From: Flavobacteriales bacterium
Lineage (GTDB): Bacteria > Bacteroidota > Bacteroidia > Flavobacteriales_D > Crocinitomicaceae
Reading direction: 5' to 3'
Length of the DNA: 64,000 nt
NCBI GenBank assembly: GCA_013373595.1
Contig: JABXHO010000077.1
Span: 1-64,000, forward strand
Positions 1-64,000 of this stretch are shown piece by piece (position 1 is the first letter of the stretch; each line of letters begins with the position of its first letter). A program made the translations under genes and the position numbers. Under the pieces are notes generated by a model, which was given only the letters and a program-made list of their open reading frames with translations, made no database searches and was not told where the DNA came from.

Positions 1-1
1 C

Positions 2-478
2 CACTGGTTCCCTAAGATGTACGGAAAGATGATGAACAAGAAGTTGGGATATGCTCACTTCTGGATTACATTGGTTGGAGCTTACGGTGTATTCTTCCCA
101 ATGCACTTCGTTGGATTGGCAGGAGCGCCACGTCGTTATTACGATTACTCAGTATACGCAGAAAGCGATATCGATTCATACAATCAAATGATGGACTTGA
201 ACGTGATCATTACCGTGTTTGCCATTATCGCAGCACTTGGACAATTGATCTTCTTGTTCAACTTCTTCTACTCAATTTTCAGAGGACCGAAATCAATTCA
301 GAACCCTTGGAAAGCGAATACATTGGAGTGGACAACTCCAGTAGAGCACATCCACGGAAACTGGCCAGGAGAATTGCCAACAGTTCACAGATGGCCTTAC
401 GATTACTCGAAGCCTGGAGCAGAAGAGGACTTTATTCCTCAAATTGTTCCTTTAGCTGAAGGTGAGGTTGAGCACTAA
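2..478 (+). CDS. ctaD: cytochrome c oxidase subunit I, C-terminal part
   Basis: This is the 3' end of the gene; its 5' part lies before the window and the frame is open from base 2. It is the catalytic subunit of the aa3-type terminal oxidase, an inner-membrane proton pump that reduces O2. The visible part opens HWFPKMYGKMMN and continues with the conserved FFPMHFVGLAGAPRRYYDY stretch of the last COX1 helices, followed by one more membrane segment (about IITVFAIIAALGQLIFLF) and a hydrophilic tail with the PWKANTLEWTTP motif common in bacterial COX1. The other subunits and assembly factors are not adjacent downstream; they sit at 50.5-55.9 kb. A strong terminator follows. Identity is certain from family conservation; the missing half holds the heme and CuB ligands. 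Confidence 0.97.
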   Translation, partial: HWFPKMYGKMMNKKLGYAHFWITLVGAYGVFFPMHFVGLAGAPRRYYDYSVYAESDIDSYNQMMDLNVIITVFAIIAALGQLIFLFNFFYSIFRGPKSIQNPWKANTLEWTTPVEHIHGNWPGELPTVHRWPYDYSKPGAEEDFIPQIVPLAEGEVEH

Positions 479-500
479 AAACACATTACATTATAGAAAA

Positions 501-528
501 GGGCTGTCGTTGAGATAGCCCTTTTTTT
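501..528 (+). terminator. rho-independent terminator after ctaD
   Basis: An 8-bp stem (GGGCTGTC pairing with GATAGCCC, one G-U) with a short loop is followed by seven T. It lies 22 bases after the ctaD stop and ends the oxidase transcription unit. Confidence 0.9.
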
Positions 529-588
529 GTGGGGTAGCGGAAAGCCCCGTTTTTTATGTCGGAAATTACTATTTCAGGGCGTATTTTC

Positions 589-618
589 TTGAAAATTGGT
601 CGAGTTGCTGTACCTTAG
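589..618 (+). promoter_or_regulatory. putative Bacteroidota promoter for the tandem lipoprotein pair
   Basis: TTG at 589-591 and TACCTTAG at 611-618 are separated by 19 bases, fitting the TTTG-N19-TAnnTTTG pattern with one mismatch in the -7 box. The start codon lies 29 bases further on. Pattern match only. Confidence 0.5.
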
Positions 619-647
619 CGGAAATAAGTATTACTAACTGAATTACA

Positions 648-1226
648 ATGAAAAACACATTTTTAAAAATGGCTTTCGCTGCAGTGGCAATTATTGGAAT
701 TACTTCTGTATCAAGCTGTAAAAAAGGGGAGAACGATCCTTTTCTTTCGTTGAGATCACGTAAGGCACGTATCACTGGCGAGTGGAAATTGACAAAAGGA
801 ACAATTACCCAATCACAAACTTCAGGTGGAGTTACAGATTCTCAAGTAACAACCTATACTGAATCAACAAGTTCAACGGGTGGATTTACTTCGACGTATT
901 CTGAAACGCTCACTATCGAGAAGGACAATACATACGAAGTAGTGATCGTTGAGAACGGAGTAAGCAACACAATTCGCGGGAATTGGTACTTCTCTGGTAA
1001 AGTAAAAGATGCTGATTTGAAGAAGAAGGAAGCAATCGTTTTTAGTGAAACGCAATACATTTCTCCTTCAGGAACAACTCAATATACTGGACTTTACGCA
1101 GATCAAATCCTATTGATGGATCAACTTAAGAATAAAGAAGTAGTTTTTAAAGGTGACATCACTTACAGCGATAGTGATGGTGAGGCAGCTACATACAGCT
1201 ACGACCGTACTTTCGAAAAACAATAA
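648..1226 (+). CDS. lipocalin-like lipoprotein, copy 1 of a tandem pair
   Basis: A 192-residue predicted lipoprotein: a Lys-containing N-terminus, a hydrophobic stretch and a signal peptidase II site ending SVSSC at about residue 24, followed by KKGENDPFLSLRSRKAR. The mature part has ITGEWKL at its start and alternating short hydrophobic/polar strands, a pattern typical of small lipocalin-like Bacteroidota lipoproteins. The middle is Ser/Thr rich. The next gene is a clear paralog 25 bases downstream with the same ENDPFLSL, KNKE and FEKQ-end landmarks. Function is unknown; location is probably the outer membrane or surface. The lipocalin-like label is inference from length and strand pattern. 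Confidence 0.85.
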   Translation: MKNTFLKMAFAAVAIIGITSVSSCKKGENDPFLSLRSRKARITGEWKLTKGTITQSQTSGGVTDSQVTTYTESTSSTGGFTSTYSETLTIEKDNTYEVVIVENGVSNTIRGNWYFSGKVKDADLKKKEAIVFSETQYISPSGTTQYTGLYADQILLMDQLKNKEVVFKGDITYSDSDGEAATYSYDRTFEKQ

Positions 1227-1251
1227 TTGCTAACCAACAACAAGATTTAAG

Positions 1252-1827
1252 ATGAGCAAAAAAATTATATCATTCGTATTTTCAACATTGATTGTTTTGG
1301 GAGTAACGACTCTCACAAGCTGTAAAAAAGGTGAAAATGATCCGTTTTTATCGTTAAAATCAAGAAAAGCTAGAATTTCCGGTGAGTGGAAATTGGTAAG
1401 TGGATCAGAAACATCTTCGTATTCTTCTTCATCGTTTACTAGTTCTTCTGCGGCAACGTATACAGAAACGTCGTACATCTCAAATGGTTCAACCTATGCG
1501 TACTCAGAGAAAATGACGATCAACAAAGATGGAACCTACAAGATTGAGGTAACTTACGATGGGGACTTCTATACAATTACAGGAGATTGGTTCTTCGCAG
1601 GAGCAGTGAAAGATCTGGATTTGAAAAATAAAGAAGCAATTGTTTTCTCTACACAAGAATACAGCGATCCTTCCTACTCTGAAACGTATAATGGTTTCTA
1701 CTCTGGAGAAGTATATATCATCGACCAACTTAAGAACAAAGAAATGATCTTTAAGGGTGAGACTTCTAACTCTGGAAGCGGGTATGTTTCTAAAAACTCT
1801 TACGAGCGTATTTTTGAAAAGCAATAA
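1252..1827 (+). CDS. lipocalin-like lipoprotein, copy 2 of a tandem pair
   Basis: A 191-residue paralog of the preceding gene. Lipobox cysteine at about residue 24 (TLTSC), then KKGENDPFLSLKSRKAR and ISGEWKLVSG. The two proteins are most alike at the N-terminus (mature residues 1-25) and in the last 60 residues (EAIVFS, DQLKNKE, FKGE or FKGD, and the end FEKQ). The Ser/Thr-rich segment after GEWKL differs strongly and here is a run of Ser, Thr and Tyr. Such a pattern suggests a conserved scaffold with a variable middle. Co-transcribed with copy 1 and closed by a strong terminator. No function can be assigned. Confidence 0.85.
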   Translation: MSKKIISFVFSTLIVLGVTTLTSCKKGENDPFLSLKSRKARISGEWKLVSGSETSSYSSSSFTSSSAATYTETSYISNGSTYAYSEKMTINKDGTYKIEVTYDGDFYTITGDWFFAGAVKDLDLKNKEAIVFSTQEYSDPSYSETYNGFYSGEVYIIDQLKNKEMIFKGETSNSGSGYVSKNSYERIFEKQ

Positions 1828-1908
1828 GCCCCAACTTTTTCAACTGGTTCGAATGCTTGATTGTCTAGAGACATGAAATACTGAACGAGGAGAAAAGAAT
1901 ATTAATAA

Positions 1909-1940
1909 AGTCCTACTCGAACATCGAGTAGGACTTTTTT
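1909..1940 (+). terminator. rho-independent terminator after the lipoprotein pair
   Basis: A long perfect hairpin (AGTCCTACTCGA / TCGAGTAGGACT, loop ACA) followed by six T, about 80 bases after the second lipoprotein stop. Confidence 0.92.
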
Positions 1941-2092
1941 GCTGTGAGGAGGTGTGGTTAGGAGTTTCTATGCCCTCCTGAACATCTGCTCAAGACTTCA
2001 AAGAGTCGATTGAAATAAATATTTTTTTCCCTGTCATTAAACCTTTTTCACTTTCGTCTGTCCAACTATAACAGTACTTAAATAAAACTAAG

Positions 2093-3037
2093 ATGATTCA
2101 AACAAAAAGAATAAAGTTAATTGCAATTTTAGTAGCAATAATCAGTTTAGGAGCATGTAAAAAAGATGCGGATGTTGAGGAGGTATCTTCCGGTTCAAAT
2201 CCGGGTACAACTCTTGAAGAACCAGATCTAACACATTTACCTTTCGGAGGTGAATCTCCTAACAACATATTGATTCAAAACGAAGGTGACCCTCAACCTG
2301 ATTTTTTATCCCTATGGCTTTGTGGCTTGCCAGCAAATGGTGCAGGGAATAGTAATGCAGCCGACTGGACGAATCCTGATGGATCGTGGAACTATGACCT
2401 AAAACCACAAGTTGAAGGAAATATGTTGTGGCCACATGAGCTTGAAATTTATCTGGATGGCAATGGCAATCGCATCATTTCGGGAAATGGACTTCCTGAT
2501 CATCCAACCGGAATATTTCCAGTTACACCAGGAAGCGCAGCCTATCAATACGATGGAAATCCAAATGTGATTTCACCGCAAAATGTGCAGTATGTATTTG
2601 ATGCAATGCCGGTAGAAGCATCACAGCCAAGTTGCGTTCCATTTGGACCTTCTGGTATTTCTCTTACTGGATGTGCAATCTATCATGGTTCTTCAACTCT
2701 AGGAAATGATGCTGCAGCTCACGAAATGTTGGATCGTTTTGGAGGGCACACCGACGGAACTGAACGTTATCATTACCATTATCCTTCTGACGATCTGATG
2801 GATCACATTCAACCACACAATACTGGACATTCACCACTCACGGGTTATATGTTGGATGGATTTGGAATTTATGGTCCGTATGGTGAGAATGGTGAATTGT
2901 TAACATCCGCAGATCTCGATGAGTGTCATGGACACAAACACCCCGTAATGTGGGATGGAGAAATGGTCGACATTTATCATTACCACTGGACGTACGACTT
3001 CCCATATAATATTGGTTGTTTTAAAGGAAACCCTTAA
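2093..3037 (+). CDS. YHYH-domain lipoprotein
   Basis: A 314-residue predicted lipoprotein (signal residues 1-20, SLGAC lipobox, mature Cys-Lys-Lys). The C-terminal two thirds match the YHYH domain (PF14240), named after its repeated Tyr-His-Tyr-His motif: here RYHYHYPSDDL near residue 225 and IYHYHWTYDFPYNIGCF at the end, with GYMLDGFGIYGPYG between them. Dense His residues and conserved Cys suggest a metal-binding or redox fold, but the family has no established activity. The acidic N-terminal spacer (about residues 22-60) looks like a surface tether. It is followed 37 bases on by an arylsulfotransferase-like gene, so the two may form a unit of secreted proteins. Confidence 0.88.
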   Translation: MIQTKRIKLIAILVAIISLGACKKDADVEEVSSGSNPGTTLEEPDLTHLPFGGESPNNILIQNEGDPQPDFLSLWLCGLPANGAGNSNAADWTNPDGSWNYDLKPQVEGNMLWPHELEIYLDGNGNRIISGNGLPDHPTGIFPVTPGSAAYQYDGNPNVISPQNVQYVFDAMPVEASQPSCVPFGPSGISLTGCAIYHGSSTLGNDAAAHEMLDRFGGHTDGTERYHYHYPSDDLMDHIQPHNTGHSPLTGYMLDGFGIYGPYGENGELLTSADLDECHGHKHPVMWDGEMVDIYHYHWTYDFPYNIGCFKGNP

Positions 3038-3074
3038 TTCATAGTACCTATAAATCAATCAATTTCTATCAAAT

Positions 3075-4736
3075 ATGAGATTAAACGTTATGAAATATAT
3101 CATTTCAACATGTCTGTTAATGTTCCTAACATTGAATGTAAGTTGGGGACAGAGCACCGTCGGATTAACTGAATATACAAGCGGCAACAAAGAGGGATTT
3201 GTTCTCTTTTCCCCAATGACATCTTCGAATACCTATCTAATTGATAAATGTGGTGAAAAGGTTCATCAATGGTCAACAAGTTCGTATCGACCAGCACTCT
3301 CGGTAACTCTTCTTGAAGATGGCTCGTTGGTGCGCACCGGTAAATTGGATAATCCCAATTTTAATGAAGGAGGTAGTGGAGGCATCATTGAACGCTTTGA
3401 TTGGGATGGGAACCTGACCTGGAATTACACGATATCCGATACCGACAACTGCCTTCATCACGACATTAAAGTACTACCTAACGGGAATATTTTGTGTATT
3501 GTTTGGGATCGTTATACGAAACAGGAAGCGGTACAAAATGGTAAAGACACCTCATACAATCAACAGTATTTGTGGAGTGAAAAGATCGTAGAATTACAGC
3601 CTGTTGGAAATAATAACGCAACTGTAGTTTGGGAATGGAAGCTGTTCGACCATTTAATTCAGGAAAACGACAACACGCAATTGAATTATGGAGTGGTTTC
3701 GGAACATCCTGAGTTGATAGACATAAATTACTTTCCAGGTGCCCCAAATACAGCTGACTGGATTCATTTTAATTCAATTGATTATAATCCCGACTTGGAT
3801 CAGATTCTTGTTAGTTCTCATCGGATGTGCGAGGTGTGGATAATTGATCATAGCACCACAACAGCCGAAGCAGCAACGCACACGGGAGGGAACTCAGGAA
3901 TGGGAGGAGATCTTCTTTATCGATGGGGAAATCCCCAAGCCTATTCACGAGGGACTGGTGCCAACAAGGTATTTTACGGTCAACACCATGCAACATGGAT
4001 TCCAAACGGCTATCCAAACGAAGGAAAGATCATGGTGTTCAATAACGGTTTGGGAAGATTGGGAGATTATTCTTCAATTGATATTATTATTCCTCCTTTA
4101 AATGCGTCGAATACCTACGATGTGCCTTCAAGCACTCCATTTTTGCCAACAGGGTTGGACTGGAGCTATGTTTCAAATCCGCAATCTGATTTTTACAGCA
4201 GTAATATTTCAGGTGTATATCCTCTCGATAACGGATCATTCATGATTACAGAAGGGACCTCTGGACGTTTTTTTGAAATCAACCCTTTTCAGCAGAAGCT
4301 TTGGGAATATGTAAACCCTGTATTTTCGGGTGGAATAGCGAATCAAGGTGATACGGTAACAGGCAATCCTGTTTTTCGCTGTGAGTTTTACAATTCGGAT
4401 TACGAAGCTTTTGTTGGCAAAGACTTGACGCCCCAGGGTGAAATTGAATTGAATCCAATGACTCCGTCAATGTGTGAATTAGTGGGCATAGCACAGGTAG
4501 AAAATGAAACAAGTTTTTCATTATTTCCCAATCCGTTTACAACTGAATTGCATTATTCTATTGGAGATGAAAATGAAGGTGTTTTTGAGTTATATGATGC
4601 TTTAGGCACACGTGTTATACAGGAACCCGTTCAACATTCAGGAATGATTAAAACGAATTTCTTGCCCGCTGGAATGTATTATTATCAACTCAAAGTTGGC
4701 TCGAAAATAGTCACAGGAAAATTAGTGAAACCGTAA
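3075..4736 (+). CDS. arylsulfotransferase-family secreted protein with T9SS sorting domain
   Basis: A 553-residue secreted protein. Signal peptide of about 25 residues ends near VSWGQ; a second in-frame ATG at 3090 gives a more usual signal length. Residues about 30-460 resemble the bacterial arylsulfotransferase/ASST beta-propeller (PF05935): LIDKCGEKVHQW, HHDIKVLPNGNILC, DWIHFNSIDYNPDLD, YGQHHATWIPNG, and a late TEGTSGRFFEINP. Those His-containing blade motifs match the family's general layout; I cannot verify the catalytic histidine. The last 75 residues are a T9SS type A sorting domain (SLFPNPFTTELHY through LPAGMYYYQL to GKLVKP). It is thus exported by the type IX system and probably surface bound or released. 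Many Bacteroidota members of this group may not be sulfotransferases. Confidence 0.85.
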   Translation: MRLNVMKYIISTCLLMFLTLNVSWGQSTVGLTEYTSGNKEGFVLFSPMTSSNTYLIDKCGEKVHQWSTSSYRPALSVTLLEDGSLVRTGKLDNPNFNEGGSGGIIERFDWDGNLTWNYTISDTDNCLHHDIKVLPNGNILCIVWDRYTKQEAVQNGKDTSYNQQYLWSEKIVELQPVGNNNATVVWEWKLFDHLIQENDNTQLNYGVVSEHPELIDINYFPGAPNTADWIHFNSIDYNPDLDQILVSSHRMCEVWIIDHSTTTAEAATHTGGNSGMGGDLLYRWGNPQAYSRGTGANKVFYGQHHATWIPNGYPNEGKIMVFNNGLGRLGDYSSIDIIIPPLNASNTYDVPSSTPFLPTGLDWSYVSNPQSDFYSSNISGVYPLDNGSFMITEGTSGRFFEINPFQQKLWEYVNPVFSGGIANQGDTVTGNPVFRCEFYNSDYEAFVGKDLTPQGEIELNPMTPSMCELVGIAQVENETSFSLFPNPFTTELHYSIGDENEGVFELYDALGTRVIQEPVQHSGMIKTNFLPAGMYYYQLKVGSKIVTGKLVKP

Positions 4737-4753
4737 AAAAACATAAATCATTC

Positions 4754-4871
4754 TGAGCAAATAGGTAATCGCTGCTATAAATAATTGACCGAATTAGATA
4801 GTGGTGAGAACTTATTTGCTCTTACAATTCAATACCACCATCAGTTGCTGTGTCGTGAATCCAACAGCAAC
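4754..4871. repeat. nested inverted repeats upstream of ruvB
   Basis: Two perfect inverted repeats lie in the 228-base gap before ruvB: GAGCAAATA at 4755-4763 against TATTTGCTC at 4813-4821, and GTTGCTGT at 4844-4851 against ACAGCAAC at 4864-4871. Neither has a T tract, so they are poor terminators. They could be a regulatory RNA structure or remnants; nothing else is seen in the gap apart from a TACCTTTA box at 4922-4929 that could be the ruvB -7 element. Confidence 0.45.
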
Positions 4872-4964
4872 CCGATCCAAAAATCAGGGAATAGGACAAT
4901 CCGAAAATCGAACCAAAATACTACCTTTACCTATTCTCAACAATAAACACATTTGTACTAGATT

Positions 4965-5987
4965 TTGGAGGATTCATTCGATTATAGAGAAGAAGCAAAC
5001 AGCAATTCGCACGAGGACTACGACAAAGTATTGCGCCCGAAACGGCTCGAAGATTTTGCTGGTCAACCGAAAGTGGTAGATAATTTACGTGTGTTTGTGG
5101 AAGCGGCAACTCTCCGAAATGAACCGCTCGATCATGTTTTGCTACACGGACCTCCGGGATTGGGAAAAACAACTTTAGCAAACATCATTGCGAATGAGCT
5201 TGGGGTGAATTGCAAAATTACAAGCGGTCCTGTGTTGGATAAACCGGGAGATCTCGCTGGATTGCTAACCAATCTCGAACGCGGAGATGTTTTGTTTATT
5301 GATGAAATTCATCGACTTAGCCCTGTAATTGAAGAATACTTGTATTCGGCGATGGAAGATTACTGCATCGATATCATGATTGATAGCGGACCCAATGCAC
5401 GCACTGTACAAATTGAACTGAATCCGTTTACACTAATTGGAGCAACCACTCGATCTGGTTTGCTAACATCACCGCTACGTGCACGATTTGGGATCAATTC
5501 CAGATTGCAGTACTACGACTCAAAAACGCTCACGTTGATTGTGGAACGATCGTCCAGCTTATTGGATATTCCCATCAAGGAAGAAGCGGCGTATCAAATC
5601 GCAAGTCGAAGTCGAGGAACACCCCGTATTGCCAATGCTTTGCTGCGTAGAGTGCGCGATTTTGCTCAAATTAAAGGGGATGGAACCATTACATTGGACA
5701 TCACGAACTTCGCTTTGGAAGCATTGAACGTTGATCAAAATGGATTGGATGAAATGGACAATAAGATTCTAACGACCATTATCGATAAATTCAGCGGAGG
5801 ACCTGTTGGAATGACAACGATTGCGACAGCAATTGGAGAGAATGCAGGAACTTTAGAAGAAGTATACGAGCCATTTTTGATTCAGGAAGGATTCTTGTTA
5901 CGCACGCCTCGCGGACGAAAGGTGACGGAAAAAGCGTACAAACACTTGGGGAAGGACAAGGGCTGGACACAAGGGGGACTTTTTTAA
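4965..5987 (+). CDS. ruvB: Holliday junction branch migration helicase RuvB
   Basis: A 340-residue AAA+ ATPase, the motor of the RuvABC complex that migrates Holliday junctions in recombination repair. Visible motifs: Walker [11 protein letters not shown] at residues 61-70, Walker B FIDEIH at 111-116, sensor GATTRSGLL, arginine-finger region SPLRARFG, and the C-terminal winged helix ending [17 protein letters not shown]. Length is normal. The start appears to be TTG at 4965: the family N-terminus ([17 protein letters not shown]) begins around residue 18 and no ATG lies between. A small unknown gene follows 6 bases later. ruvB following ctaD is a familiar Flavobacteria order, here separated by four accessory genes. 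Confidence 0.97.
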
Positions 5988-5993
5988 TCGACT

Positions 5994-6554
5994 ATGGAAT
6001 TTCAACTTGAATCCAACGATCCACTAACAATTGATATTGTAGAATCTGGCGTTGTGTCTTGGGAAGATTTGATTCGTTGCGTAAAGAATTTCCATTACGG
6101 AAGAAACGCGAATCGATCAGATGTTTCATTGGTTTGGTACGAACGAAAAGGAACGTGTAGTTCAAAGCATGCATTTCTGAAACACATAGCCGATCTAAAC
6201 AAGGTTCCAAATGTCGATTTGATCCTGTGTCTCTACAAAATGAATGCTGAAAACACAGAAAGTGTGGGAACCGTACTCAATGAATTTAACATTGATTTCC
6301 TGCCTGAAGCACATTGCTACCTTCGTTTCAAAAATGAACCGATTGATGTCACCACGAAGTCCTCAGATTTTTCCAAAATCGAGTCAGATATCCTCGAAGA
6401 ACAAGTGATTCAGCCCGAACAAGTCAACACATTTAAAGTCAATTACCACAAAGCGTATATGAAAAAATGGGGCGAAACAAATCACCCCACTTTACCATTC
6501 GAAATACTATGGACCATCCGAGAAAAATGTATTTCTCAGTTGGGTAACGCTTAA
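5994..6554 (+). CDS. unknown protein with transglutaminase-like Cys/His/Asp layout
   Basis: A 186-residue cytoplasmic protein (no signal or membrane segment) starting 6 bases after ruvB, so probably co-transcribed. I do not recognise a named family with certainty. The sequence shows a GTCSSKHAFL motif near residue 53, EAHCYLRF near residue 105 and PIDVT about ten residues later. That Cys ... His ... Asp order, with Gly-x-Cys preceding a helix, is the layout of transglutaminase-like/NlpC-type cysteine hydrolases. This is a pattern-based guess; the protein is shorter than most such domains. The end is Trp and Lys rich (WGETNHPTLPFEILW). Confidence 0.72.
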   Translation: MEFQLESNDPLTIDIVESGVVSWEDLIRCVKNFHYGRNANRSDVSLVWYERKGTCSSKHAFLKHIADLNKVPNVDLILCLYKMNAENTESVGTVLNEFNIDFLPEAHCYLRFKNEPIDVTTKSSDFSKIESDILEEQVIQPEQVNTFKVNYHKAYMKKWGETNHPTLPFEILWTIREKCISQLGNA

Positions 6555-6557
6555 GCG

Positions 6558-7088
6558 CTAGAAGAAAGTAACGTCTTCCAGCTTAACAACGGGCTTAAGA
6601 CGATAAGTCGAATTTCCCTGCTCCACAATTGAATGGTCAGCGTCAAAATCAATCAAAATTTCTACAGAATCGCCAGGATTAACGTTGGTGTTTACGTTAA
6701 TTTTCAATCCCGTTTTATCTTGACTGCTTAATTCGAGTGGATACGAAACACTGTCAACTACGACCGTATTTTGTGCCCCGAGAATTAAACGCATTTGCTG
6801 AATGTCTCCCGCAGGAATGACGTTCGGATCAACAAGTACCGCTGTTACATCATTTTGTAAGTCCAATAAGTTGTAAATTCCTGTAGCCGTAGGAAGCGAT
6901 GTCCAACCACCACCGTTGCTATAATGAATTTCTGTTCCCACTACTTCAACGTTCACTGAGTCATAATCGCCCGGTGCGTCGGTCATTTTCACCGAGAAAT
7001 ACGCGTTTCCAGATTTGTCTTTACCACAAGAATACAAAGTGGCCGAAGCGAGAAGGAGAAGGAAGAAGATAGATGATGCTTTTTTCAT
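6558..7088 (-). CDS. DUF4382 lipoprotein
   Basis: A predicted lipoprotein of 176 residues. The longer reading frame begins further upstream, but the start at 7088 gives a proper signal (MKKASSIFFLLLLASATLYSC), so I chose it. The mature part matches DUF4382: YFSVKMTDAPGDYDSVNVEVVGTEIHY at its start, a LLDLQNDVTAVLVDP middle strand and IDFDADHSIVEQGNSTYRLKPVVKL at its end, a beta-sandwich-like domain of unknown role found in Bacteroidota surface lipoproteins. It runs convergent to the ruvB unit, ending 3 bases from the preceding stop, and divergent from queG. Confidence 0.85.
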   Translation of the reverse strand: MKKASSIFFLLLLASATLYSCGKDKSGNAYFSVKMTDAPGDYDSVNVEVVGTEIHYSNGGGWTSLPTATGIYNLLDLQNDVTAVLVDPNVIPAGDIQQMRLILGAQNTVVVDSVSYPLELSSQDKTGLKINVNTNVNPGDSVEILIDFDADHSIVEQGNSTYRLKPVVKLEDVTFF

Positions 7089-7244
7089 GTTTTTAGTTTT
7101 GTCAATTATTATTCGATAAGTATGGCATCGATTAGTCAAAAGTTGAGCCAATTCATTTAATAGTCTGATTAACAATAATTAGCTAAAACTAAAGTCAACA
7201 GAAAACCACCAAATTGAACAGCATTTTTTCAAATTGAAAAAGAA

Positions 7245-8243
7245 ATGGAGGATTCCGTGCGACGAATAGAGTGGCTGTTGATCAAGTACATTATCTTTAC
7301 AGAAGTGAATCAAACAGCCCAACACCATACCGATCTTATTAAGCAAAAGGCAGCCGAATTGGGTTTTCAGTTCTGTGGAATTTCCAAAGCAGATTTTTTG
7401 GAGAAGGAAGCACGCGAGTTGGATCAATGGTTGAAAGCGGGAAACCACGGGAAAATGACGTACATGGAAAACCATTTCGACAAACGTTTGGACCCACGAT
7501 TGCTTGTTGATGACGCCAAAAGCATTGTTTCGCTAATGCTGAATTATTTCCCAGATCAAACACAGGAAGATAAAGACGCTCCCCAAATTTCGAAGTACGC
7601 ATACGGAATGGATTATCACTTTGTGATCAAAGACAAACTCAAAGAATTGTTCGCTTTTATTCATGAAGAAATTGGTGAAGTAGGAGGGAGAATGTTTGTG
7701 GATTCTGCACCCGTAATGGATAAGGCGTGGGCGAAGCGATCTGGTTTGGGATGGATGGGAAAAAACACGAACATCATTCACCCAAAAAATGGTTCGTTCT
7801 TTTTCATTGCTGAGTTGATTTTAGATCTCGAATTGGAATATGACGGCCCGATGAAGGATTATTGTGGAACGTGTACGGCATGCATTGACCATTGTCCAAC
7901 GGATGCTATTGTAGAACCCTACGTAGTCGACGGATCGAAGTGCATTTCCTATCTCACCATCGAACTTAAAGATGAATTGCTTCCGAAAGAATTTCAAGGC
8001 AAAATGGACAACTGGATGTTCGGCTGCGATGTGTGTCAAGATGTATGTCCATGGAACCGATTCTCGAAACCACATAACGAACCGATGTTCAATCCACACG
8101 AAAATTTACTGCGGATGTCCAAAGCAGATTGGCACGATCTCACCGAAGAAGTCTTCCGCGAACTCTTCCGAAAAAGCGCCGTAAAACGAGCGAAATTCTC
8201 TGGATTAAGTCGAAATTTGCGATTTTTAAAAGGTGAATCATAG
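7245..8243 (+). CDS. queG: epoxyqueuosine reductase QueG
   Basis: Cobalamin- and iron-sulfur-dependent enzyme catalysing the last step of queuosine biosynthesis in tRNA, epoxyqueuosine to queuosine. Motifs: [23 protein letters not shown] at residues 152-174 (family signature with the catalytic Asp), first 4Fe-4S set [12 protein letters not shown] at 207-218, isolated C233, second set [10 protein letters not shown] at 261-270. The C-terminus ends with the usual [11 protein letters not shown] helix. The first 20 residues exceed family length; a GTG at 7305 preceded by TATCTTTA at 7292-7299 is an alternative start that fits the family better, and in that case the leader would be very short. queA, the preceding step, is at 49.3 kb, not adjacent. 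Confidence 0.96.
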
Positions 8244-8272
8244 AATTTCTGGGTTCAAAAGAGCCAACTTAG

Positions 8273-8304
8273 CAAGGTCTAGGAGTCAGGTAATCGTAAT
8301 GGTG
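8273..8304. repeat. direct repeat, left copy
   Basis: A 32-base sequence nearly identical to 9059-9090, with 28 of 32 matches and all four differences C/T. It includes AGGAGTCAGGTAATCG. The right copy covers the last codons of the DUF5995 gene, so this left copy is a displaced duplicate of that gene end. Together they bracket the split membrane protein gene. Confidence 0.85.
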
Positions 8305-8359
8305 AATGTTGAATCCACCGAAAAGACGATTAACTAATTTTTCTAAATTAGAAGAGTAT

Positions 8360-9012
8360 ATGGATGAATACCTAACATATATTTTATTGATTCCTCTCAT
8401 TGTAGCATTTCTCTACATGATAGTGAGTATGTTTAAAAAGCAATCCGAAGTGGATCAGTTTTTTGCTAATCTTGACACCTCTGATAGGGATTCGATAATT
8501 CAAAAACTTGATTATTTAGAGCAAAAAAGGCAAGTTGACCTGTCAAGGTTGAAACAGCGAATACAAGAAATGCGTCAGCGACATATTGAGCATTTCACAC
8601 ATGAAATAGAAGAGGCCTTTGTGAGGATTTACTTCGATTATTTTCGCGACAACTGGATTCCTTTTCGAAAGGCGAACTGGGGATTGAAACTTATTTTTTT
8701 CTTGGACTGCTCATTGGTTTTTATGCCATGGGATACATCATTTACACGAATTTACATCAGGAATTGAACAAGTGGGTTTTCATCATTCCATTTTTGATAT
8801 TTCCCCTGTCCTTATTGCTGTCCCTGATGTACATCATGCTCATATCAATCTTCTTTACATTTTTTCGTTTCCTTGCTCCAAGAAAAGGGGCTGTTGTAAG
8901 GAGTTGTATACTTTTTAATCAAATGATTCGAGCCGTTGGGTCGAGCGGAAAGAGTTCTTCTTCTTCTTTTGATGGAACAATCTTTGACGCAATCAATTCC
9001 CTCGATTATTAG
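8360..9012 (+). CDS. membrane protein in two frames joined by a -1 shift at T TTT TTC
   Basis: Unknown family. The upstream frame (ATG at 8360, or 8306 in the same frame) encodes an N-terminal membrane helix YILLIPLIVAFLYMIV, a coiled-coil-like charged stretch (residues about 30-90), then KANWGLKLIFF and stops at 8767 after an unlikely tail. The -1 frame, open until 9012, carries a perfect continuation: LIFFLGLLIGFYAMGYIIY, a second hydrophobic block FIIPFLIFPLSLLLSL and a Ser-rich cytosolic end. The frames meet at 8695-8701, a canonical slippery heptamer in the correct phase inside a run of seven T. Either programmed -1 frameshifting, a real frameshift mutation, or a one-T sequencing loss. 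Joined product about 217 residues. Flanked by direct repeats. Confidence 0.7.
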
Positions 9013-9058
9013 CGTGAGTCCATACATATAGAACTGAAATCTGAAATCCTCAACAAAA

Positions 9059-9090
9059 CAAGGTTCAGGAGTCAGGTAATCGCAATGGCG
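9059..9090. repeat. direct repeat, right copy
   Basis: Partner of 8273-8304. This copy overlaps the 3' end of the minus-strand DUF5995 gene (its stop codon is at 9072-9074), so it is the likely ancestral copy. Confidence 0.85.
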
Positions 9091-9854
9091 GGGTTCTGTC
9101 CATGATTACTTTCCAGTGCCTCAATCTTCACCTTCACCGTTCCTACTTCGCGGTTTCGAATGATGCGTAAAACTAGCCGCTCAATCCAACCTTTTCCTTT
9201 CAGCACGCGAACATATCCAGCTACTTTTTCATCCTTTACAAAAATGCCATTTAGTAAATCTTCTCCCGACAATTCGACAATCTCATTAGCGAATCGCCAC
9301 GCACTCTCTCGCGCGATATTCATTCCGAAATCAACAATGTAATCGTCCGTGCGACCGAAAAACTTCAGAATACGCAGTAGATTGGGCCAAATTTTGGCAA
9401 GATTTTCCTGAACCTCGTTCGTAAGCGCTCCCAGAATTTTGTTGATTTTATTAAAATCGTCATGCAAGGATTCAATAGAAAAGGGCGTACAAATTTCGGC
9501 TGCAGCAATTCCTAAATCTAGGTTAATATGCGCATTCATTCCAAAGAGTAAATGTTGAACCACGATGTAGTCACCATTTCGTGCTGCTTCGAAAGCCAAT
9601 TCCCACGATTTCGTAACAGGATTTCCATCCCGATAATTACTGTAGGCGTCGAGATAGCGATTGGCAAATACGACATCTAGCTGCTCCATGCGCGCATCAT
9701 CATCAAAATAATTCGTCCCGATTTTATTCTTAACGGTAATGGTCACTTTTTGATACAACGCTGCGAAATAGCCCAGTGGATCTTCATTTTCTTTCGAATA
9801 ATCGATGATTTCTTCGAGTAGATCTATTACTTCTTGAATGGTGGTAGCCTTCAT
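9072..9854 (-). CDS. DUF5995 family protein
   Basis: A 260-residue soluble protein when started at MKATTIQEVIDLLEEII (9854); the further-upstream ATG adds 13 residues without family support. It resembles DUF5995: an all-helical protein with an initial DPLGYFAALYQKVT stretch, RMEQLDVVFANRYLDA, then the hallmark FGMNAHINLDLGIAAAE around residue 120 and a HDDFNKINKIL helix. His/Asp spacing in these motifs suggests a metal site, but the function is not established. No signal peptide. Monocistronic; the 3' end is the source of the 32-bp direct repeat. Confidence 0.85.
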   Translation of the reverse strand: MKATTIQEVIDLLEEIIDYSKENEDPLGYFAALYQKVTITVKNKIGTNYFDDDARMEQLDVVFANRYLDAYSNYRDGNPVTKSWELAFEAARNGDYIVVQHLLFGMNAHINLDLGIAAAEICTPFSIESLHDDFNKINKILGALTNEVQENLAKIWPNLLRILKFFGRTDDYIVDFGMNIARESAWRFANEIVELSGEDLLNGIFVKDEKVAGYVRVLKGKGWIERLVLRIIRNREVGTVKVKIEALESNHGQNPAIAIT

Positions 9855-10010
9855 TTTTCTTTTGTTGGAGCTGTAAGATAAACAATCACTCACAAGATTC
9901 CTAAGGTGTGAACATAGGTGACAGCGAGTAAATTAACAAAAAGCTAACAGCCTATAACTATGTGTTTTTTGTGCATTTTTTGTAATTTGAACACTTCAAA
10001 CATACTTAAC

Positions 10011-11627
10011 ATGCCAGATCAAAATCAAAATGGCCCTATTAACTACAGCATGGCTCCTTACACGGGAGCATGGACCAAAGCTGAAGCGGGTCATCTCTTG
10101 AGAAGAACTCTCTTCGGCCCAACCAATCAACAAATATTGAATGCAGTATCGGACGGGATGGCCACTACGGTGACGAATTTACTTCAAGTTCCAGCCATGG
10201 CTGAGCCGCTTGCATTTCACCCGGATGAAGGCGTAACCACTTTTGGAAATTCGTGGGTCAATGATGTTTATCCGTCGAATGTTACGGATGCTGCGGCAAC
10301 ATTGAATGCGAGGAATATATCGCTAGCCGCTTGGTTAATGAAGGGAATCAATGAAGAACAGTTCGATATTTCGCAGAAAATGCTCCTGTTCTGGCAAAAT
10401 CACTTCGCCGCAATTGCGGTGTCGGATGCGCGAGCGACGTATGACTATGTTGAGTTGCTCCGCCAGCATGCGCTTGGAAATTTCCGACAGTTCGTCAAAG
10501 ACATGACTATCAATCCAATGATGTTGCTGTTTTTGAATGGTGCGACGAATACATTGTATAGTCCAAACGAAAACTATGCCCGCGAATTACTCGAGTTGTA
10601 TACCGTTGGAAAAGGTCCGCAAATTGGTCCTGGCGATTACACCAACTATACGGAGGACGATGTGGCAGCAGGAGCAAAAATTTTGACAGGATTTTTAGTG
10701 GATGGCCTCGGTAGCGATACACTCACCGATGTAACGTCGAATTTCACACCAATTTTACACGATACATCTACAAAAACATTGTCCTATCACTTTGGAAATG
10801 CTACAATCTCCAATAACGGAGCAAGCGAGTATGCAGATTACATCGATATCATCTTCCAACAGAATGCCGTGGCAGAGCATATCAGCAGAAAATTATATCG
10901 TTACTTCGTAAACTACGATTTAACAACCGATGTAGAAACAAATGTTATTCCAGTGATGGCAGCAACCATGATTGCGAATAATTATGAAATTCTTCCAGTA
11001 CTAACAGAGTTGTTCTCAAGTGAACATTTCTATGATATTTCGGTAAGAGGTGCACTCATCAAAAGTCCGTTGGAGATGATTTTCTCCATGTTCAACAGTA
11101 CAGAGTCGATCCCTGGTTTCGATCTTCTGACAGATTCTGAAATGTATTTGGTGCTGTATCAATTTGCTACGGTAATGGGACAAGCCTATATGGAGCCACC
11201 GAGTGTTTCAGGTTGGCCGGCCTACTATCAAATGCCTGCTTTTTCGCAATTGTGGGTGAATTCAGCGGTACTCAAAACACGCTTTCAGGTTTCTGATTTC
11301 ATGACGCTTCTAACCGGAGTTCCAGGAAACGGAAACAACTGGAAGTTTAGTACCCTAACGTTCTTGGACAATTTATCAATGCCTTCGGATGCACCAACGG
11401 TGATTGATGATATCGCGGATGTTTTCACACCAAAAGGATTGTCTGCTACGCAGAAACTATTACTCAAGACCGTGCTCACAAATGGATTACCCGATTTTGA
11501 GTGGACGCTCCAATACAACGAATACGTGGCAAACCCAGGTGATCCAATGTATTCCGATCCCGTTGTTCAGCGAGTAGAATTGGTACTACAGCAGTTGTTC
11601 CATATGCCAGAATTCCAAACCATATAG
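10011..11627 (+). CDS. DUF1800 family protein
   Basis: A 538-residue protein if started at MPDQNQNG (10011); the frame is open from 9960 but the extra 17 Cys-rich residues have no family support. DUF1800 landmarks: SMAPYTGAWTKAEAGHLLRRTLFGP at residues about 12-36, WLMKGINEEQFDISQKMLLFWQNHFA, YARELLELYTVGKG, AAGAKILTGF, and the end QRVELVLQQLFHMPEFQ. No signal peptide is visible, as is common in this family. It is followed 18 bases later by a DUF1501 gene; the pair is conserved across many bacteria and is assumed to work together at the cell envelope, with unknown biochemical role. Confidence 0.92.
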   Translation: MPDQNQNGPINYSMAPYTGAWTKAEAGHLLRRTLFGPTNQQILNAVSDGMATTVTNLLQVPAMAEPLAFHPDEGVTTFGNSWVNDVYPSNVTDAAATLNARNISLAAWLMKGINEEQFDISQKMLLFWQNHFAAIAVSDARATYDYVELLRQHALGNFRQFVKDMTINPMMLLFLNGATNTLYSPNENYARELLELYTVGKGPQIGPGDYTNYTEDDVAAGAKILTGFLVDGLGSDTLTDVTSNFTPILHDTSTKTLSYHFGNATISNNGASEYADYIDIIFQQNAVAEHISRKLYRYFVNYDLTTDVETNVIPVMAATMIANNYEILPVLTELFSSEHFYDISVRGALIKSPLEMIFSMFNSTESIPGFDLLTDSEMYLVLYQFATVMGQAYMEPPSVSGWPAYYQMPAFSQLWVNSAVLKTRFQVSDFMTLLTGVPGNGNNWKFSTLTFLDNLSMPSDAPTVIDDIADVFTPKGLSATQKLLLKTVLTNGLPDFEWTLQYNEYVANPGDPMYSDPVVQRVELVLQQLFHMPEFQTI

Positions 11628-11645
11628 TTCCCTAAAATTAACGAG

Positions 11646-13211
11646 ATGAAAAGAAGAGATTTTGTAAGAAATTTAGCACTTGTGTCAGCGGGAACTCCTG
11701 TACTGCTCAATGAAATGAATGTGCAGTCGATCGGAAAGAAATTGTTCACGGTTGCAAAAAGCAATGAGGATCGCATATTGGTGATCATTCGAATGAATGG
11801 CGGAAATGACGGATTAAATACGGTAATTCCACGAGATCAATATGCAAATTTGACGATCCAACGAAATAATGTACTCATTCCTGAAACGGATGTCCTTGAA
11901 TTGACAACTGAAGTGGGACTACACCCGAAAATGACGGGAATGAAAACGATGTATGATTCTGGATCACTCGGAATTATCCAAAATGTAGGCTATCCAGAGC
12001 AGAACCGATCGCATTTCCGATCTATGGATATCTGGACTTCTGGTTTGATCGATTCCCCTGCAGATACAGGTTGGCTCGGACGTCATTTTGACAATGAATA
12101 TCCTGGGTACCCAAACGGTTACCCGAATGGAACGCATCCAGATCCTTTTGCGATTAGTTTGGGATACGAAGTATCGGCAACTTGCCAAGGATTGATGGCA
12201 AACTTTAGTCACGCAGTAAACGATCCATTCGATGTGTACAACCTTTCGAGTGGGGGAGCTGTGAATGATGGAACGTACTACGGCGATCACATGGAGTATC
12301 TAACCACCTTGATCAATCAGGCGAATGCGTACGGTCAGCAAGTAAACGATGCCGCGAACGCGGGTACGGGAAGTTTGGCTTCATTGTATGACTTGACCAA
12401 TCCGCTTGCGAAGCAATTGCGATATGTAGCGCAAATGATCGATGGTGGACTCAAAACAAATGTCTACATCTTAAACGTTAATGGATTCGATACGCACAAT
12501 GCGCAAGTTTCAGCTACGTCGACGGTAGAAGGTAATCACGCGAACTTATTAGAAAGAATTTCTGATGCCGTTGCATCTTTCCAGGCAGATATCGAACAAA
12601 TGAATCACCAAGAGCGCGTAGCAGGAATGACTTTCTCTGAATTCGGACGACAAATTGCTTCGAATGCGAGTCTAGGAACCGATCATGGAGATGCCGCACC
12701 AATGTTTTTATTCGGATCCTGTTTGAATACGAACATCATGGGAAACAATCCAACAATTACCGATACAATTGTCAACCAGGCAGGAATCCCGTTGGAATAT
12801 GACTTCCGTGATATTTACGCATCTATTTTGAAAGATTGGTTTGGCGTTCCAACATCTGAGATTCAATCCTTCTTTGAGCATACCGTGCAATATTACCCAA
12901 TCTTAGGAGCGTGTAATGTTGGAATTGATGAGGTAGATTCAACGGCTGATGAATTAACGGTGGCAAAAGCGATTGTGTATCCAAACCCAGCGAGCGCAAA
13001 TGCGAAAATTCGTTTCGTAGCAGAAAATGAGTGGGTGAAAGTGGACGTATTCGATATTCAGCATCGTAAAGTGTTGGCGGTGTACGACGGAAACGTGTCG
13101 CAAGGAGAACATAACATTCCGATGGAAATTAAGGATTTGCCAGCAGGAGAATACATCGTTCAGATTAAGAAAGAATCTGGATTGGTACATTCGAAGTTGG
13201 TGAAGTTGTAA
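11646..13211 (+). CDS. DUF1501 family protein with T9SS sorting domain
   Basis: A 521-residue partner of the DUF1800 gene. The N-terminus MKRRDFVRNLALVSAG has a twin-arginine-like RRDF motif, suggesting export by Tat. DUF1501 features, a relative of the alkaline-phosphatase/sulfatase fold: IIRMNGGNDGLNTVIP at residues about 48-63, LHPKMTGMKTMYDSG, NRSHFRSMDIWTSG, NVNGFDTHNAQ and TFSEFGRQIASNASLGTDHGDAAP. The Asp and His in these motifs are the likely metal ligands by analogy. The final 80 residues are a type IX sorting domain (YPNPASANAKIRF to LPAGEYIVQIKKESG, ending KLVKL). So the protein is probably folded, exported by Tat and then moved through the outer membrane by T9SS, an unusual combination. 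Confidence 0.93.
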   Translation: MKRRDFVRNLALVSAGTPVLLNEMNVQSIGKKLFTVAKSNEDRILVIIRMNGGNDGLNTVIPRDQYANLTIQRNNVLIPETDVLELTTEVGLHPKMTGMKTMYDSGSLGIIQNVGYPEQNRSHFRSMDIWTSGLIDSPADTGWLGRHFDNEYPGYPNGYPNGTHPDPFAISLGYEVSATCQGLMANFSHAVNDPFDVYNLSSGGAVNDGTYYGDHMEYLTTLINQANAYGQQVNDAANAGTGSLASLYDLTNPLAKQLRYVAQMIDGGLKTNVYILNVNGFDTHNAQVSATSTVEGNHANLLERISDAVASFQADIEQMNHQERVAGMTFSEFGRQIASNASLGTDHGDAAPMFLFGSCLNTNIMGNNPTITDTIVNQAGIPLEYDFRDIYASILKDWFGVPTSEIQSFFEHTVQYYPILGACNVGIDEVDSTADELTVAKAIVYPNPASANAKIRFVAENEWVKVDVFDIQHRKVLAVYDGNVSQGEHNIPMEIKDLPAGEYIVQIKKESGLVHSKLVKL

Positions 13212-13227
13212 AAGAATTACACCTATT

Positions 13228-13268
13228 CAACTCAACTCGGGTTTTCTAATCTGAGTTGAGTTGTTTTT
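13228..13268 (+). terminator. rho-independent terminator after the DUF1800-DUF1501 unit
   Basis: A 13-bp stem (CAACTCAACTCGG with CTGAGTTGAGTTG, one G-U) and five T, 17 bases after the stop. Confidence 0.92.
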
Positions 13269-13386
13269 CAAACAAACCTTTCCATTCAATCAAACTTTCA
13301 ACTCTCACATTCGTAAAGCAGATCATTTTTTGCTGTTAACATTCTGCTACGAAGAAGGAAGAACGAATTACCCCAAGTTCTAAAAG

Positions 13387-13421
13387 CAAAAAAGCGAACC
13401 TTCTATATGAAGATTCGCTTT
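13387..13421 (-). terminator. rho-independent terminator of the DUF4412 gene
   Basis: Read on the minus strand, AAAGCGAATCTTC pairs with GAAGGTTCGCTTT (one mismatch) and is followed by a T run (complement of AAAAAA at 13388-13393), about 22 bases after the minus-strand stop. Confidence 0.85.
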
Positions 13422-13442
13422 CGCTAAAAATGGTATCCGATT

Positions 13443-14114
13443 TTACATTCCCATTGAAGTAAACTCGTCGTAAGTCATTTCTTCGTATCCCTCAGGAATT
13501 TCCAATGATAATTTCTCTTTGATTGTCTTCTTATCCAATGTTGTTTCTACCGTTGATGCTTTGAATGACATCATCATACCTTCACGGTCAACAGCATATT
13601 CCAACGCAAGTCCTGGTAATTTTGAAATGGCTGCTTTTTGATCCGTAGAGATTGATTCAATCTCTTCCGTGTACCAATATTCCATTTCGTTACCGTCTGC
13701 ATCAATGATGACGGCTTTCTTACAGTTGTAACCTGCAATTTCCTTGGTTTCATTAGTCAACTTCACAGTAGGCTCTTCCTCTACTTCCTCTTGATCTGCT
13801 TCCATTTCTTCCGAGTTGGTAAGTACAGCTTTTTCGCCCATCATTCCTCCCATTAAAATGAGGATTTCTTCCGTATCATTGTCTACCACGGTCGTCATAG
13901 AAATCACCGATCCCATATCCAAATCTGTGCGTGCCTTATTGTCTCCGAAATAAAGGTTCATCTTACTTCCACTAAACATCATCACAGCCATCGCTATATC
14001 TGGATCGTCACTAGTCATTTCGATGTCGTAAATAATATGACCTTTTTTCATTTGAGCAAATGACATTACAGACGTCACGATTGTCATTGCAAAGAGTAAA
14101 GCTAATTTCTTCAT
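13443..14114 (-). CDS. DUF4412-like secreted protein
   Basis: A 223-residue exported protein: signal MKKLALLFAMTIVTSVMSFAQ cleaved after AQ. Mature part: GHIIYDIEMTSDDPDIAMAVMMFSGSKMNLYFGDNKARTDLDMG, a Met-rich segment, TKEIAGYNCKKAVIIDADG followed by YWYTEEI, and LPGLALEYAVDREGMMMSFKAS. This arrangement (an inner strand with a conserved Cys-Lys-Lys-Ala step, then LPG-LEY) is that of DUF4412, a lolA/GLPGLI-like periplasmic fold of Bacteroidota. The acidic insert EEMEADQEEVEEEP is a low-complexity loop. Function unknown; probably periplasmic. Own terminator downstream, divergent from nothing close. Confidence 0.85.
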   Translation of the reverse strand: MKKLALLFAMTIVTSVMSFAQMKKGHIIYDIEMTSDDPDIAMAVMMFSGSKMNLYFGDNKARTDLDMGSVISMTTVVDNDTEEILILMGGMMGEKAVLTNSEEMEADQEEVEEEPTVKLTNETKEIAGYNCKKAVIIDADGNEMEYWYTEEIESISTDQKAAISKLPGLALEYAVDREGMMMSFKASTVETTLDKKTIKEKLSLEIPEGYEEMTYDEFTSMGM

Positions 14115-14218
14115 TTTGTTTTGGTGTTAATGTACTGCAGCGACAACTTCAACATCTTGATGCCTTTGCATCGCTTTCTTGTTTATGATTTGAGTAAGCA
14201 ATTTACAAAATTCGAACC

Positions 14219-14239
14219 AAAACTGAACGGAGCAGTTTT
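14219..14239 (-). terminator. weak terminator-like hairpin downstream of rseP
   Basis: On the minus strand AAAACTG and CAGTTTT form a 7-bp stem with a 7-base loop, with a short T stretch inside the right arm. It lies 47 bases after the rseP stop. Between it and the stop is a perfect 12-base palindrome, GGGATTAATCCC at 14245-14256. Confidence 0.4.
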
Positions 14240-14285
14240 ATTCGGGGATTAATCCCAGATGAGCGGTTCAAAATGGTTGTGTCCG

Positions 14286-15833
14286 TCACTTAAAGAAGGC
14301 ATTGTATATATCATTCCCATTGGCATAGAGAAGCAGAGCGATCAAGATAAAGAATCCGATTGTTTGCGCATACTCCAATACTTTCTGAGGTGCTTCTTTC
14401 CCTGTGATCATTTCGTAGAGTAGGAAGACAACGTGTCCACCATCCAACGCTGGAATGGGTAGAATATTCATGAATGCCAAGATGATTGAAATCAAGGCAG
14501 TATTCATCCAGAAGCTCTGCCAATCCCATGTAGGACTAAACAAGTTTCCAATGGCCCCAAAACCACCAACTGATCCTGCGCCTTTCTTCGTGAAAAGGAA
14601 TTTCAATTGACCTACGTAATCACCAAGCGTTGTCATTCCCATCGCGAATCCTCGACTAATGCTTTCGCCAAATCCGTATTTAATTTCACGAATGTATTTC
14701 AAGTCTTCTGGTTTCACATCAACAGGACCAAAACCAACAACACCGTTTTTGTTTACCTTCAGCGTTAAAGCAAGGGTATCTCCATCACGTAGCACGTTTG
14801 CTTCTACAGATTTCCCTAAGTTGTTGTAACAAGCAGTCACAATTTGATCAAAATACTCAATGGTTTTTCCTTCCATACTGAGAAATTTGTCTCCTGGACG
14901 CAAGCCAGATTTGAATGCTAAAAGACTATTAAATAAGCCCTTCATACTTTTCCCTTCAACAGCAACCGTAAGCGTATCCTTTCCATCTGAATATTGAACA
15001 TCGACAGACTTTTTTGATGTGTAATCTGAATAATTAATATCGGTTCCAAGTGATTTTAAATCTTTTCCGTCGATTGAAATGATTGGCGCTCGAGCAGGAA
15101 TTTCTTCACTCTTTTTGGCATTAACAAAAACATCACGAACAGGGTAGAGGTACTGCACAGTGGTTGACTTGTGCCTCAACGAAAATGGCGACATCGCCCC
15201 TTCCTTTTTGAACAACTCGTATTCGATGTTTTCTTTCAGTTTGACATCTTCAATTGTACCATCTGGCTTTTGAACTTTCAAATTGTACTGATCGCGAATC
15301 ATGATTCCGCGGTTGATGTCACGATAGTCAAGAACATCTTCACCGTTGATGGCTAATACATTATCGCCTGATTCTAAACCGTACTTCTGCATATACGGGT
15401 GAATCGCTAACCCATCTTCAAGATCTGCTGTATGCAGCTGCTCTTCTCCCCACGTGAACATCACCATGATGTACACAACAATACCCACGATGATGTTTAC
15501 GGTGACACCACCAATCATCACGATCAAACGTTGCCATGCTGGCTTCGAGCGGAACTCATCGGGTTTTGGAGGAGCTGCCAATTGCTCTTTGTCCATGGAC
15601 TCGTCGACCATTCCAGCAATTTTTACATATCCACCAAGAGGAATCCATCCAATTCCCCATTCCGTTTCACCAATTTTCTTTTTTACCAAGGAGAACCAAG
15701 GGTTGAAGAAAAGATAGAATTTTTCGACACGAATTTTGAAGAATCGAGCAGGAAGAAAATGTCCTAGCTCATGTAAAAAAATGAGGATCGACAATGAAAG
15801 AACTAATTGCGATGCTTTGATCCAAAATTCCAT
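14286..15833 (-). CDS. rseP: site-2 protease RseP (RIP zinc metalloprotease)
   Basis: A 515-residue inner-membrane protease that cuts transmembrane segments, classically anti-sigma factors after a first extracytoplasmic cut. The zinc motif HELGH is at residues 21-25 in the first helix, followed by GIGWIPLGGYVKIAG. Central residues (about 115-390) hold two PDZ-like regions (GLESGDNVLAINGEDV and GLRPGDKFLSMEGKTIEYFD). The second active-site motif NILPIPALDGGHVVF is near residue 460, followed by the last helix. Length agrees with Bacteroidota RseP (slightly longer than E. coli). Upstream by 36 bases is a small unknown gene in the same direction. Anti-sigma substrates are not in this window. Confidence 0.95.
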   Translation of the reverse strand: MEFWIKASQLVLSLSILIFLHELGHFLPARFFKIRVEKFYLFFNPWFSLVKKKIGETEWGIGWIPLGGYVKIAGMVDESMDKEQLAAPPKPDEFRSKPAWQRLIVMIGGVTVNIIVGIVVYIMVMFTWGEEQLHTADLEDGLAIHPYMQKYGLESGDNVLAINGEDVLDYRDINRGIMIRDQYNLKVQKPDGTIEDVKLKENIEYELFKKEGAMSPFSLRHKSTTVQYLYPVRDVFVNAKKSEEIPARAPIISIDGKDLKSLGTDINYSDYTSKKSVDVQYSDGKDTLTVAVEGKSMKGLFNSLLAFKSGLRPGDKFLSMEGKTIEYFDQIVTACYNNLGKSVEANVLRDGDTLALTLKVNKNGVVGFGPVDVKPEDLKYIREIKYGFGESISRGFAMGMTTLGDYVGQLKFLFTKKGAGSVGGFGAIGNLFSPTWDWQSFWMNTALISIILAFMNILPIPALDGGHVVFLLYEMITGKEAPQKVLEYAQTIGFFILIALLLYANGNDIYNAFFK

Positions 15834-15869
15834 AGAGGGTGTAATTTAATAAGACGTCAAATATAACGA

Positions 15870-16232
15870 TTACGCCACAGTTGAACCGAGATCAACGTAG
15901 TCATTTTGTGAGAAATATGCGATCATAGCCTCTTTTATCAAGTGCTGCTGCTCGCGATCGTTTAATTTCGGTAGCTGTTTAATTAATTTGAAGTGTGGCC
16001 ATTGATCAGCATCACGCCCCTCAAATTCATAGTAACCATACGGTTCGAGTAAGGTACAAACCGCCACATGGAGCAATTCTGTTTTTTCTTGTTTCGTGAA
16101 ATCTTTGTGTCCGATTCCCAATTCGTTAACCCCAATCAAAAACAGGATGGCCTGAACATCGAGTCCTTCCCCAAACGTTTTTTCCAATTCAATTTTGAGG
16201 TGCTGAAATTTAAGTTCAATGTCGTAATCCAT
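15870..16232 (-). CDS. small conserved unknown protein upstream of rseP
   Basis: A 120-residue soluble, probably all-helical protein with no signal. Visible features: DYDIELKFQHLKIELEKTFGEGLDVQAILFLIGVNELG, KQEKTELLHVAVCTLLEPYGYYEFEGRDADQWPHF, and a C-terminal amphipathic helix. The central stretch with its YGYYEFEGRD motif looks conserved and the spacing suggests a cytosolic Bacteroidota-specific family; I cannot name it. It lies 36 bases before rseP and shares its direction, so probably one transcript. Confidence 0.8.
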   Translation of the reverse strand: MDYDIELKFQHLKIELEKTFGEGLDVQAILFLIGVNELGIGHKDFTKQEKTELLHVAVCTLLEPYGYYEFEGRDADQWPHFKLIKQLPKLNDREQQHLIKEAMIAYFSQNDYVDLGSTVA

Positions 16233-16326
16233 AGTGCAAAAATAGACAGATTCTAAAATCTATCCTTCGTTAATCTTGATCTTTCTTTAAACGTTATGTA
16301 TTTTTATGAATGAAAAAAAGAAGCTT

Positions 16327-16959
16327 ATGAGAAAAGGAATATTTTGGAGTTTAGCTGTGGCGGGAACAATGGTTTTTGCAGCATGTGGTAGTGAGGAATC
16401 AGAAGAAAAGGTGGACGAAAAGCCACTCGATATTTGTTTCTACGATTACAATGATGCATCGAGCGAATTTTCGTGGACAGCGTACAAAACAACGGACAAA
16501 GTGGCTGTTGGTGGAACATTCAATGACATTGAAATCATGAGCGATGGATCGTCAGATGATCCAAAAGCATTGATCGAGTCGATGTCGTTTTCGATGAAAA
16601 CAGAATCGGTTGAAACGAATAATATCGAGCGCAACGGAAAAATTGCAACCTTGTTCTTCGGAGTGATCAATACACCAAGCATCGACGGGAAAGTAAAAGA
16701 GCTCAAAGATGATGGAAAAGCGATCATTGAAGTGACAATGAATGACATGAGCGTTGAGGTTGAGGGAGATTACACATTGGTTGATGGTAAATTCACCTTT
16801 GATTCTTCAATTGACGTGAGCAAATGGAATGCAATGGCAGGAATTGAATCGTTGAATGAAGCGTGTAAAGACCTTCATACAGGTGAGGATGGCGTTTCTA
16901 AATTGTGGTCGGAAGTAACGCTTTCGTTTACAACTCAGTTGTCATCTGATTGCGATTAA
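16327..16959 (+). CDS. YceI-like lipoprotein
   Basis: A 210-residue predicted lipoprotein, signal MRKGIFWSLAVAGTMVFAAC. The frame also has an ATG at 16306, but a TATTTTTA box at 16299-16306 overlaps it and the shorter start gives the better signal, so I prefer 16327. The mature part has YceI features: SSEFSWTAYKTTDKVAVGGTFNDIEI, then TNNIERNGKIATLFFG, GKVKELKDDGKAIIEVTMNDM, and a late VSKWNAMAGIESLNEACKDLHTG. YceI proteins are lipocalin-like beta barrels binding isoprenoid lipids in the periplasm; ligand here unknown. The acidic linker after Cys (GSEESEEKVDEK) suggests surface or membrane tethering. A strong terminator follows. Confidence 0.88.
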   Translation: MRKGIFWSLAVAGTMVFAACGSEESEEKVDEKPLDICFYDYNDASSEFSWTAYKTTDKVAVGGTFNDIEIMSDGSSDDPKALIESMSFSMKTESVETNNIERNGKIATLFFGVINTPSIDGKVKELKDDGKAIIEVTMNDMSVEVEGDYTLVDGKFTFDSSIDVSKWNAMAGIESLNEACKDLHTGEDGVSKLWSEVTLSFTTQLSSDCD

Positions 16960-17000
16960 TACAAAGTGAAATAAGAACAATTAAAGGTTCTCAAACTAAT

Positions 17001-17029
17001 AAAGTGCGGCATAGCGACGCACTTTTTTT
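17001..17029 (+). terminator. rho-independent terminator after the YceI-like gene
   Basis: AAAGTGCG pairs with CGCACTTT across a 9-base loop, followed by a run of T ending at 17029. It sits only 4 bases before the cvpA start codon, so the cvpA transcript must begin within or be read through this hairpin. Confidence 0.9.
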
Positions 17030-17032
17030 GTT

Positions 17033-17584
17033 ATGAATGTACTAGACATTTTTATAATCATCCCCATTGTGTTTGGGATTTGGCGAGGATTTAAGAAAGG
17101 ACTGATCATTGAATTGTTCACATTTTTGGCGCTCTTCGTTGGACTCTATGCTGGAATTCATTTTTCCGATGGAGTAGCCAGCTTTTTGAAAGATCAATTC
17201 TCGTGGGATTCGGAGTATTTGCCGACCATTGCCTTTACGATTACGTTTTTACTTGTAGGAGCAATGGTGTATTTCGCTGGCGTGGCAATTGAAAAAGCGG
17301 TAAAAGCGGTTCACTTGAGTACGCCCAATCGGATTTTTGGCGCTCTTTTAGGTGGAGTAAAAATGTTGTTGTTTGTGGGAACTGGGTTGATTTTATTAGA
17401 GTCCTACGACGAAAAATCGGATATTATTTCTGAAGAATCAAAAGAAGGTTCCTTGTTGTTTCTTCCTGTCGAAAATACAGCTGCATTGCTTATTCCTTCC
17501 TTGAAAGAAAGTACCATTTTCCTCAAGAATGCGTTAAAGGATAAAGAACTGTTGGATCGCCTTACAAAGAAAAACGATGAATAG
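17033..17584 (+). CDS. CvpA family membrane protein
   Basis: A 183-residue inner-membrane protein with four predicted helices (about residues 1-20, 27-46, 65-88, 100-122) and an acidic cytosolic tail. CvpA signature: DIFIIIPIVFGIWRGFKKGLIIEL at the N-terminus and PNRIFGALLGGVKMLLFVG near residue 98. CvpA was first linked to colicin V production; in most bacteria its role is a poorly defined membrane or envelope function. The start codon is almost in contact with the terminator of the previous gene. Overlaps the next gene by 8 bases. Confidence 0.92.
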   Translation: MNVLDIFIIIPIVFGIWRGFKKGLIIELFTFLALFVGLYAGIHFSDGVASFLKDQFSWDSEYLPTIAFTITFLLVGAMVYFAGVAIEKAVKAVHLSTPNRIFGALLGGVKMLLFVGTGLILLESYDEKSDIISEESKEGSLLFLPVENTAALLIPSLKESTIFLKNALKDKELLDRLTKKNDE

Positions 17585-18116
17585 AGTCCTCATAATGTGT
17601 TTGCTTTTGTTTCCCGCTTTGAGCTTTGCTCAGAAAAAGGAGACAATTTTCGGTAAAAAGAAAAAACCATTGGTGGAAATCTCTGTTAAGAAATCGGGAC
17701 CTTATTTGGGGATTCAGCGCGGAAAATATACCGTTCCTGAAATCGGAGTTGAACGTCAGTGGAAGCAAGTTCGCCTGAAAAATCCGCATACCCATGCCGC
17801 GCATTTGGGATTCAACTACAATATTAAGTACAACATTTTGGGCTACGACATGGGGTATTGGTTCAAAACAAATCGCCTTGGTTTAACGTATGGAGGAAAT
17901 CTATTTTTCCGAACGAACTTCGATGAAAGCCGGGTGGGAATCGCACCAGTAGTTGGCTACAAGATTTGGCTTTTGCACTTTCAGACGGGGTATCACTTTA
18001 TGCCTCGTTTACCAAAAGAAAATTTCGAAACCAATCGATTTTTTGTCTCTCTTAGAATCGGAATTATCAACGAACGCGATGTCGATTTTGAATGGCGTAA
18101 ACGCAAAAAGAAGTGA
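17577..18116 (+). CDS. exported beta-rich protein, unknown (possible outer membrane barrel)
   Basis: A 179-residue protein with a clean signal peptide (MNRVLIMCLLLFPALSFAQ, cut after AQ). The mature part begins KKETIFGKKKKPLVEISVKKSG and continues with short alternating strands such as AAHLGFNYNIKYNILGYDMGYWFK, RLGLTYGGNLFFRTNFD and VGIAPVVGYKIWLLHFQTGYHFMP, ending in FVSLRIGIINE plus a basic tail WRKRKKK. Pattern suggests an eight-or-so stranded outer-membrane barrel, but the basic tail is not typical. I do not recognise a named family. Start overlaps the end of cvpA by 8 bases, so translation is probably coupled. Confidence 0.78.
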   Translation: MNRVLIMCLLLFPALSFAQKKETIFGKKKKPLVEISVKKSGPYLGIQRGKYTVPEIGVERQWKQVRLKNPHTHAAHLGFNYNIKYNILGYDMGYWFKTNRLGLTYGGNLFFRTNFDESRVGIAPVVGYKIWLLHFQTGYHFMPRLPKENFETNRFFVSLRIGIINERDVDFEWRKRKKK

Positions 18117-18226
18117 GGAATGAGGAGAGAATCATCCTTGTTAAGAGTTTGATTATCAGTTTTGAACCTCTTTTTCCTGTCTAGTTCTGATAGAAATTAA
18201 GCAGATCGTAGGATTTCACAACATGA

Positions 18227-18260
18227 TTGCCTTCTACTTGAAGGAAATTACGTAACTTTG
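18227..18260 (+). promoter_or_regulatory. Bacteroidota promoter of prs
   Basis: A perfect -7 box TAACTTTG at 18253-18260, followed by CGCCC, with a TTG at 18227-18229 as possible -33 element (23-base spacer). The start codon of prs lies 17 bases after the box. Confidence 0.75.
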
Positions 18261-18277
18261 CGCCCTCAATTGAGATT

Positions 18278-19213
18278 ATGTCAGCAGGAGTTAAAATTTT
18301 CGCAGGAAGAGCATCACAAGATTTAGCCCAAAGAATTGTACAATCATACGGTACAAGCCTTGGGAATGTGAAAGTTACGGATTTTAGCGATGGGGAGTTT
18401 CAACCTTCCTTCGAAGAAACCGTTCGTGGTCAGGATGTATTCCTGGTTCAATCTACAATGCCTCCTACGGAAAACCTTTTCGAACTTTTATTGATGGTTG
18501 ACGCAGCAAAACGTGCCTCGGCACGAAAAATCATTGTTGTGATACCTTATTTCGGGTTCGCTCGTCAAGATCGTAAAGACAAACCACGTGTTGCAATTGG
18601 TGCACGTTTGGTAGCCAATATGTTGATGGCAGCAGGAATCGATCGTATCATGACGATGGACTTGCATGCAGATCAAATCCAAGGATTTTTTGAAGTACCT
18701 GTTGATCACCTTTATGGTTCAACGATATTCTTCAAAGAAATTGACAAGTTCAACAATGGAAACTTGATTATGGCAGCGCCAGATGCAGGAGGAGCAAAAC
18801 GTGCAAACTCGTATGCAAAGAAACTGGATATCGGTTTGGCAATCTGTCACAAGCAACGTCGTAAAGCGAATGAAGTAGCGGAAATGACGGTAATTGGAGA
18901 CGTTACAGGAAAAGATGTAATCCTAATTGACGACATGGTTGATACAGCGGGAACATTAACGAAAGCAGCAGACTTGTTTATGGACAAGGGAGCGAAAAGC
19001 GTTCGTGCTTTCTGTACGCATGCGGTACTTTCGGGACCAGCATACGAGCGATTGACGAATTCGAAAATCACGGAATTAATTGTTACAGACACGATTCCAT
19101 TGAAAGAGAAGCACGATAAAATTCGCGTGTTGTCGGTTGCAGATTTGTTCGCTGACGTTATTCGACGAATGATTAACAATCAATCAATTAGTTCACACTT
19201 TGTGATCTCATAA
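18278..19213 (+). CDS. prs: ribose-phosphate pyrophosphokinase
   Basis: A 311-residue cytosolic enzyme making PRPP from ribose 5-phosphate and ATP, feeding purine, pyrimidine, NAD, His and Trp synthesis. Features in order: FAGRASQDLAQRI near the start, KVTDFSDGEFQP, RGQDVFLVQST, the ATP/flexible-loop region PYFGFARQDRK at about residues 90-100, DLHADQIQGFF, APDAGGAKRA, HKQRRK, and the PRPP loop LIDDMVDTAGTL near residue 215. Length and motifs are those of the class I bacterial enzyme. A strong promoter precedes it; rplY follows 58 bases later, a frequent neighbour in Bacteroidota. Confidence 0.98.
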   Translation: MSAGVKIFAGRASQDLAQRIVQSYGTSLGNVKVTDFSDGEFQPSFEETVRGQDVFLVQSTMPPTENLFELLLMVDAAKRASARKIIVVIPYFGFARQDRKDKPRVAIGARLVANMLMAAGIDRIMTMDLHADQIQGFFEVPVDHLYGSTIFFKEIDKFNNGNLIMAAPDAGGAKRANSYAKKLDIGLAICHKQRRKANEVAEMTVIGDVTGKDVILIDDMVDTAGTLTKAADLFMDKGAKSVRAFCTHAVLSGPAYERLTNSKITELIVTDTIPLKEKHDKIRVLSVADLFADVIRRMINNQSISSHFVIS

Positions 19214-19271
19214 CAAATAGACAAAAGAAAATGAGTCAAAAGACTCAGGTATAACACATAAATAAAACAAA

Positions 19272-19889
19272 ATGAAAAAAGCGCAATTGAGCGGTTCGTT
19301 GAGAGCGAACGTAGGGAAAAAGGACGCGAAGGCAGTTAGAAATGCTGGAAATGTTCCTTGTGTGCTTTACGGAGGGGGTGAGCAAGTTCACTTTTCTGTA
19401 AGGTCAGTAGATTTGGAGAAAGTTATTTTCTCTCCAGATGTTTACCAAATCGAAATTGATATCGATGGTAACAAAAAAATGGCGATCATTCAGGAAAAGC
19501 AAATGCACCCTGTAACTGACAAGCCTCGCCACGTTGATTTCTTGGAGTTGGCAGATGACAGACCAGTGAAGGTAAAACTTCCAGTAAGAACAACTGGAGC
19601 TTCTATCGGTGTAATGAACGGAGGTAAACTTCGTATTCCAAACCGTATGCTTCGTGTATTGGGTCTTCCAGCTGATCTTCCAGAGTCTATTACTGTGGAT
19701 ATCTCTAAACTTCGTATCGGGCAATCTGTTCGTATCAAAGGTCTTGAAGTACCAAACGTTACTTTCATGGAGCCAGCAGACGCTGTAGTTGTAGGTGTTA
19801 AAATGGCACGTGGAGCTGCAAACGTTGATGATAGCGAAGAGGAAGAAGGAGCAGAAGGTGAAGGAGAAGCTGCTTCATCTGAAGAATAA
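19272..19889 (+). CDS. rplY: ribosomal protein bL25, CTC form
   Basis: A 205-residue 5S rRNA-binding protein of the large subunit. The N-terminal L25 domain (about 1-95) has the RANVGKKDAKAVRNAGNVPCVLYG and VTDKPRHVDFLEL motifs; the C-terminal beta domain (about 96-180, VKVKLPVRTTGASIGVMNGGK, LGLPADLPESITVDIS) makes it the long CTC/TL5 type; the last 25 residues are an acidic tail (DDSEEEEGAEGEGEAASSEE). The codons here are more uniform than in neighbours, as expected for a highly expressed ribosomal gene. Ends with a strong tetraloop terminator. Confidence 0.97.
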   Translation: MKKAQLSGSLRANVGKKDAKAVRNAGNVPCVLYGGGEQVHFSVRSVDLEKVIFSPDVYQIEIDIDGNKKMAIIQEKQMHPVTDKPRHVDFLELADDRPVKVKLPVRTTGASIGVMNGGKLRIPNRMLRVLGLPADLPESITVDISKLRIGQSVRIKGLEVPNVTFMEPADAVVVGVKMARGAANVDDSEEEEGAEGEGEAASSEE

Positions 19890-19912
19890 GAAAACAATCT
19901 TCAACCAAATTG

Positions 19913-19947
19913 AAATCCCGTCATTCGAAAGAATGGCGGGATTTTTT
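19913..19947 (+). terminator. rho-independent terminator after rplY
   Basis: A 14-bp stem (AAATCCCGTCATTC with GAATGGCGGGATTT, one G-U) capped by a GAAA tetraloop and followed by six T, 24 bases after the rplY stop. Confidence 0.95.
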
Positions 19948-19953
19948 GTTCAC

Positions 19954-20173
19954 ATGGATAATCCATCTCTTGTTCACAATAGAAAAGCCGGCTATGCAGC
20001 TGAGTCTGTCGAAATCATTATTCCTCCCATGTACGAATCGGCTTTTCCCTTCGAAAGTGGACGTGCACTCGTTTCGTTTCATGCTGACATTGAAACGGAC
20101 AGAGAATATTCATGGTGAGTCAACACCGATGGATGCTACATTGACAAGAAAGGAAACAGAATAGTAGTGCCGA
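19954..20173 (+). pseudogene. degenerate WG-repeat fragment
   Basis: The stretch between the rplY terminator and the end of the next gene keeps a protein-like reading frame: KAGYAAESVEIIIPPMYESAF, then FPFESGRALVSFHAD, a TGA stop at the position where WG repeats have Trp, and in the same frame VNTDGCYIDKKGNRIVVP. These are two consecutive WG/KWG repeats (PF14903 type: Gly-Tyr-Ile-Asp-Lys-x-Gly, Ile-Pro-Pro, Ala-x-Pro-Phe). There is no proper start or promoter, and the rest of the gene is absent. I read it as the remnant of a lost WG-repeat protein. Confidence 0.65.
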
Positions 20174-23134
20174 TTATTTCAACACTAACTTCTTCACAGT
20201 AAATACAGGTCCAACCTTAATCATCAATTGATAATTTCCGCGTGCGAAAGGAGAAACGTCAACCGTTGAGTTTTCAGCTACCATTTGAACAATCGCTCCC
20301 TTTCCATCAATCAAATACAATTGACTTTCTACCGGCAAACCTTCAATGTTTACGAAATCACTTGTTGGATTCGGATACACCAAAATGGCATCGAATAAGT
20401 CTTCTAATTCGTCGATTCCAACGTTGTTTACATATCGTTGACCATCAGAGCTAAATTCTGAGGTCCACCCAGCATTGTTTTCTGCTTGAATAGAAATATA
20501 GTACAACTGATTTTGAACGGGTGAGTTCAGTACTTCGCTAATGGAGGTTGCAGTGTTATTGCCCGTCCAAGAAGTGACATCTGTTGTGCCTGGTGCTGTC
20601 CCAATCGAATAGGTGAAGGCGGAAATATCAGAATGAATATCAAAGATGTCCCAATTCGCTTCCAACGTCGCTGTTGTAAACGTATCGATATCGCTCGCTG
20701 CTCCATCATTCACATAACTCATTTCTGGCGCAGAGAAATCCAATAAATACGTTTCGCTTGCAATACTCGACCAGTTATCGGCCATATCGACGGCAATGCT
20801 CTTTACTAATCCCGTTTCGATGGCATTTTCACTTTCAATCGACATCAACTCACCAAATCCAGCAGTAATATCTATTTGATTCCCGCGCGAGCGATATACA
20901 TGAACATCATCGAAGGAAGCGGAACATCCTCCCGTTCGAATCGAGATTGAGTTTCCTGAAGTCAATGGCTGTGGATCGGTCCATTCGGCAACAAGTGCAT
21001 CATCAACATATACTTTGATGAGCCCAGACGTAGGATCATAGCTCACTTTGCAATTGTAGGCAATGTTTGGGTCCACCGTAATCGAAACCTCTTCTTCCAC
21101 GGAGAATACATCGTTCGTTACGCGGTAAACTTGCAGCTTGTCCGTTGCTTCACGCAAGTACACGAAATAGGAGTTCCCACGATTTGGCAAGGTCGGTGCA
21201 TCACAGAAAAAGTGCATTCCCGCACGTTGATTTGTTCCTGTAGAAGTAATCGTTTGTGTCCATTCGAAGAGAAATTTCGTGGAAGCGTCCTGCACGACTG
21301 ATGCATAGGCGTTCGAGTTTTGCTCGTTCACGTCGGAGTAGATGAACTCACCATTTGCTACCGTATGCAACCCAACTTGATTCGTCCAAATCGTGTTGGC
21401 ATCTTCAAAGTCTTCATGAACAAATCCGTAGGTCCCTTTTGATTTCCATCCGTTGTCTGTAATGTTTCGTTCTCCCACCAAATAGTAACCTTGCTCAATT
21501 CCGCTTTCGGCATCTGTATCGGTAATCATTACGGAGAAATCATCTGTTTGCCAAAGTGGCCCTGTTGCAATGCTCGTTGTAGGAGGATTGAAGTCTCCCT
21601 GAACGGACGAATAACTGACTTGCCAACCTGGAGAGGTCGTTCCGCAATCACTTCTAAACTCAACCACCAAAGAGCCACCACTCGATGTTACCGTCCCGGG
21701 TGAATTGGTTCCAGTATATTTTCCAATTAAAGGAGCATTAACATCGGCACCGTCGTAAATGAATAGAAAGTCATAATCTATTTCTAAATCGAATGCGTTA
21801 AAATTCAAGGTAACGCTTTGTGCTGCGGCAGGCTGAAACAACCATAATTCGCGCTCATCATCTGTATAGTTACCTGTTGGACCTCCTGTATCGTAGAAAT
21901 TTCCCGATCCTGCTGTGATCGATGTATATGTTGGAGTGTTGTTGATCAATTTGTAATAGCGTTCCCAATCCCAGTTTACGCCTGGATCGGTATGCGATTG
22001 GTTGGGGTAGTGTTGGTGACCTTTAATCTTCGTACAGCCGCCCAAGGTGTTCGTTCCAACTGTAGCGTCACCGTAGAAGGTCCGAAGAGGAGGAATGCCA
22101 TATCCACTGTTGACAATATCTCGGCTCAAATCAGCACTCGAATTATACATTGCAGTGGTGTACCAAGCGGGATCGTTCACATATCCCTCGTGCTCGTAGC
22201 CAATCGTATAGTTGTTTTCGGAACCAACGTGCCATGCTTTGTCTGCTTCCAATACCATTTGTGTGACTTGTCCGTCGGAAGATTTAATCACGTAGTGATA
22301 AGAGACATTGGAATTACAGTTTTGTGCCCATGAGATGGCTCCATCGTATGATCCTTGAATCGTGTGAATGGTGATAGCAGAAATAGAGGTGTTTCGTGTG
22401 CTGAAGTTACACGATGGAGCAGGTGTCCAAGTTGCGGGGCCATACTCCAAGGATTTCATCATTGTTGAGGCGCTAACTGGTGAATAGCTCACACCACTTT
22501 CCGATTGTATTCCTGATTCAGTAAATTGAATTTTGGGTGAAGAAAGAACGGCATAATTGGCTGCTCCAAATACCGTTTCCAGCGAGATGTTGTAATCTGT
22601 AAACTCAAAATGAGTAGATCGCTGATCATCATTCAAAAACCGCAACACTTCATACACATGAATGTCTCGCGCTAACATGTTTACAAGACCAGAATCGGGA
22701 ATTTCGCTCAACTGCCAAAGTACATTTCGAATGCTTTTTCCGTCAAACTTATTGCCGCCATTGGCAATTTCTTGTGACATTAAATGATCGTACGCATGTC
22801 CGTAGGCTTCAATAGCATTAGCCGCAGAGGCTTTTTGATCCGCTACCGATATTCCAGACAGCTTTGCTATGAGTTTTCCATTTTCGATGAAATAGTTTTT
22901 TCCATCATCGTGCACTCCCATGATGCCGTACGGCGTGGGGATTCCGGAACATGAAGGCATTACGTTCTCGAGATGTTTCATGCGGGTTTTTGTCCACGAG
23001 ACAGCTTCGAGTACACCTGGTGTAATGTTTGAGTATTTCCAATACGTTGGTTGAAATTTGGCAGATGCATGACTTTGTGCCGTTGCAGATAATGCGACCC
23101 ATATCGCAGCAAAGGATAGTAGAAAACGTTTCAT
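20174..23134 (-). CDS. secreted N-acetylmuramoyl-L-alanine amidase with CUB and T9SS domains
   Basis: A 986-residue modular exported protein. Signal MKRFLLSFAAIWVALSATAQ. Residues about 245-395 are an amidase_2 (PGRP-like) domain: AITIHTIQGSYDGAISWAQN, SYHYVIKSSDGQVTQMV, AWHVGSENNYTIGYEHEGY, KGHQHYPNQSHTDPGVNWDW; the three His and the late Asp/His provide the zinc site of this family. Residues about 405-510 form a CUB-like domain (DYDFLFIYDGADVNAPLIG, VEFRSDCGTTSPGWQVSY). About 560-750 resemble a concanavalin/LamG-type module, followed by a fibronectin-like region, and the last 80 residues are a type IX sorting domain (ILVYPNPTSDFVNIEGLP, ending KKLVLK). Likely a secreted murein hydrolase acting on other cells or on released peptidoglycan. 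Confidence 0.88.
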   Translation of the reverse strand: MKRFLLSFAAIWVALSATAQSHASAKFQPTYWKYSNITPGVLEAVSWTKTRMKHLENVMPSCSGIPTPYGIMGVHDDGKNYFIENGKLIAKLSGISVADQKASAANAIEAYGHAYDHLMSQEIANGGNKFDGKSIRNVLWQLSEIPDSGLVNMLARDIHVYEVLRFLNDDQRSTHFEFTDYNISLETVFGAANYAVLSSPKIQFTESGIQSESGVSYSPVSASTMMKSLEYGPATWTPAPSCNFSTRNTSISAITIHTIQGSYDGAISWAQNCNSNVSYHYVIKSSDGQVTQMVLEADKAWHVGSENNYTIGYEHEGYVNDPAWYTTAMYNSSADLSRDIVNSGYGIPPLRTFYGDATVGTNTLGGCTKIKGHQHYPNQSHTDPGVNWDWERYYKLINNTPTYTSITAGSGNFYDTGGPTGNYTDDERELWLFQPAAAQSVTLNFNAFDLEIDYDFLFIYDGADVNAPLIGKYTGTNSPGTVTSSGGSLVVEFRSDCGTTSPGWQVSYSSVQGDFNPPTTSIATGPLWQTDDFSVMITDTDAESGIEQGYYLVGERNITDNGWKSKGTYGFVHEDFEDANTIWTNQVGLHTVANGEFIYSDVNEQNSNAYASVVQDASTKFLFEWTQTITSTGTNQRAGMHFFCDAPTLPNRGNSYFVYLREATDKLQVYRVTNDVFSVEEEVSITVDPNIAYNCKVSYDPTSGLIKVYVDDALVAEWTDPQPLTSGNSISIRTGGCSASFDDVHVYRSRGNQIDITAGFGELMSIESENAIETGLVKSIAVDMADNWSSIASETYLLDFSAPEMSYVNDGAASDIDTFTTATLEANWDIFDIHSDISAFTYSIGTAPGTTDVTSWTGNNTATSISEVLNSPVQNQLYYISIQAENNAGWTSEFSSDGQRYVNNVGIDELEDLFDAILVYPNPTSDFVNIEGLPVESQLYLIDGKGAIVQMVAENSTVDVSPFARGNYQLMIKVGPVFTVKKLVLK

Positions 23135-23255
23135 AAGAGTTGATTAGTATGCTAAAAATACGAAATTGTTAGGTGAATGCAAGACGAAAGTCATTGGAGA
23201 TACCCCTAAAACAATACTAATCAGATAACGATTCCCGATCATTTATCATGATCAA

Positions 23256-25175
23256 CTATTTCCGCTTCTTCCGAGACCGATCCTTTTTTCGTCGTTCTTC
23301 CAGCCATTTTGGTGTGGGTTTCGAAGTGGATTGAGATCCTTTTTCTGGCTGGTTTCCAATCAATTTTTCGATTAAATCATCTCGCTTTGCCTTTTTCAAG
23401 GTACGGCGAATATGACCATGGTTTTCTCGCTTATACCAGAAGAAGAAACGTCGCTGGTTGAGTTTTTGCTCCTTATTTTTGACTGTGTCGTACGGTTTAA
23501 GCGTGTACGGATGAACACCGCTGTAGTAAATTACGGTGGCTACTGTCATCGGTGTAGGCGTAAAATCCTGCACTTGTTCCAACTTGAATCCCATGTCTTT
23601 TGTCTCCACAGCCAAATTCGCCATGTCTTCATCGGCGCAGCCAGGGTGAGATGAAATAAAATAAGGAATCAAAGGTTGATTGAGGTTGTGCTTCGCTGAA
23701 ATCGCTTCGTATTTTTCCTTGAACTTGTGGAAGTACTTAAACGACGGTTTCCGCATCACGCGTAGCGTGGCATCAGACGTATGTTCAGGAGCAACTTTCA
23801 ATCGACCACTGATGTGTCGCGTAACTACTTGTTCAATGTACTCATCGTGATTTCCGTCTTCGTTGTTTTTGTTGAAGTCATCCACCAACAGGTCGTAGCG
23901 AATTCCAGAACCGATAAATGCCTTTTTTACATTCGGATGAGCATCTACTTTTTTATAGAGCTCCGTCATGGATTTGTGCGAGGTATCAAGATTCGAGCAG
24001 ATCACGGGGTGAATACAGCTTGGACTTGAACAACGAGCGCAAATTTCTTCCACTTTCCCCTTCATCTTGTACATGTTGGCGGATGGTCCACCAATGTCTG
24101 AAATGTACCCTTTGAATTCTGGGTGTTCTGTTACTTCATCCAACTCTTTCATGATGGATTTCTCGCTTCTCGAAGCAATAAACTTCCCTTGATGCGCTGA
24201 AATCGTACAAAAACTACATCCTCCAAAACAACCTCGATGCATATTGATCGAAAATTTGATCATGTCGTAGGCGGGAATAGCGCCACGCTTTTTATACTTC
24301 GGATGAGGTAATCGTGTATACGGAAGGTCAAAAGATTGGTCGATCTCTTTCTCTTCCATCGTTTTGTAGGGAGGATTAATGACCAACACCTGATCGCCCA
24401 CATCTTGTGTGATACGATTAGCGGCCCATTTATTCGACTCCACTTCAACGGTTTTGAAGTTAGCTGCGTATTTGATTTTATCCTCTAAACAATCCTCATG
24501 ACTGGATAAGGAAACGGTTTCCCATTGTTTGTTTTTTGGAAGCGGTTCCGATTTTGGTTGCAAAAAGGCAATCTGTTTCAGCGTGCGCAGATTGTCGAAT
24601 GAAACACCTTTTTTGAGAAGTCGGAGCATTTCACGTAAAGGTTGATCACCCATTCCGTACACCAATAAATCAGCTTGTGAGTCTACGAGAATCGATGGCA
24701 TCAACTTGTTCGACCAATAGTCGTAATGCGTTACTCTTCGAAGCGAAGCTTCAATTCCTCCAATCATGACAGGAACGTCTGGATAGAGCTTTTTTAAGAT
24801 TTTCGAATACGTTGTTGTTGCATAATCGGGACGAAATCCTGCCTCACCACCAGGTGTATATGCATCTGTTGAACGCAAGCGTAAATTTGCCGTGTAGTGA
24901 TTCACCATAGAATCCATACAGCCTGCTGTTACACCGAAGAAATAACGAGGTTTTCCGAATTTTTTGAAATCACGGAGATCATCTTTCCAGTTGGGTTGAG
25001 GTATAATAGCAATGGTAAACCCTTCGTCTTCGATAATTCGTCCAATAACTGCTGTTCCAAACGCAGGATGATCCACGTACGCATCCCCTGAAATGAGAAT
25101 GACATCCACTTCGTCGATCCCTCGTTTTTTGAGTTCGTCTTTTGTAATCGGTAACCAGTCAGTTATTGGGCGCAT
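23256..25175 (-). CDS. YgiQ family radical SAM protein
   Basis: A 639-residue cytosolic iron-sulfur enzyme of unknown reaction. N-terminal half (residues 1-280) has the family signature KRGIDEVDVILISGDAYVDHPAFG and VMIGGIEASLRRVTHYDYW. The radical SAM core follows with MHRGCFGGCSFCTISAHQGK around residue 313, the three Cys of the 4Fe-4S cluster in a CxxxCxxC form, then IGGPSANMYKMKG. The C-terminus is a basic tail (KWLEERRKKDRSRKKRK). Length is usual for the family. It stands alone between the secreted amidase and a divergent lipoprotein gene, so gene context does not add information. Confidence 0.95.
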   Translation of the reverse strand: MRPITDWLPITKDELKKRGIDEVDVILISGDAYVDHPAFGTAVIGRIIEDEGFTIAIIPQPNWKDDLRDFKKFGKPRYFFGVTAGCMDSMVNHYTANLRLRSTDAYTPGGEAGFRPDYATTTYSKILKKLYPDVPVMIGGIEASLRRVTHYDYWSNKLMPSILVDSQADLLVYGMGDQPLREMLRLLKKGVSFDNLRTLKQIAFLQPKSEPLPKNKQWETVSLSSHEDCLEDKIKYAANFKTVEVESNKWAANRITQDVGDQVLVINPPYKTMEEKEIDQSFDLPYTRLPHPKYKKRGAIPAYDMIKFSINMHRGCFGGCSFCTISAHQGKFIASRSEKSIMKELDEVTEHPEFKGYISDIGGPSANMYKMKGKVEEICARCSSPSCIHPVICSNLDTSHKSMTELYKKVDAHPNVKKAFIGSGIRYDLLVDDFNKNNEDGNHDEYIEQVVTRHISGRLKVAPEHTSDATLRVMRKPSFKYFHKFKEKYEAISAKHNLNQPLIPYFISSHPGCADEDMANLAVETKDMGFKLEQVQDFTPTPMTVATVIYYSGVHPYTLKPYDTVKNKEQKLNQRRFFFWYKRENHGHIRRTLKKAKRDDLIEKLIGNQPEKGSQSTSKPTPKWLEERRKKDRSRKKRK

Positions 25176-25282
25176 ATCTTATAATTAAGGCAAAATTAAG
25201 GTAAAAACCTCGGTTTACAGCCGAATTCCGTGGGTTTCGGAACAAAAATGAGGAATGCAAGGACAGACAGTGAGAATCTTAC

Positions 25283-25290
25283 TATCTTAG
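25283..25290 (+). promoter_or_regulatory. -7 box of the lipoprotein-MORN operon
   Basis: TATCTTAG, seven of eight matches to TAnnTTTG, ends only 7 bases before the ATG at 25298, implying a very short or absent leader. Confidence 0.5.
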
Positions 25291-25297
25291 AGTCCCT

Positions 25298-26248
25298 ATG
25301 TTGCGTCGTCTCTCAATATTGATTTTAATTGCTTCTTTTCTGCTTGCATGTTCGGAGGAGAAACGACGTTTTTTACGTCCCGGTAAGACCTATACGAAAG
25401 ATTTTGTACTGGAAATGCAGCATTTCTTTTCAGATTCGGAAGACAATGTTTCGTTTCCCGTTTGGTTCAATGATAGCCTGATCCGAGAGAATAACGTGAA
25501 ATCCATTCATCGGAAGATGTACAATTTGAATGGAGATCCTGATGATTTCGCATCGATTAAAACTGAGAAGCATTACGAATTTGACAAAAACGGAGCTATT
25601 TCGAAGCTTCAGATTGATGAATATTACGAGGGGCAAAAGGTGAGTGATGTTACTTTTTCCTATCTAAACGTTAAAGATGTTCACGGGTTCCATCGAGTGA
25701 AAATGACAAAAGTGAACGAATTTAATGATGATCTAACGGCCTATCAAATGTATGATGTGGAGCAAACAGCGAGCAGTTTCCTAGCCTATGAGCACAGAGA
25801 TAATGGAAATTACTTGTTCTTTCTTCCACACGAAAAATATTGGGGTACATTGTCGGTAGATTCCATTCTCAGCCCAACTACAGAGGATATCATCGTTTTT
25901 GGAACACCTAAAAAACCCGTAAAGCGTTATCGAGTGGTGAACCGCGTGAAAGAATTCGATGTGAAAACAATTGAATATTCCCTCAAGGGAAACCATCCGC
26001 TGGAAATTAAGTACGAGCAGGAACCATTCAATTACAAGCGCAACATTCAATACGATAAATCAGGACTTTGTACAGGATTTATTGATTCAACGTTTAGTTT
26101 GGATCGATTTATTAACCGACGAAATTCTACTTTTTCATTCAACGAAAACAATCAACTTCCCGAACGCATTACGCACACCAATGAGCAGCGTTCAAACAAC
26201 GACCCAAACATTCAAATCGAAACTTTTGAATACACCTATTATGAGTAA
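25298..26248 (+). CDS. unknown lipoprotein, coupled to the MORN-repeat gene
   Basis: A 316-residue predicted lipoprotein: signal MLRRLSILILIASFLLAC, mature start CSEEKRRFLRPGKTY. The body consists of short strands with Tyr/Phe-rich repeats (YEFDKNGAISKLQIDEYYEGQKV, RNIQYDKSGLCTGFIDS, FSFNENNQLPERITHTNE). These resemble the YD/RHS-like or MORN-type beta units seen in Bacteroidota surface proteins, but I cannot name a family. The last 8 bases overlap the start of the next gene (ATGAGTAA), so expression is coupled; the pair is likely a single surface or periplasmic module. Confidence 0.82.
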   Translation: MLRRLSILILIASFLLACSEEKRRFLRPGKTYTKDFVLEMQHFFSDSEDNVSFPVWFNDSLIRENNVKSIHRKMYNLNGDPDDFASIKTEKHYEFDKNGAISKLQIDEYYEGQKVSDVTFSYLNVKDVHGFHRVKMTKVNEFNDDLTAYQMYDVEQTASSFLAYEHRDNGNYLFFLPHEKYWGTLSVDSILSPTTEDIIVFGTPKKPVKRYRVVNRVKEFDVKTIEYSLKGNHPLEIKYEQEPFNYKRNIQYDKSGLCTGFIDSTFSLDRFINRRNSTFSFNENNQLPERITHTNEQRSNNDPNIQIETFEYTYYE

Positions 26249-29200
26249 AACCTATCTTTTTTTCCTACTACTAACTTTATTATTTACCTGTTTGTTTTCT
26301 CCTAGTTACGCCCAAGAGGTGGATACTGTAGAAATCAATGGAGAATCCTTTTTTGTGTACCCGTTTAAAGTGAAAGCAAGATCGCACGGGCTTATGCGAA
26401 TTGGAGGAAAGAACAGCTTAAACAGCATCACCTACGAAATTTATCAAGAATTGGTTGCGGAGCGAAACGAAGAAGTCGCCTCGAAAAAGGAGTTCAAAGA
26501 GATGAAGCGCCAAATGAAAAAGTTCGAAAGGAAAATGGGCAAAGAATTTTCGAACGAAGAGGAGTTTAAGTATCTCAATTCAAACAAGCTGAAAAAAGCC
26601 ATTCGAAATAACCCGTATCCTTTGATGCAACAGCGCTTTTCTGCAGATAATGACCTTACACCAATGCTCGATCCTATTCCAGATGGGAAGTACATTCAGT
26701 ATTACATGCCATTCTGCATGATGAACAAAAAGGGAGAATGTGAATTGGTGTCGGATCAAATTGCGGGATATTTCACCATCAAAAATAATTTGCTTGAAGG
26801 CGAAGCTTGCTGGATCGATTTACAAGGAGATACATTGAAACATGGTCTTTTTGTAAACGGAATTAAAGAAGGTGAATGGAAGTTCGAGCGTCGTAAGTTG
26901 GATTATGATTTATCGAAGGAGGAAGTAAACAATTACATTGAGAGAGGATACCCAACCTTGGATACGCTTATTGAATATGTGAGCTACAAGAATGGAGTGC
27001 AGCACGGACCGTATCGGAAGTTTCTGAATTCGGAATACCCAATTGATGAAGGTTATTTTGAGGATGGTGTTCCTAGTGGAACGTGGATCGAACGAAAGAT
27101 TGTGTTTACAGGATTTGGAGATCGAAGAAAGCGAAATCGGAACAATGAACTAATCACTTTGAAGAAAACCTATGAACAAAACGATTCTTTAGTAGTAAAC
27201 ACACGTTGGATTCGGAAAGGGTTGGCGAATACCTACAGAGCCGACAATGATCAATTTGATTTTTATCCCAAGTATGATTTACCAAATCCGCCAAGAGCTT
27301 TGTACGAAATTGCTTTCGAAAAGGAAGAAGAAAACCTCGAGCTAGAAGAGGAATTACAGGGGGCTCAATACGATATGGATTACTACGAAGAGGACTACTT
27401 CGATGAAATGGAATTTGAAGAGTTGATGAATGGAGGAGAGTTCGGGTATGATGATTATTACGCTCGTGCCTACGATAAAAATGAAGAAAAACTCAAAGGA
27501 CGTGGTGTTTTGTTGGATAGCATCGGAGGTAGACCAAAATACGCGAATATGTACGAAGTTCGCTATGATAATGGTCAGTTGGCATACCGATATAGCTTTG
27601 AAAACGGTCAATTGATAGATGAGGACACGATATTTTGGGACAATGGAATTGCGCACGATGTGATTACCGAAGTGCCCGATTCCAATCAATACCTTCGATC
27701 GATCTATGATTACACCGGAAAGTTGTATCTCCAACTAGCCTACGATTCCTTGGGAGATTTTATCCGAATTCAAGAAGAGTTCCAGGAGGAAGAAAAGTTT
27801 GTGATAGAGGGTTACGAAGTGACAGGAGGACAATCTGGAAATTTCTACTTCTACGATAAATACGACACGCTCGGGAAAGATGGGATGGTAGATTCAACCT
27901 TATTGTTTCAGTCGTGGTTCGTAGACGATTCAACAAAGATGTACTCGGCGATGTACTATCCAAGTGAAAAACGATTTTCTTCGAAAGGGTACAGCTCTTT
28001 AGGAAACATGATGATGAAAGAAGATAAATCGTATGCAGACAACTTTGAAAGCTGGACGGGTAAGCGTTATACCTATTTGGGAGATCTTGAATTAGAAAAG
28101 ACAAGCTCTGCTTCATTTTTGGAATACTACGAGCCAGATTCTATTCCGATTCAACATGTTCGATCTGATCAAACATTTAATGTGGCGAGCGAATACAAAC
28201 TGATAAAAGCAGGAAAGCCGTATACAGGACCTGTCAACTTGAAGTTTGGAGAAAAGAAATTCAAAATGGGGAAGGAGGAGCTTAATATGTCGCTTCCAGT
28301 AGCGAATGATATCTCTGAAAAACTCAGAAAAGATTTAGATCAATTTCGTGAAACAGGAAAAACAAAATACCCTATCATGCTCGGGTTCCTCGATCCAACA
28401 GAGCTTGATCAAGATTTTTCAACCTACATCTTTTACAGCTTTTTTGCAGGTCCACTAGATGGAATTTTTGAAATGAACAGCTACGGCGAATATTCGTATT
28501 CTGACTATAGTGAAGTGAAAAAAGGGAAGGATGCACCTGCAAGATTGAGTCGCCTTGAGGGATATATGATCGACGGTAAACCAAACGGAACATGGGTAAG
28601 CTACGACCAGTTTGGAAAGAAAATGACGGAGGCAAACTTCTTGAAAGGTGAGCTAAACGGTGAAGCAAAATGGTACAAGTATGCAAAGCCAATGGAGGAC
28701 GATGGCTACAGCTATGCGCAGTACGATTATGAGAATCCTCTTCGTGATTCGTTCCCGAAAAAAAAGGTGCATTACCTAGTGGATGTTACCAACTATGAAA
28801 ACGGGAAGATACATGGTAAACAAACAACTTACTCTTGGTATGGTGAGATGACATCTGAATCGTATTACGAAGACGGAATGTTGCACGGAAAGAGCATCGA
28901 GCGAAATAAAATTGCAACAACAGAGGCTTCGTACAAATATGGTGATCCAGATGGATACATCAGAACGTATCTCACGCTAACTCCAGGCGATTCAATCTTG
29001 TTGTACAACTTGAATTTTCAGGATGGATTGCTTCAGGGAGAATCAAAGTCGTTCCATACGAATGGTAAATTGGCCAAACGCGGTTTCTTCCTCGATGGCA
29101 TGCCGATTGAAGATTACGAAGCATACGACTCACTCGGAGTGAAATACCATTATGTGAAATTCAAATATTCGTACCCAATTGAAGAAAAGATTTGGGAAGA

Positions 29201-30083
29201 AAATGAGTTGAGTGTACGTTATTTGTTCAATTGGGAAGATTCGATTTACTTTGAGCCACGCGATATTACAACCAGTCAGTCGTTGGAATCCATTATTTCG
29301 AAACTAGGTCTCGGAGGAGATTACTTCGAACGTCCGTATTATGGTCGCCCAAGCTTGGTGAACAAGAATGGCATCAACTACCACATGACTAAATACTATC
29401 CCAACGATACCATTTCACGAGATGGTGATTTGAGTAATGGTCGAAAAGTTGGCTGCTGGAAATACTATAGCTACAACGGAGAATTGCTCTACGAAGTAGA
29501 TTATCAGGATTCGATTATCGCCATCAATGATTCGGTGCGCTTCAAGTCCAAGGGAGTGTTGACCGATTTTGATCGTGAAGGGAACCTGCTCTATCAAAGT
29601 TATGTTATCGAGATGTCGTCAAAATACGATTGTTCTCACTCCGACCACTACGAAATCCGACAGCTCTACACGAAGTGGGAAGCAGATGATTCGCTCGGAC
29701 GTATGAATGGATATGTGCAGAATTTCTACGATAATGGAACCTTGCAAAGCGAAGGAAACATGAAGAATGGTTTACCTGATGGTGTATGGAAATACTACGA
29801 TCCTTTCGGGAAGTTGAATCAATACGGCGTGTATGTTCTTGGAAAACGAAACGCTCGTTGGTTGTCAGGAGATCTTTCAAAAACAAAATACTTGGGAGAT
29901 ATCTGTCTCAATCCGAATTTACCTGATTTGGAAGAGGAGATGAAGTACCGCGAAAATCTATTGGACATCAAAATTACCAATTATAAGATGGGGAAAGCGC
30001 TCAATTCGCAGTACTACGATATCAACATGAATCGTTTTATAGATGATGAGGAAGAGAGCGTAGATGAAATGGAAGAAGAATAG
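26241..30083 (+). CDS. large secreted MORN-repeat protein
   Basis: A 1280-residue exported protein. The frame is open from 25971, but the real start is ATG at 26241 because it gives a signal peptide (SKTYLFFLLLTLLFTCLF, cut after SYAQ) and overlaps the previous stop. At least eight MORN_2/YwqK-type repeats are spread along it, for example YKNGVQHGPYRKF, YFEDGVPSGTWIER, MIDGKPNGTWVSYDQFGKK, YENGKIHGKQTTYSWYG, YEDGMLHGKSIE, FQDGLLQGESKSFHTNGK, NMKNGLPDGVWKYYDPFG. Between them lie acidic, Tyr-rich linkers and a Lys-rich helix near the N-terminus (residues 70-120). MORN repeats form extended beta sheets binding partners or lipids; the role of this protein is unknown. Convergent with the next gene, 1 base apart. 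Confidence 0.88.
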   Translation: MSKTYLFFLLLTLLFTCLFSPSYAQEVDTVEINGESFFVYPFKVKARSHGLMRIGGKNSLNSITYEIYQELVAERNEEVASKKEFKEMKRQMKKFERKMGKEFSNEEEFKYLNSNKLKKAIRNNPYPLMQQRFSADNDLTPMLDPIPDGKYIQYYMPFCMMNKKGECELVSDQIAGYFTIKNNLLEGEACWIDLQGDTLKHGLFVNGIKEGEWKFERRKLDYDLSKEEVNNYIERGYPTLDTLIEYVSYKNGVQHGPYRKFLNSEYPIDEGYFEDGVPSGTWIERKIVFTGFGDRRKRNRNNELITLKKTYEQNDSLVVNTRWIRKGLANTYRADNDQFDFYPKYDLPNPPRALYEIAFEKEEENLELEEELQGAQYDMDYYEEDYFDEMEFEELMNGGEFGYDDYYARAYDKNEEKLKGRGVLLDSIGGRPKYANMYEVRYDNGQLAYRYSFENGQLIDEDTIFWDNGIAHDVITEVPDSNQYLRSIYDYTGKLYLQLAYDSLGDFIRIQEEFQEEEKFVIEGYEVTGGQSGNFYFYDKYDTLGKDGMVDSTLLFQSWFVDDSTKMYSAMYYPSEKRFSSKGYSSLGNMMMKEDKSYADNFESWTGKRYTYLGDLELEKTSSASFLEYYEPDSIPIQHVRSDQTFNVASEYKLIKAGKPYTGPVNLKFGEKKFKMGKEELNMSLPVANDISEKLRKDLDQFRETGKTKYPIMLGFLDPTELDQDFSTYIFYSFFAGPLDGIFEMNSYGEYSYSDYSEVKKGKDAPARLSRLEGYMIDGKPNGTWVSYDQFGKKMTEANFLKGELNGEAKWYKYAKPMEDDGYSYAQYDYENPLRDSFPKKKVHYLVDVTNYENGKIHGKQTTYSWYGEMTSESYYEDGMLHGKSIERNKIATTEASYKYGDPDGYIRTYLTLTPGDSILLYNLNFQDGLLQGESKSFHTNGKLAKRGFFLDGMPIEDYEAYDSLGVKYHYVKFKYSYPIEEKIWEENELSVRYLFNWEDSIYFEPRDITTSQSLESIISKLGLGGDYFERPYYGRPSLVNKNGINYHMTKYYPNDTISRDGDLSNGRKVGCWKYYSYNGELLYEVDYQDSIIAINDSVRFKSKGVLTDFDREGNLLYQSYVIEMSSKYDCSHSDHYEIRQLYTKWEADDSLGRMNGYVQNFYDNGTLQSEGNMKNGLPDGVWKYYDPFGKLNQYGVYVLGKRNARWLSGDLSKTKYLGDICLNPNLPDLEEEMKYRENLLDIKITNYKMGKALNSQYYDINMNRFIDDEEESVDEMEEE

Positions 30084-30084
30084 T

Positions 30085-31869
30085 TTAACGTCTTTTTCGA
30101 GGCCGCTTTCCGTCGCGTATGTGCATGGTGGTGAATTGTGCTTTTGCTTGCTTCGTATTCCCCGAAACGGCGGTGTAATAAAGTGTCGGTAAACAAATGA
30201 TGTTCGCTGCGATCCACAAAGGATTTTGACGAATGTTCATTGTGTAAAACAAAACTTGCCCATCTACGATGGTTGCCGAATTCGGATCAAGGTATTGCTT
30301 ATCCTTTGGATCAGTCTTGGGTTCGTTTACTTCTGTTGTATACACTTTTCCTCGCCCTGAACTGGGATTGAAGATGGCATATTCCAATTCTTCGGTTAAA
30401 TGTCGGTGCTTCTTTCGGTTGCTCGGTGGTTTCAGTTCGGCATCTTCGTTTCCGTACAACACGAAGAATTCATCGTACTTGTAAACTACGCGTAAGTCTG
30501 AAACGTCTTCTCCTTGATAGGTAATCATACGCTCTAAACTGCGCGACCACATGATTTCTCCTGCTTCGCTCAGGCGCATAGCGAAGATGTCCTTTTTCTT
30601 GTAGAAATGATCAAACTGGTAAACATTTTCACCGCTCAAATTGCTGCGCGTGTCACTCTCCGTATGATTGTACTCGCGCGTAAAGAAAAGCACCAGACTG
30701 TTGTCCGACATCGCCTCAATATGTTCAATGTCGAAGCGAGAGGCCAGTAGCTCGTCTTCATCAATTCCCTCCTTTTCACGCTTGCGCATTCGCTTTTTAG
30801 GAAACAATCGGTTGAGTGTAGAACGATCAAAACTGATGTACTTTACTTCTGACGCCTCAAACGATTCATGGTCGATGTCGGCATAAAACAAACCGTGTTT
30901 ATCTGTGCCTGTCGTGTCTTCACTAAAATCTCCAAAGAAACCGATCACACGCGTGCTGTTTCCAAATGTTTGATAGCTGAAATCAGTAATCGATAGCTCC
31001 GCTCCTCGAAGCTCAATGGATGTGGATCGTTGGGTAGCTAAATCAGCGAGTGTGAACGCGGGAAAATGATCAACGCGGCGTGGCAACAATTCAATTTTTT
31101 CTTCTTTGGTGTAATCGACAGTTGATCGAATGAAGAGCTTATTCTCTTTGAGTTCGTAGTCCGATGTGAGTTGGCCTGGATAGCTATCGGCTTTCTGAGG
31201 AAGGGGAACAACACCTGTTTTGTTTGTCGCAAGCCCAGAGCTAAAGGTGGCGTAGTAAAATTCCAAATTGCCCTCGTTGAAACGCTCTGTTCCCAACACA
31301 AGATGATCAGAATTCTCGTCCGTTAAAACGACACACATGGTTGGATCATATACAGACGGATGATCTTTTACATCTTGTTTGTAGGCGAATACTTTCAAAA
31401 TCTTCGTTGCAGGCTGTAAGTCGGCTTTGAACACTTGTCCATAGATTTCCTCTGTTCGTGTGGTGTTTGTATTGATCAGTTTTCTCCAGAATACAAGAAC
31501 ACGACCATCGGCAACAACGGAAGTGACGAAATCCAACTCATCGAGCGTGCTCGCCATCGATTCGTTTTCGGGATAACCTTTTATTGACACCATAGTGTCT
31601 TGCGCCATCGAGTTTCGGTTCAAGGCGATAATCTTTACCTTCGAATTGTCGTAAGGTTTCGATTTTGAAATGTTACGTTGAAGCAAATACACAGAGGTTT
31701 GATTCGCCCCGATAAACTCAGTGAAAAAACCCGTCTTCCGATTCGAAAAACGGTATTCATCCGACCATTCGAATTCCATGTATTGGGCGTGAGAAAAATA
31801 ACCCAAGCTCAGGAATGCAAGCAGAACAACGAACCCTTTCTTCGTGAGGTATGTTTTCAGATCAATCAT
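30085..31869 (-). CDS. secreted beta-propeller-like protein, unknown
   Basis: A 594-residue exported protein with signal MIDLKTYLTKKGFVVLLAFLSLGYFSHAQ. The mature sequence has repeating strands of the kind seen in six- or seven-bladed propellers (TSVYLLQRNISKSKPYDNSKVKIIALNR, RVLVFWRKLINTNTTRTEEIYGQVF, NSLVLFFTREYNHTESDTRSNLSGENVYQF, YKYDEFFVLYGNEDAELK), and a hydrophobic stretch near the C-terminus (LWIAANIICLPTLYYT). Basic end GKRPRKRR. No named family recognised. It starts 4 bases after the OmpA/TSP3 gene stop in the same direction, so the two are very likely one operon and partners in the cell envelope. Confidence 0.8.
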   Translation of the reverse strand: MIDLKTYLTKKGFVVLLAFLSLGYFSHAQYMEFEWSDEYRFSNRKTGFFTEFIGANQTSVYLLQRNISKSKPYDNSKVKIIALNRNSMAQDTMVSIKGYPENESMASTLDELDFVTSVVADGRVLVFWRKLINTNTTRTEEIYGQVFKADLQPATKILKVFAYKQDVKDHPSVYDPTMCVVLTDENSDHLVLGTERFNEGNLEFYYATFSSGLATNKTGVVPLPQKADSYPGQLTSDYELKENKLFIRSTVDYTKEEKIELLPRRVDHFPAFTLADLATQRSTSIELRGAELSITDFSYQTFGNSTRVIGFFGDFSEDTTGTDKHGLFYADIDHESFEASEVKYISFDRSTLNRLFPKKRMRKREKEGIDEDELLASRFDIEHIEAMSDNSLVLFFTREYNHTESDTRSNLSGENVYQFDHFYKKKDIFAMRLSEAGEIMWSRSLERMITYQGEDVSDLRVVYKYDEFFVLYGNEDAELKPPSNRKKHRHLTEELEYAIFNPSSGRGKVYTTEVNEPKTDPKDKQYLDPNSATIVDGQVLFYTMNIRQNPLWIAANIICLPTLYYTAVSGNTKQAKAQFTTMHIRDGKRPRKRR

Positions 31870-31873
31870 CCTT

Positions 31874-34261
31874 CTATCTCTTATCAGTTCGAGGCAACTT
31901 GATCAACTTCACATCAACTCTTCGGTCGGCTTGTTTCAACTCTTCGGTGTAATCGCCACTATGAATGGATTTTTCTTCTCCGTAATAGTAAACAGTAATC
32001 TTCTCCTTGAATTTGTAGTAATCGATCAACTTGCGTTTAACGGTTTCTGCACGACGTTTGGATAATAACAAGTTGTAGTCGAGAGATCCATCACGATCCG
32101 TATTCCCGACCAAGACAACTTCGTAGCGCTCATTTTTCGGTAAGATTTTGAACGCTCTATCCAATTTTTCACGCTCCTCATCGCGAAGTGTAGCCTCATC
32201 TACATCGAAGTAGATAGCCAAATCCGTGATAATATTCTTTCCAGCCAATACTGAATCTAATTCATTTTTAGAGGTGATCAATTGATCGCGTGGATCAACT
32301 TCAGGGTCATCTTTTACTTGCTGTCCAGTGTTGTTGGCATCCACTTTTTCTTTCTCTTCCTGAAGGTTAATGTTATTGATGTTGCTCGAATCAATTGGAC
32401 ATCCTGAGTTGTAAACAGATCCGGGTACGCCTGGACACTTGTCGAAATCGTTCAAAACACCGTCGCCGTCTTCATCTGTACAACAACGTTGATCATCCAA
32501 TGGACAACCGTTATTTAATTCGATTCCTGGAACGTCTGGGCATCGGTCGGTCGCATCAATCACACCGTCACGATCGCGGTCTGGACATCCGTAGTGAATT
32601 CCCAATCCTTTTTCGTTTGGACACATGTCATTCATGTCAATAACGCCATCACCATCCGTGTCTGGACATCCGCGAGTACTGCGTGGACCTTTATCGTAAA
32701 TACACAAATCTTCTTTGTCAATGATTCCGTCTCCATCTGTATCGGGACACCCGTTATTCTCTGGCAGCCCTGGATCGTATGGACAATGATCGTATGGATC
32801 GGAAATTTGATCTCCATCCGAATCGACAGGAACTTTGTACGGCACGCTATATGAAACGCCTGCAAACAAGTTTCGAGCACGAGATGCTTTTTGTCCGTAG
32901 AAGAATGCTGCGTTGTTGGAGCCTGCGAAAACAATAAATCCTTCGTATTGGAAACGCCCTGCTACGCCAAGACTAACCGTTCCGTTCCCTTGGTGGGAAA
33001 TGGGAAGCATAAGCGACCAGTTGTTTTTCTCAATTCGAGGTGTCGCTGTTTGAATAAAGAAACCTCTCAGCTGTGTAATATCGTTTTTGAAGTGGAGTGG
33101 GATCGACATGTTATAGCTCACATAAAACCAAGGTCGAAGCAAGTTTAAGTCGAAGTTGGCATGGAAAGCGGCAGGCAAACTCATTCGTATTTTCGTTGGC
33201 TCTTCTGCAGGAACTTTAACTCCGTTCGGAGCGATGCTGTCATTTACATAGTCAAATGGTGAGTTGATAAAGGACAACACATTGAGTGATGATAAGTTGA
33301 CCAGTTTGTCTGCGCTTGCAGTAATCGCTGAGTTCGTAAAGTTATAGGATGAGGTTGAATCACTCAAAAAGCGCAAGAAACCTATGTCGGTAAGAGAAGC
33401 GGACGCTTTCCATTTGTACTTATTGATGTCGTAGCGAGTAATTCGCTTTACACCATCCATGTCATAATATTGTTTCTCGAAGTCGGGGCGGTATTCGTAG
33501 GTGATACCAAGATCGAAAGCCAATCCTCGGTGATCATAAAACAACTGATTGTTATTTTCACTTGTTCCAAAATCAGCGTTAACGTTCGAAAAATCAACTT
33601 GGGTAGAATTGGTGTCAACGAAATCGTATTGCCCATTGTTTACGCGAAGATACGAGGCATCCAATCCATTCAGGATTTTCATAGAGATTCCTGCTTTCAG
33701 GAAGGTAGTTTTTCGATCAAAGATAGTGCGCGCATAAGTGAATTTATGTTCAGTGAAATCAACAGAGTTTAAACCGAATCCAGTCATGTCTTCGTTAGCA
33801 CCAAAAACATTTTCGTTGTAATCCAATGCTGCATTTTGTGCCCAACGAATCGGAAGTCCCTCCATGTTTTTTATTGTGCGAATTCGAAACGAATAAGCTC
33901 CAGCATTTTTATGATCGAACTCGTACTTAAGATTCAATATGTCGACGTTCAGGTGATTGCGCACGTAACCCGGTTTTCTCGGCTCGATGTATTTTACGCC
34001 ACCTCCATAAACAACATAGCGTTTCGCACTGAAGTTGCTGACATTTGAACGGTTGAAATGGAAGCTTACCGAGAATTTGCTTTTTGAATCAACAATCGTT
34101 GATGGATTATAGGAATCTAGAAATGAACTGACCGTGTTGTCATTTACGATGCCCGTATATTGGTTTTGCGCATAAACACCAGAAACAGCCATGGTGATTA
34201 GGCATAAGCTGCTCGTGATGATTCGCGCCCTGCGCAATGTGTTTAGCTTGCTATCTATCAT
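31874..34261 (-). CDS. outer membrane barrel protein with TSP3 repeats and OmpA domain
   Basis: A 795-residue protein from ATG 34261 (MIDSKLNTLRRARIITSSLCLITMAVSGVYAQ gives the signal; an upstream ATG at 34327 is unlikely). Residues about 30-480 are strand-rich and resemble the DUF5723-type outer-membrane barrel of Bacteroidota. Residues about 485-620 are Asp/Cys-rich calcium-binding thrombospondin type 3 repeats (DSDGDQISDPYDHCPYD, DTDGDGIIDKEDLC, DTDGDGVIDMNDMCPNE, DRDRDGVIDATDRCPD). The C-terminal 115 residues form an OmpA peptidoglycan-binding domain (AIYFDVDEATLRDEEREKL, VLVGNTDRDGSLDYNLLLSKRRAETVKRKL). It links the outer membrane to the wall. First gene of an operon with the previous entry. 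Confidence 0.9.
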   Translation of the reverse strand: MIDSKLNTLRRARIITSSLCLITMAVSGVYAQNQYTGIVNDNTVSSFLDSYNPSTIVDSKSKFSVSFHFNRSNVSNFSAKRYVVYGGGVKYIEPRKPGYVRNHLNVDILNLKYEFDHKNAGAYSFRIRTIKNMEGLPIRWAQNAALDYNENVFGANEDMTGFGLNSVDFTEHKFTYARTIFDRKTTFLKAGISMKILNGLDASYLRVNNGQYDFVDTNSTQVDFSNVNADFGTSENNNQLFYDHRGLAFDLGITYEYRPDFEKQYYDMDGVKRITRYDINKYKWKASASLTDIGFLRFLSDSTSSYNFTNSAITASADKLVNLSSLNVLSFINSPFDYVNDSIAPNGVKVPAEEPTKIRMSLPAAFHANFDLNLLRPWFYVSYNMSIPLHFKNDITQLRGFFIQTATPRIEKNNWSLMLPISHQGNGTVSLGVAGRFQYEGFIVFAGSNNAAFFYGQKASRARNLFAGVSYSVPYKVPVDSDGDQISDPYDHCPYDPGLPENNGCPDTDGDGIIDKEDLCIYDKGPRSTRGCPDTDGDGVIDMNDMCPNEKGLGIHYGCPDRDRDGVIDATDRCPDVPGIELNNGCPLDDQRCCTDEDGDGVLNDFDKCPGVPGSVYNSGCPIDSSNINNINLQEEKEKVDANNTGQQVKDDPEVDPRDQLITSKNELDSVLAGKNIITDLAIYFDVDEATLRDEEREKLDRAFKILPKNERYEVVLVGNTDRDGSLDYNLLLSKRRAETVKRKLIDYYKFKEKITVYYYGEEKSIHSGDYTEELKQADRRVDVKLIKLPRTDKR

Positions 34262-34464
34262 AATCGTTTTGATTCGGTAATACCCTCCTTCATTGCTACG
34301 GTATTTCAACACCTTTATTCCAAACATAAAGAAAACTGACGCAACAACGCTTATTAAGTATACTCAAAATTATCTATCCGTTACAGCGATATGTGTGATT
34401 TTGTAAAAAGTAAACAAGGACTTTCATCAATTGGTAGAATAGATGCCAAGTCCGTTTGTATGAT

Positions 34465-34472
34465 TACTTTTG
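34465..34472 (+). promoter_or_regulatory. -7 box of the M17 aminopeptidase gene
   Basis: Perfect TACTTTTG, 19 bases before ATG 34492. It lies inside the longer reading frame that opens at 34456, which argues for 34492 as the true start. Confidence 0.7.
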
Positions 34473-34491
34473 TAATTCAAAACTGAAAACG

Positions 34492-35886
34492 ATGCAGGTA
34501 GAAAAAAGCGAAGACCAATCAATGTGCAATCACCGAGTGTACATTACAGATGGTGAATCCGATATCCATGGAATTTCAAGTGAAAGCGCAGAAGCCGTTT
34601 TTAATTTTCTTGAACTCGATAAAGACGTACAATTCGTGGAGGGAATGGATTCCCTTGAAATGTTTGTGAAGGCTTCCGATGATGCCGAAAAAATGCGCAA
34701 GCATGGAGCGGCATTTCGCGATCGACTGGATCGAAAAGTAATGGAGATTTCCGTAGCTGGAGAGCCTGAAACGGTGTATGCCTTTTTAGAAGGATTTCTC
34801 TTGGCGAGTTATCAATTCCTCGATTACCTCAAAGATGCAGAAGAGAAGGTGTATCAATTAGAGAATATCATCGTTGATGAGCGTTTTGGCGATGATAAAT
34901 TGATGGAGCTGATCAACATGACGGCTGCGGTGTATTGGGCGAGAGACATGGTGAATGAACCTGTTTCTTTTTTGAATGCGGAGCAGTTGGCAGCGGAAAT
35001 CGCGGAACTAGCAGTTGACACGGATTTAAACGTGAATGTGTTGGAGCAAACACAAATAGAATCCCTCAAAATGGGAGGATTACTTGCTGTGAATCAAGGT
35101 TCAATTGACCCAGCCACATTTACAATTGTAGAATACAAAGGAAAGAATCATACGAATAAGAAGCCGATTGTACTGGTTGGGAAAGGTGTCGTTTACGATA
35201 CGGGAGGTTTGAGTATCAAGCCAACAGCGAACTCAATGGACATGATGAAAAGCGATATGGGTGGAGCAGCGTGTATGGCAGGAGCTATTTACTTTGCTGC
35301 ACTGCAACAGTTACCGCTTCACATTATTGCACTAATTCCAGCAACAGATAACCGTCCAGGTTTAAATGCATATGCACCGGGAGATATCATCACCATGTAT
35401 GATGGAACAACGGTTGAAGTATTGAATACCGACGCAGAAGGACGAATGATTCTGGCGGATGCACTTGCTTATTCGAAAAAATACGATCCTGAATTGGTGA
35501 TTGATGCAGCAACTTTAACGGGGTCTGCAGCGCGCGCTTTGGGTGTTCAGGCCAGCGCGATAATGGGGAATGCAGATGACAAGTATTTTGAACAACTTCA
35601 GAAAGCAGGAGAAGCAACATACGAGCGCACTGTTCGTTTCCCTTTCTGGGAAGAATATTTGGAAGAAATGAAATCATCTATTGCTGATTTGAATAACCTT
35701 GGAGGACCAACAGCAGGATTGATTACAGCCGGGAAATTCTTGGAACATTTCGTAGAAGCTCCTTATATTCATATGGATATCGCGGGGCCTGCGTTCTTAA
35801 GCAAAAAAGATGCATACCGCACCAAAGGTGGATCAGGAGTGGGAGTACGTTTACTCTACAACTTCTTTAAAAACTATCAGTCTTAA
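34492..35886 (+). CDS. leucyl aminopeptidase (M17)
   Basis: A 464-residue cytosolic M17 peptidase removing N-terminal residues from peptides. Start at 34492 (MQVEKSEDQSMCN), since a consensus -7 box lies just upstream, within the longer frame. The N-terminal half is a divergent regulatory domain. The C-terminal half has the zinc and catalytic motifs: VLVGKGVVYDTGGLSIKP near residue 235 (with metal-binding Lys and Asp), DMMKSDMGGAACMAGA, AYAPGDIITMYDGTTVEVLNTDAEGRMILADAL (the NTDAEGR motif), and ASAIMGN. The metal site residues appear intact. Overlaps pdxA by 1 base. Confidence 0.93.
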   Translation: MQVEKSEDQSMCNHRVYITDGESDIHGISSESAEAVFNFLELDKDVQFVEGMDSLEMFVKASDDAEKMRKHGAAFRDRLDRKVMEISVAGEPETVYAFLEGFLLASYQFLDYLKDAEEKVYQLENIIVDERFGDDKLMELINMTAAVYWARDMVNEPVSFLNAEQLAAEIAELAVDTDLNVNVLEQTQIESLKMGGLLAVNQGSIDPATFTIVEYKGKNHTNKKPIVLVGKGVVYDTGGLSIKPTANSMDMMKSDMGGAACMAGAIYFAALQQLPLHIIALIPATDNRPGLNAYAPGDIITMYDGTTVEVLNTDAEGRMILADALAYSKKYDPELVIDAATLTGSAARALGVQASAIMGNADDKYFEQLQKAGEATYERTVRFPFWEEYLEEMKSSIADLNNLGGPTAGLITAGKFLEHFVEAPYIHMDIAGPAFLSKKDAYRTKGGSGVGVRLLYNFFKNYQS

Positions 35887-36995
35887 TGGAGAAAAAAGAG
35901 CATAAAAAGGAACGATCATCCAAAAGTGATGTTCGCGTCGGCATTTCAATTGGTGACGTGAACGGAATCGGCATGGAGGTAACCATGAAAGCATTGGAAG
36001 ATGCGCGCATTTTGCAAGATTGCACACCTATAATCTATGGCTCGCAGAAGTTGTTTGCAGCTAGCAAGAGGCAGTTTCGAATGAATAACTTCAATTTCAA
36101 CGGAATTACATCTGCTGCAGATGCACGACGTAAGAAAATCAACATATTGGATGTCTGGGAAGATGAGGTTGAAGTAAAATACGGTGAAACGAATGAGACG
36201 GGCGGAAAATATGCCTTCCTTTCGCTGCAAGCGGCTACAGAAGATCTAGCATCTGGTAAAATTGATGTCCTCGTAACAGCGCCCATTTCTAAGGAAGCAA
36301 TGGCAAAGACAGGATTCCAATTTCCAGGACATACCGAATATTTGGCGGACATGGCGGGGCAGGAAGAAGCGCTCATGCTAATGGTTTCATCTACGATGAG
36401 AGTTGGATTGGTGACTTCACACATCGCGTTGAAGGACGTGAGCACAACCGTTACTACGGATAAAGTGCTTGATAAAATCAATGCATTTAACGCCAGTTTG
36501 AAGAAAGATTTCGGCATCCAACGTCCGAAAATTGCCGTTTTTGGATTGAATCCGCACGCAGGAGAGAACGGAAAGATGGGGGAAGAAGAGCGTGAAACAA
36601 TTATTCCAGCGATTAATCGAGCGCAAAACGATGGGATTTTGGCCTATGGTCCATATCCAGCAGATGGCTTTTTTGGTTCGGGTGCGCGATCAAAGTTCGA
36701 TGGCGTTTTAGCAATGTATCATGATCAGGGATTGGCTGCTTTCAAAGCATTAGCATTTGATGAAGGGGTAAACTTCACCGCTGGACTTCCGATTATTCGT
36801 ACGTCTCCCGATCATGGAACAGCATTCGATATTGCAGGAGAAAATAAAGCGTCAGGAGATTCGATGCGTCAAGCAATTTACCTTGCAATGGATGTTTTCC
36901 GAAACCATAAATTTGAAAAGGAAATTACAGCAAATGTGCTGGTTTCTCAGCCAAGAGAGAAGAAAGGAAGAGATAACAAGCGCGGGGACAATTAA
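35886..36995 (+). CDS. pdxA: 4-hydroxythreonine-4-phosphate dehydrogenase PdxA
   Basis: A 369-residue NAD- and metal-dependent enzyme of the DXP-dependent pyridoxal phosphate pathway. Conserved blocks: RVGISIGDVNGIGMEV near the start, VLVTAPISKEAMAKTGFQFPGHTEYLADM at about residues 125-153 (metal and substrate binding), GLVTSHIALKDVS, FGLNPHAGENGKMGEEERE, GPYPADGFF, YHDQGLAAFKALAFDEGVNFTAGLPIIRTSPDHGTAFDIAG, and a basic tail (REKKGRDNKRGD). The N-terminal 15 residues are a charged extension beyond the family core. Its ATG shares a base with the preceding stop (TAATG), so translational coupling is likely. Confidence 0.97.
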   Translation: MEKKEHKKERSSKSDVRVGISIGDVNGIGMEVTMKALEDARILQDCTPIIYGSQKLFAASKRQFRMNNFNFNGITSAADARRKKINILDVWEDEVEVKYGETNETGGKYAFLSLQAATEDLASGKIDVLVTAPISKEAMAKTGFQFPGHTEYLADMAGQEEALMLMVSSTMRVGLVTSHIALKDVSTTVTTDKVLDKINAFNASLKKDFGIQRPKIAVFGLNPHAGENGKMGEEERETIIPAINRAQNDGILAYGPYPADGFFGSGARSKFDGVLAMYHDQGLAAFKALAFDEGVNFTAGLPIIRTSPDHGTAFDIAGENKASGDSMRQAIYLAMDVFRNHKFEKEITANVLVSQPREKKGRDNKRGDN

Positions 36996-37035
36996 ATTTC
37001 ATTGAAAGATATCAACATCTTTCGGTTAAATTAGT

Positions 37036-37043
37036 TAACTTTG
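37036..37043 (+). promoter_or_regulatory. -7 box upstream of the DUF177-rpmF-fabH-acc operon
   Basis: Perfect TAACTTTG followed by CCGCCC, identical in context to the prs box. It lies 88 bases before the GTG of the DUF177 gene. A -33 element at the usual distance is not evident. Confidence 0.7.
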
Positions 37044-37106
37044 CCGCCCGCCTATAGAATGAAGTGTCATTTTCTGTGAGAAATCATTGATAGACATGAA
37101 GTTCTG

Positions 37107-37114
37107 AAGGAGGA
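37107..37114 (+). promoter_or_regulatory. strong Shine-Dalgarno at unusual spacing
   Basis: AAGGAGGA, a near-perfect anti-16S match that is rare in this window, sits 17 bases before the GTG at 37132 and 5 bases before an in-frame ATA at 37120; an in-frame TGA at 37105 bounds the reading frame, and no standard start codon lies between. Confidence 0.7.
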
Positions 37115-37131
37115 ACAAAATAGAAGAGTCA

Positions 37132-37746
37132 GTGGCAAAATCGGACGATAAGCAATTCATTATTCCGTTTGTTGGTTTAAAACAAGGGAGACACGAATTT
37201 TCGTTTGATATAACTGATACGTTCTTTGAAACATTTGAATACTCAATCATCCAAGAAGGAGAAGTCCATGTTGACTTCACTTTGGACAAGAAAGACACCA
37301 TGATGGTGGGAGAATTTCAATTGGACGGAGTGGTAAAAACGCCTTGTGGGCGTTGTAACGATACCATGGATGTTACAATTGAAGGATCGTTTCGATTGGT
37401 TTACAAGTTTGGAACGGAAGACGAAGAAGACGAGTCAATTGTCATCGTTTATCCAGAAGAATTTGAAATCAATATCAAACATTCCATCCTAGAGTTTATG
37501 ACGGTATTGCTACCTTCAAGAACTGTTCATGAAGAAGGTGAGTGCAACCAAGAAATGCTCGATTACCTCGAACAATACATGGTAAACTCAATAGAAGATG
37601 ATGAAGATGACGATTTTGATGATGAGTACGATGATGAAGACTTCAACGAATTAGAAGATGAAGGAGTTGAAGACGAAAATGATGCAGACATGAACGACGA
37701 AGATGTAGATCCGCGTTGGGCAGCATTGAAAAATTTGAAACGATAG
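37132..37746 (+). CDS. DUF177 (YceD) family protein
   Basis: A 204-residue protein of the family that precedes rpmF in most bacteria and is implicated in 23S rRNA handling. Blocks: FIIPFVGLKQGRHEFSFDITDTFFE at the N-terminus, LDGVVKTPCGRCNDTMDVTIEGSFRLVYKFG with the CxxC motif at about residue 80, and EGECNQEMLDYLEQYM near the third quarter. The C-terminal 45 residues are a low-complexity acidic tail (DDEDDDFDDEYDDEDFNE) ending in DPRWAALKNLKR, the family's usual end. Start: GTG at 37132 is the first ordinary codon, but the strong Shine-Dalgarno is better placed for an ATA four codons earlier. Confidence 0.9.
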   Translation: MAKSDDKQFIIPFVGLKQGRHEFSFDITDTFFETFEYSIIQEGEVHVDFTLDKKDTMMVGEFQLDGVVKTPCGRCNDTMDVTIEGSFRLVYKFGTEDEEDESIVIVYPEEFEINIKHSILEFMTVLLPSRTVHEEGECNQEMLDYLEQYMVNSIEDDEDDDFDDEYDDEDFNELEDEGVEDENDADMNDEDVDPRWAALKNLKR

Positions 37747-37786
37747 TTTCAGCAAAAGAGATATTAAAGAATATAAATAGATAGAG

Positions 37787-37978
37787 ATGGCACATCCTAA
37801 ACGAAAGATCTCGAGAACGAGAAGAGACAAAAGAAGAACACACGTAAAGGCAGAAGCGAGCAACATCGCAACTTGCCCAACAACTGGACAACCACACTTG
37901 TTCCACCATGCTCACTGGTATGAGGGAAAACTTTACTACAAAGGGAAAGTTGTAGCAGAAAAGGAAGTGGCAATTTAA
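37787..37978 (+). CDS. rpmF: ribosomal protein bL32
   Basis: A 63-residue large-subunit protein with the family start [19 protein letters not shown], then [16 protein letters not shown] and [12 protein letters not shown]. The Cys of one zinc knuckle half is present (ATCPTTG) but the second Cys pair is replaced by His-containing sequence (HLFHHAHW), typical of the C-minus type. Follows DUF177 by 40 bases and precedes the plsX remnant and fabH, the canonical order. Confidence 0.97.
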
Positions 37979-38003
37979 TTATTGCTACGAGTTCTTCATT
38001 CGT

Positions 38004-38225
38004 ATGAAGATTGGAATTAATGTACTTGGAAGTGATCTCACTCCGAAAGAAGTGTTCAAGACGAATATTTCTGGGGTGAAATTGTTCAGGTAACATACTA
38101 ACGGACTAGGCGACCAAGATGCTTCTTGAGTGGCCTTTCGTTGTTTATTGAGCTTGATACAATATAAATTCCCATCTTTGGCGAAGAAGCATGATTTATT
38201 GCCAGACAATAAGAGTATTCATACT
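38004..38225 (+). pseudogene. plsX: remnant of plsX (phosphate acyltransferase)
   Basis: Between rpmF and fabH, where plsX usually lies, is a 29-codon open frame whose start MKIGINVLGSDLTPKEVF matches the PlsX N-terminus (M-K-I-G-hydrophobic-D/N-V-M/L-G-G/S-D-x-x-P). It ends in TAA at 38091. Reading on in the same frame gives a GLGDQDA stretch, a TGA, and SLAKKHDLLPDNKSIHT before a further TGA; this resembles the next PlsX segment (GDxxxI ... LxKH ... IVHT), and the spacing fits PlsX residues 1-74. The remaining 260 or so family residues are absent. I infer a decayed gene; an intact plsX, if needed, must lie elsewhere. Confidence 0.7.
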
Positions 38226-38275
38226 TGAGGATTAGCCCAGTGCCAACCTTGAGTAAAACGAAGTATATATAAACT

Positions 38276-39265
38276 ATGGGAAAGATTACAGCTGCCATTA
38301 CGGGGATTCAAGGTTACTTACCTGAACATGTTCTCTCCAATGAGGACCTATCGAAAATGGTTGATACCAACGATGAGTGGATCACAACCCGAACAGGAAT
38401 CAAGGAGCGTAGAATCATGAGAGACGGCGCGGCTTCTGATATGTGTATCGAGGCCGTAAAAGGTCTTTTGAAGAAAACAGGAAACAAACCAGAGGATATT
38501 GATTTGGTGATTGTGGCTACAGTTACAGCTGATCATCCCTTTCCAAGTACTTCAAATATCGTTTGCGAAGCAACAGGAATGAACAACGCTTGGGGCTTCG
38601 ACCTTAACGCGGCTTGTTCAGGGTTCATTTATGCACTCTCAACAGGAACGCAATTCATCGAAACAGGAAAATACAAGAAAGTAATTGTTATTGGAGTAGA
38701 CAAAATGTCTTCCATTATTGATTATCAAGATAGAGCAACCTGTGTGATTTTTGGTGATGGTGCTGGCGCAGCATTGTTGGAGCCAAATGACGAAGGAATG
38801 GGAGTACAAGATTTCATCTTAAGAGCTGATGGAATTGGGAAACAATACCTACTTCAACCTGCAGGAGGGTCGGCAAACCCTGCTTCAATCGAAACGGTTG
38901 AAAAACGCATGCACTACGTTCACCAAGAAGGGAAACAAGTGTTCAAATTTGCTGTAACAAACATGGCCGAAGTTTCTGCCGAAATCATGGAAAAGAATAA
39001 CCTTGGAAGTGATGACGTAGATTGGCTCGTTCCACATCAAGCTAACTTGCGTATTATCGATGCAACAGCGAATCGAATGGGACTTCCAAAGGAAAAGGTA
39101 ATGGTGAACATCCAGAAATATGGAAATACCACTGCCGGAACACTTCCATTGTGTTTGTGGGATTACGAAAAACAATTGAAAAAAGGTGATAATTTGATTT
39201 TGTCTGCTTTCGGTGGAGGCTTCACGTGGGGAGCTGTTTACCTAAAATGGGCATACAATTCTTAG
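38276..39265 (+). CDS. fabH: 3-oxoacyl-ACP synthase III FabH
   Basis: A 329-residue condensing enzyme that starts fatty acid synthesis by joining an acyl-CoA primer to malonyl-ACP. N-terminal [27 protein letters not shown]-type signature, catalytic Cys114 in [11 protein letters not shown], His in [12 protein letters not shown] near residue 255 and Asn in [11 protein letters not shown] near residue 285; the end [17 protein letters not shown] is standard. All three catalytic residues are present. The start at 38276 overlaps nothing and lies 51 bases after the plsX remnant. Confidence 0.97.
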
Positions 39266-39312
39266 GAAGGAATCGAATTTAATGTATTTTTACTAAATAA
39301 ATCTGAAGGAAA

Positions 39313-39801
39313 ATGAATATCAAAGAGATACAAGATCTTATCAAATTTGTCGCGAGACAAAACGTTACAGAAGTAGAGATCGAACAAAAAGATTTCAAAC
39401 TGACGATCAAGTCGGAAGATAAAAAAGCGGAACCAAAACAAATTCTTGTTCAGGCTCCACAAGCAATGCCTCAAGCAGTAGCACCTGCTGCTCCAGCACC
39501 GGCACCTGCGGCAGCTCCTGCTCCAGTAGCACCAGAAGCACCAGCAGCGGACGATTCAAAGTACATCACTGTTCTATCTCCAATGATCGGAACCTTCTAC
39601 CGTTCTCCAGGACCAGACAAAGACAACTTCGTATCTGTGGGTGACACAGTGAAGCCAGGAGACGTATTGTGTATCATTGAAGCAATGAAATTGTTCAATG
39701 AAATCGAATCTGAGGTTTCTGGAAAAATCGTGAAAGTATTGGTAGACGATTCAACACCTGTTGAGTACGACCAACCACTTTTCTTGGTAGACCCATCTTA
39801 A
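39313..39801 (+). CDS. accB: acetyl-CoA carboxylase biotin carboxyl carrier protein
   Basis: A 162-residue BCCP. The N-terminus [33 protein letters not shown] is the conserved dimer/anchor region; residues about 55-85 form an Ala/Pro-rich flexible linker; the C-terminal biotinyl domain has [23 protein letters not shown] and the biotinylation motif [14 protein letters not shown] with the acceptor Lys at about residue 125. Directly upstream of accC, 62 bases apart; the biotin ligase and carboxyltransferase genes are not in the window. Confidence 0.97.
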
Positions 39802-39863
39802 GTAAAACTTTATTGATGGTTGAATCCTCATGGATTTAACTGCGAACTTTTAAGAAGAACAAT

Positions 39864-41204
39864 ATGACCATGTTCAAAAAGATATTAATTGCGAACAGAG
39901 GTGAAATCGCATTACGCGTAATCCGCACATGTAAGGAAATGGGAATTAAAACCGTTGCCGTTTATTCTACAGCGGATAAAGACAGTTTGCCTGTTCGCTT
40001 CGCGGATGAAGCAGTATGTATTGGACCTCCAAAGAGTGCTGATTCTTACTTGTCAATTCCGAATATTATTGCAGCAGCGGAAATTACAAACGCTGATGCC
40101 ATTCACCCAGGATACGGATTCCTTTCAGAAAACGAAAAATTCTCTCGCGTTTGTCAAGAGCACAACATCAAGTTTATTGGTGCTACGCCAGAACAAATTG
40201 CAGGAATGGGAGACAAAGCAAGTGCGAAAGCAACCATGATCGCGGCTGGTGTACCATGTATTCCAGGTTCGAAGGGCTTGTTGAAAGACCTTGATGATGC
40301 GAAAAAAGTAGCGAAAAAGATCAAGTACCCAATCATCTTGAAGGCAACTGCTGGTGGTGGTGGAAAAGGGATGCGCATCGTTTGGAAAGAAGAAGAAATG
40401 GAGGCAGCTTGGAACTCAACACGCCAAGAAGCAGCTGCAGCTTTCGGTAATGACGGAATCTACATGGAGAAATTCATCGAAGAGCCACGTCACATCGAGA
40501 TTCAAATTGCAGGAGACCAATACGGAAACGCTTGTCACCTTTCTGAGAGAGATTGTTCCATCCAACGTCGTCACCAGAAATTGGTAGAGGAAACTCCTTC
40601 TCCATTCATGACTGACGAATTGCGTGAGCGCATGGGAGAAGCGGCAATCAAAGCAACAAAAGCTGTGAACTACGAAGGTGTAGGAACGGTTGAGTTTTTA
40701 GTAGATAAACACCGCGACTTCTACTTCATGGAGATGAACACGCGTATTCAAGTTGAGCACACCATTACAGAGGAAGTAATCAACTACGATTTGATCAAAG
40801 AACAAATCAAATTGGCGGCAGGAGAGAAAATGTCAGGTGAAAATCATTACCCGAAATTACACTCGATCCAATGCCGTATCAATGCGGAAGATCCACATGC
40901 AGATTTCAGACCTTCGCCAGGGAAAATTACGAGTTACCACTCGCCAGGTGGACATGGAATTCGTGTAGATACACACGTGTACGCGGGATATGCAATTCCT
41001 CCATACTACGATTCGATGATTTCGAAATTGATTGTGGTAGCACAAACACGTGAAGAAGCAATCAAGAAGATGAAACGAGCGTTGGACGAGTACATCATCG
41101 AAGGAATTAAAACAACCATTCCTTTCCACCAAAAATTGATGGAAGATCCGAAATTCAACGAAGGTGATTTCACAACAGACTTCATGAATTCGTTCGAATT
41201 TTAA
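39864..41204 (+). CDS. accC: acetyl-CoA carboxylase biotin carboxylase subunit
   Basis: A 446-residue ATP-grasp enzyme that carboxylates biotin on AccB. Blocks: [26 protein letters not shown] (the start could be 39864 or ATG 39870), GYGFLSEN, the ATP loop [16 protein letters not shown] at about residues 155-170, [42 protein letters not shown] with the metal-binding Glu and catalytic Arg, and the C-terminal biotin carboxylase end with PFHQKLM. Length is normal. A strong terminator follows, ending the DUF177-rpmF-fabH-accB-accC run. Confidence 0.97.
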
Positions 41205-41226
41205 TTCGAAACAGAAATAATTGAAC

Positions 41227-41265
41227 ATCCTCGGTTCCGATCAATGTCGGAGTCGAGGATTTTTT
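41227..41265 (+). terminator. rho-independent terminator after accC
   Basis: ATCCTCGGTTCCGA and TCGGAGTCGAGGAT form a 14-bp stem (two G-U pairs) with a 6-base loop, followed by a T run, 22 bases after the accC stop. Confidence 0.93.
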
Positions 41266-41395
41266 ATGTCGCGAAATTGGACTTCGAAAACCAAAGTCCG
41301 CTCATAGTTTCTACTCAAAAACTTACTCGGAAAATCAAGTCGAACCCCAAATTATCCCTAACTTCAATCTCCAAGATAAAATCGAATTCTCTCAA

Positions 41396-44300
41396 ATGAT
41401 CCAACTTTCCTTTCAACCCTTTCTCGAATTTTTGAAAGAAAATACCGTCGAGCGCACGAGAAGTCGGTTTATGGATTCAATTATTCAGAATTTTGAACTT
41501 GAAAAAACATCGTTTCATGCGATTGTCCGAGGATCAAAAATTTACCATGTAGACATTCGCTTTGATTCTGAAAAAGTGAAGAAAGCAAGCTGCTCGTGTC
41601 CATATGAGGGGCCAGGAGCGTGCAAGCACATTGTTAATGCTATGGTGAAAGCGGATCAGCAATTGCGAGCGTTGAAGGAGAAAGAGAAAACAAAAGAAGA
41701 ACGAATACCAAGCAATTTGGAGCTTCATAGAATTGATGACAAATTGATTCTCGAAAATCAGCAGGTGTTGGATTTGGAAGAGGCGGAGATTGAGGATATT
41801 TCGGCTCCGCGTGTCGAAAAGCACTACGCATGGGACACAATGCGCATTTTGAATGCAGAAGTACTGCCCGATCACCTTTCGGGCGTGTTGTACAATCCAC
41901 GTGCAGAAGCCACCTATTTCAACATTATTCAGAAAAATGGAAATACGGTGTTGATGTGCTCTTGCGACAATGCGAGCGAGGAATTGTGCTCTCATTTGAA
42001 TTTTCTCTTACATGAAATCTTGGAGGAACGCGAGTACCAATTGCCTTTCGATCATGCATACCGCCATTCTTTGCTAAAGCGATCTGCTTCTGAAATGGGA
42101 ATGGATAACCCCAATCGAATTGATGATTTATTCGAGATGTCGATTGAGGGAGGACGTGTGTTCATCGAGCCAAAAATCAATGTATTGAACTTGAACTCGG
42201 AAACGGTAAAATCGCTCAAAAAGGAATTGATTCCTGAGTTTCAATTTCCAAAGCGAGCGAACGACACGGAGAGGCAAAAACTGATCGTTGTATCGGAAAA
42301 TCATTATGCAGACCGGATCGATTTTAAATGGATGCAGGCGCCGTTGACGAAAGCAGGAAAAATCAAGTCGCCCATTACGGCAGTTGACATTCTCGAAGAA
42401 ATCAAAACGAATGCAAACGATGAATCTTTGCCATTTTACTTGGCCTTGCTCGAGCAAAAGATCAACAACGAAGTACAAGAACTCGATCAGCAACTTGTCC
42501 AAGCAAAGCAAATAATCAAGAATCCATTCAAGTTTCCATTTTACCTTTTCGAAAACAAGAAACACTTCGTATCGAAAATCACGGCAAAATCCTTAAAACC
42601 GATCGAACTCAAACGGGTAGAAACAAGCGCGACAATTTTCGTGGAACAGCAAAACGATTATTATGTGTTGACGTGTTCCGTTCAGGTGGAAAACACCACG
42701 TTCAGTAGTAAACGCATTAAATTGATCGGTTTATTTTACTATTGGCAGGGAGACACCTTGAATCTCATTGATAATCCCGCGGTGATTCGCATCATTAACT
42801 TTTTTGGTGAAAACAAACACGAATTGTTCATCCATACCTCGCAATTTTCGAGATTTCGGGAAGATTTCCTTCAAAAATTAGAGCAATCCATTTCAGTGAA
42901 ATATGACTTTGTACAAAAGGCACCGAAGCGAGTGGTAAAGGAACAATCTTTGGATGCCATCACGGAATACATGATTTACTTGGGGGAATCGGAAGATTAC
43001 ATTACGATCACGCCCGTTGTTGCATATGGAGAAACGGAAGTGGCGGCGATGTCGCGCAAAACGATTTATGCTGAAAATCCTGCGGGAGGTCTGTATGAGA
43101 TTGAACGAAAAGAGATTCAAGAGCAGCGCTTCGTTCGAACTGTACGGGAGCAACATCCACTTTTTGAAGATCAAAATGGTGTCGATTTCTTTTACCTGCA
43201 CAAACAGGAGTTTTTAGAAAGTGGTTGGTTCTTGGATGCCTTCGAACAATGGAGAAAAAATGACTTCTCAATTTTGGGATTCAGTCAGTTGAGCAACAAT
43301 AAACTGAATGCGCACAAAATGGCGGTTCAAACTTCTGTGAATTCAGGAATCGATTGGTTTGAAGTACATGCAAAAGTTAGTTTTGGCGACCAAGAAGTAA
43401 CCTTAAAGGATATTCAGAAGTCGGTTTTGAATAAAACACGTTATGTGAAATTGGGGGATGGTTCTCTTGGAATTATGCCCAATGAATGGATCGAAAAGTT
43501 CGGAGCGTATTTCCGCTCGGGAGAAGTGAAAGGTGATTTCATCAAAACACATCATTCCAACTTCCAGTTGATCGACGATTTATTCGAATTGGAAGTGCTC
43601 TCAAAAGATGCGCAACTCAAATTAGAAGATTACAAGGAGAAGTTGGCAAGTTTTCAGTCCATCAACAAAACCGAAGTTCCAAAATCACTCAATGCAACAC
43701 TACGCGATTACCAAAAAGAAGGATTGAATTGGCTGAACTTTCTTGACGAATTTGGATTTGGCGGTTGTCTCGCCGATGACATGGGACTGGGAAAAACCAT
43801 TCAGATTATCGCGTACCTATTGCATCAAATCGAAAAGGGAAATACAACGCCCAACCTGATTGTTGTACCTACATCCTTGCTTTTCAACTGGCAGGTTGAG
43901 CTGGATAAGTTCGCGCCTCATCTCAAACGATTAATTGTTTACGGACCGAATCGGAATACGAAGAAGATGAAATTTTCGAATTTCGATATTGTTATTACCA
44001 CCTACGGAACGATGTTGTCCGATATTGAACACCTCAAAGCGTTTACCTTTAATTGTGTCGTGTTGGATGAGTCACAAGCCATCAAAAACCCAAGTTCGAA
44101 GCGGTACAAAGCAGCACGTTTGCTAAAGGGGCGACAGCGTTTAGTAATGACGGGAACACCGATTGAAAACAATACTTTCGACCTGTATGCACAGCTTTCG
44201 TTTGCAATGCCTGGACTTTTCGGTTCGGCGCAGCGCTTCAAGGACTTGTACAGCATACCAATTGATAAATTCAAGGAAACCAAGCGCGCGAAAGAGCTTC

Positions 44301-45076
44301 AACGGAAAATTCATCCATTCGTTCTACGAAGAACAAAGACGCAAGTAGCAAAAGAACTACCCGAAAAAACGGAGATCGTATTGCATTGTGAAATGGGGGC
44401 AGAACAGCAGCGAGTGTACGATGCCTACAAGAAAGAATTCCAACTTTATCTCAATAAACAAGAAACGGAGTCGCTTAATAAAAACAGTCTCCACGTACTG
44501 CAAGGGTTAACGAAGTTACGACAGATCTGTAATTCCCCCGCGTTGCTTTCTGACGATGAGTACTACGGTAGCGATTCAGCAAAATTGAATGTGTTGATGG
44601 AGCAGATCAACATGTTGAAAGACGATCACAAGATTTTGATCTTTTCTCAGTTCGTCGGGATGCTAGAATTGGTGAAATCAGCATTAAACAAAGAGAAGGT
44701 CGAATACGCATACCTTACCGGGCAAACGAAAAATCGGGAAGATCAAGTCGAAGCATTTCAGGAAGATGATGACGTACGTGTATTTTTGATCAGTTTGAAA
44801 GCAGGAGGAACAGGGCTGAACCTCACGAAAGCAGAATACGTTTTCCTCATCGATCCGTGGTGGAATCCAGCGGTAGAAAACCAAGCCATTGATCGGGCAC
44901 ATAGAATTGGGCAAGACAATAAAGTAGTTGCCGTTCGACTGATCACACCGAACACCATTGAAGAGAAAATCATGGAGCTTCAATCTCGAAAAAAGGAGCT
45001 TGTCCAAGAGTTGGTGCATACGGATACAAGTATTTTGAAGCAGTTGACGAAAAATGACCTTTTGGAGATGTTGTAA
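41396..45076 (+). CDS. SWIM zinc finger SNF2-family helicase/ATPase
   Basis: A 1226-residue DNA-dependent ATPase of the bacterial SWI2/SNF2 group. Residues 66-78 (CSCPYEGPGACKH) form a SWIM zinc finger, and a second motif of the same spacing, CSCDNASEELCSH, is at 188-200. The C-terminal half has helicase motifs: Walker A DDMGLGKTIQ near residue 793, PTSLLFNWQVE, DESQAIKN (DEAH-like) near 890, TGTPIENN, the second RecA domain with LIFSQFVGMLELVK, TGQTKNREDQVEAF, LISLKAGGTGLNLT and DPWWNPAVENQAIDRAHRIGQ. The middle (about 200-750) is unassigned. Likely acts in nucleic-acid-protein remodelling or stress repair; no operon partner is evident. Confidence 0.93.
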   Translation: MIQLSFQPFLEFLKENTVERTRSRFMDSIIQNFELEKTSFHAIVRGSKIYHVDIRFDSEKVKKASCSCPYEGPGACKHIVNAMVKADQQLRALKEKEKTKEERIPSNLELHRIDDKLILENQQVLDLEEAEIEDISAPRVEKHYAWDTMRILNAEVLPDHLSGVLYNPRAEATYFNIIQKNGNTVLMCSCDNASEELCSHLNFLLHEILEEREYQLPFDHAYRHSLLKRSASEMGMDNPNRIDDLFEMSIEGGRVFIEPKINVLNLNSETVKSLKKELIPEFQFPKRANDTERQKLIVVSENHYADRIDFKWMQAPLTKAGKIKSPITAVDILEEIKTNANDESLPFYLALLEQKINNEVQELDQQLVQAKQIIKNPFKFPFYLFENKKHFVSKITAKSLKPIELKRVETSATIFVEQQNDYYVLTCSVQVENTTFSSKRIKLIGLFYYWQGDTLNLIDNPAVIRIINFFGENKHELFIHTSQFSRFREDFLQKLEQSISVKYDFVQKAPKRVVKEQSLDAITEYMIYLGESEDYITITPVVAYGETEVAAMSRKTIYAENPAGGLYEIERKEIQEQRFVRTVREQHPLFEDQNGVDFFYLHKQEFLESGWFLDAFEQWRKNDFSILGFSQLSNNKLNAHKMAVQTSVNSGIDWFEVHAKVSFGDQEVTLKDIQKSVLNKTRYVKLGDGSLGIMPNEWIEKFGAYFRSGEVKGDFIKTHHSNFQLIDDLFELEVLSKDAQLKLEDYKEKLASFQSINKTEVPKSLNATLRDYQKEGLNWLNFLDEFGFGGCLADDMGLGKTIQIIAYLLHQIEKGNTTPNLIVVPTSLLFNWQVELDKFAPHLKRLIVYGPNRNTKKMKFSNFDIVITTYGTMLSDIEHLKAFTFNCVVLDESQAIKNPSSKRYKAARLLKGRQRLVMTGTPIENNTFDLYAQLSFAMPGLFGSAQRFKDLYSIPIDKFKETKRAKELQRKIHPFVLRRTKTQVAKELPEKTEIVLHCEMGAEQQRVYDAYKKEFQLYLNKQETESLNKNSLHVLQGLTKLRQICNSPALLSDDEYYGSDSAKLNVLMEQINMLKDDHKILIFSQFVGMLELVKSALNKEKVEYAYLTGQTKNREDQVEAFQEDDDVRVFLISLKAGGTGLNLTKAEYVFLIDPWWNPAVENQAIDRAHRIGQDNKVVAVRLITPNTIEEKIMELQSRKKELVQELVHTDTSILKQLTKNDLLEML

Positions 45077-45102
45077 CCCAACAATCTTTTTTTCGTTTAG
45101 AA

Positions 45103-45136
45103 TTGGATCGCTATTTGTACAGAACAACTACATTTA
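45103..45136 (+). promoter_or_regulatory. putative promoter of the L,D-transpeptidase gene
   Basis: TTG at 45103-45105, a 23-base spacer and TACATTTA at 45129-45136 (7 of 8). It supports the start at 45165 over the longer upstream frame. Confidence 0.5.
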
Positions 45137-45164
45137 TGCGCCGCTATGCGCGAATATTTCTATC

Positions 45165-46100
45165 ATGGAATACACACTAAAAAATTGGTTTAAGATCCTC
45201 GGGATTCAACTCTTACTGGGAGTTGCTGCTTTTTTTGTGTTCCGATTTTTCCCTGCCGAGGTGGATCAAATGGTACCTCAAATTCAAGAGGAGATTGTGG
45301 AGGTGGAAGAAAAAATCGTTTTGCCACAAGAGCGCATAATCAACTATCGCTTGGTCGCTTCTGCGGATACGAGTGAATGGCTGTCGAATCTCAAAGAAGG
45401 TGATACCTTGTCGGCTTTAATGGTGATCAATCGCGCGGATGCTTGGCGTTTGAAGCACATGGACACACTTGTTTTTCCAGATACCATTGGAGAAGGCATC
45501 GAACTGTATGCGCCATTTCCAAAATCGGTAGGTGAACTCCAAGAAGTAAAGAAAATCGTTCTTGTTTCGCATTATTCTCAAGCCTTTGCGGTGTATGAGA
45601 ATGGCGAACGAATCAAGTGGGGACCTGTAAGCTTGGGAAGTAAGCATAAGCCAACACCAACAGGACTCTTTTCTACCAATTGGAAGTCAAAGCGGACGAT
45701 TTCTACCATTAACTCATCGTGGATTCTAGAATGGTACTGCAATATTGATAACTACGAAGGCATTGGAATGCATCAATACGAATTGCCAGGTTATCCTGCA
45801 TCGCACGGTTGTGTTCGCATGTACCGAGACGATGCGAACTGGTTGTATCATTGGGCAGATCAATGGAAAATAGAAGAAGGTCAGATTGCGGCTCATGGAA
45901 CACCAATTGTGATTTTCGGAGAATATCCGCACGGAGAACGAAAACCATGGTTGCAGATGCAACAAAACAACTCTGCAGTAAGCATTTCTTCAGAGGAATT
46001 GATGCAGGTTCTGCAAGAATACCTCTCAACGGTTATCGAGCGTCAATCACAGCGAGATGTGGTCGAGATGGATAAAATGGTCTCAAATCAAATTCAGTAA
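45165..46100 (+). CDS. L,D-transpeptidase (YkuD domain)
   Basis: A 311-residue membrane-anchored murein cross-linking enzyme. Start at ATG 45165 (MEYTLKNWFKILGIQ, one N-terminal membrane helix IQLLLGVAAFFVFRFF); the frame is open upstream but lacks support. Residues about 130-265 form the YkuD domain: KKIVLVSHYSQAFAVYENGERI, SLGSKHKPTPTGLFSTNW, and the catalytic stretch HQYELPGYPASHGCVRMYRDDANWLY with the His and Cys of the family in SHGCVR. The final 45 residues are a basic/helical tail. Likely makes 3-3 crosslinks or attaches proteins to peptidoglycan; the branching of substrate is unknown. Confidence 0.94.
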   Translation: MEYTLKNWFKILGIQLLLGVAAFFVFRFFPAEVDQMVPQIQEEIVEVEEKIVLPQERIINYRLVASADTSEWLSNLKEGDTLSALMVINRADAWRLKHMDTLVFPDTIGEGIELYAPFPKSVGELQEVKKIVLVSHYSQAFAVYENGERIKWGPVSLGSKHKPTPTGLFSTNWKSKRTISTINSSWILEWYCNIDNYEGIGMHQYELPGYPASHGCVRMYRDDANWLYHWADQWKIEEGQIAAHGTPIVIFGEYPHGERKPWLQMQQNNSAVSISSEELMQVLQEYLSTVIERQSQRDVVEMDKMVSNQIQ

Positions 46101-46149
46101 AGGACGAAAGGCAGGCATCGTGAGTCCCACCCCTCCATTTGCAACAGCC

Positions 46150-46224
46150 AATCGAAAAATCGGAAATCGGAAAATCGAATAATCGGAAAATCGAAAGATC
46201 GAAAGATCGGAAATCGAAAAATCC
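46150..46224. repeat. short tandem ATCG repeat tract
   Basis: A 75-base tract between the transpeptidase and ftsX genes made of nine units built on ATCG spaced 7-9 bases apart (AATCGAAA, ATCGGAAA, ATCGAAAG variants). Non-coding in context. Units are slightly diverged, suggesting an old slippage-grown microsatellite. Confidence 0.8.
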
Positions 46225-46308
46225 AAGAGCGCAGCGATCCCCAACTAATTCACAATCCCACATTCATAACTAACCAAACAAACAAAGAACATCGAGTCGA
46301 ACTTTATT

Positions 46309-46316
46309 TACCTTTA
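46309..46316 (+). promoter_or_regulatory. -7 box 5 bases before the ftsX start
   Basis: TACCTTTA (7 of 8 to TAnnTTTG) ends 5 bases before ATG 46322, suggesting a leaderless transcript. Confidence 0.55.
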
Positions 46317-46321
46317 CTCTC

Positions 46322-47212
46322 ATGGGCGAAGGCGTCGAAAAATACAATAGAAAGGGTGTTAAAACCAGCTATATCTCAACGATTATTGGGATTTCATTGG
46401 TGTTGTTTGTCATCGGATTGGTGATTGCGGCCGTGTTAGGATTGGATCGCGTTCAAACTCAATCGAAAGAAAGTTTGGTTTGTGACCTTTTTTTCAAGGC
46501 GGATCAGAACGAAGCCGATATCAAGCAGATAGAGCAAGAACTCAAAACATGGGACGAATTCCGCGAAGTATACTTCGTATCGCCCGATCGTGCACTCGAA
46601 ACATTTCAGGAGCCTGGGCAAGATGCTGAAGCGATTTTAGCTGTTTTCGAAGGAGAAAACCCTATGCCGCCAACGATCAGTTTCAAACCGAAAGAACAAC
46701 ATGCTAATTCGGAAGGCTTGGAAGCGATTCGCGCAAAACTCATGACGGATTACGGAGATCGTTTGGAAGAAATGAACTACGATGAATCCATGGTGGAAAA
46801 TGTCAACCTCGGGTTCAAACAGTTCGTTTGGCTCATCGGAGCCGTTGCACTTTTGTTAATAATTGTTGCATTTGCGATGATTAACAACACCATCCGACTT
46901 GCGCTGTACTCAAAACGCTTTTCAATTAAAACCATGCAATTGGTTGGAGCAACATCAAGATATATTCGCCGACCGTTTTTATGGCAATCCATTGGAATGG
47001 GCGTAATTAGTGGTGTTTTCGGGATGTCTTTGCTCCTCGTGCTCTTCTATGCAGTCAATAATTTAGTTGATTCCATCGAAATCAACCTGACGCTTTTTTA
47101 CTTCCTCGCCTTGCTTGGATCACTCCTAATTATCGGAATTGTCATCTCCTTTGTTTCAACGTGGCTAGCACTTAACAAATATTTGAGAATGAAATTGGAT
47201 GATTTGTATTAA
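46322..47212 (+). CDS. ftsX: cell division protein FtsX
   Basis: A 296-residue membrane partner of the ATPase FtsE, which is not in the window. Typical FtsX architecture: an N-terminal helix (TSYISTIIGISLVLFVIGLVIAAVL, residues about 17-40), a periplasmic domain of about 120 residues (EFREVYFVSPDRALETF, EGENPMPPTISFKP), and three C-terminal helices in the order IGAVALLLIIVAFAMINN, GMGVISGVFGMSLLLVL and ALLGSLLIIGIVISFVS; the cytoplasmic loop KRFSIKTMQLVGATSRYIRRPFLWQS is the ABC-coupling signature. FtsEX controls peptidoglycan hydrolases during division. Followed by DUF3098 10 bases later, a Bacteroidota-specific pairing. Confidence 0.95.
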   Translation: MGEGVEKYNRKGVKTSYISTIIGISLVLFVIGLVIAAVLGLDRVQTQSKESLVCDLFFKADQNEADIKQIEQELKTWDEFREVYFVSPDRALETFQEPGQDAEAILAVFEGENPMPPTISFKPKEQHANSEGLEAIRAKLMTDYGDRLEEMNYDESMVENVNLGFKQFVWLIGAVALLLIIVAFAMINNTIRLALYSKRFSIKTMQLVGATSRYIRRPFLWQSIGMGVISGVFGMSLLLVLFYAVNNLVDSIEINLTLFYFLALLGSLLIIGIVISFVSTWLALNKYLRMKLDDLY

Positions 47213-47221
47213 ATTTGGTGC

Positions 47222-47602
47222 ATGAGTAATAAGAAATCAAGTCCAAAAGTAAAGAAAGCAGAAATGCTCGATAACGAAATGATCGAACAGTCGAAAAACA
47301 ATCCGGCGGCTTCTGCTCACAAAGAAACAGTTGATTTGAACGAGTTCAGAAAGACGGCTCCTTTGTCTTTCAGTAAATTGAACTATCGTTTGCTATTCAT
47401 CGGACTTGGGATCAATATCTTGGGATACCTTCTTATGATTGGAGGTGCTACGGAAGATCCAAATCAATTCGATGCTAGTGCACTATTCAGCGATACAAGA
47501 ATCACACTCGCTCCTTTATTGATTGTAGCGGGATTTGTTGTGATTGCTTACTCAATTATGCGCAAGCCTAAGACAGGAAGCGAAACAGAATCTGCCAACT
47601 AG
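47222..47602 (+). CDS. DUF3098 membrane protein
   Basis: A 126-residue protein with a hydrophilic N-terminal 55 residues and two membrane helices (RLLFIGLGINILGYLLMIGG and LAPLLIVAGFVVIAYSIM). The NYRLLFIGLGINILGYLLMIGG plus EDPNQFDASALFSDTRITLAP sequence is the DUF3098 signature, found in Bacteroidota directly after ftsX. Function unknown, but context suggests a division or envelope role. Only 13 bases to uppP. Confidence 0.9.
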   Translation: MSNKKSSPKVKKAEMLDNEMIEQSKNNPAASAHKETVDLNEFRKTAPLSFSKLNYRLLFIGLGINILGYLLMIGGATEDPNQFDASALFSDTRITLAPLLIVAGFVVIAYSIMRKPKTGSETESAN

Positions 47603-47615
47603 CAACTAGTTTTTC

Positions 47616-48422
47616 ATGAGTTTTTTAGATGCAATCATCCTCGGAATCATTCAGGGATTAACCGAGTTTTTGCCCGTGAGTAGTAGTGGACACCTCGAAA
47701 TCATGAAGGCGATCCAAGGACAAGAATTGTCGGGCGAATCGAGTATGATGATGACCGTTGTGCTTCACTTTGCAACAGCATTAAGTACGATTGCGGTATT
47801 CTGGAAAGAAGTCGTACGCATCATCAAAGGATTGTTTCAATTCAAAGTAAATGAGGAATTCTTGTTTTCGATGAAAATCATTATTTCGATGATTCCAGCA
47901 GCACTTGTTGGTGTCTTTTTTGATGATTTCATCGAGTCGTTTTTTAGTGGAAAGATTCTCTTGGTAGGATTGATGCTCATCGTAACAGGGCTTATTTTGT
48001 TTGTGGCGGAAAGAGCACGTAAAACTGACAAGTCGGTTGGGTTTAAAGACGCAATCCTGATTGGAATTGCCCAAATGATTGCAATTCTTCCAGGTATTTC
48101 ACGTTCAGGGTCGACCATCGGAACTTCGGTTATTTTAGGAATCGACAGAGAAAAAGCAGCACGATTTTCATTCTTGATGGTGGTTCCATTGATTTTAGGG
48201 AAAGTGGCGAAGGATGTTTTAAGTCCAGAGTTTTCAAAAGAAATGGCCAATTCTGAAATTTCAAATAGCGTGTATGCAGCAGGATTCGCAGCAGCATTTC
48301 TTGTGGGAATCATCGCGTGTACGTGGATGATCAAATTGGTTAAAAGAAGTAAACTGAGTTATTTCGCATATTACTGTTTCGCAGCAGGAATTGCCACCAT
48401 TTGTTGGTCTTTCGTTTCTTAA
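47616..48422 (+). CDS. uppP: undecaprenyl-diphosphatase UppP
   Basis: A 268-residue inner-membrane phosphatase recycling undecaprenyl diphosphate for peptidoglycan and other polymers. Hallmarks: LDAIILGIIQGLTEFLPVSSSGHLEI at the N-terminus (residues about 3-28) with the EFLPVSSSGH active-site motif, and QMIAILPGISRSGSTIGTSVILG near residue 150 (the second PGxSRSG motif). Eight or so predicted helices. Directly upstream of truB (3 bases between), a conserved pair. Confidence 0.96.
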   Translation: MSFLDAIILGIIQGLTEFLPVSSSGHLEIMKAIQGQELSGESSMMMTVVLHFATALSTIAVFWKEVVRIIKGLFQFKVNEEFLFSMKIIISMIPAALVGVFFDDFIESFFSGKILLVGLMLIVTGLILFVAERARKTDKSVGFKDAILIGIAQMIAILPGISRSGSTIGTSVILGIDREKAARFSFLMVVPLILGKVAKDVLSPEFSKEMANSEISNSVYAAGFAAAFLVGIIACTWMIKLVKRSKLSYFAYYCFAAGIATICWSFVS

Positions 48423-48425
48423 TTT

Positions 48426-49118
48426 ATGGCATCAATCGAAGAATTTGCAGCAGGAAGCACCATCTTGGTGGATAAACCATTGAATTGGACGTCGTTTGAC
48501 GTAGTCAATAAAATTCGTTGGAACCTCAAACAAGTGTTGGGCGTTAAGAAAATCAAGGTGGGACACGCAGGAACACTCGATCCATTGGCTACTGGATTAC
48601 TCGTTTTGTGCATCGGGAAACATACGAAGCAGATCAACGACATCATGGTAGGAACGAAAACCTACACAGGAACGATCTTACTCGGAAAAACAACGCCTTC
48701 ATACGACTTAGAAACAGAATTCGATCAAGAATTTCCTGTTGATCATATCACGGAAGAGGATTTAGAGCGTGTTCGACAATCGTTCATCGGAGAGCAGCAA
48801 CAAACGCCACCCATATTCTCAGCAAAACAAGTGGACGGAAAACGAGCGTACGATCTCGCGCGGGCAGGAAAGGAAGTAAAGTTGAAATCGAATACCGTTA
48901 CCATCGAAGAATTCAAAATCGATACCACTCAATTACCTGAAGTCAAATTTGAGGTTACCTGCAGCAAAGGAACGTACATTCGCTCCATTGCAAGTGATTT
49001 CGGTAAACGACTTAACTCGGGAGGAACACTCATCGAATTGCGCCGAACACAATCAGGCGACCTTTCCATTGATGATGCGAAATCCGTAGATGAATGGATT
49101 GAGTTCATTCGGAGTTAA
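48426..49118 (+). CDS. truB: tRNA pseudouridine(55) synthase TruB
   Basis: A 230-residue enzyme that converts U55 of tRNA to pseudouridine. Blocks: LVDKPLNWTSFDVVNKIR, KVGHAGTLDPLATGLLVLCIGKHTK with the catalytic Asp of the GTLDP motif at about residue 52, YTGTILLGKTTPSYDLETEF, QTPPIFSAKQVDGKRAYDLARAGKEV, and KGTYIRSIASDFGKRLNSGGTLIELRRTQSG. Normal short bacterial/Bacteroidota length. The last gene of the ftsX-DUF3098-uppP-truB run; 188 intergenic bases follow with a promoter for queA. Confidence 0.97.
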   Translation: MASIEEFAAGSTILVDKPLNWTSFDVVNKIRWNLKQVLGVKKIKVGHAGTLDPLATGLLVLCIGKHTKQINDIMVGTKTYTGTILLGKTTPSYDLETEFDQEFPVDHITEEDLERVRQSFIGEQQQTPPIFSAKQVDGKRAYDLARAGKEVKLKSNTVTIEEFKIDTTQLPEVKFEVTCSKGTYIRSIASDFGKRLNSGGTLIELRRTQSGDLSIDDAKSVDEWIEFIRS

Positions 49119-49242
49119 TAGCGACTGACCTCGGTTCCAGTCCCATGCATCAATTTGAAAGAACTACCCCGATGCCCGAACTCATAATTCAACCTTCGAA
49201 CTGCAAATCCATCTTTCCAACTCCCTAAAACAGAATCTTTCT

Positions 49243-49250
49243 TATCTTTG
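49243..49250 (+). promoter_or_regulatory. -7 box of queA
   Basis: Perfect TATCTTTG followed by CTGCCC, 56 bases before ATG 49307. No clear -33 element. I looked for a preQ1 riboswitch in the leader and saw none. Confidence 0.65.
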
Positions 49251-49306
49251 CTGCCCTGAATTGAAATTCACATCTTTTCGGAAACAAAAACAAAGCAAGC
49301 GGCGTT

Positions 49307-50365
49307 ATGAACAAAATGAAATTATCTCAGTTTAACTTCGAATTACCAGAGGAGTTAATCGCAGAATACCCAAGTGATAACCGTGATGAAGCCAGACTAA
49401 TGGTGGTTCACCGTGATACAGGAAAAGTTGAGCATAAATTGTTTAAAGATCTCATCGACTATGTGGAAGAGGATGATGTAATGATCATGAACAATACAAA
49501 GGTATTCCCTGCTCGTATGTTTGGAAACAAAGAAAAAACGGGTGCGAAAATTGAGGTGTTCTTGTTGAGAGAGTTGAACCGCGAAAGTCTTTTGTGGGAT
49601 GTCTTGGTTGATCCAGCAAGAAAAATCAGAATCGGAAATAAATTGTACTTCGGAGAAGATGAATCATTGGTTGCTGAGGTAATTGATAATACAACATCAC
49701 GTGGACGTACATTGCGTTTCTTGTTCGATGGACCTTACGAAGAATTCAAGGAGAAAATTACAGAGTTGGGAGAAACACCACTTCCAAAATACATCAAGCG
49801 TGACGTAGAAAAACTGGATGACGAGCGTTACCAAACAATCTACGCGAAAGAAGAAGGAGCCGTGGCAGCACCAACTGCAGGATTGCACTTCTCACGCCAA
49901 TTGATGAAGCGCCTTGAGTTAAAAGGAGTCGATTTCGCTGAAGTAACTTTGCACATCGGGTTGGGAACGTTCCGTCCGGTAGAAGTGGAAGACCTTACGA
50001 AACATAAAATGGATTCTGAGCAAATGATTATCACGCAAGAATGTGCGGATACCGTTAATCAAGCGAAGAAAAACCGTAAAAAAGTGTTTGCGGTGGGAAC
50101 AACTTCAATGCGTGCCATTGAAACATCGGTTTCTACAGACGGATTATTGAAGCCGTACGAAGGATGGACAAACAAATTCATCTTCCCTCCATACGATTTC
50201 AGTATCGCAGATGCATTGATCACCAATTTCCACACACCATTGTCAACTTTGTTAATGATGATTTCTGCCTTTGGTGGACACGATTTGATGATGGAAGTTT
50301 ACGACATCGCGATCAAAGAGAAATACAAATTCTATTCTTACGGAGACGCTATGTTGATTCTCTAA
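49307..50365 (+). CDS. queA: S-adenosylmethionine:tRNA ribosyltransferase-isomerase QueA
   Basis: A 352-residue enzyme that transfers and rearranges the ribosyl of SAM onto 7-aminomethyl-7-deazaguanine in tRNA, making epoxyqueuosine; QueG at 7.2 kb performs the next step. Blocks: [114 protein letters not shown] and [21 protein letters not shown]. Alternative start ATG at 49313. Length is normal. Closed by its own terminator. Confidence 0.97.
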
Positions 50366-50389
50366 GTAAATAGAAAACGAAATACGAAC

Positions 50390-50425
50390 AGAACTCATTC
50401 CATTGCGGGGTGAGTTCTTTTTTTT
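50390..50425 (+). terminator. rho-independent terminator after queA
   Basis: AGAACTCA pairs with TGAGTTCT over a 13-base loop, followed by eight T. Confidence 0.88.
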
Positions 50426-50541
50426 GCTTCTCTGGGTAGATTTCTAGTGTATTTTTGCAAAATCGGATGATCAGAAAATTGTCTAATCGAAAATCCATAC
50501 GCATTGTAACAATCAACACACATTAATCTCTAAAAAAACAC

Positions 50542-50549
50542 TACTTTTG
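50542..50549 (+). promoter_or_regulatory. -7 box of the cyoE-cox operon
   Basis: Perfect TACTTTTG ending 19 bases before the cyoE ATG at 50569. No -33 element at normal distance was found. Confidence 0.65.
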
Positions 50550-50568
50550 TAGTCGCAAAAAAACCTTC

Positions 50569-51459
50569 ATGGACAATACACAGCGAGCAGAAAAAGCGCC
50601 AAGCAAGGTGAAATCATATTTGGTTTTTACAAAGTTCCGTTTGTCCGCATTGGTGGTCGTCTCAGCGATTTCTGGTTACCTTTTCGTGGGCGGATCTGAT
50701 TGGAAGGAACTTCTTTATCTCGTTATTGGAGGAACACTCGTTACAGCAGCATCAAATGGCTCAAACCAAATCTGGGAACGCGAGCTGGATAAAAAAATGA
50801 AGCGAACCTCGAAACGGCCGTTGCCGAGAGGGGAAATGTCTGTCAACGAAGCGTATATTGTTGTAATCGTTTGCTTATTGGTGGGAACGGCTCTCTTGTA
50901 CATGCTTAATTTGTCGTCAGCATTGCTCGGATTAGCAGCTTTCGTATCCTACGTTTTCATGTACACACCGCTCAAACGTAAAACACCTTGGGCTGTATTC
51001 GTCGGAGCATTTCCAGGGGCTATTCCTCCTATGCTTGGAGCCATTGCTTATACCAATTCATTCGACTTAGTGCCAGGTGTACTGTTCTTCGTTCAATTCA
51101 CATGGCAGTTCCCACACTTCTGGGCCATTGCTTGGGTTGCGTATGACGATTACAAAGCAGGAGGATTCTCGTTACTTCCATCGAGTGAAGGAAAATCGAA
51201 GAATTCGGCCTTTCAAATTGCATTATATTCATTGCTCCTCATTCCATTTAGCGTAATGCCGTGGATTTTAGGATGGACAGGCATCACATCGATGGTTTTA
51301 GCCATCATTCTCGGAGGAGCCTTTTTTCTGTATTCGTACAAATTATTTCTCACGCTCGATGATAAAGACGCGCGTAGAGTCATGTTTGCATCATTTTTAT
51401 ACCTCCCAGTAATTCAATTCATCTACGTATTTGATAAAGTGGAGGGATTCATGCCATAA
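50569..51459 (+). CDS. cyoE: protoheme IX farnesyltransferase (heme O synthase)
   Basis: A 296-residue UbiA-family membrane enzyme making heme O from protoheme and farnesyl diphosphate, the precursor of heme A for the aa3 oxidase. Nine predicted helices. The prenyl-diphosphate/Mg motif is in SNGSNQIWERELDKKMKRTSKRPLPRG-type sequence (residues about 63-90, with NxxxExxxD), and the second motif is seen as WAIAWVAYDDYKAGGFSLLPSSEG near residue 190. First gene of a run that includes two subunit III genes, subunit IV and copper-delivery factors. Confidence 0.95.
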   Translation: MDNTQRAEKAPSKVKSYLVFTKFRLSALVVVSAISGYLFVGGSDWKELLYLVIGGTLVTAASNGSNQIWERELDKKMKRTSKRPLPRGEMSVNEAYIVVIVCLLVGTALLYMLNLSSALLGLAAFVSYVFMYTPLKRKTPWAVFVGAFPGAIPPMLGAIAYTNSFDLVPGVLFFVQFTWQFPHFWAIAWVAYDDYKAGGFSLLPSSEGKSKNSAFQIALYSLLLIPFSVMPWILGWTGITSMVLAIILGGAFFLYSYKLFLTLDDKDARRVMFASFLYLPVIQFIYVFDKVEGFMP

Positions 51460-51468
51460 ACAAGTGTT

Positions 51469-52551
51469 ATGAAAGAAGAAGTAACCAACAACAATCAAAA
51501 AAACGAACCCATTAACGATGGGAACCAAGAACAAATGGGGAAAGCAAAAATGAACCTCGTTTACGTGGGGATTTTTAGTGTAGTCATGTTTTTTGCTGGT
51601 TTGATTTCCGCTTACGTAGTAAGTATGGGAGATTCATTCTGGTTGAAGGTGCCAATGCCAAATGCTTTCTGGATCAGTACCACAGTTATCATCCTGAGTA
51701 GTTTGACACTCATCCTCGCAACAAAATTTGCAAAATCAGGAAATTCTGGGGGACTAAAATCCATGATGGGAATTACACTTGTGCTCGGACTCGCATTCGT
51801 GTACTTCCAATTCAAAGGATATGGACAACTCGTGGATAACGGAGTGTTCTTTAGTTTCAATAGAATTGTGGTAACAGATGGTCGCTACGGTGATTACTTT
51901 GAAATCCAAAAAGGAGACGAATTTGTTGAAGTAAATGGAAACGACTTCTTCCTAAGTGGAAAGGAAATCTCGGATGCCGAAATGAAAGATTTGCAAGCCT
52001 TCATGAAGCAATTCACCAATCCAAATGAGGACATGGAATTCGAGATTAAGAATTACGGCGAATATAAAATCCTCTTCAAAAACCGTGAACTATCTGTAGT
52101 AGACGGACAGCTCATGACACATAAAGGTGAGCAATTGAGCCTATTGGATTCTGAACGATTGGAAGATTTAGCAGTAAATATCTGTGACGGACGTGGTGAT
52201 TTCTACGTGAAAGGAGAGATGGGAAAAGATTTTCATGTGTATTACAAGGGAAAAGAGGTGTCGTATGAAGATCGTGAATTGATCTATCAAGGAGCCAAGT
52301 TGGACCCATATCTTCAGGTAAAAGCAATGGAATCATATGATACAGCATCATCGTTCCTGTACATTATCACTTTTGCCCATTTGTTACACGTTCTAATTAC
52401 AGTGCTCTTTTTGATAAGAGCTGTAATATTCTCATTTACAGGTAAAATAAGCGAGAACAACGCAATCAAACTAAGAATGACAGGAATTTTCTGGCACTTT
52501 TTAGGGCTATTGTGGGTCTTTTTGTTACTATTTTTGCTTTTTATTCATTAA
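51469..52551 (+). CDS. cytochrome c oxidase subunit III paralog with a large soluble insert
   Basis: A 360-residue heme-copper oxidase subunit III-like protein. Helices: VYVGIFSVVMFFAGLISAYVV (residues about 31-51), NAFWISTTVIILSSLTLILATKFA, MMGITLVLGLAFVYFQFKGYG, then about 160 soluble residues (about 122-285, containing FEIQKGDEFVEVNG, LEDLAVNICDGRGDF, VYYKGKEVSYEDRELIYQG), and finally IITFAHLLHVLITVLFLIRAVI and IFWHFLGLLWVFLLLFLLF. The FAHLLHV and WHFLGLLWVF motifs are those of the last two COX3 helices. Normal family length is about 195-210, so the insert is a true addition, probably periplasmic. Subunit III stabilises the proton-pumping core; the insert's role is unknown. Confidence 0.9.
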   Translation: MKEEVTNNNQKNEPINDGNQEQMGKAKMNLVYVGIFSVVMFFAGLISAYVVSMGDSFWLKVPMPNAFWISTTVIILSSLTLILATKFAKSGNSGGLKSMMGITLVLGLAFVYFQFKGYGQLVDNGVFFSFNRIVVTDGRYGDYFEIQKGDEFVEVNGNDFFLSGKEISDAEMKDLQAFMKQFTNPNEDMEFEIKNYGEYKILFKNRELSVVDGQLMTHKGEQLSLLDSERLEDLAVNICDGRGDFYVKGEMGKDFHVYYKGKEVSYEDRELIYQGAKLDPYLQVKAMESYDTASSFLYIITFAHLLHVLITVLFLIRAVIFSFTGKISENNAIKLRMTGIFWHFLGLLWVFLLLFLLFIH

Positions 52552-52573
52552 ACTTGCATAAAAATTTTTCAGG

Positions 52574-53614
52574 ATGGCAGGACATGCTTCGAAACAGATA
52601 GACTCCAAAACCTTGTGGGGTGGACGAATGTCTCCGTTTAGTACAAGCTACGGTAAATTAATGATGTGGTTCTTTCTTGTGTCAGATGCGTTGACATTTG
52701 GAGGATTGCTAGTTGCTTATGGTTTAACGCGACACGGTTGCCAAGAGGCTTGGCCGATTGGTGAAGAAACGTTTAACTCATTACCTTTCTTAGGTCATGG
52801 TTATCCATTGATCTACGTTGCCTTGATGACGTTCATCTTGATCGTTTCTTCGGTAACAATGGTATTGGCCGTTGAAGCGGGACACCGAATGGACAAAAAA
52901 GGTGTAGTGAAATGGATGGTTGCTACCATCATCGGAGGATTTTTCTTCGTTGGATCACAAGCATGGGAATGGTCTCACTTCATTCACGGTTCTGAATTCG
53001 GAAAAGTGGAATTGGAAGACGGTTCAATGGCGATTGTGAAAGGTCACTTTGGAGAAGTAGAGAACTTTACCATCTTCGAAGCAGGATCACACTACAAAGT
53101 AGATAGCGTTATTACAGCTGGAGGTCATATGGACTTGGACGAAGAGTACCGTCATGCTGTTGCTGAAGGTCATGTGAAAGATAATTTGATCACATTGCAC
53201 GATGGATCAAAAGCGAAGATCTCGAAAAAAGAAAATGAGCACATGGAACTCATCATCAAAAAAGATGGTGGGAAATACGTAACTGGAGATGTAGTAGATA
53301 ATCACGAACTCGCAGCTAAGTTGTACAATGATGTTGTAAACTCTGGAACAAAAGGACGTGTAATTTATGGTGCGAACCTTGAGCAAAATGAGTACGGACC
53401 ACAACAATACGGTCAGTTCTTCTTCTTCATTACTGGATTCCACGGATTCCACGTATTCTCTGGAGTGATTATCAACATCATTATTTGTTTAGGAGTAATC
53501 AGAGGAGTGTACCACAAACGCGGACACTACGAGATGGTTGAGAAGACAGGATTGTACTGGCACTTTGTCGATCTTGTTTGGGTATTCGTATTTACCTTCT
53601 TCTACCTTGTTTAA
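52574..53614 (+). CDS. ctaE: cytochrome c oxidase subunit III with a large soluble insert
   Basis: A 346-residue COX3. The helices are well conserved: KLMMWFFLVSDALTFGGLLVAYGLTR (residues about 28-53), YPLIYVALMTFILIVSSVTMVLAVEAGHRMD, WMVATIIGGFFFVGSQAWEWSHFI, then a long soluble stretch (about 140-275: MAIVKGHFGEVENFTIFEAGSHYKVD, HGHVKDN-like His-rich sequence, KKDGGKYVTGDVVDNHELAAK), and FFFFITGFHGFHVFSGVIINII and WHFVDLVWVFVFTFFYLV at the end. The HGFHVFSG and WHFVDLVWVF motifs identify it firmly. The insert is at the same place as in the upstream paralog but unrelated in obvious sequence. Followed by subunit IV 18 bases on. Confidence 0.95.
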   Translation: MAGHASKQIDSKTLWGGRMSPFSTSYGKLMMWFFLVSDALTFGGLLVAYGLTRHGCQEAWPIGEETFNSLPFLGHGYPLIYVALMTFILIVSSVTMVLAVEAGHRMDKKGVVKWMVATIIGGFFFVGSQAWEWSHFIHGSEFGKVELEDGSMAIVKGHFGEVENFTIFEAGSHYKVDSVITAGGHMDLDEEYRHAVAEGHVKDNLITLHDGSKAKISKKENEHMELIIKKDGGKYVTGDVVDNHELAAKLYNDVVNSGTKGRVIYGANLEQNEYGPQQYGQFFFFITGFHGFHVFSGVIINIIICLGVIRGVYHKRGHYEMVEKTGLYWHFVDLVWVFVFTFFYLV

Positions 53615-53632
53615 TAGAAAATCAACGGAATT

Positions 53633-54001
53633 ATGTTAAGAGACGACGTTATAGAATATTCATTGGATGCTCACCACAGTGAGGAGCAAGGAAAGAAAAT
53701 TCGCAAGAAGATTTTGCAAGTAACCGCACTTCTTACGGCTATTACAATTATTGAAGTAGCATTAGGTGCAATGATTAAACAAGGAAGCGGGGCTTGGCCG
53801 TATGTAAAATGGTCTTTCATCATCATGACTTTGTTGAAAGCGGGTTACATCGTAATGGTATTTATGCACCTTGGTGATGAGCGCAAAGCATTGAAATATG
53901 TGATTTTAGTGCCTTACTTCATCTTCATGAGTTACTTGATTTTCATTGCTCTTTATGAAGGAACAGCCATCGGCGAAACGTTGGCAACGTACGGAGCATA
54001 A
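53633..54001 (+). CDS. cytochrome c oxidase subunit IV
   Basis: A 122-residue bacterial COX4-type small subunit with three predicted helices (VTALLTAITIIEVALGAMI, WSFIIMTLLKAGYIVMVFMHLGDE, YVILVPYFIFMSYLIFIALYEG). The KAGYIVMVFMHLGDE motif is the family signature. It completes the set of small subunits with subunit III; the catalytic subunit I is at the window start. Confidence 0.9.
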   Translation: MLRDDVIEYSLDAHHSEEQGKKIRKKILQVTALLTAITIIEVALGAMIKQGSGAWPYVKWSFIIMTLLKAGYIVMVFMHLGDERKALKYVILVPYFIFMSYLIFIALYEGTAIGETLATYGA

Positions 54002-54013
54002 CGCTTAAGTAAA

Positions 54014-54706
54014 ATGGCAAGTAAAACTTCTGCCGGTCGAAAAAAGTCGATAATCGCATTATCGATTTTATTCGGACCGGCTATTTTTTTGGTTCTTTTT
54101 TCCCTTTTCAGTGCACGAAGCTGTGAACACAAGTTTAAGGTTCCAGACGACTACGGTCAATTGGTCGATTATACGTTCACGGACGCACGCGGAAAGAAGT
54201 TCACATCGAAAGATTTTAAGGACAACGTAGTACTTATCAATGTGCTTCAACCAAAATGTCCCGATAGCTGTGGAATTTCCTTCTGGCATGTGAATCAACA
54301 CATCTACCAGAACGTTCGAAAGAGTAAAAAGAAATTGGGATCGGTACGCATCATTTCATTCGTTACGGATGGAAAAGGAAATGCTGTTCAAGACGTAAAG
54401 CAGGTGTCAGACATGCTCAAAGATCGAGTGGAAGGATACGACCCAGATATCTGGTACGTGGCTTCAGGTGATTCAAAAAGCATCTACGATATCGAACATA
54501 ACGGTCAAACTTTACTTCAAACGGGAGACGATACTTTTGGCGGAGAAGGATTTCAAGAATTGATGCTACTTGCAGACAAGAAAAATCACTTACGCATGGT
54601 ATTGCCAGGTGATTCCGAAGGAATGGTTCGCCGAATGAAAGAACATGTTGCATTGCTGCAAAAAGTCTACGATAAAGAGAAGAAGAAAAAGAGTCAAGGG
54701 AAATGA
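54014..54706 (+). CDS. membrane-anchored SCO-like thioredoxin-fold protein
   Basis: A 230-residue protein with one N-terminal helix (ALSILFGPAIFLVLFSLFSA) and a periplasmic domain of the SCO/thioredoxin type: DYTFTDARGKKFTSKDFKDNVVLINVLQPKCPDSCGISFWHVNQHIYQ, with CPDSC at about residue 85 in the place of the SCO CxxxC copper motif. Later IISFVTDGKGNAV resembles the SCO strand after it. I could not find the conserved C-terminal His of SCO1, where the following paralog has AHSPAF; the equivalent here is GFQELMLLADKKNHLRMVLPG. Probably a copper or redox assembly factor for the oxidase. Overlaps the next gene by 4 bases. Confidence 0.85.
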   Translation: MASKTSAGRKKSIIALSILFGPAIFLVLFSLFSARSCEHKFKVPDDYGQLVDYTFTDARGKKFTSKDFKDNVVLINVLQPKCPDSCGISFWHVNQHIYQNVRKSKKKLGSVRIISFVTDGKGNAVQDVKQVSDMLKDRVEGYDPDIWYVASGDSKSIYDIEHNGQTLLQTGDDTFGGEGFQELMLLADKKNHLRMVLPGDSEGMVRRMKEHVALLQKVYDKEKKKKSQGK

Positions 54707-55374
54707 TGAAGTGGAAAAGTATCTGGATGATTGCACTTGTAGTAGTTGCGATTAGTGCGTGTGGAGAAGAGGAGAAGGTGCGCGTATTGCCATTGATGGG
54801 ACAATACGATGTCGAGTATAAAACGGTTGACGGAGTTGAGGTAGCGGATACCGTATATCCTACAATTCCTGCGTTTTCATACCTGAATCAAGATTCTGTG
54901 GTAATCACATCCGAGTCAATGAAAGGAAAGGTGTGGGTCGCAGATTTCTTTTTTAGCACCTGTCCAACCATTTGTCCAATAATGACGAAGCAAATGCAAC
55001 GACTTCAAGCGATGACAACGGACTTACAAGATGATCTTCAGTTTATCTCTTTCTCGATTAATCCACGATACGACAAACCGACAATATTACGTCGCTACAT
55101 CAAACACAATGGAATTGAGGCGAAAAATTGGGAGTTCTTAACCGGAGATGAAGCCAAAACGCATGAGCTTGGAGTGAATTCATTTTTAGTACACGTTGCT
55201 TCGGATGAAGAAGCGCCTGGTGGATATGCACATTCACCAGCATTTACACTGGTGGACAAGGAAGGAATTGTTCGTGGTGTTTACATCGGGACGGATACCG
55301 AAGAAGTGAATAGATTAGAAAAGGATTTGAGAAAATTATTGAAGTATGAGTATGGAGTTGAAGGATCCAACTAA
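54703..55374 (+). CDS. SCO family copper assembly lipoprotein
   Basis: A 223-residue SCO1/SenC-type protein delivering copper to the CuA site of oxidase subunit II. A lipoprotein signal (SIWMIALVVVAISAC, mature CGEEEKVR). Residues about 80-200 form the thioredoxin-like domain: WVADFFFSTCPTICPIMTKQMQRLQ with the copper CxxxC (CPTIC), FISFSINPRYDKPTILRRY, and the His ligand in YAHSPAFTLVDKEGIVRG near residue 187. All three copper ligands are present. ATGATG start overlaps the preceding gene by 4 bases and its 3' end overlaps the DUF420 gene by 29 bases. Confidence 0.94.
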   Translation: MMKWKSIWMIALVVVAISACGEEEKVRVLPLMGQYDVEYKTVDGVEVADTVYPTIPAFSYLNQDSVVITSESMKGKVWVADFFFSTCPTICPIMTKQMQRLQAMTTDLQDDLQFISFSINPRYDKPTILRRYIKHNGIEAKNWEFLTGDEAKTHELGVNSFLVHVASDEEAPGGYAHSPAFTLVDKEGIVRGVYIGTDTEEVNRLEKDLRKLLKYEYGVEGSN

Positions 55375-55873
55375 AATCGCAAAAGCGAAGAAGCTGATTT
55401 ATGCAGTTTCCATTATTGTTCCAATTGCGGTGGCAGCATTGTTCTCATTGCGTATAGATGGACTCGATTTCTCATTTCTCCCGCCAATATATGCGGCTCT
55501 CAATGGGGCAACAGCAGTTATATTGGTTTTTGCCTTGTTGGCAATCAAACAGCGAAACATGCGATTGCATGCCTTGTTGATTCGCACGAGTTTAGTACTC
55601 TCTTTATTCTTCTTGTTGTGCTACATCGCGTATCACATTACCTCCGATCCAACTCCTTACGGTGGAGAATACGGTATGGTCTATTACCCTCTGCTCGTTG
55701 CACATATTATATTGAGTGTAGCCGTAATTCCGCTTGTATTGCTTTCTTATTTGTGGGCATGGACAGGAGATTACAATCGCCATAAGAAGTGGACACGCTT
55801 TTCATTTCCTATCTGGCTATTCGTTGCAGTAAGCGGTGTGGTGGTATACTTGATGATTTCGCCTTATTACTAA
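55346..55873 (+). CDS. DUF420 membrane protein (CtaM-like oxidase assembly)
   Basis: A 175-residue integral membrane protein of the DUF420/CtaM family, required for cytochrome oxidase activity in some Firmicutes. Helices: KLIYAVSIIVPIAVAALFSL, FSFLPPIYAALNGATAVILVFALLAI, LIRTSLVLSLFFLLCYIAYHIT, YYPLLVAHIILSVAVIPLVLLSYLW, FPIWLFVAVSGVVVYLMI. Conserved His, Asn and Arg positions occur in LNGATAV, RNMRLHALLIRTSL, YIAYH and LLVAHIILS. The start lies within the SCO gene end. The gene ends 4 bases into the convergent glycosyltransferase gene and closes the cox run. Confidence 0.92.
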   Translation: MSMELKDPTKIAKAKKLIYAVSIIVPIAVAALFSLRIDGLDFSFLPPIYAALNGATAVILVFALLAIKQRNMRLHALLIRTSLVLSLFFLLCYIAYHITSDPTPYGGEYGMVYYPLLVAHIILSVAVIPLVLLSYLWAWTGDYNRHKKWTRFSFPIWLFVAVSGVVVYLMISPYY

Positions 55874-57003
55874 GACGTTTTCGATAGAACGTTTTCAATA
55901 ACGTTCCAGGCAATTTCTGCCGATTGATCCCACGAAAATAATTGGCTTCGAATGATTCCTTTTTGGGAGAGCTCGTCTCGTAAAGCTGGGTTCTCACAAA
56001 TTTCTCTCAGCTTATCGGCAATATCATCGACGCTCAAGGGATCGCAATACAATGCGGCATCACCGGCCACCTCTGGAAGTGATGTCAGGTTTCCAGATAA
56101 AACAGGTGTTTTACAACGCATCGCTTCAACTAAAGGAATTCCGAATCCTTCGAAATACGGAACAAAGGCGAAAACGGAAGCTCCAGCCATCACGCGCGCG
56201 AGTTCTTCCAAAGATAAATGTCCTGTGAAGTGAATATGCGCTTTGGTTTGCTCGTCCAGATCTAGATCGTAGCCAGAACGCTTCCACAAGGTTTCACCAA
56301 CAATGATGAGCTCATATTCGAACGAGGGATCGTCAGTTAGAATCGCTTTGTAAGCAGAGATCAATCGTTTGACGTTCTTGCGCGGGTGCAAAGCTCCCAC
56401 AAAAGTGATGTACTTCTTCCCGTTTGTGTATCGAGCGCGAACGGCTTCTTTTTCCGTTTCAGAAATGGGCTGAAAAGCATCTGAGACGCCATTCCAAGCT
56501 ACACTTACTTTTTCTTCGTCGATAGAATACGTTCGACAAATATCTTGTTTTGAGTACTCAGAAACCGTGAGTAAATGTGTGGCTTTGCGAGCGAATTTTG
56601 GGAAGAAATTTCTCAAATAATTTCGAGCCGAGGAGGGAATGTCTTCTGGATAATGCTCAAAATTGATATCGTGAATCACGCCAATTTGTGGCACATTCGT
56701 TTTGAGAGATAAAAACCCATCAGGTGAGAAAAAGACGTCAGCTTTATACTTTTTCAAGGCGCGCGTTACCGAAAGATTGAACCAAATGCGAAATAAAATG
56801 GGATGCCGTGCAGGTGGATTCAATACAACAGGAGTCACGTTCGAACCAAAAACGAAGCGCTCATCGTATTTTCGATCAAAAAAGAAGATGAAATCGTGTT
56901 CGGGATGATTCTCAACGATGCGTTTCGTTACTTCGTAAGTGTACCAACCAAAGCCTTCCATTTTCGATGGAAGTAAAAAACGAGTATTCACAGCAATTCG
57001 CAT
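55870..57003 (-). CDS. GT4-family glycosyltransferase
   Basis: A 377-residue family 4 glycosyltransferase (GT-B fold) that moves a sugar from a nucleotide donor to an unknown acceptor, probably in surface polysaccharide. N-terminal domain (residues about 1-180) has RIAVNTRFLLPSKMEGFGWYTYEV, IGVIHDINFEHYPEDIPS and LLTVSEYSKQDICRTY. The C-terminal domain shows KYITFVGALHPRKNVKRLISAYK and the signature FVPYFEGFGIPLVEAMRCKTPVLSGN, with the conserved Glu pair of EGFGIPLVE. Alone in its direction here, with a -7 box just before the start; no polysaccharide operon is visible. Confidence 0.95.
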   Translation of the reverse strand: MRIAVNTRFLLPSKMEGFGWYTYEVTKRIVENHPEHDFIFFFDRKYDERFVFGSNVTPVVLNPPARHPILFRIWFNLSVTRALKKYKADVFFSPDGFLSLKTNVPQIGVIHDINFEHYPEDIPSSARNYLRNFFPKFARKATHLLTVSEYSKQDICRTYSIDEEKVSVAWNGVSDAFQPISETEKEAVRARYTNGKKYITFVGALHPRKNVKRLISAYKAILTDDPSFEYELIIVGETLWKRSGYDLDLDEQTKAHIHFTGHLSLEELARVMAGASVFAFVPYFEGFGIPLVEAMRCKTPVLSGNLTSLPEVAGDAALYCDPLSVDDIADKLREICENPALRDELSQKGIIRSQLFSWDQSAEIAWNVIENVLSKTS

Positions 57004-57007
57004 GGGG

Positions 57008-57015
57008 TAAAGGTA
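57008..57015 (-). promoter_or_regulatory. -7 box 4 bases before the glycosyltransferase start
   Basis: On the minus strand TACCTTTA (7 of 8) ends 4 bases before the ATG at 57003, again suggesting a leaderless transcript. Confidence 0.5.
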
Positions 57016-57060
57016 GCTAATTTCGAAGCTGACAGGCGGCGAATCAACCTTGGATTTCTG

Positions 57061-58038
57061 CTAAAACCACTTTTTCCGTTTGATAATCCACAAACTGAGG
57101 AGCGTTATGACCACCATCACGCCTAATAATATAAAGTAACCGTATTTGGATTTCAATTCGGGCATGTTCGAGAAGTTCATTCCGTAAACTCCTGCGATGA
57201 AGGTTAGTGGAATGAAAATCACCGAGAAAATTGTCAAGGTTTTCATGACTTCATTCAGTCGGTGTCCTTGAATACTGAAAATCATGTTCATCTTGCTTTC
57301 CAGTTCCTGTAAATCAAAATCAATGTCAGAAATCAGGTTGTTCACTTGTTCCTTTAATTCTGAAAAGTAAGGAGCCTTCGTTCCATCAATCGTTACTTTT
57401 TCCAGTTTGATGATGGTGTCTCTCAAGCTAATGGTCGCACGCTTGAATTGGAATAAATGCTGTTTCAACTCTTCAACTTCACTCGTAAATTCGGGTGTTG
57501 GACTCACGTTGGAAGTATTCATTTTGTCAATTTTCGTTTCTGCCGAGGCAACGTATTTATCTTGATAATTATCGATAATCGACTCGATGAGCAGAAACAA
57601 GAGGTAATCGGCCTTTTTCTTTCGAATGATCCCTGTATTTTGATCGATGCGCTGTCGAATCCAACCAAAATGATCGCCTTGTTTCTCTTGAATACTCCAC
57701 ACGAAATTTTTACCAACAATGAAATACATCATTTCATCATCCAGATCTTTATTTTCTGTTTTCAATACGCGCAAGGATACAAAGAGTAGGTTGTTCAACT
57801 GAATCACTTTATTCGCATGACTGTCATCTTGGAGCAGTTTGATGATGAAATCATCCAAGTTATTCTGTCGAATCACCTGCTGAAATTCCTCTTGATGATT
57901 GAGTCCGTAGGTGTTCACCCATTGAATCCCATTCGGTTTCTCAAAGAAGAGAACATCTTCGATATTTATGTATTTCGTTTTTTCTACCTCGCCAGCGGAG
58001 TAAGAAATAAGGAATGTTTCGGATAAGAATGAATCCAT
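57061..58038 (-). CDS. CorA-type divalent cation transporter
   Basis: A 325-residue CorA-superfamily pentameric channel for Mg2+ or Co2+. The cytosolic N-terminal domain (about 1-245) ends in a long helix (DLQELESKMNMIFSIQGHRLNEVMKTLTIFSVIF). The first membrane helix carries the selectivity motif in LTFIAGVYGMNFSNMPE (YGMNF, residues about 285-289), and the second helix is YFILLGVMVVITLLSLWIIKRK. Length and topology are standard. The gene stands between the glycosyltransferase and MBL genes, all in the same direction, with no clear functional link. Confidence 0.94.
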   Translation of the reverse strand: MDSFLSETFLISYSAGEVEKTKYINIEDVLFFEKPNGIQWVNTYGLNHQEEFQQVIRQNNLDDFIIKLLQDDSHANKVIQLNNLLFVSLRVLKTENKDLDDEMMYFIVGKNFVWSIQEKQGDHFGWIRQRIDQNTGIIRKKKADYLLFLLIESIIDNYQDKYVASAETKIDKMNTSNVSPTPEFTSEVEELKQHLFQFKRATISLRDTIIKLEKVTIDGTKAPYFSELKEQVNNLISDIDFDLQELESKMNMIFSIQGHRLNEVMKTLTIFSVIFIPLTFIAGVYGMNFSNMPELKSKYGYFILLGVMVVITLLSLWIIKRKKWF

Positions 58039-58146
58039 TGTTTTTAGATAATCATGAAGGAGGAAGGTAGGAATTTCTGCTGAAATGCAAACCTTTTGTT
58101 CGTTGCGTCAAACACTTTATCGGAATGACCGCGCAGTTGATGTAGG

Positions 58147-58791
58147 TCAAAAATGTAAAATGGGATTGATTTGCTTCTCAATACCAATGGATGTTTCAGG
58201 CCCGTGACCACTGTAAACGACAGTTTCATCGGGTAGACTAAACATCGTTTCCACAATGCTGCGTTTTAAGGTCGGATAATCACCTCCAGGCAAATCTGTT
58301 CTACCATGACTACCACGCATGATCACGTCACCATTAATCACATATCCGTCTTGCTTGTTATAGTAAACAACATGTCCCATTGAATGCCCTGGCGTAAACA
58401 ATACCTGAAATTCCATTTCACCAAAGATCAAAATCTCGTCTCCCTTCAATAGTTTATTGGGTTCTTCAGGTTGAATGAATCCACGAAGCCCATACAAATT
58501 CGCCGCGATGTGAGAACCACGGAAAGTGAACAAATCTGTTTCTTGCAGATACACATCGACACCGTATTTTCGATTCACAAAATCCAACCCAGCAATATGA
58601 TCCAAATGGCCGTGTGTGAGTAAAACAGCTACAGGTGTTAACCCATTCGCTTCAATGCACTGCACCAAAGCTTCTTCTTCCTCCCGCGAAAAACAACCAG
58701 GATCGATAATCACGCATGAATTTCCATCATGGACAATGTAGGTGTTTTCTTGAAAGGGATTGAAGGTTAACTTCTCAACAACGGTTTTCAT
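58147..58791 (-). CDS. metallo-beta-lactamase-fold hydrolase (glyoxalase II-like)
   Basis: A 214-residue soluble hydrolase. The zinc motifs are intact: LLTHGHLDHIAGLDF (HxHxDH at about residue 58), GHSMGHVVYY (about 135), INGDVIM (Asp about 155) and VYSGHGPETSIG (His about 197). N-terminal NPFQENTYIVHDGNSCVIIDPGC is the usual strand pair of this group (YcbL/glyoxalase II-like). It has the short C-terminus without the helical extension of true glyoxalase II. Substrate unknown, perhaps S-lactoylglutathione-like thioesters or sulfur species. Confidence 0.92.
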   Translation of the reverse strand: MKTVVEKLTFNPFQENTYIVHDGNSCVIIDPGCFSREEEEALVQCIEANGLTPVAVLLTHGHLDHIAGLDFVNRKYGVDVYLQETDLFTFRGSHIAANLYGLRGFIQPEEPNKLLKGDEILIFGEMEFQVLFTPGHSMGHVVYYNKQDGYVINGDVIMRGSHGRTDLPGGDYPTLKRSIVETMFSLPDETVVYSGHGPETSIGIEKQINPILHF

Positions 58792-58807
58792 GGATTCAAA
58801 ATTTGAT

Positions 58808-58815
58808 CAAAAATA
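58808..58815 (-). promoter_or_regulatory. -7 box of the MBL-fold hydrolase gene
   Basis: Perfect TATTTTTG on the minus strand, 16 bases before the ATG at 58791. Confidence 0.6.
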
Positions 58816-58952
58816 GAAATTCCCTTTTGCACGGAGAAGTATATAGTTGCGAGATCGACAAAACACCTTCTCTTTCATCCCAAACGCACTCATTTTTCTG
58901 GATTTAGTAAAAATTTGGAATTAGGCATTATTATTGGAGTAGAGTATTTGAG

Positions 58953-58960
58953 TATATTTG
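58953..58960 (+). promoter_or_regulatory. -7 box of the 176-residue lipoprotein gene
   Basis: Perfect TATATTTG, 15 bases before the ATG at 58976, followed by an A-rich leader typical of Bacteroidota. Confidence 0.65.
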
Positions 58961-58975
58961 AAAAAAAATTAAAAC

Positions 58976-59506
58976 ATGAAGTACGTATTATTTCTTTTTG
59001 TAGGTGTTTTCCTCGCAAGTTGTGCAGTGTCAGTGCCATTAACAGATGGTCTTCGAAATGAATTTGGGCTCGATAATGAGCAAGAAATGGCAAAAGTTCA
59101 GTTTTCGACATCCGCTACAATTATTTTGGAAAGAAGTAAACAATCCGGAAATCAAGGAACAACAGCTGATGGTACACTCGTTCAGAATTCAAGTGAAGAA
59201 TACGACCGTATCACTATTCCAATCGGAAAAGATTGTATCTTCGAAAGTTTTGATGGTGAAAACATTGTGGTTCGTTTTGAGCCAGGTGTTGGAAACACGC
59301 TTTCTTTCGGAAAACGTCAAGGACAATCTTCAGGGAAATACTACTTGTTGGCAGACTGGACGAAAAAAGAAGGAGGAGAAGTTGAATACGGAAACAATGT
59401 GTACTACGCAACAACTTCAAGTGGTACAGCGTACCTTCAAGTGAAAAAGAAAAAACTAAAACGCACAAAACGCAAAGACCATGTCGTGAAAGGAATGAAA
59501 GTATAA
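58976..59506 (+). CDS. small lipoprotein of unknown function
   Basis: A 176-residue predicted lipoprotein: signal MKYVLFLFVGVFLASC, then AVSVPLTDGLRNEFGLDNEQ. The mature part is strand-rich (VQFSTSATIILERS, RITIPIGKDCIFESFDGENIVVRFEPGVGNTLSFG, GKYYLLADWTKKEGGEVEYGNNVYYATTSSGTAYLQV) with an extremely basic C-terminus (KKKKLKRTKRKDHVVKGMKV). The basic tail may contact nucleic acid, LPS or membrane phosphates. I do not recognise the family. It has its own promoter and terminator, so it is a single-gene unit. Confidence 0.82.
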   Translation: MKYVLFLFVGVFLASCAVSVPLTDGLRNEFGLDNEQEMAKVQFSTSATIILERSKQSGNQGTTADGTLVQNSSEEYDRITIPIGKDCIFESFDGENIVVRFEPGVGNTLSFGKRQGQSSGKYYLLADWTKKEGGEVEYGNNVYYATTSSGTAYLQVKKKKLKRTKRKDHVVKGMKV

Positions 59507-59528
59507 TCATTCATATAAAATTGGAAAG

Positions 59529-59561
59529 CGCTCTCTTGATGGATATCGGGAGAGCGTTTTT
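59529..59561 (+). terminator. rho-independent terminator after the small lipoprotein
   Basis: A 12-bp stem (CGCTCTC/GAGAGCG extended by TTGAT/ATCGG with two G-U pairs) and five T. Confidence 0.88.
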
Positions 59562-59649
59562 GTTTTGAGCACTTTTTGAAGCATATCTTTCAAAGAAGAA
59601 TTAACAAAGAATACATATCCAAATGCACTTAAAATTAAACCGTGCTCAC

Positions 59650-59657
59650 TACATTTG
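59650..59657 (+). promoter_or_regulatory. -7 box 5 bases before the ppk start
   Basis: Perfect TACATTTG. It lies within the frame that opens at GTG 59642 but before ATG 59663, so it both argues for ATG 59663 as the start and implies a leaderless mRNA. Confidence 0.65.
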
Positions 59658-59662
59658 TTTTT

Positions 59663-61738
59663 ATGGAAATGATCAATCGTGAACTTAGTTGGCTCTCATT
59701 CAATGAACGCGTTTTGCAAGAAGCATTGGATGATACAGTGCCGATTATTGAGCGCATGCGCTTTTTGGGAATATACTCGAATAACATGGATGAGTTTTTC
59801 CGTGTTCGTGTGGCATTTGTGCGAAGAATGGCCATACTCAATAAGAACAAGAAAGATGTAAAGGACGACGAAATTTCTCCCGTGAAACTTTTGGATGATA
59901 TCCGAAACGTTGTCATGAAGCAACAAATCAAGTTTCAAATTGCCTATAACAAGATTCTGAAGGAACTGGAAGAGGAAAACATCTTCCATATTACGCACGA
60001 AGAATTGTCGCCAGAACAAGAAATAGAATTGCAAGATTATTTCAAAGAGGAACTGCAACACGCAATTGTCCCGATTATTCTTACCAAAAAGAACCCATTT
60101 CCGCACCTTAGAGATTCTGGAATTTATTTGGCGGTGGAAATGTTGACGGAAGGAAAAACGAAACGCCGAATGGCGCTTATTCAGATTCCTAAGGAATTCT
60201 CGCGATTCTACCTCATGAAAAAAGGAGATGTTCAGCAGATTATCCTTCTGGACGATATCATTCGACTGAACTTGAAGCGGATCTTCTCCATTTTCGTGTT
60301 TGATGAAGTGAAAGCGTACACCTTCAAGTTCTCACGCGATGCAGAATTAGACATCGATGATGACATCACGCTCTCTATGATGGAGAAAATCAGCCAGAGT
60401 ATCAAGAAGCGAAAGTTCGGAGAGCCTGTACGTTTCGTTTATGACGAAGAGATGTCTGAAGAATTGCTCAAGTTCATGCTGAAACATTTGAATTTGAAAA
60501 AAGGAGTGAATACCATTCCTGGTGGGAAATACCATAACTTCAAGGATTTCATGTCCTTCCCGAATTTTGGAAAGAAAGAGTTTGTGTTCGACAAGAAAAC
60601 ACCCGTTTGGCACCACCGATTTGTCAATAAGCGAAGCTTACTTAAGGAAATCGCCAAAGGTGATGTCATGTTGCATTACCCGTACCAACGTTTCGATCAC
60701 GTAGTAGATTTGCTGAGAGAGGCGGCCATCGATCCTAAAGTGAAATCGATTAAGATCAACGTGTACCGCGTAGCGAAGAAATCGCAGGTAATGAATGCAT
60801 TGATCAATGCCGTATTGAACGGAAAGAAGGTGTTTGTTGTCGTGGAGTTGCAAGCACGATTTGACGAAGAAAACAACCTGTATTGGGCGAACAAATTACG
60901 TGAAGCTGGAGCGAAGGTATCCTTTGGAATTGAGAGCTTGAAGGTCCACTCAAAATTGATTCAAATCCATCGCGAAGGAAGTAAAGGTTCGAGTTTGGTG
61001 TCGTACATCGGAACGGGGAACTTCCACGAAAAAACGGCCAATATTTACGAGGATATAGGATTGCTCACGGTAGATGAGAAAATTGGTGAAGAGGTAGATC
61101 GCATCTTCAATATTTTGGATGGTTTCACGAACGATCGTCGTTTTGAAACACTTTTTGTTTCGCCATTTAGTACGCGCACAGGATTCGAAGAACTCATTGA
61201 AAATGAAATTCAAAACGCGCAACAAGGAATCGAAGCGTCTATTCGGATCAAGTTCAACAACTTGGTAGATGAAGACATGATCAACCTATTGTACCGCGCT
61301 GGAAAGGCAGGGGTCAAAATTGACATGATTGTTCGCGGTATTTGCTGTTTAATTCCTGAAAAGGAAGGATTGAGTGAAAACATTCGCGTACGAAGCATCG
61401 TTGGGCGATATTTGGAACACTCGCGCTATATGATTTTCCACAATGCAGGGAAACGAAAGTATTTCCTTTCAAGTGCTGATTGGATGGAACGTAACCTGAA
61501 CCGACGAATCGAAGTGGCCTGTCCAATTTTCAATGAAAAGATTCAGGAGCGCCTCGAACGCATTTTCGAAATTCAGTGGAAAGGGAATGTTAAATCACGG
61601 ATTATTGACGAAGCACAAACGAATCGATACTTCAAAGATGGCAACCCGAACTTCTCCTCGCAAGAAGAGTTGTACAATTTCTACAAGGAAATGCTGGAGC
61701 GAAACGCTAAACAGAATCCATCAGTGTTACACCCTTAA
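59663..61738 (+). CDS. ppk1: polyphosphate kinase 1
   Basis: A 691-residue enzyme from ATG 59663, reversibly making polyphosphate from ATP. N-terminal blocks: EMINRELSWLSFNERVLQEALDDTVPIIERMRFLGIYSNNMDEFFRVRV. The middle has FPNFGKKEFVFDKKTPVWHHRF. The C-terminal active site has VFVVVELQARFDEENNLYWANKLREAGAKV, the phospho-accepting His region LKVHSKLIQIHREG near residue 430, YIGTGNFHEKTANIYEDIGLLT, and the second His-containing SADWMERNLNRRIEVACPI. The two histidines of the family appear present. Length agrees with PPK1. A small membrane-protein gene on the other strand overlaps its end by 32 bases. Confidence 0.96.
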   Translation: MEMINRELSWLSFNERVLQEALDDTVPIIERMRFLGIYSNNMDEFFRVRVAFVRRMAILNKNKKDVKDDEISPVKLLDDIRNVVMKQQIKFQIAYNKILKELEEENIFHITHEELSPEQEIELQDYFKEELQHAIVPIILTKKNPFPHLRDSGIYLAVEMLTEGKTKRRMALIQIPKEFSRFYLMKKGDVQQIILLDDIIRLNLKRIFSIFVFDEVKAYTFKFSRDAELDIDDDITLSMMEKISQSIKKRKFGEPVRFVYDEEMSEELLKFMLKHLNLKKGVNTIPGGKYHNFKDFMSFPNFGKKEFVFDKKTPVWHHRFVNKRSLLKEIAKGDVMLHYPYQRFDHVVDLLREAAIDPKVKSIKINVYRVAKKSQVMNALINAVLNGKKVFVVVELQARFDEENNLYWANKLREAGAKVSFGIESLKVHSKLIQIHREGSKGSSLVSYIGTGNFHEKTANIYEDIGLLTVDEKIGEEVDRIFNILDGFTNDRRFETLFVSPFSTRTGFEELIENEIQNAQQGIEASIRIKFNNLVDEDMINLLYRAGKAGVKIDMIVRGICCLIPEKEGLSENIRVRSIVGRYLEHSRYMIFHNAGKRKYFLSSADWMERNLNRRIEVACPIFNEKIQERLERIFEIQWKGNVKSRIIDEAQTNRYFKDGNPNFSSQEELYNFYKEMLERNAKQNPSVLHP

Positions 61739-61934
61739 TTTCTTTGATGTCTTTTGGGTTAACAGGAGCTTTTTTCGGTTGATTCGGGCGGTTGTAGACG
61801 TGATACATGAAAAAGCCCAAGAACGTAAGAATGATCACATAGAGGATGATGCGGAAGAGGTATTTCCGCGAAACGGGAGAAAGCGTGTGTTGCTTTAAGT
61901 CAATTTTACGAAGTTCTTCGTCTTCATTCATCAC
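61707..61934 (-). CDS. small single-span membrane protein
   Basis: A 75-residue protein: acidic N-terminus MMNEDEELRKIDLKQHTL, a single hydrophobic helix (YLFRIILYVIILTFLGFFMYHVY), and a Pro/Lys-rich periplasmic or cytosolic end NRPNQPKKAPVNPKDIKEIK. The N-end charge pattern suggests N-in. The start may be 61934 or the adjacent ATG at 61931. It ends inside the ppk 3' region, convergent. Small, and no family is recognised, but the composition (a compact helix flanked by charge) is protein-like and no longer gene occupies this strand. I take it as probably real. Confidence 0.6.
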   Translation of the reverse strand: MMNEDEELRKIDLKQHTLSPVSRKYLFRIILYVIILTFLGFFMYHVYNRPNQPKKAPVNPKDIKEIKGVTLMDSV

Positions 61935-61999
61935 TCAAATTTAATGCTATTTTTCGTAGAAATTTCATCAGATCAGGCATAAAACCGAACTCAGGTTAT

Positions 62000-62007
62000 T
62001 ACCTTTG
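62000..62007 (+). promoter_or_regulatory. -7 box of galE, 6 bases before ATG 62014
   Basis: Perfect TACCTTTG. The longest reading frame starts at TTG 62005, inside this box, so the true start must be downstream: ATG 62014 (6-base gap, leaderless) or ATG 62026. Confidence 0.65.
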
Positions 62008-62013
62008 ACACCA

Positions 62014-63057
62014 ATGAAGCAGAACATGCATATTCTTGTAACGGGCGGCGCTGGATACATCGGTTCACACACAGTTGTTGAACTAATCAATAGCGGTAAA
62101 ATCCCGGTGATTGTGGATGATTTCCGAAACTCTGATCCACGAATAATCAAAGGAGTGGAAGAAATTGTTCAGCAGAAGGTTATCTTCAAAAAAGTAGATG
62201 TATGTGATTTGAACGCCATGAGAAAGGTGTTTGAAGAGTATAGCTTTGATGGGATCATCCATTTTGCAGCATACAAAGCAGTAGGAGAGTCGGTGCAAGA
62301 ACCACTGATGTATTACAACAATAACCTCAATAGCCTACTTGTTTGCCTAATGTTGGCAAAGGAATTTGAAGTGAAAAACTTCTTGTTCTCTTCTTCGTGT
62401 ACCGTTTACGGTGAACCAGAAAGTTCTCCTGTAGTTACAGAGGAAAGTCCTGTGTTGGAAGCAAACTCTCCGTACGGAGCAACGAAGCAAATGTGCGAGC
62501 GAATCTTGGCAGATACGACAAAAAGTGGAACCAATATCAAGGTACTTAACCTTCGATATTTCAATCCAATTGGCGCACATCATTCAGGTTTTATTGGTGA
62601 ACTACCAATTGGACGGCCAAACAATCTCCTTCCTTACCTAACGCAAACGGGGGCAGGAATTTTGGAAGAACTAACCGTTTTCGGTAGCGACTACAACACG
62701 GATGATGGAACATGCGTACGTGACTACATCCACGTTTCTGACTTGGCTGATGCTCATGTGAAAGGAGTGGATTGGTTGATGAAGCAAGAGGGCGTGTTCA
62801 ATGAAGTGGTAAACATCGGAACAGGACATGGAGCCAGTGTTTTAGAAATAATTCATACCTTCGAAAAAGTGGCCAACCTCAAGTTAAACTGGAAGTTTGG
62901 CGAACGAAGAGCAGGTGATGTCGAGAAGATTTATGCAGACGCATCCAAAGCGAAAAGCTTGCTCAATTGGACAGCAAATCGAACCATGGAAGATGCCATC
63001 CGAGATGCATGGAACTGGGAACAAAAATGGAGAAATGAAACAACTGATAATCACTAG
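62014..63057 (+). CDS. galE: UDP-glucose 4-epimerase
   Basis: A 347-residue NAD-dependent short-chain dehydrogenase-type epimerase converting UDP-glucose and UDP-galactose. Motifs: Rossmann loop GGAGYIG near the start (HILVTGGAGYIGSHTV), FDGIIHFAAYKAVGESV, the catalytic Ser/Tyr/Lys in FLFSSSCTVYGEP and SPYGATKQM, LRYFNPIGAHHSG, and C-terminal DGTCVRDYIHVSDLADAHVKG, VVNIGTGHGASVLE. The annotation of the start is decided by the promoter; ATG 62014 gives MKQNMHILV, ATG 62026 gives MHILV. Its last 23 bases overlap the next gene. Confidence 0.95.
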   Translation: MKQNMHILVTGGAGYIGSHTVVELINSGKIPVIVDDFRNSDPRIIKGVEEIVQQKVIFKKVDVCDLNAMRKVFEEYSFDGIIHFAAYKAVGESVQEPLMYYNNNLNSLLVCLMLAKEFEVKNFLFSSSCTVYGEPESSPVVTEESPVLEANSPYGATKQMCERILADTTKSGTNIKVLNLRYFNPIGAHHSGFIGELPIGRPNNLLPYLTQTGAGILEELTVFGSDYNTDDGTCVRDYIHVSDLADAHVKGVDWLMKQEGVFNEVVNIGTGHGASVLEIIHTFEKVANLKLNWKFGERRAGDVEKIYADASKAKSLLNWTANRTMEDAIRDAWNWEQKWRNETTDNH

Positions 63058-63784
63058 TATTGCCTGCTTATTGATGAGTGCTACGTCGTACGCTCAATAC
63101 GATAGTAAAGGAGATAGTATTTCCTCCAGATTTAGACCTGGTGCAATGTGGTTTTTTACCGGTTGGAGACCTGCACGCATCGAAAAGGCACGCAAGTACG
63201 ATCGTCTCGTGTTTGATATAACTTACAACGATTGGATTGGCGACAAAGATTTATTCGAAGTTCACTGGGCATCAATCGGATTGAATACCAATCTATTGTT
63301 TGATATTCCACTGACTAAAGGGAATACGGTTTCAATCGGAACGGGACTATCGCATTCCTTTCATGTTACACGACACAATGGCCGAATTGAAGTATCCGAT
63401 TCTCTTGGAACAACCACTTGGAGTCCAAAAGCGCCAACGGATGAGTTTCGTAAAAGTGTTTTGGGTGGACATAGCTTTTCTATTCCGCTAGAATTGCGTT
63501 TTCACAAAGAAAGTTGGCGACATTTCAAATTTCATGTTGGAGGAAAAATCGGACTTCAAACCAGTATGTACCAGAAGTACGTCATGGGGCATTGGCTGGA
63601 ACGTCAAGTCATGAAAAGCTATAAATTTCCCGACCAGAATTTCTTGGTGTATTCTGCTCACGTCCGATTCGGTTTCCGAAACTGGGCGCTTTTCGGGAGT
63701 TACAACTTCAACACCTTATTTTCAAATCCAAATAGTATCCAGTTGAACCGTGTTCAAATGGGACTTAGCATCTCTCTTTTCTAA
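63035..63784 (+). CDS. exported beta-barrel outer membrane protein, PorT-like group
   Basis: A 249-residue exported protein. The frame opens earlier, but ATG 63035 gives a signal (MKQLIITSIACLLMSATSYAQ) and overlaps the galE end by 23 bases. The mature part has alternating strands such as YDRLVFDITYNDWIG, TNLLFDIPLTKGNTVSIGTGLSHSF, FSIPLELRFHKESWRHFKFHVGGKIGL, FLVYSAHVRFGFRNWALFGSYNFNTLF and a final VQMGLSISLF, typical of an outer membrane barrel ending in Phe. It resembles PorT-type barrels of Bacteroidota; ligand and role are unknown. A TatD-family gene starts 12 bases on. Confidence 0.82.
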   Translation: MKQLIITSIACLLMSATSYAQYDSKGDSISSRFRPGAMWFFTGWRPARIEKARKYDRLVFDITYNDWIGDKDLFEVHWASIGLNTNLLFDIPLTKGNTVSIGTGLSHSFHVTRHNGRIEVSDSLGTTTWSPKAPTDEFRKSVLGGHSFSIPLELRFHKESWRHFKFHVGGKIGLQTSMYQKYVMGHWLERQVMKSYKFPDQNFLVYSAHVRFGFRNWALFGSYNFNTLFSNPNSIQLNRVQMGLSISLF

Positions 63785-63796
63785 CGTAGGTTATTT

Positions 63797-64000
63797 ATGT
63801 TTGTTGATACACACACGCATCTTTTCGTTGACGCTTTCGACGAGGATCGCTCAGAAATTGTTCAAAAAGCAATCGATGCAGGAGTAGAAAAAATGCTCCT
63901 CCCAAATATCGATATCGATACGATTGACGCCATGAATAACTTGGCGAAAGATTTCCCAAACAACTGTTACCCCATGATGGGCTTGCATCCAGGTTCTGTA
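63797..64000 (+). CDS. TatD family hydrolase, N-terminal part
   Basis: The first 68 residues of a metal-dependent deoxyribonuclease of the TatD group, cut by the window end. ATG at 63797, then FVDTHTHLFVDAFDEDR with the HTH metal motif of the amidohydrolase superfamily (His-x-His), a helix (EIVQKAIDAGVEKMLLPNID), and a later MMGLHPGSV, where the His-Pro motif of the family appears. Position and motifs make the call firm; later metal ligands lie outside. Confidence 0.93.
   Translation, partial: MFVDTHTHLFVDAFDEDRSEIVQKAIDAGVEKMLLPNIDIDTIDAMNNLAKDFPNNCYPMMGLHPGSV

Follow-up and report, generated by a model that had tools for sequence, protein, structure and literature searches.

A putative cis-acting RNA element nested in plsX may have outlived repeated loss of the enzyme gene between rpmF and fabH

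Results

The window, a stretch of 64,000 nucleotides (positions 1 to 64,000 of one contig) from a 4.69-Mb genome with 99.9% completeness (G000), contains a plus-strand gene cluster that links a ribosomal protein gene to fatty acid genes. By open reading frame (ORF), rpmF (ribosomal protein bL32; 37787..37978) lies upstream of the element described here. The first gene downstream is fabH (38276..39265), which is followed by accB (39313-39801) and accC (39864-41204), the three being assigned by ORF and by synteny in relatives. rpmF gave one match in each relative searched, except for G001, which has two. The interval between rpmF and fabH starts with a region around the old plsX start codon, referred to as the start island (TTCTTCATTCGTATGAAGATTGG; 37992..38014, plus strand), which was delimited by alignment and by identity across six plsX-less lineages. 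It overlaps a 29-codon leader ORF (38004..38093, plus strand), which begins at the old plsX start and whose residues 1 to 15 are a plsX remnant. Farther downstream on the plus strand are a conserved RNA hairpin (AGGC-G-AC-CAAGA...TCTTG-a-GT-G-GCCT, with a G-G mismatch and a bulged A; 38108..38136), recognized by its fold, a covariance model, and covariation, and a T-rich tail (TTTCGTTGTTTA; 38136..38147), a possible terminator U-tract judged by its T count relative to intact plsX. The remaining spacer up to fabH (38150..38275, plus strand) includes SLAKKHDLLPDNKSIHT, has no detectable PlsX homology in profile comparison, and shows shuffled-level identity among lineages.

The original prediction was that this interval holds a decayed plsX. 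In a profile search, the PlsX domain PF02504 had no match in the whole genome, while the controls of the same search gave matches in 8 of 14 genomes; a relocation of plsX to another place in the genome was rejected on this basis. The predicted 29-codon frame is present in the ORF listing, and its first 15 residues (MKIGINVLGSDLTPK) scored 51.3 against a profile built on the intact PlsX proteins of 19 congeners. Shuffled DNA scored 16.5 (standard deviation [SD], 2.8) and reached the observed score in 0 of 1,000 shuffles, which bears out the proposed PlsX-like N terminus. Further PlsX-like segments had been proposed in the same frame, and one of the two stood. LGDQDA is found at exactly PlsX residues 37 to 42 (score of 22.1 versus 15.4 for shuffled DNA, with 26 of 1,000 shuffles as high); at the DNA level, this site is one arm of the hairpin and is common to intact plsX genes, which is much stronger evidence than the protein score. 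In contrast, SLAKKHDLLPDNKSIHT is a chance resemblance, since 48% of the shuffles scored as high and no register fits at the claimed position. The rest of PlsX is missing, as predicted, both at the locus and genome-wide. Based on the absence of PF02504, the MKIGINVLGSDLTPK remnant, and synteny in congeners, we agree that the lineage lost plsX from this place, and we conclude from the sequence that the rpmF-fabH interval formerly contained the gene but no longer does.

PlsY (PF02660) also had no match in the whole genome. At the plsY site, the flanking genes are about 155 bp apart and only a short stretch similar to the 3' end of plsY remains (AATTGAACCTTTTTGGGTGATAGACGTAC; L239 17434-17587 on contig C125 of G000, compared with L240 13373-13927). 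The site has collapsed in the same way in G022 (L242). Within the genus, none of the 13 plsX-less genomes has PlsY, compared with 18 of the 21 plsX-bearing ones. The loss of the PlsX/PlsY route in G000 is real and, because both enzymes are gone, the first acylation must take place by other means, as the suggestion of an altered step had implied. Three plsX-bearing genomes (G006, G013, and G025) gave no plsY match. Together with G046, they have plsX but neither a PlsY match nor the PlsB-like enzyme described below, due to either assembly gaps or a further acyltransferase.

Many of the compared genomes are metagenome assemblies. The genus is represented by 34 genomes, of which 21 have plsX next to rpmF and 13 lack it. 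On a tree of six genes of one locus (pdxA, DUF177, rpmF, fabH, accB, and accC), plsX changed its state six times, a count that recombination at this locus could lower, and at least five of the changes are forced by well-supported branches. A single ancestral loss was rejected against this tree, since a single change was found in 0 of 200 bootstraps. The clade of G000 is nested beside a plsX-bearing sister. The number of changes cannot itself tell losses from gains, but losses are the more likely direction, because other genera of the family have plsX at the same place. We consider it very probable that plsX was lost repeatedly within the genus, approximately six times.

When six representative plsX-less lineages were compared with one another, identity was 0.805 in the hairpin and 0.762 in the start island (versus 0.50 for shuffled sequences), while the leader body (0.512 versus 0.498) and the DNA behind the hairpin (0.499 versus 0.494) were at the shuffled level. 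The start island (ATGAAGAT, with TTCTTC upstream) and the hairpin arms (AGGCGACC..loop..GTGGCCTTTC) were common to 12 plsX-less gaps, all but that of G001. At the start codon, bases 37993-37999 can pair with 38004-38010, although this fold is weak (z, -0.98). An ordinary plsX pseudogene, in which the islands are the last unerased pieces, could explain why residues 1 to 15 are recognizably PlsX and agrees with the nesting of the G000 clade beside its plsX-bearing sister. It is highly improbable and already contradicted by the six lineages, whose flanks show random-level identity in contrast to 0.76 to 0.81 in the islands, and by the covariation of the hairpin and its synonymous constraint in intact genes (see below). 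Therefore, the part of the original prediction that did not hold was the view of the stretch as a mere decaying remnant: two islands were kept in about six separate losses, the DNA between them was randomized, and the hairpin covaries and is also found inside intact plsX.

The frame that starts at the old plsX start codon is 16 to 57 codons long in plsX-less genomes. Its stop precedes the hairpin by 7 to 9 nt in seven genomes, by 14 nt in G000, and by 29 nt in G014; in three others, the frame reads through. Altogether, in 11 of the 12 plsX-less genomes that have the element, the frame either extends through the hairpin or ends no more than 14 nt short of it. The chance that all six lineages are open that far is approximately 2e-6 according to shuffled leader bodies, assuming no ancestral memory of the plsX frame. 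Residues V/I7 and L8 were kept, via different codons, in most plsX-less genomes, as expected if the frame coded for a micropeptide with a function of its own (MKIxIxVL...), with the hairpin doing no more than tuning its translation. The peptide body, however, varies in length (16 to 57 residues) and in sequence, and we find a micropeptide scarcely credible. Similarly, the alternative that the 29-codon frame is a conserved, independent small gene was borne out only with respect to the short frame with the same start in plsX-less relatives, and not with respect to its body, which is not conserved.

The hairpin at 38108-38136 has a folding energy of -15 kcal/mol (z, -3.3), and in a whole-genome search the covariance model R1 matched the window at 38105-38149 (E value, 1.9e-11). 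It was detected in all 21 plsX-bearing and in 12 of the 13 plsX-less genomes of the genus. In 33 of the 34 genus members and in G034 of a sister genus, the model found a single strong copy, which in every case lies just past rpmF; a genome-wide regulon motif was rejected for this reason. In intact plsX, the hairpin lies within codons ~37 to 47 (LIGDQD.ILSGLS) and its arms change together. Across 34 sequences, 96.7% of the cells pair. Six of the 11 pairs changed on both sides, with 22 double-change cells versus 6.6 after shuffling (0 of 500 shuffles). Covariation is free in the upper stem, in contrast to the lower stem with the G-G mismatch and the bulged base, which hardly varies. Furthermore, the covariation was repeated in eight members of other genera, namely, G034 and seven further loci with compensatory changes that were never used in the model (records named Fluviicola, Flavobacteriales, and Crocinitomicaceae bacterium are among them). 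The hairpin stretch is also the peak of synonymous constraint in intact plsX (0.69 versus a mean of 0.458; SD, 0.063): glycine 38 is always encoded by GGC, and residue 45, where it is serine, always by AGT. This constraint and the survival of the hairpin in the absence of the protein led us to reject a by-product of protein conservation. Rfam gave no family match in the window region and, for three related loci, sub-threshold chance matches only. G001, which is plsX-less, has lost the element, which is thus not indispensable. We are close to certain that the hairpin is a functional RNA, and the comparisons suggest a cis-acting RNA element that was once shared with the plsX coding sequence and persisted after the gene was lost.

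Two other observations concern hairpins at this locus. In the plsX genes of G034, G036, G041, G049, and G055, which represent other genera and families, codons ~12 to 24 can fold into a strong hairpin of another kind (-14 to -21 kcal/mol). This hairpin, which is nearer the start, may merely reflect the Ala-Pro...Gly-Ala codons, or it may be a further embedded element. Furthermore, a complete chromosome titled Glaciecola amylolytica (CP034120; L161) carries the hairpin and an rpmF product that is 90% identical to this Bacteroidota protein, and its label looks wrong or unusual.

The tail behind the hairpin contains on average 8.4 T residues in 12 positions in plsX-less genomes and 6.95 in intact plsX (P = 0.0003, not corrected for relatedness). 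As a terminator, the hairpin of G000 has a mismatch and a bulge in its stem and a poor U-tract, and a consensus terminator scan did not list it among its sites. In several members of other genera, no U-tract follows the retained hairpin, so termination cannot be its sole or original role. In plsX-less genomes of other families, the rpmF-fabH gap contains ordinary terminators. In the window, a strong ordinary terminator-like site (15-pair stem followed by TTTTT) is located after accC at 41227-41260, and therefore this genome seems to use standard terminators. Between the hairpin and fabH, three genomes (G014, G015, and G023; L056, L038, and L039) share a second inverted repeat similar to AGTGANAATGTATACATTGTCACT, possibly a fabH promoter or operator.

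With its near-invariant sequence, the lower stem resembles a protein-binding site more than a generic terminator. The main rival to an attenuator at this place (see Discussion) is therefore a protein-binding element located downstream of rpmF, whose simplest ligand would be bL32 itself (autoregulation) and which plsX merely overlapped. The contrast between the two parts of the stem, the retention of the hairpin without a U-tract in other genera, and its fixed position ~100 to 165 nt past the rpmF stop codon would all suit such an element. There is also a precedent in the covarying RNA element downstream of L17 genes (L17DE), which was described along with ribosomal-protein leader RNAs (PMC7247131). 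L17DE is likewise a small covarying RNA at a fixed place beside a ribosomal-protein gene; in contrast, the hairpin just after rpmF lies, in most members, inside the next gene, plsX, stays after the loss of that gene, and has no Rfam match. A downstream element of this kind leaves unexplained why the start codon and the open frame were kept and why the tail is T-richer after the loss. Two 23S genes from the order lacked a similarly paired motif on their rRNA strand, which is a weak test of this reading; an imitation of 23S rRNA by the hairpin was rejected on the same result. Overall, we judge such a protein-binding element to be unlikely, though a serious contender. An RNA processing or stability signal, such as an RNase III-type cut or protection of the rpmF 3' end, could also separate the rpmF and fabH messages. 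An imperfect stem-loop conserved at the boundary of a ribosomal-protein and a fatty-acid operon, and lacking the U-tract in other genera, is compatible with this, but a stem of ~11 pairs is short for RNase III and the kept start codon and frame are again unexplained, making such a signal rather improbable.

A candidate for the lost acylation step was found outside the window. It is a PlsB-like protein of 388 residues (G000:C122:48702-49865, minus strand) with a PF01553 acyltransferase domain (36.5 bits; cutoff, 23). NCBIfam gave no match above the cutoff for it, no curated PlsB model, and a weak match to GlsA (E value, 3.7e-4). The profile of the family, with its invariant blocks, aligned with Escherichia coli PlsB (E value of 8e-5 over 212 columns) but not with PlsC (0.59). 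The sole acyltransferase in the PDB list for the candidate was human GPAT1, at a nonsignificant E value of 0.32. Invariant blocks of the family are NHRDIxxD, F.V.R, GR.K.G.D.T, and P...SYE..P, and in 27 of 27 members NHRDIxxD corresponds to H-X5-D rather than to the H-X4-D of the PF01553 family. The candidate was present in all 13 plsX-less genomes of the genus and in 1 of the 21 plsX-bearing ones (Fisher test, 1.5e-8, not corrected for relatedness). In most pairings of independent tree pairs, its occurrence was opposite to that of plsX in five of five (P = 0.06, the lowest value reachable). In the wider class, it was found in 14 of 31 plsX-less and 8 of 88 plsX-bearing genomes (P = 3.7e-5). 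Based on this complementary occurrence, the lost step is probably done by the distantly PlsB-like acyltransferase. In the gene tree of the family, G004, which has both systems, stands beside the G000 clade, suggesting transfer of the gene within the genus. The other PF01553 proteins of G000, one GlsA and one PlsC-like, were rejected as replacements, and the PF01553 copy number does not track plsX absence. Neither PlsX nor the PlsB-like family is present in G042, in G058, or in 17 Bacteroidia of the class sample, implying a third first-step acyltransferase. In the open-access literature, we found no name for the PlsB-like family, no first-step assignment for genomes without PlsX and PlsY, and no report of the hairpin element.

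Discussion

We tentatively propose a translation-dependent attenuator between rpmF and fabH-accBC, to which we give slightly less than an even chance. It is favored because the frame is open up to the hairpin, the tail is T-richer after the loss, and plsX-less members of other families have ordinary terminators. Counting against it are the G-G mismatch and the bulge, the poor U-tract, the miss in the terminator scan, the 29-nt gap in G014, and the loss of the element in G001. According to the proposed model, plsX carried a cis-acting hairpin in codons ~37 to 47 that acted at the rpmF/fabH boundary. The PlsX/PlsY route would then have been lost about six times, each time in genomes holding a PlsB-like acyltransferase that was likely able to act. 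The coding sequence would have been deleted or scrambled. What survived would be the start codon, a frame that extends to the hairpin, and the hairpin together with the U-rich tail behind it, and an enzyme gene may thus have shrunk to a leader ORF plus hairpin. A ribosome stopped 7 to 14 nt before the hairpin would cover its 5' arm, as given by ribosome footprints. We infer that ribosomes starting at the old plsX ATG would either pass the hairpin or halt just before it, covering this arm; without ribosomes, the hairpin would fold and RNA polymerase would stop, resulting in less fabH-accBC relative to rpmF. The explanation as a whole, in which a nested hairpin, about six losses in the presence of a PlsB-like enzyme, and the reduction of the gene to leader ORF and attenuator are combined, seems to us evenly poised between right and wrong.

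Like ribosome-mediated attenuators, the arrangement has a short frame that ends before or runs through a hairpin with a U-rich tail, upstream of biosynthetic genes. It differs from them in having no shown run of regulatory codons or conserved antiterminator, in being located inside a gene cluster and not at its head, and in having as its leader the shortened 5' part of what was once an enzyme gene. The PlsX/PlsY and PlsB routes both accomplish glycerol-3-phosphate acylation, with one or the other system used depending on the bacterium; here, a single genus has made the switch repeatedly, and the candidate is no more than a distant relative of E. coli PlsB. The lyso-glycine lipid acyltransferase GlsA of Bacteroidota (Acyltransf_2) belongs to the same superfamily and shares H-X5-D with the candidate, but G000 has a separate GlsA of its own (L023; NF053697; E value, 1.3e-98).

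In this genus of aquatic bacteria, a natural experiment seems to have separated the protein and RNA roles of the same nucleotides several times: the enzyme goes and the hairpin stays. In many Bacteroidota, the unnamed acyltransferase family likely provides an alternative enzyme for the first step of phospholipid synthesis. It is conceivable, though we hold it to be not quite an even bet, that a nested RNA element outlived its enzyme gene about six times and couples ribosomal-protein and fatty-acid expression, while the PlsB-like family took over the chemistry. The regulatory link between ribosomal-protein and fatty-acid genes that this would entail can be tested by simple reporters.
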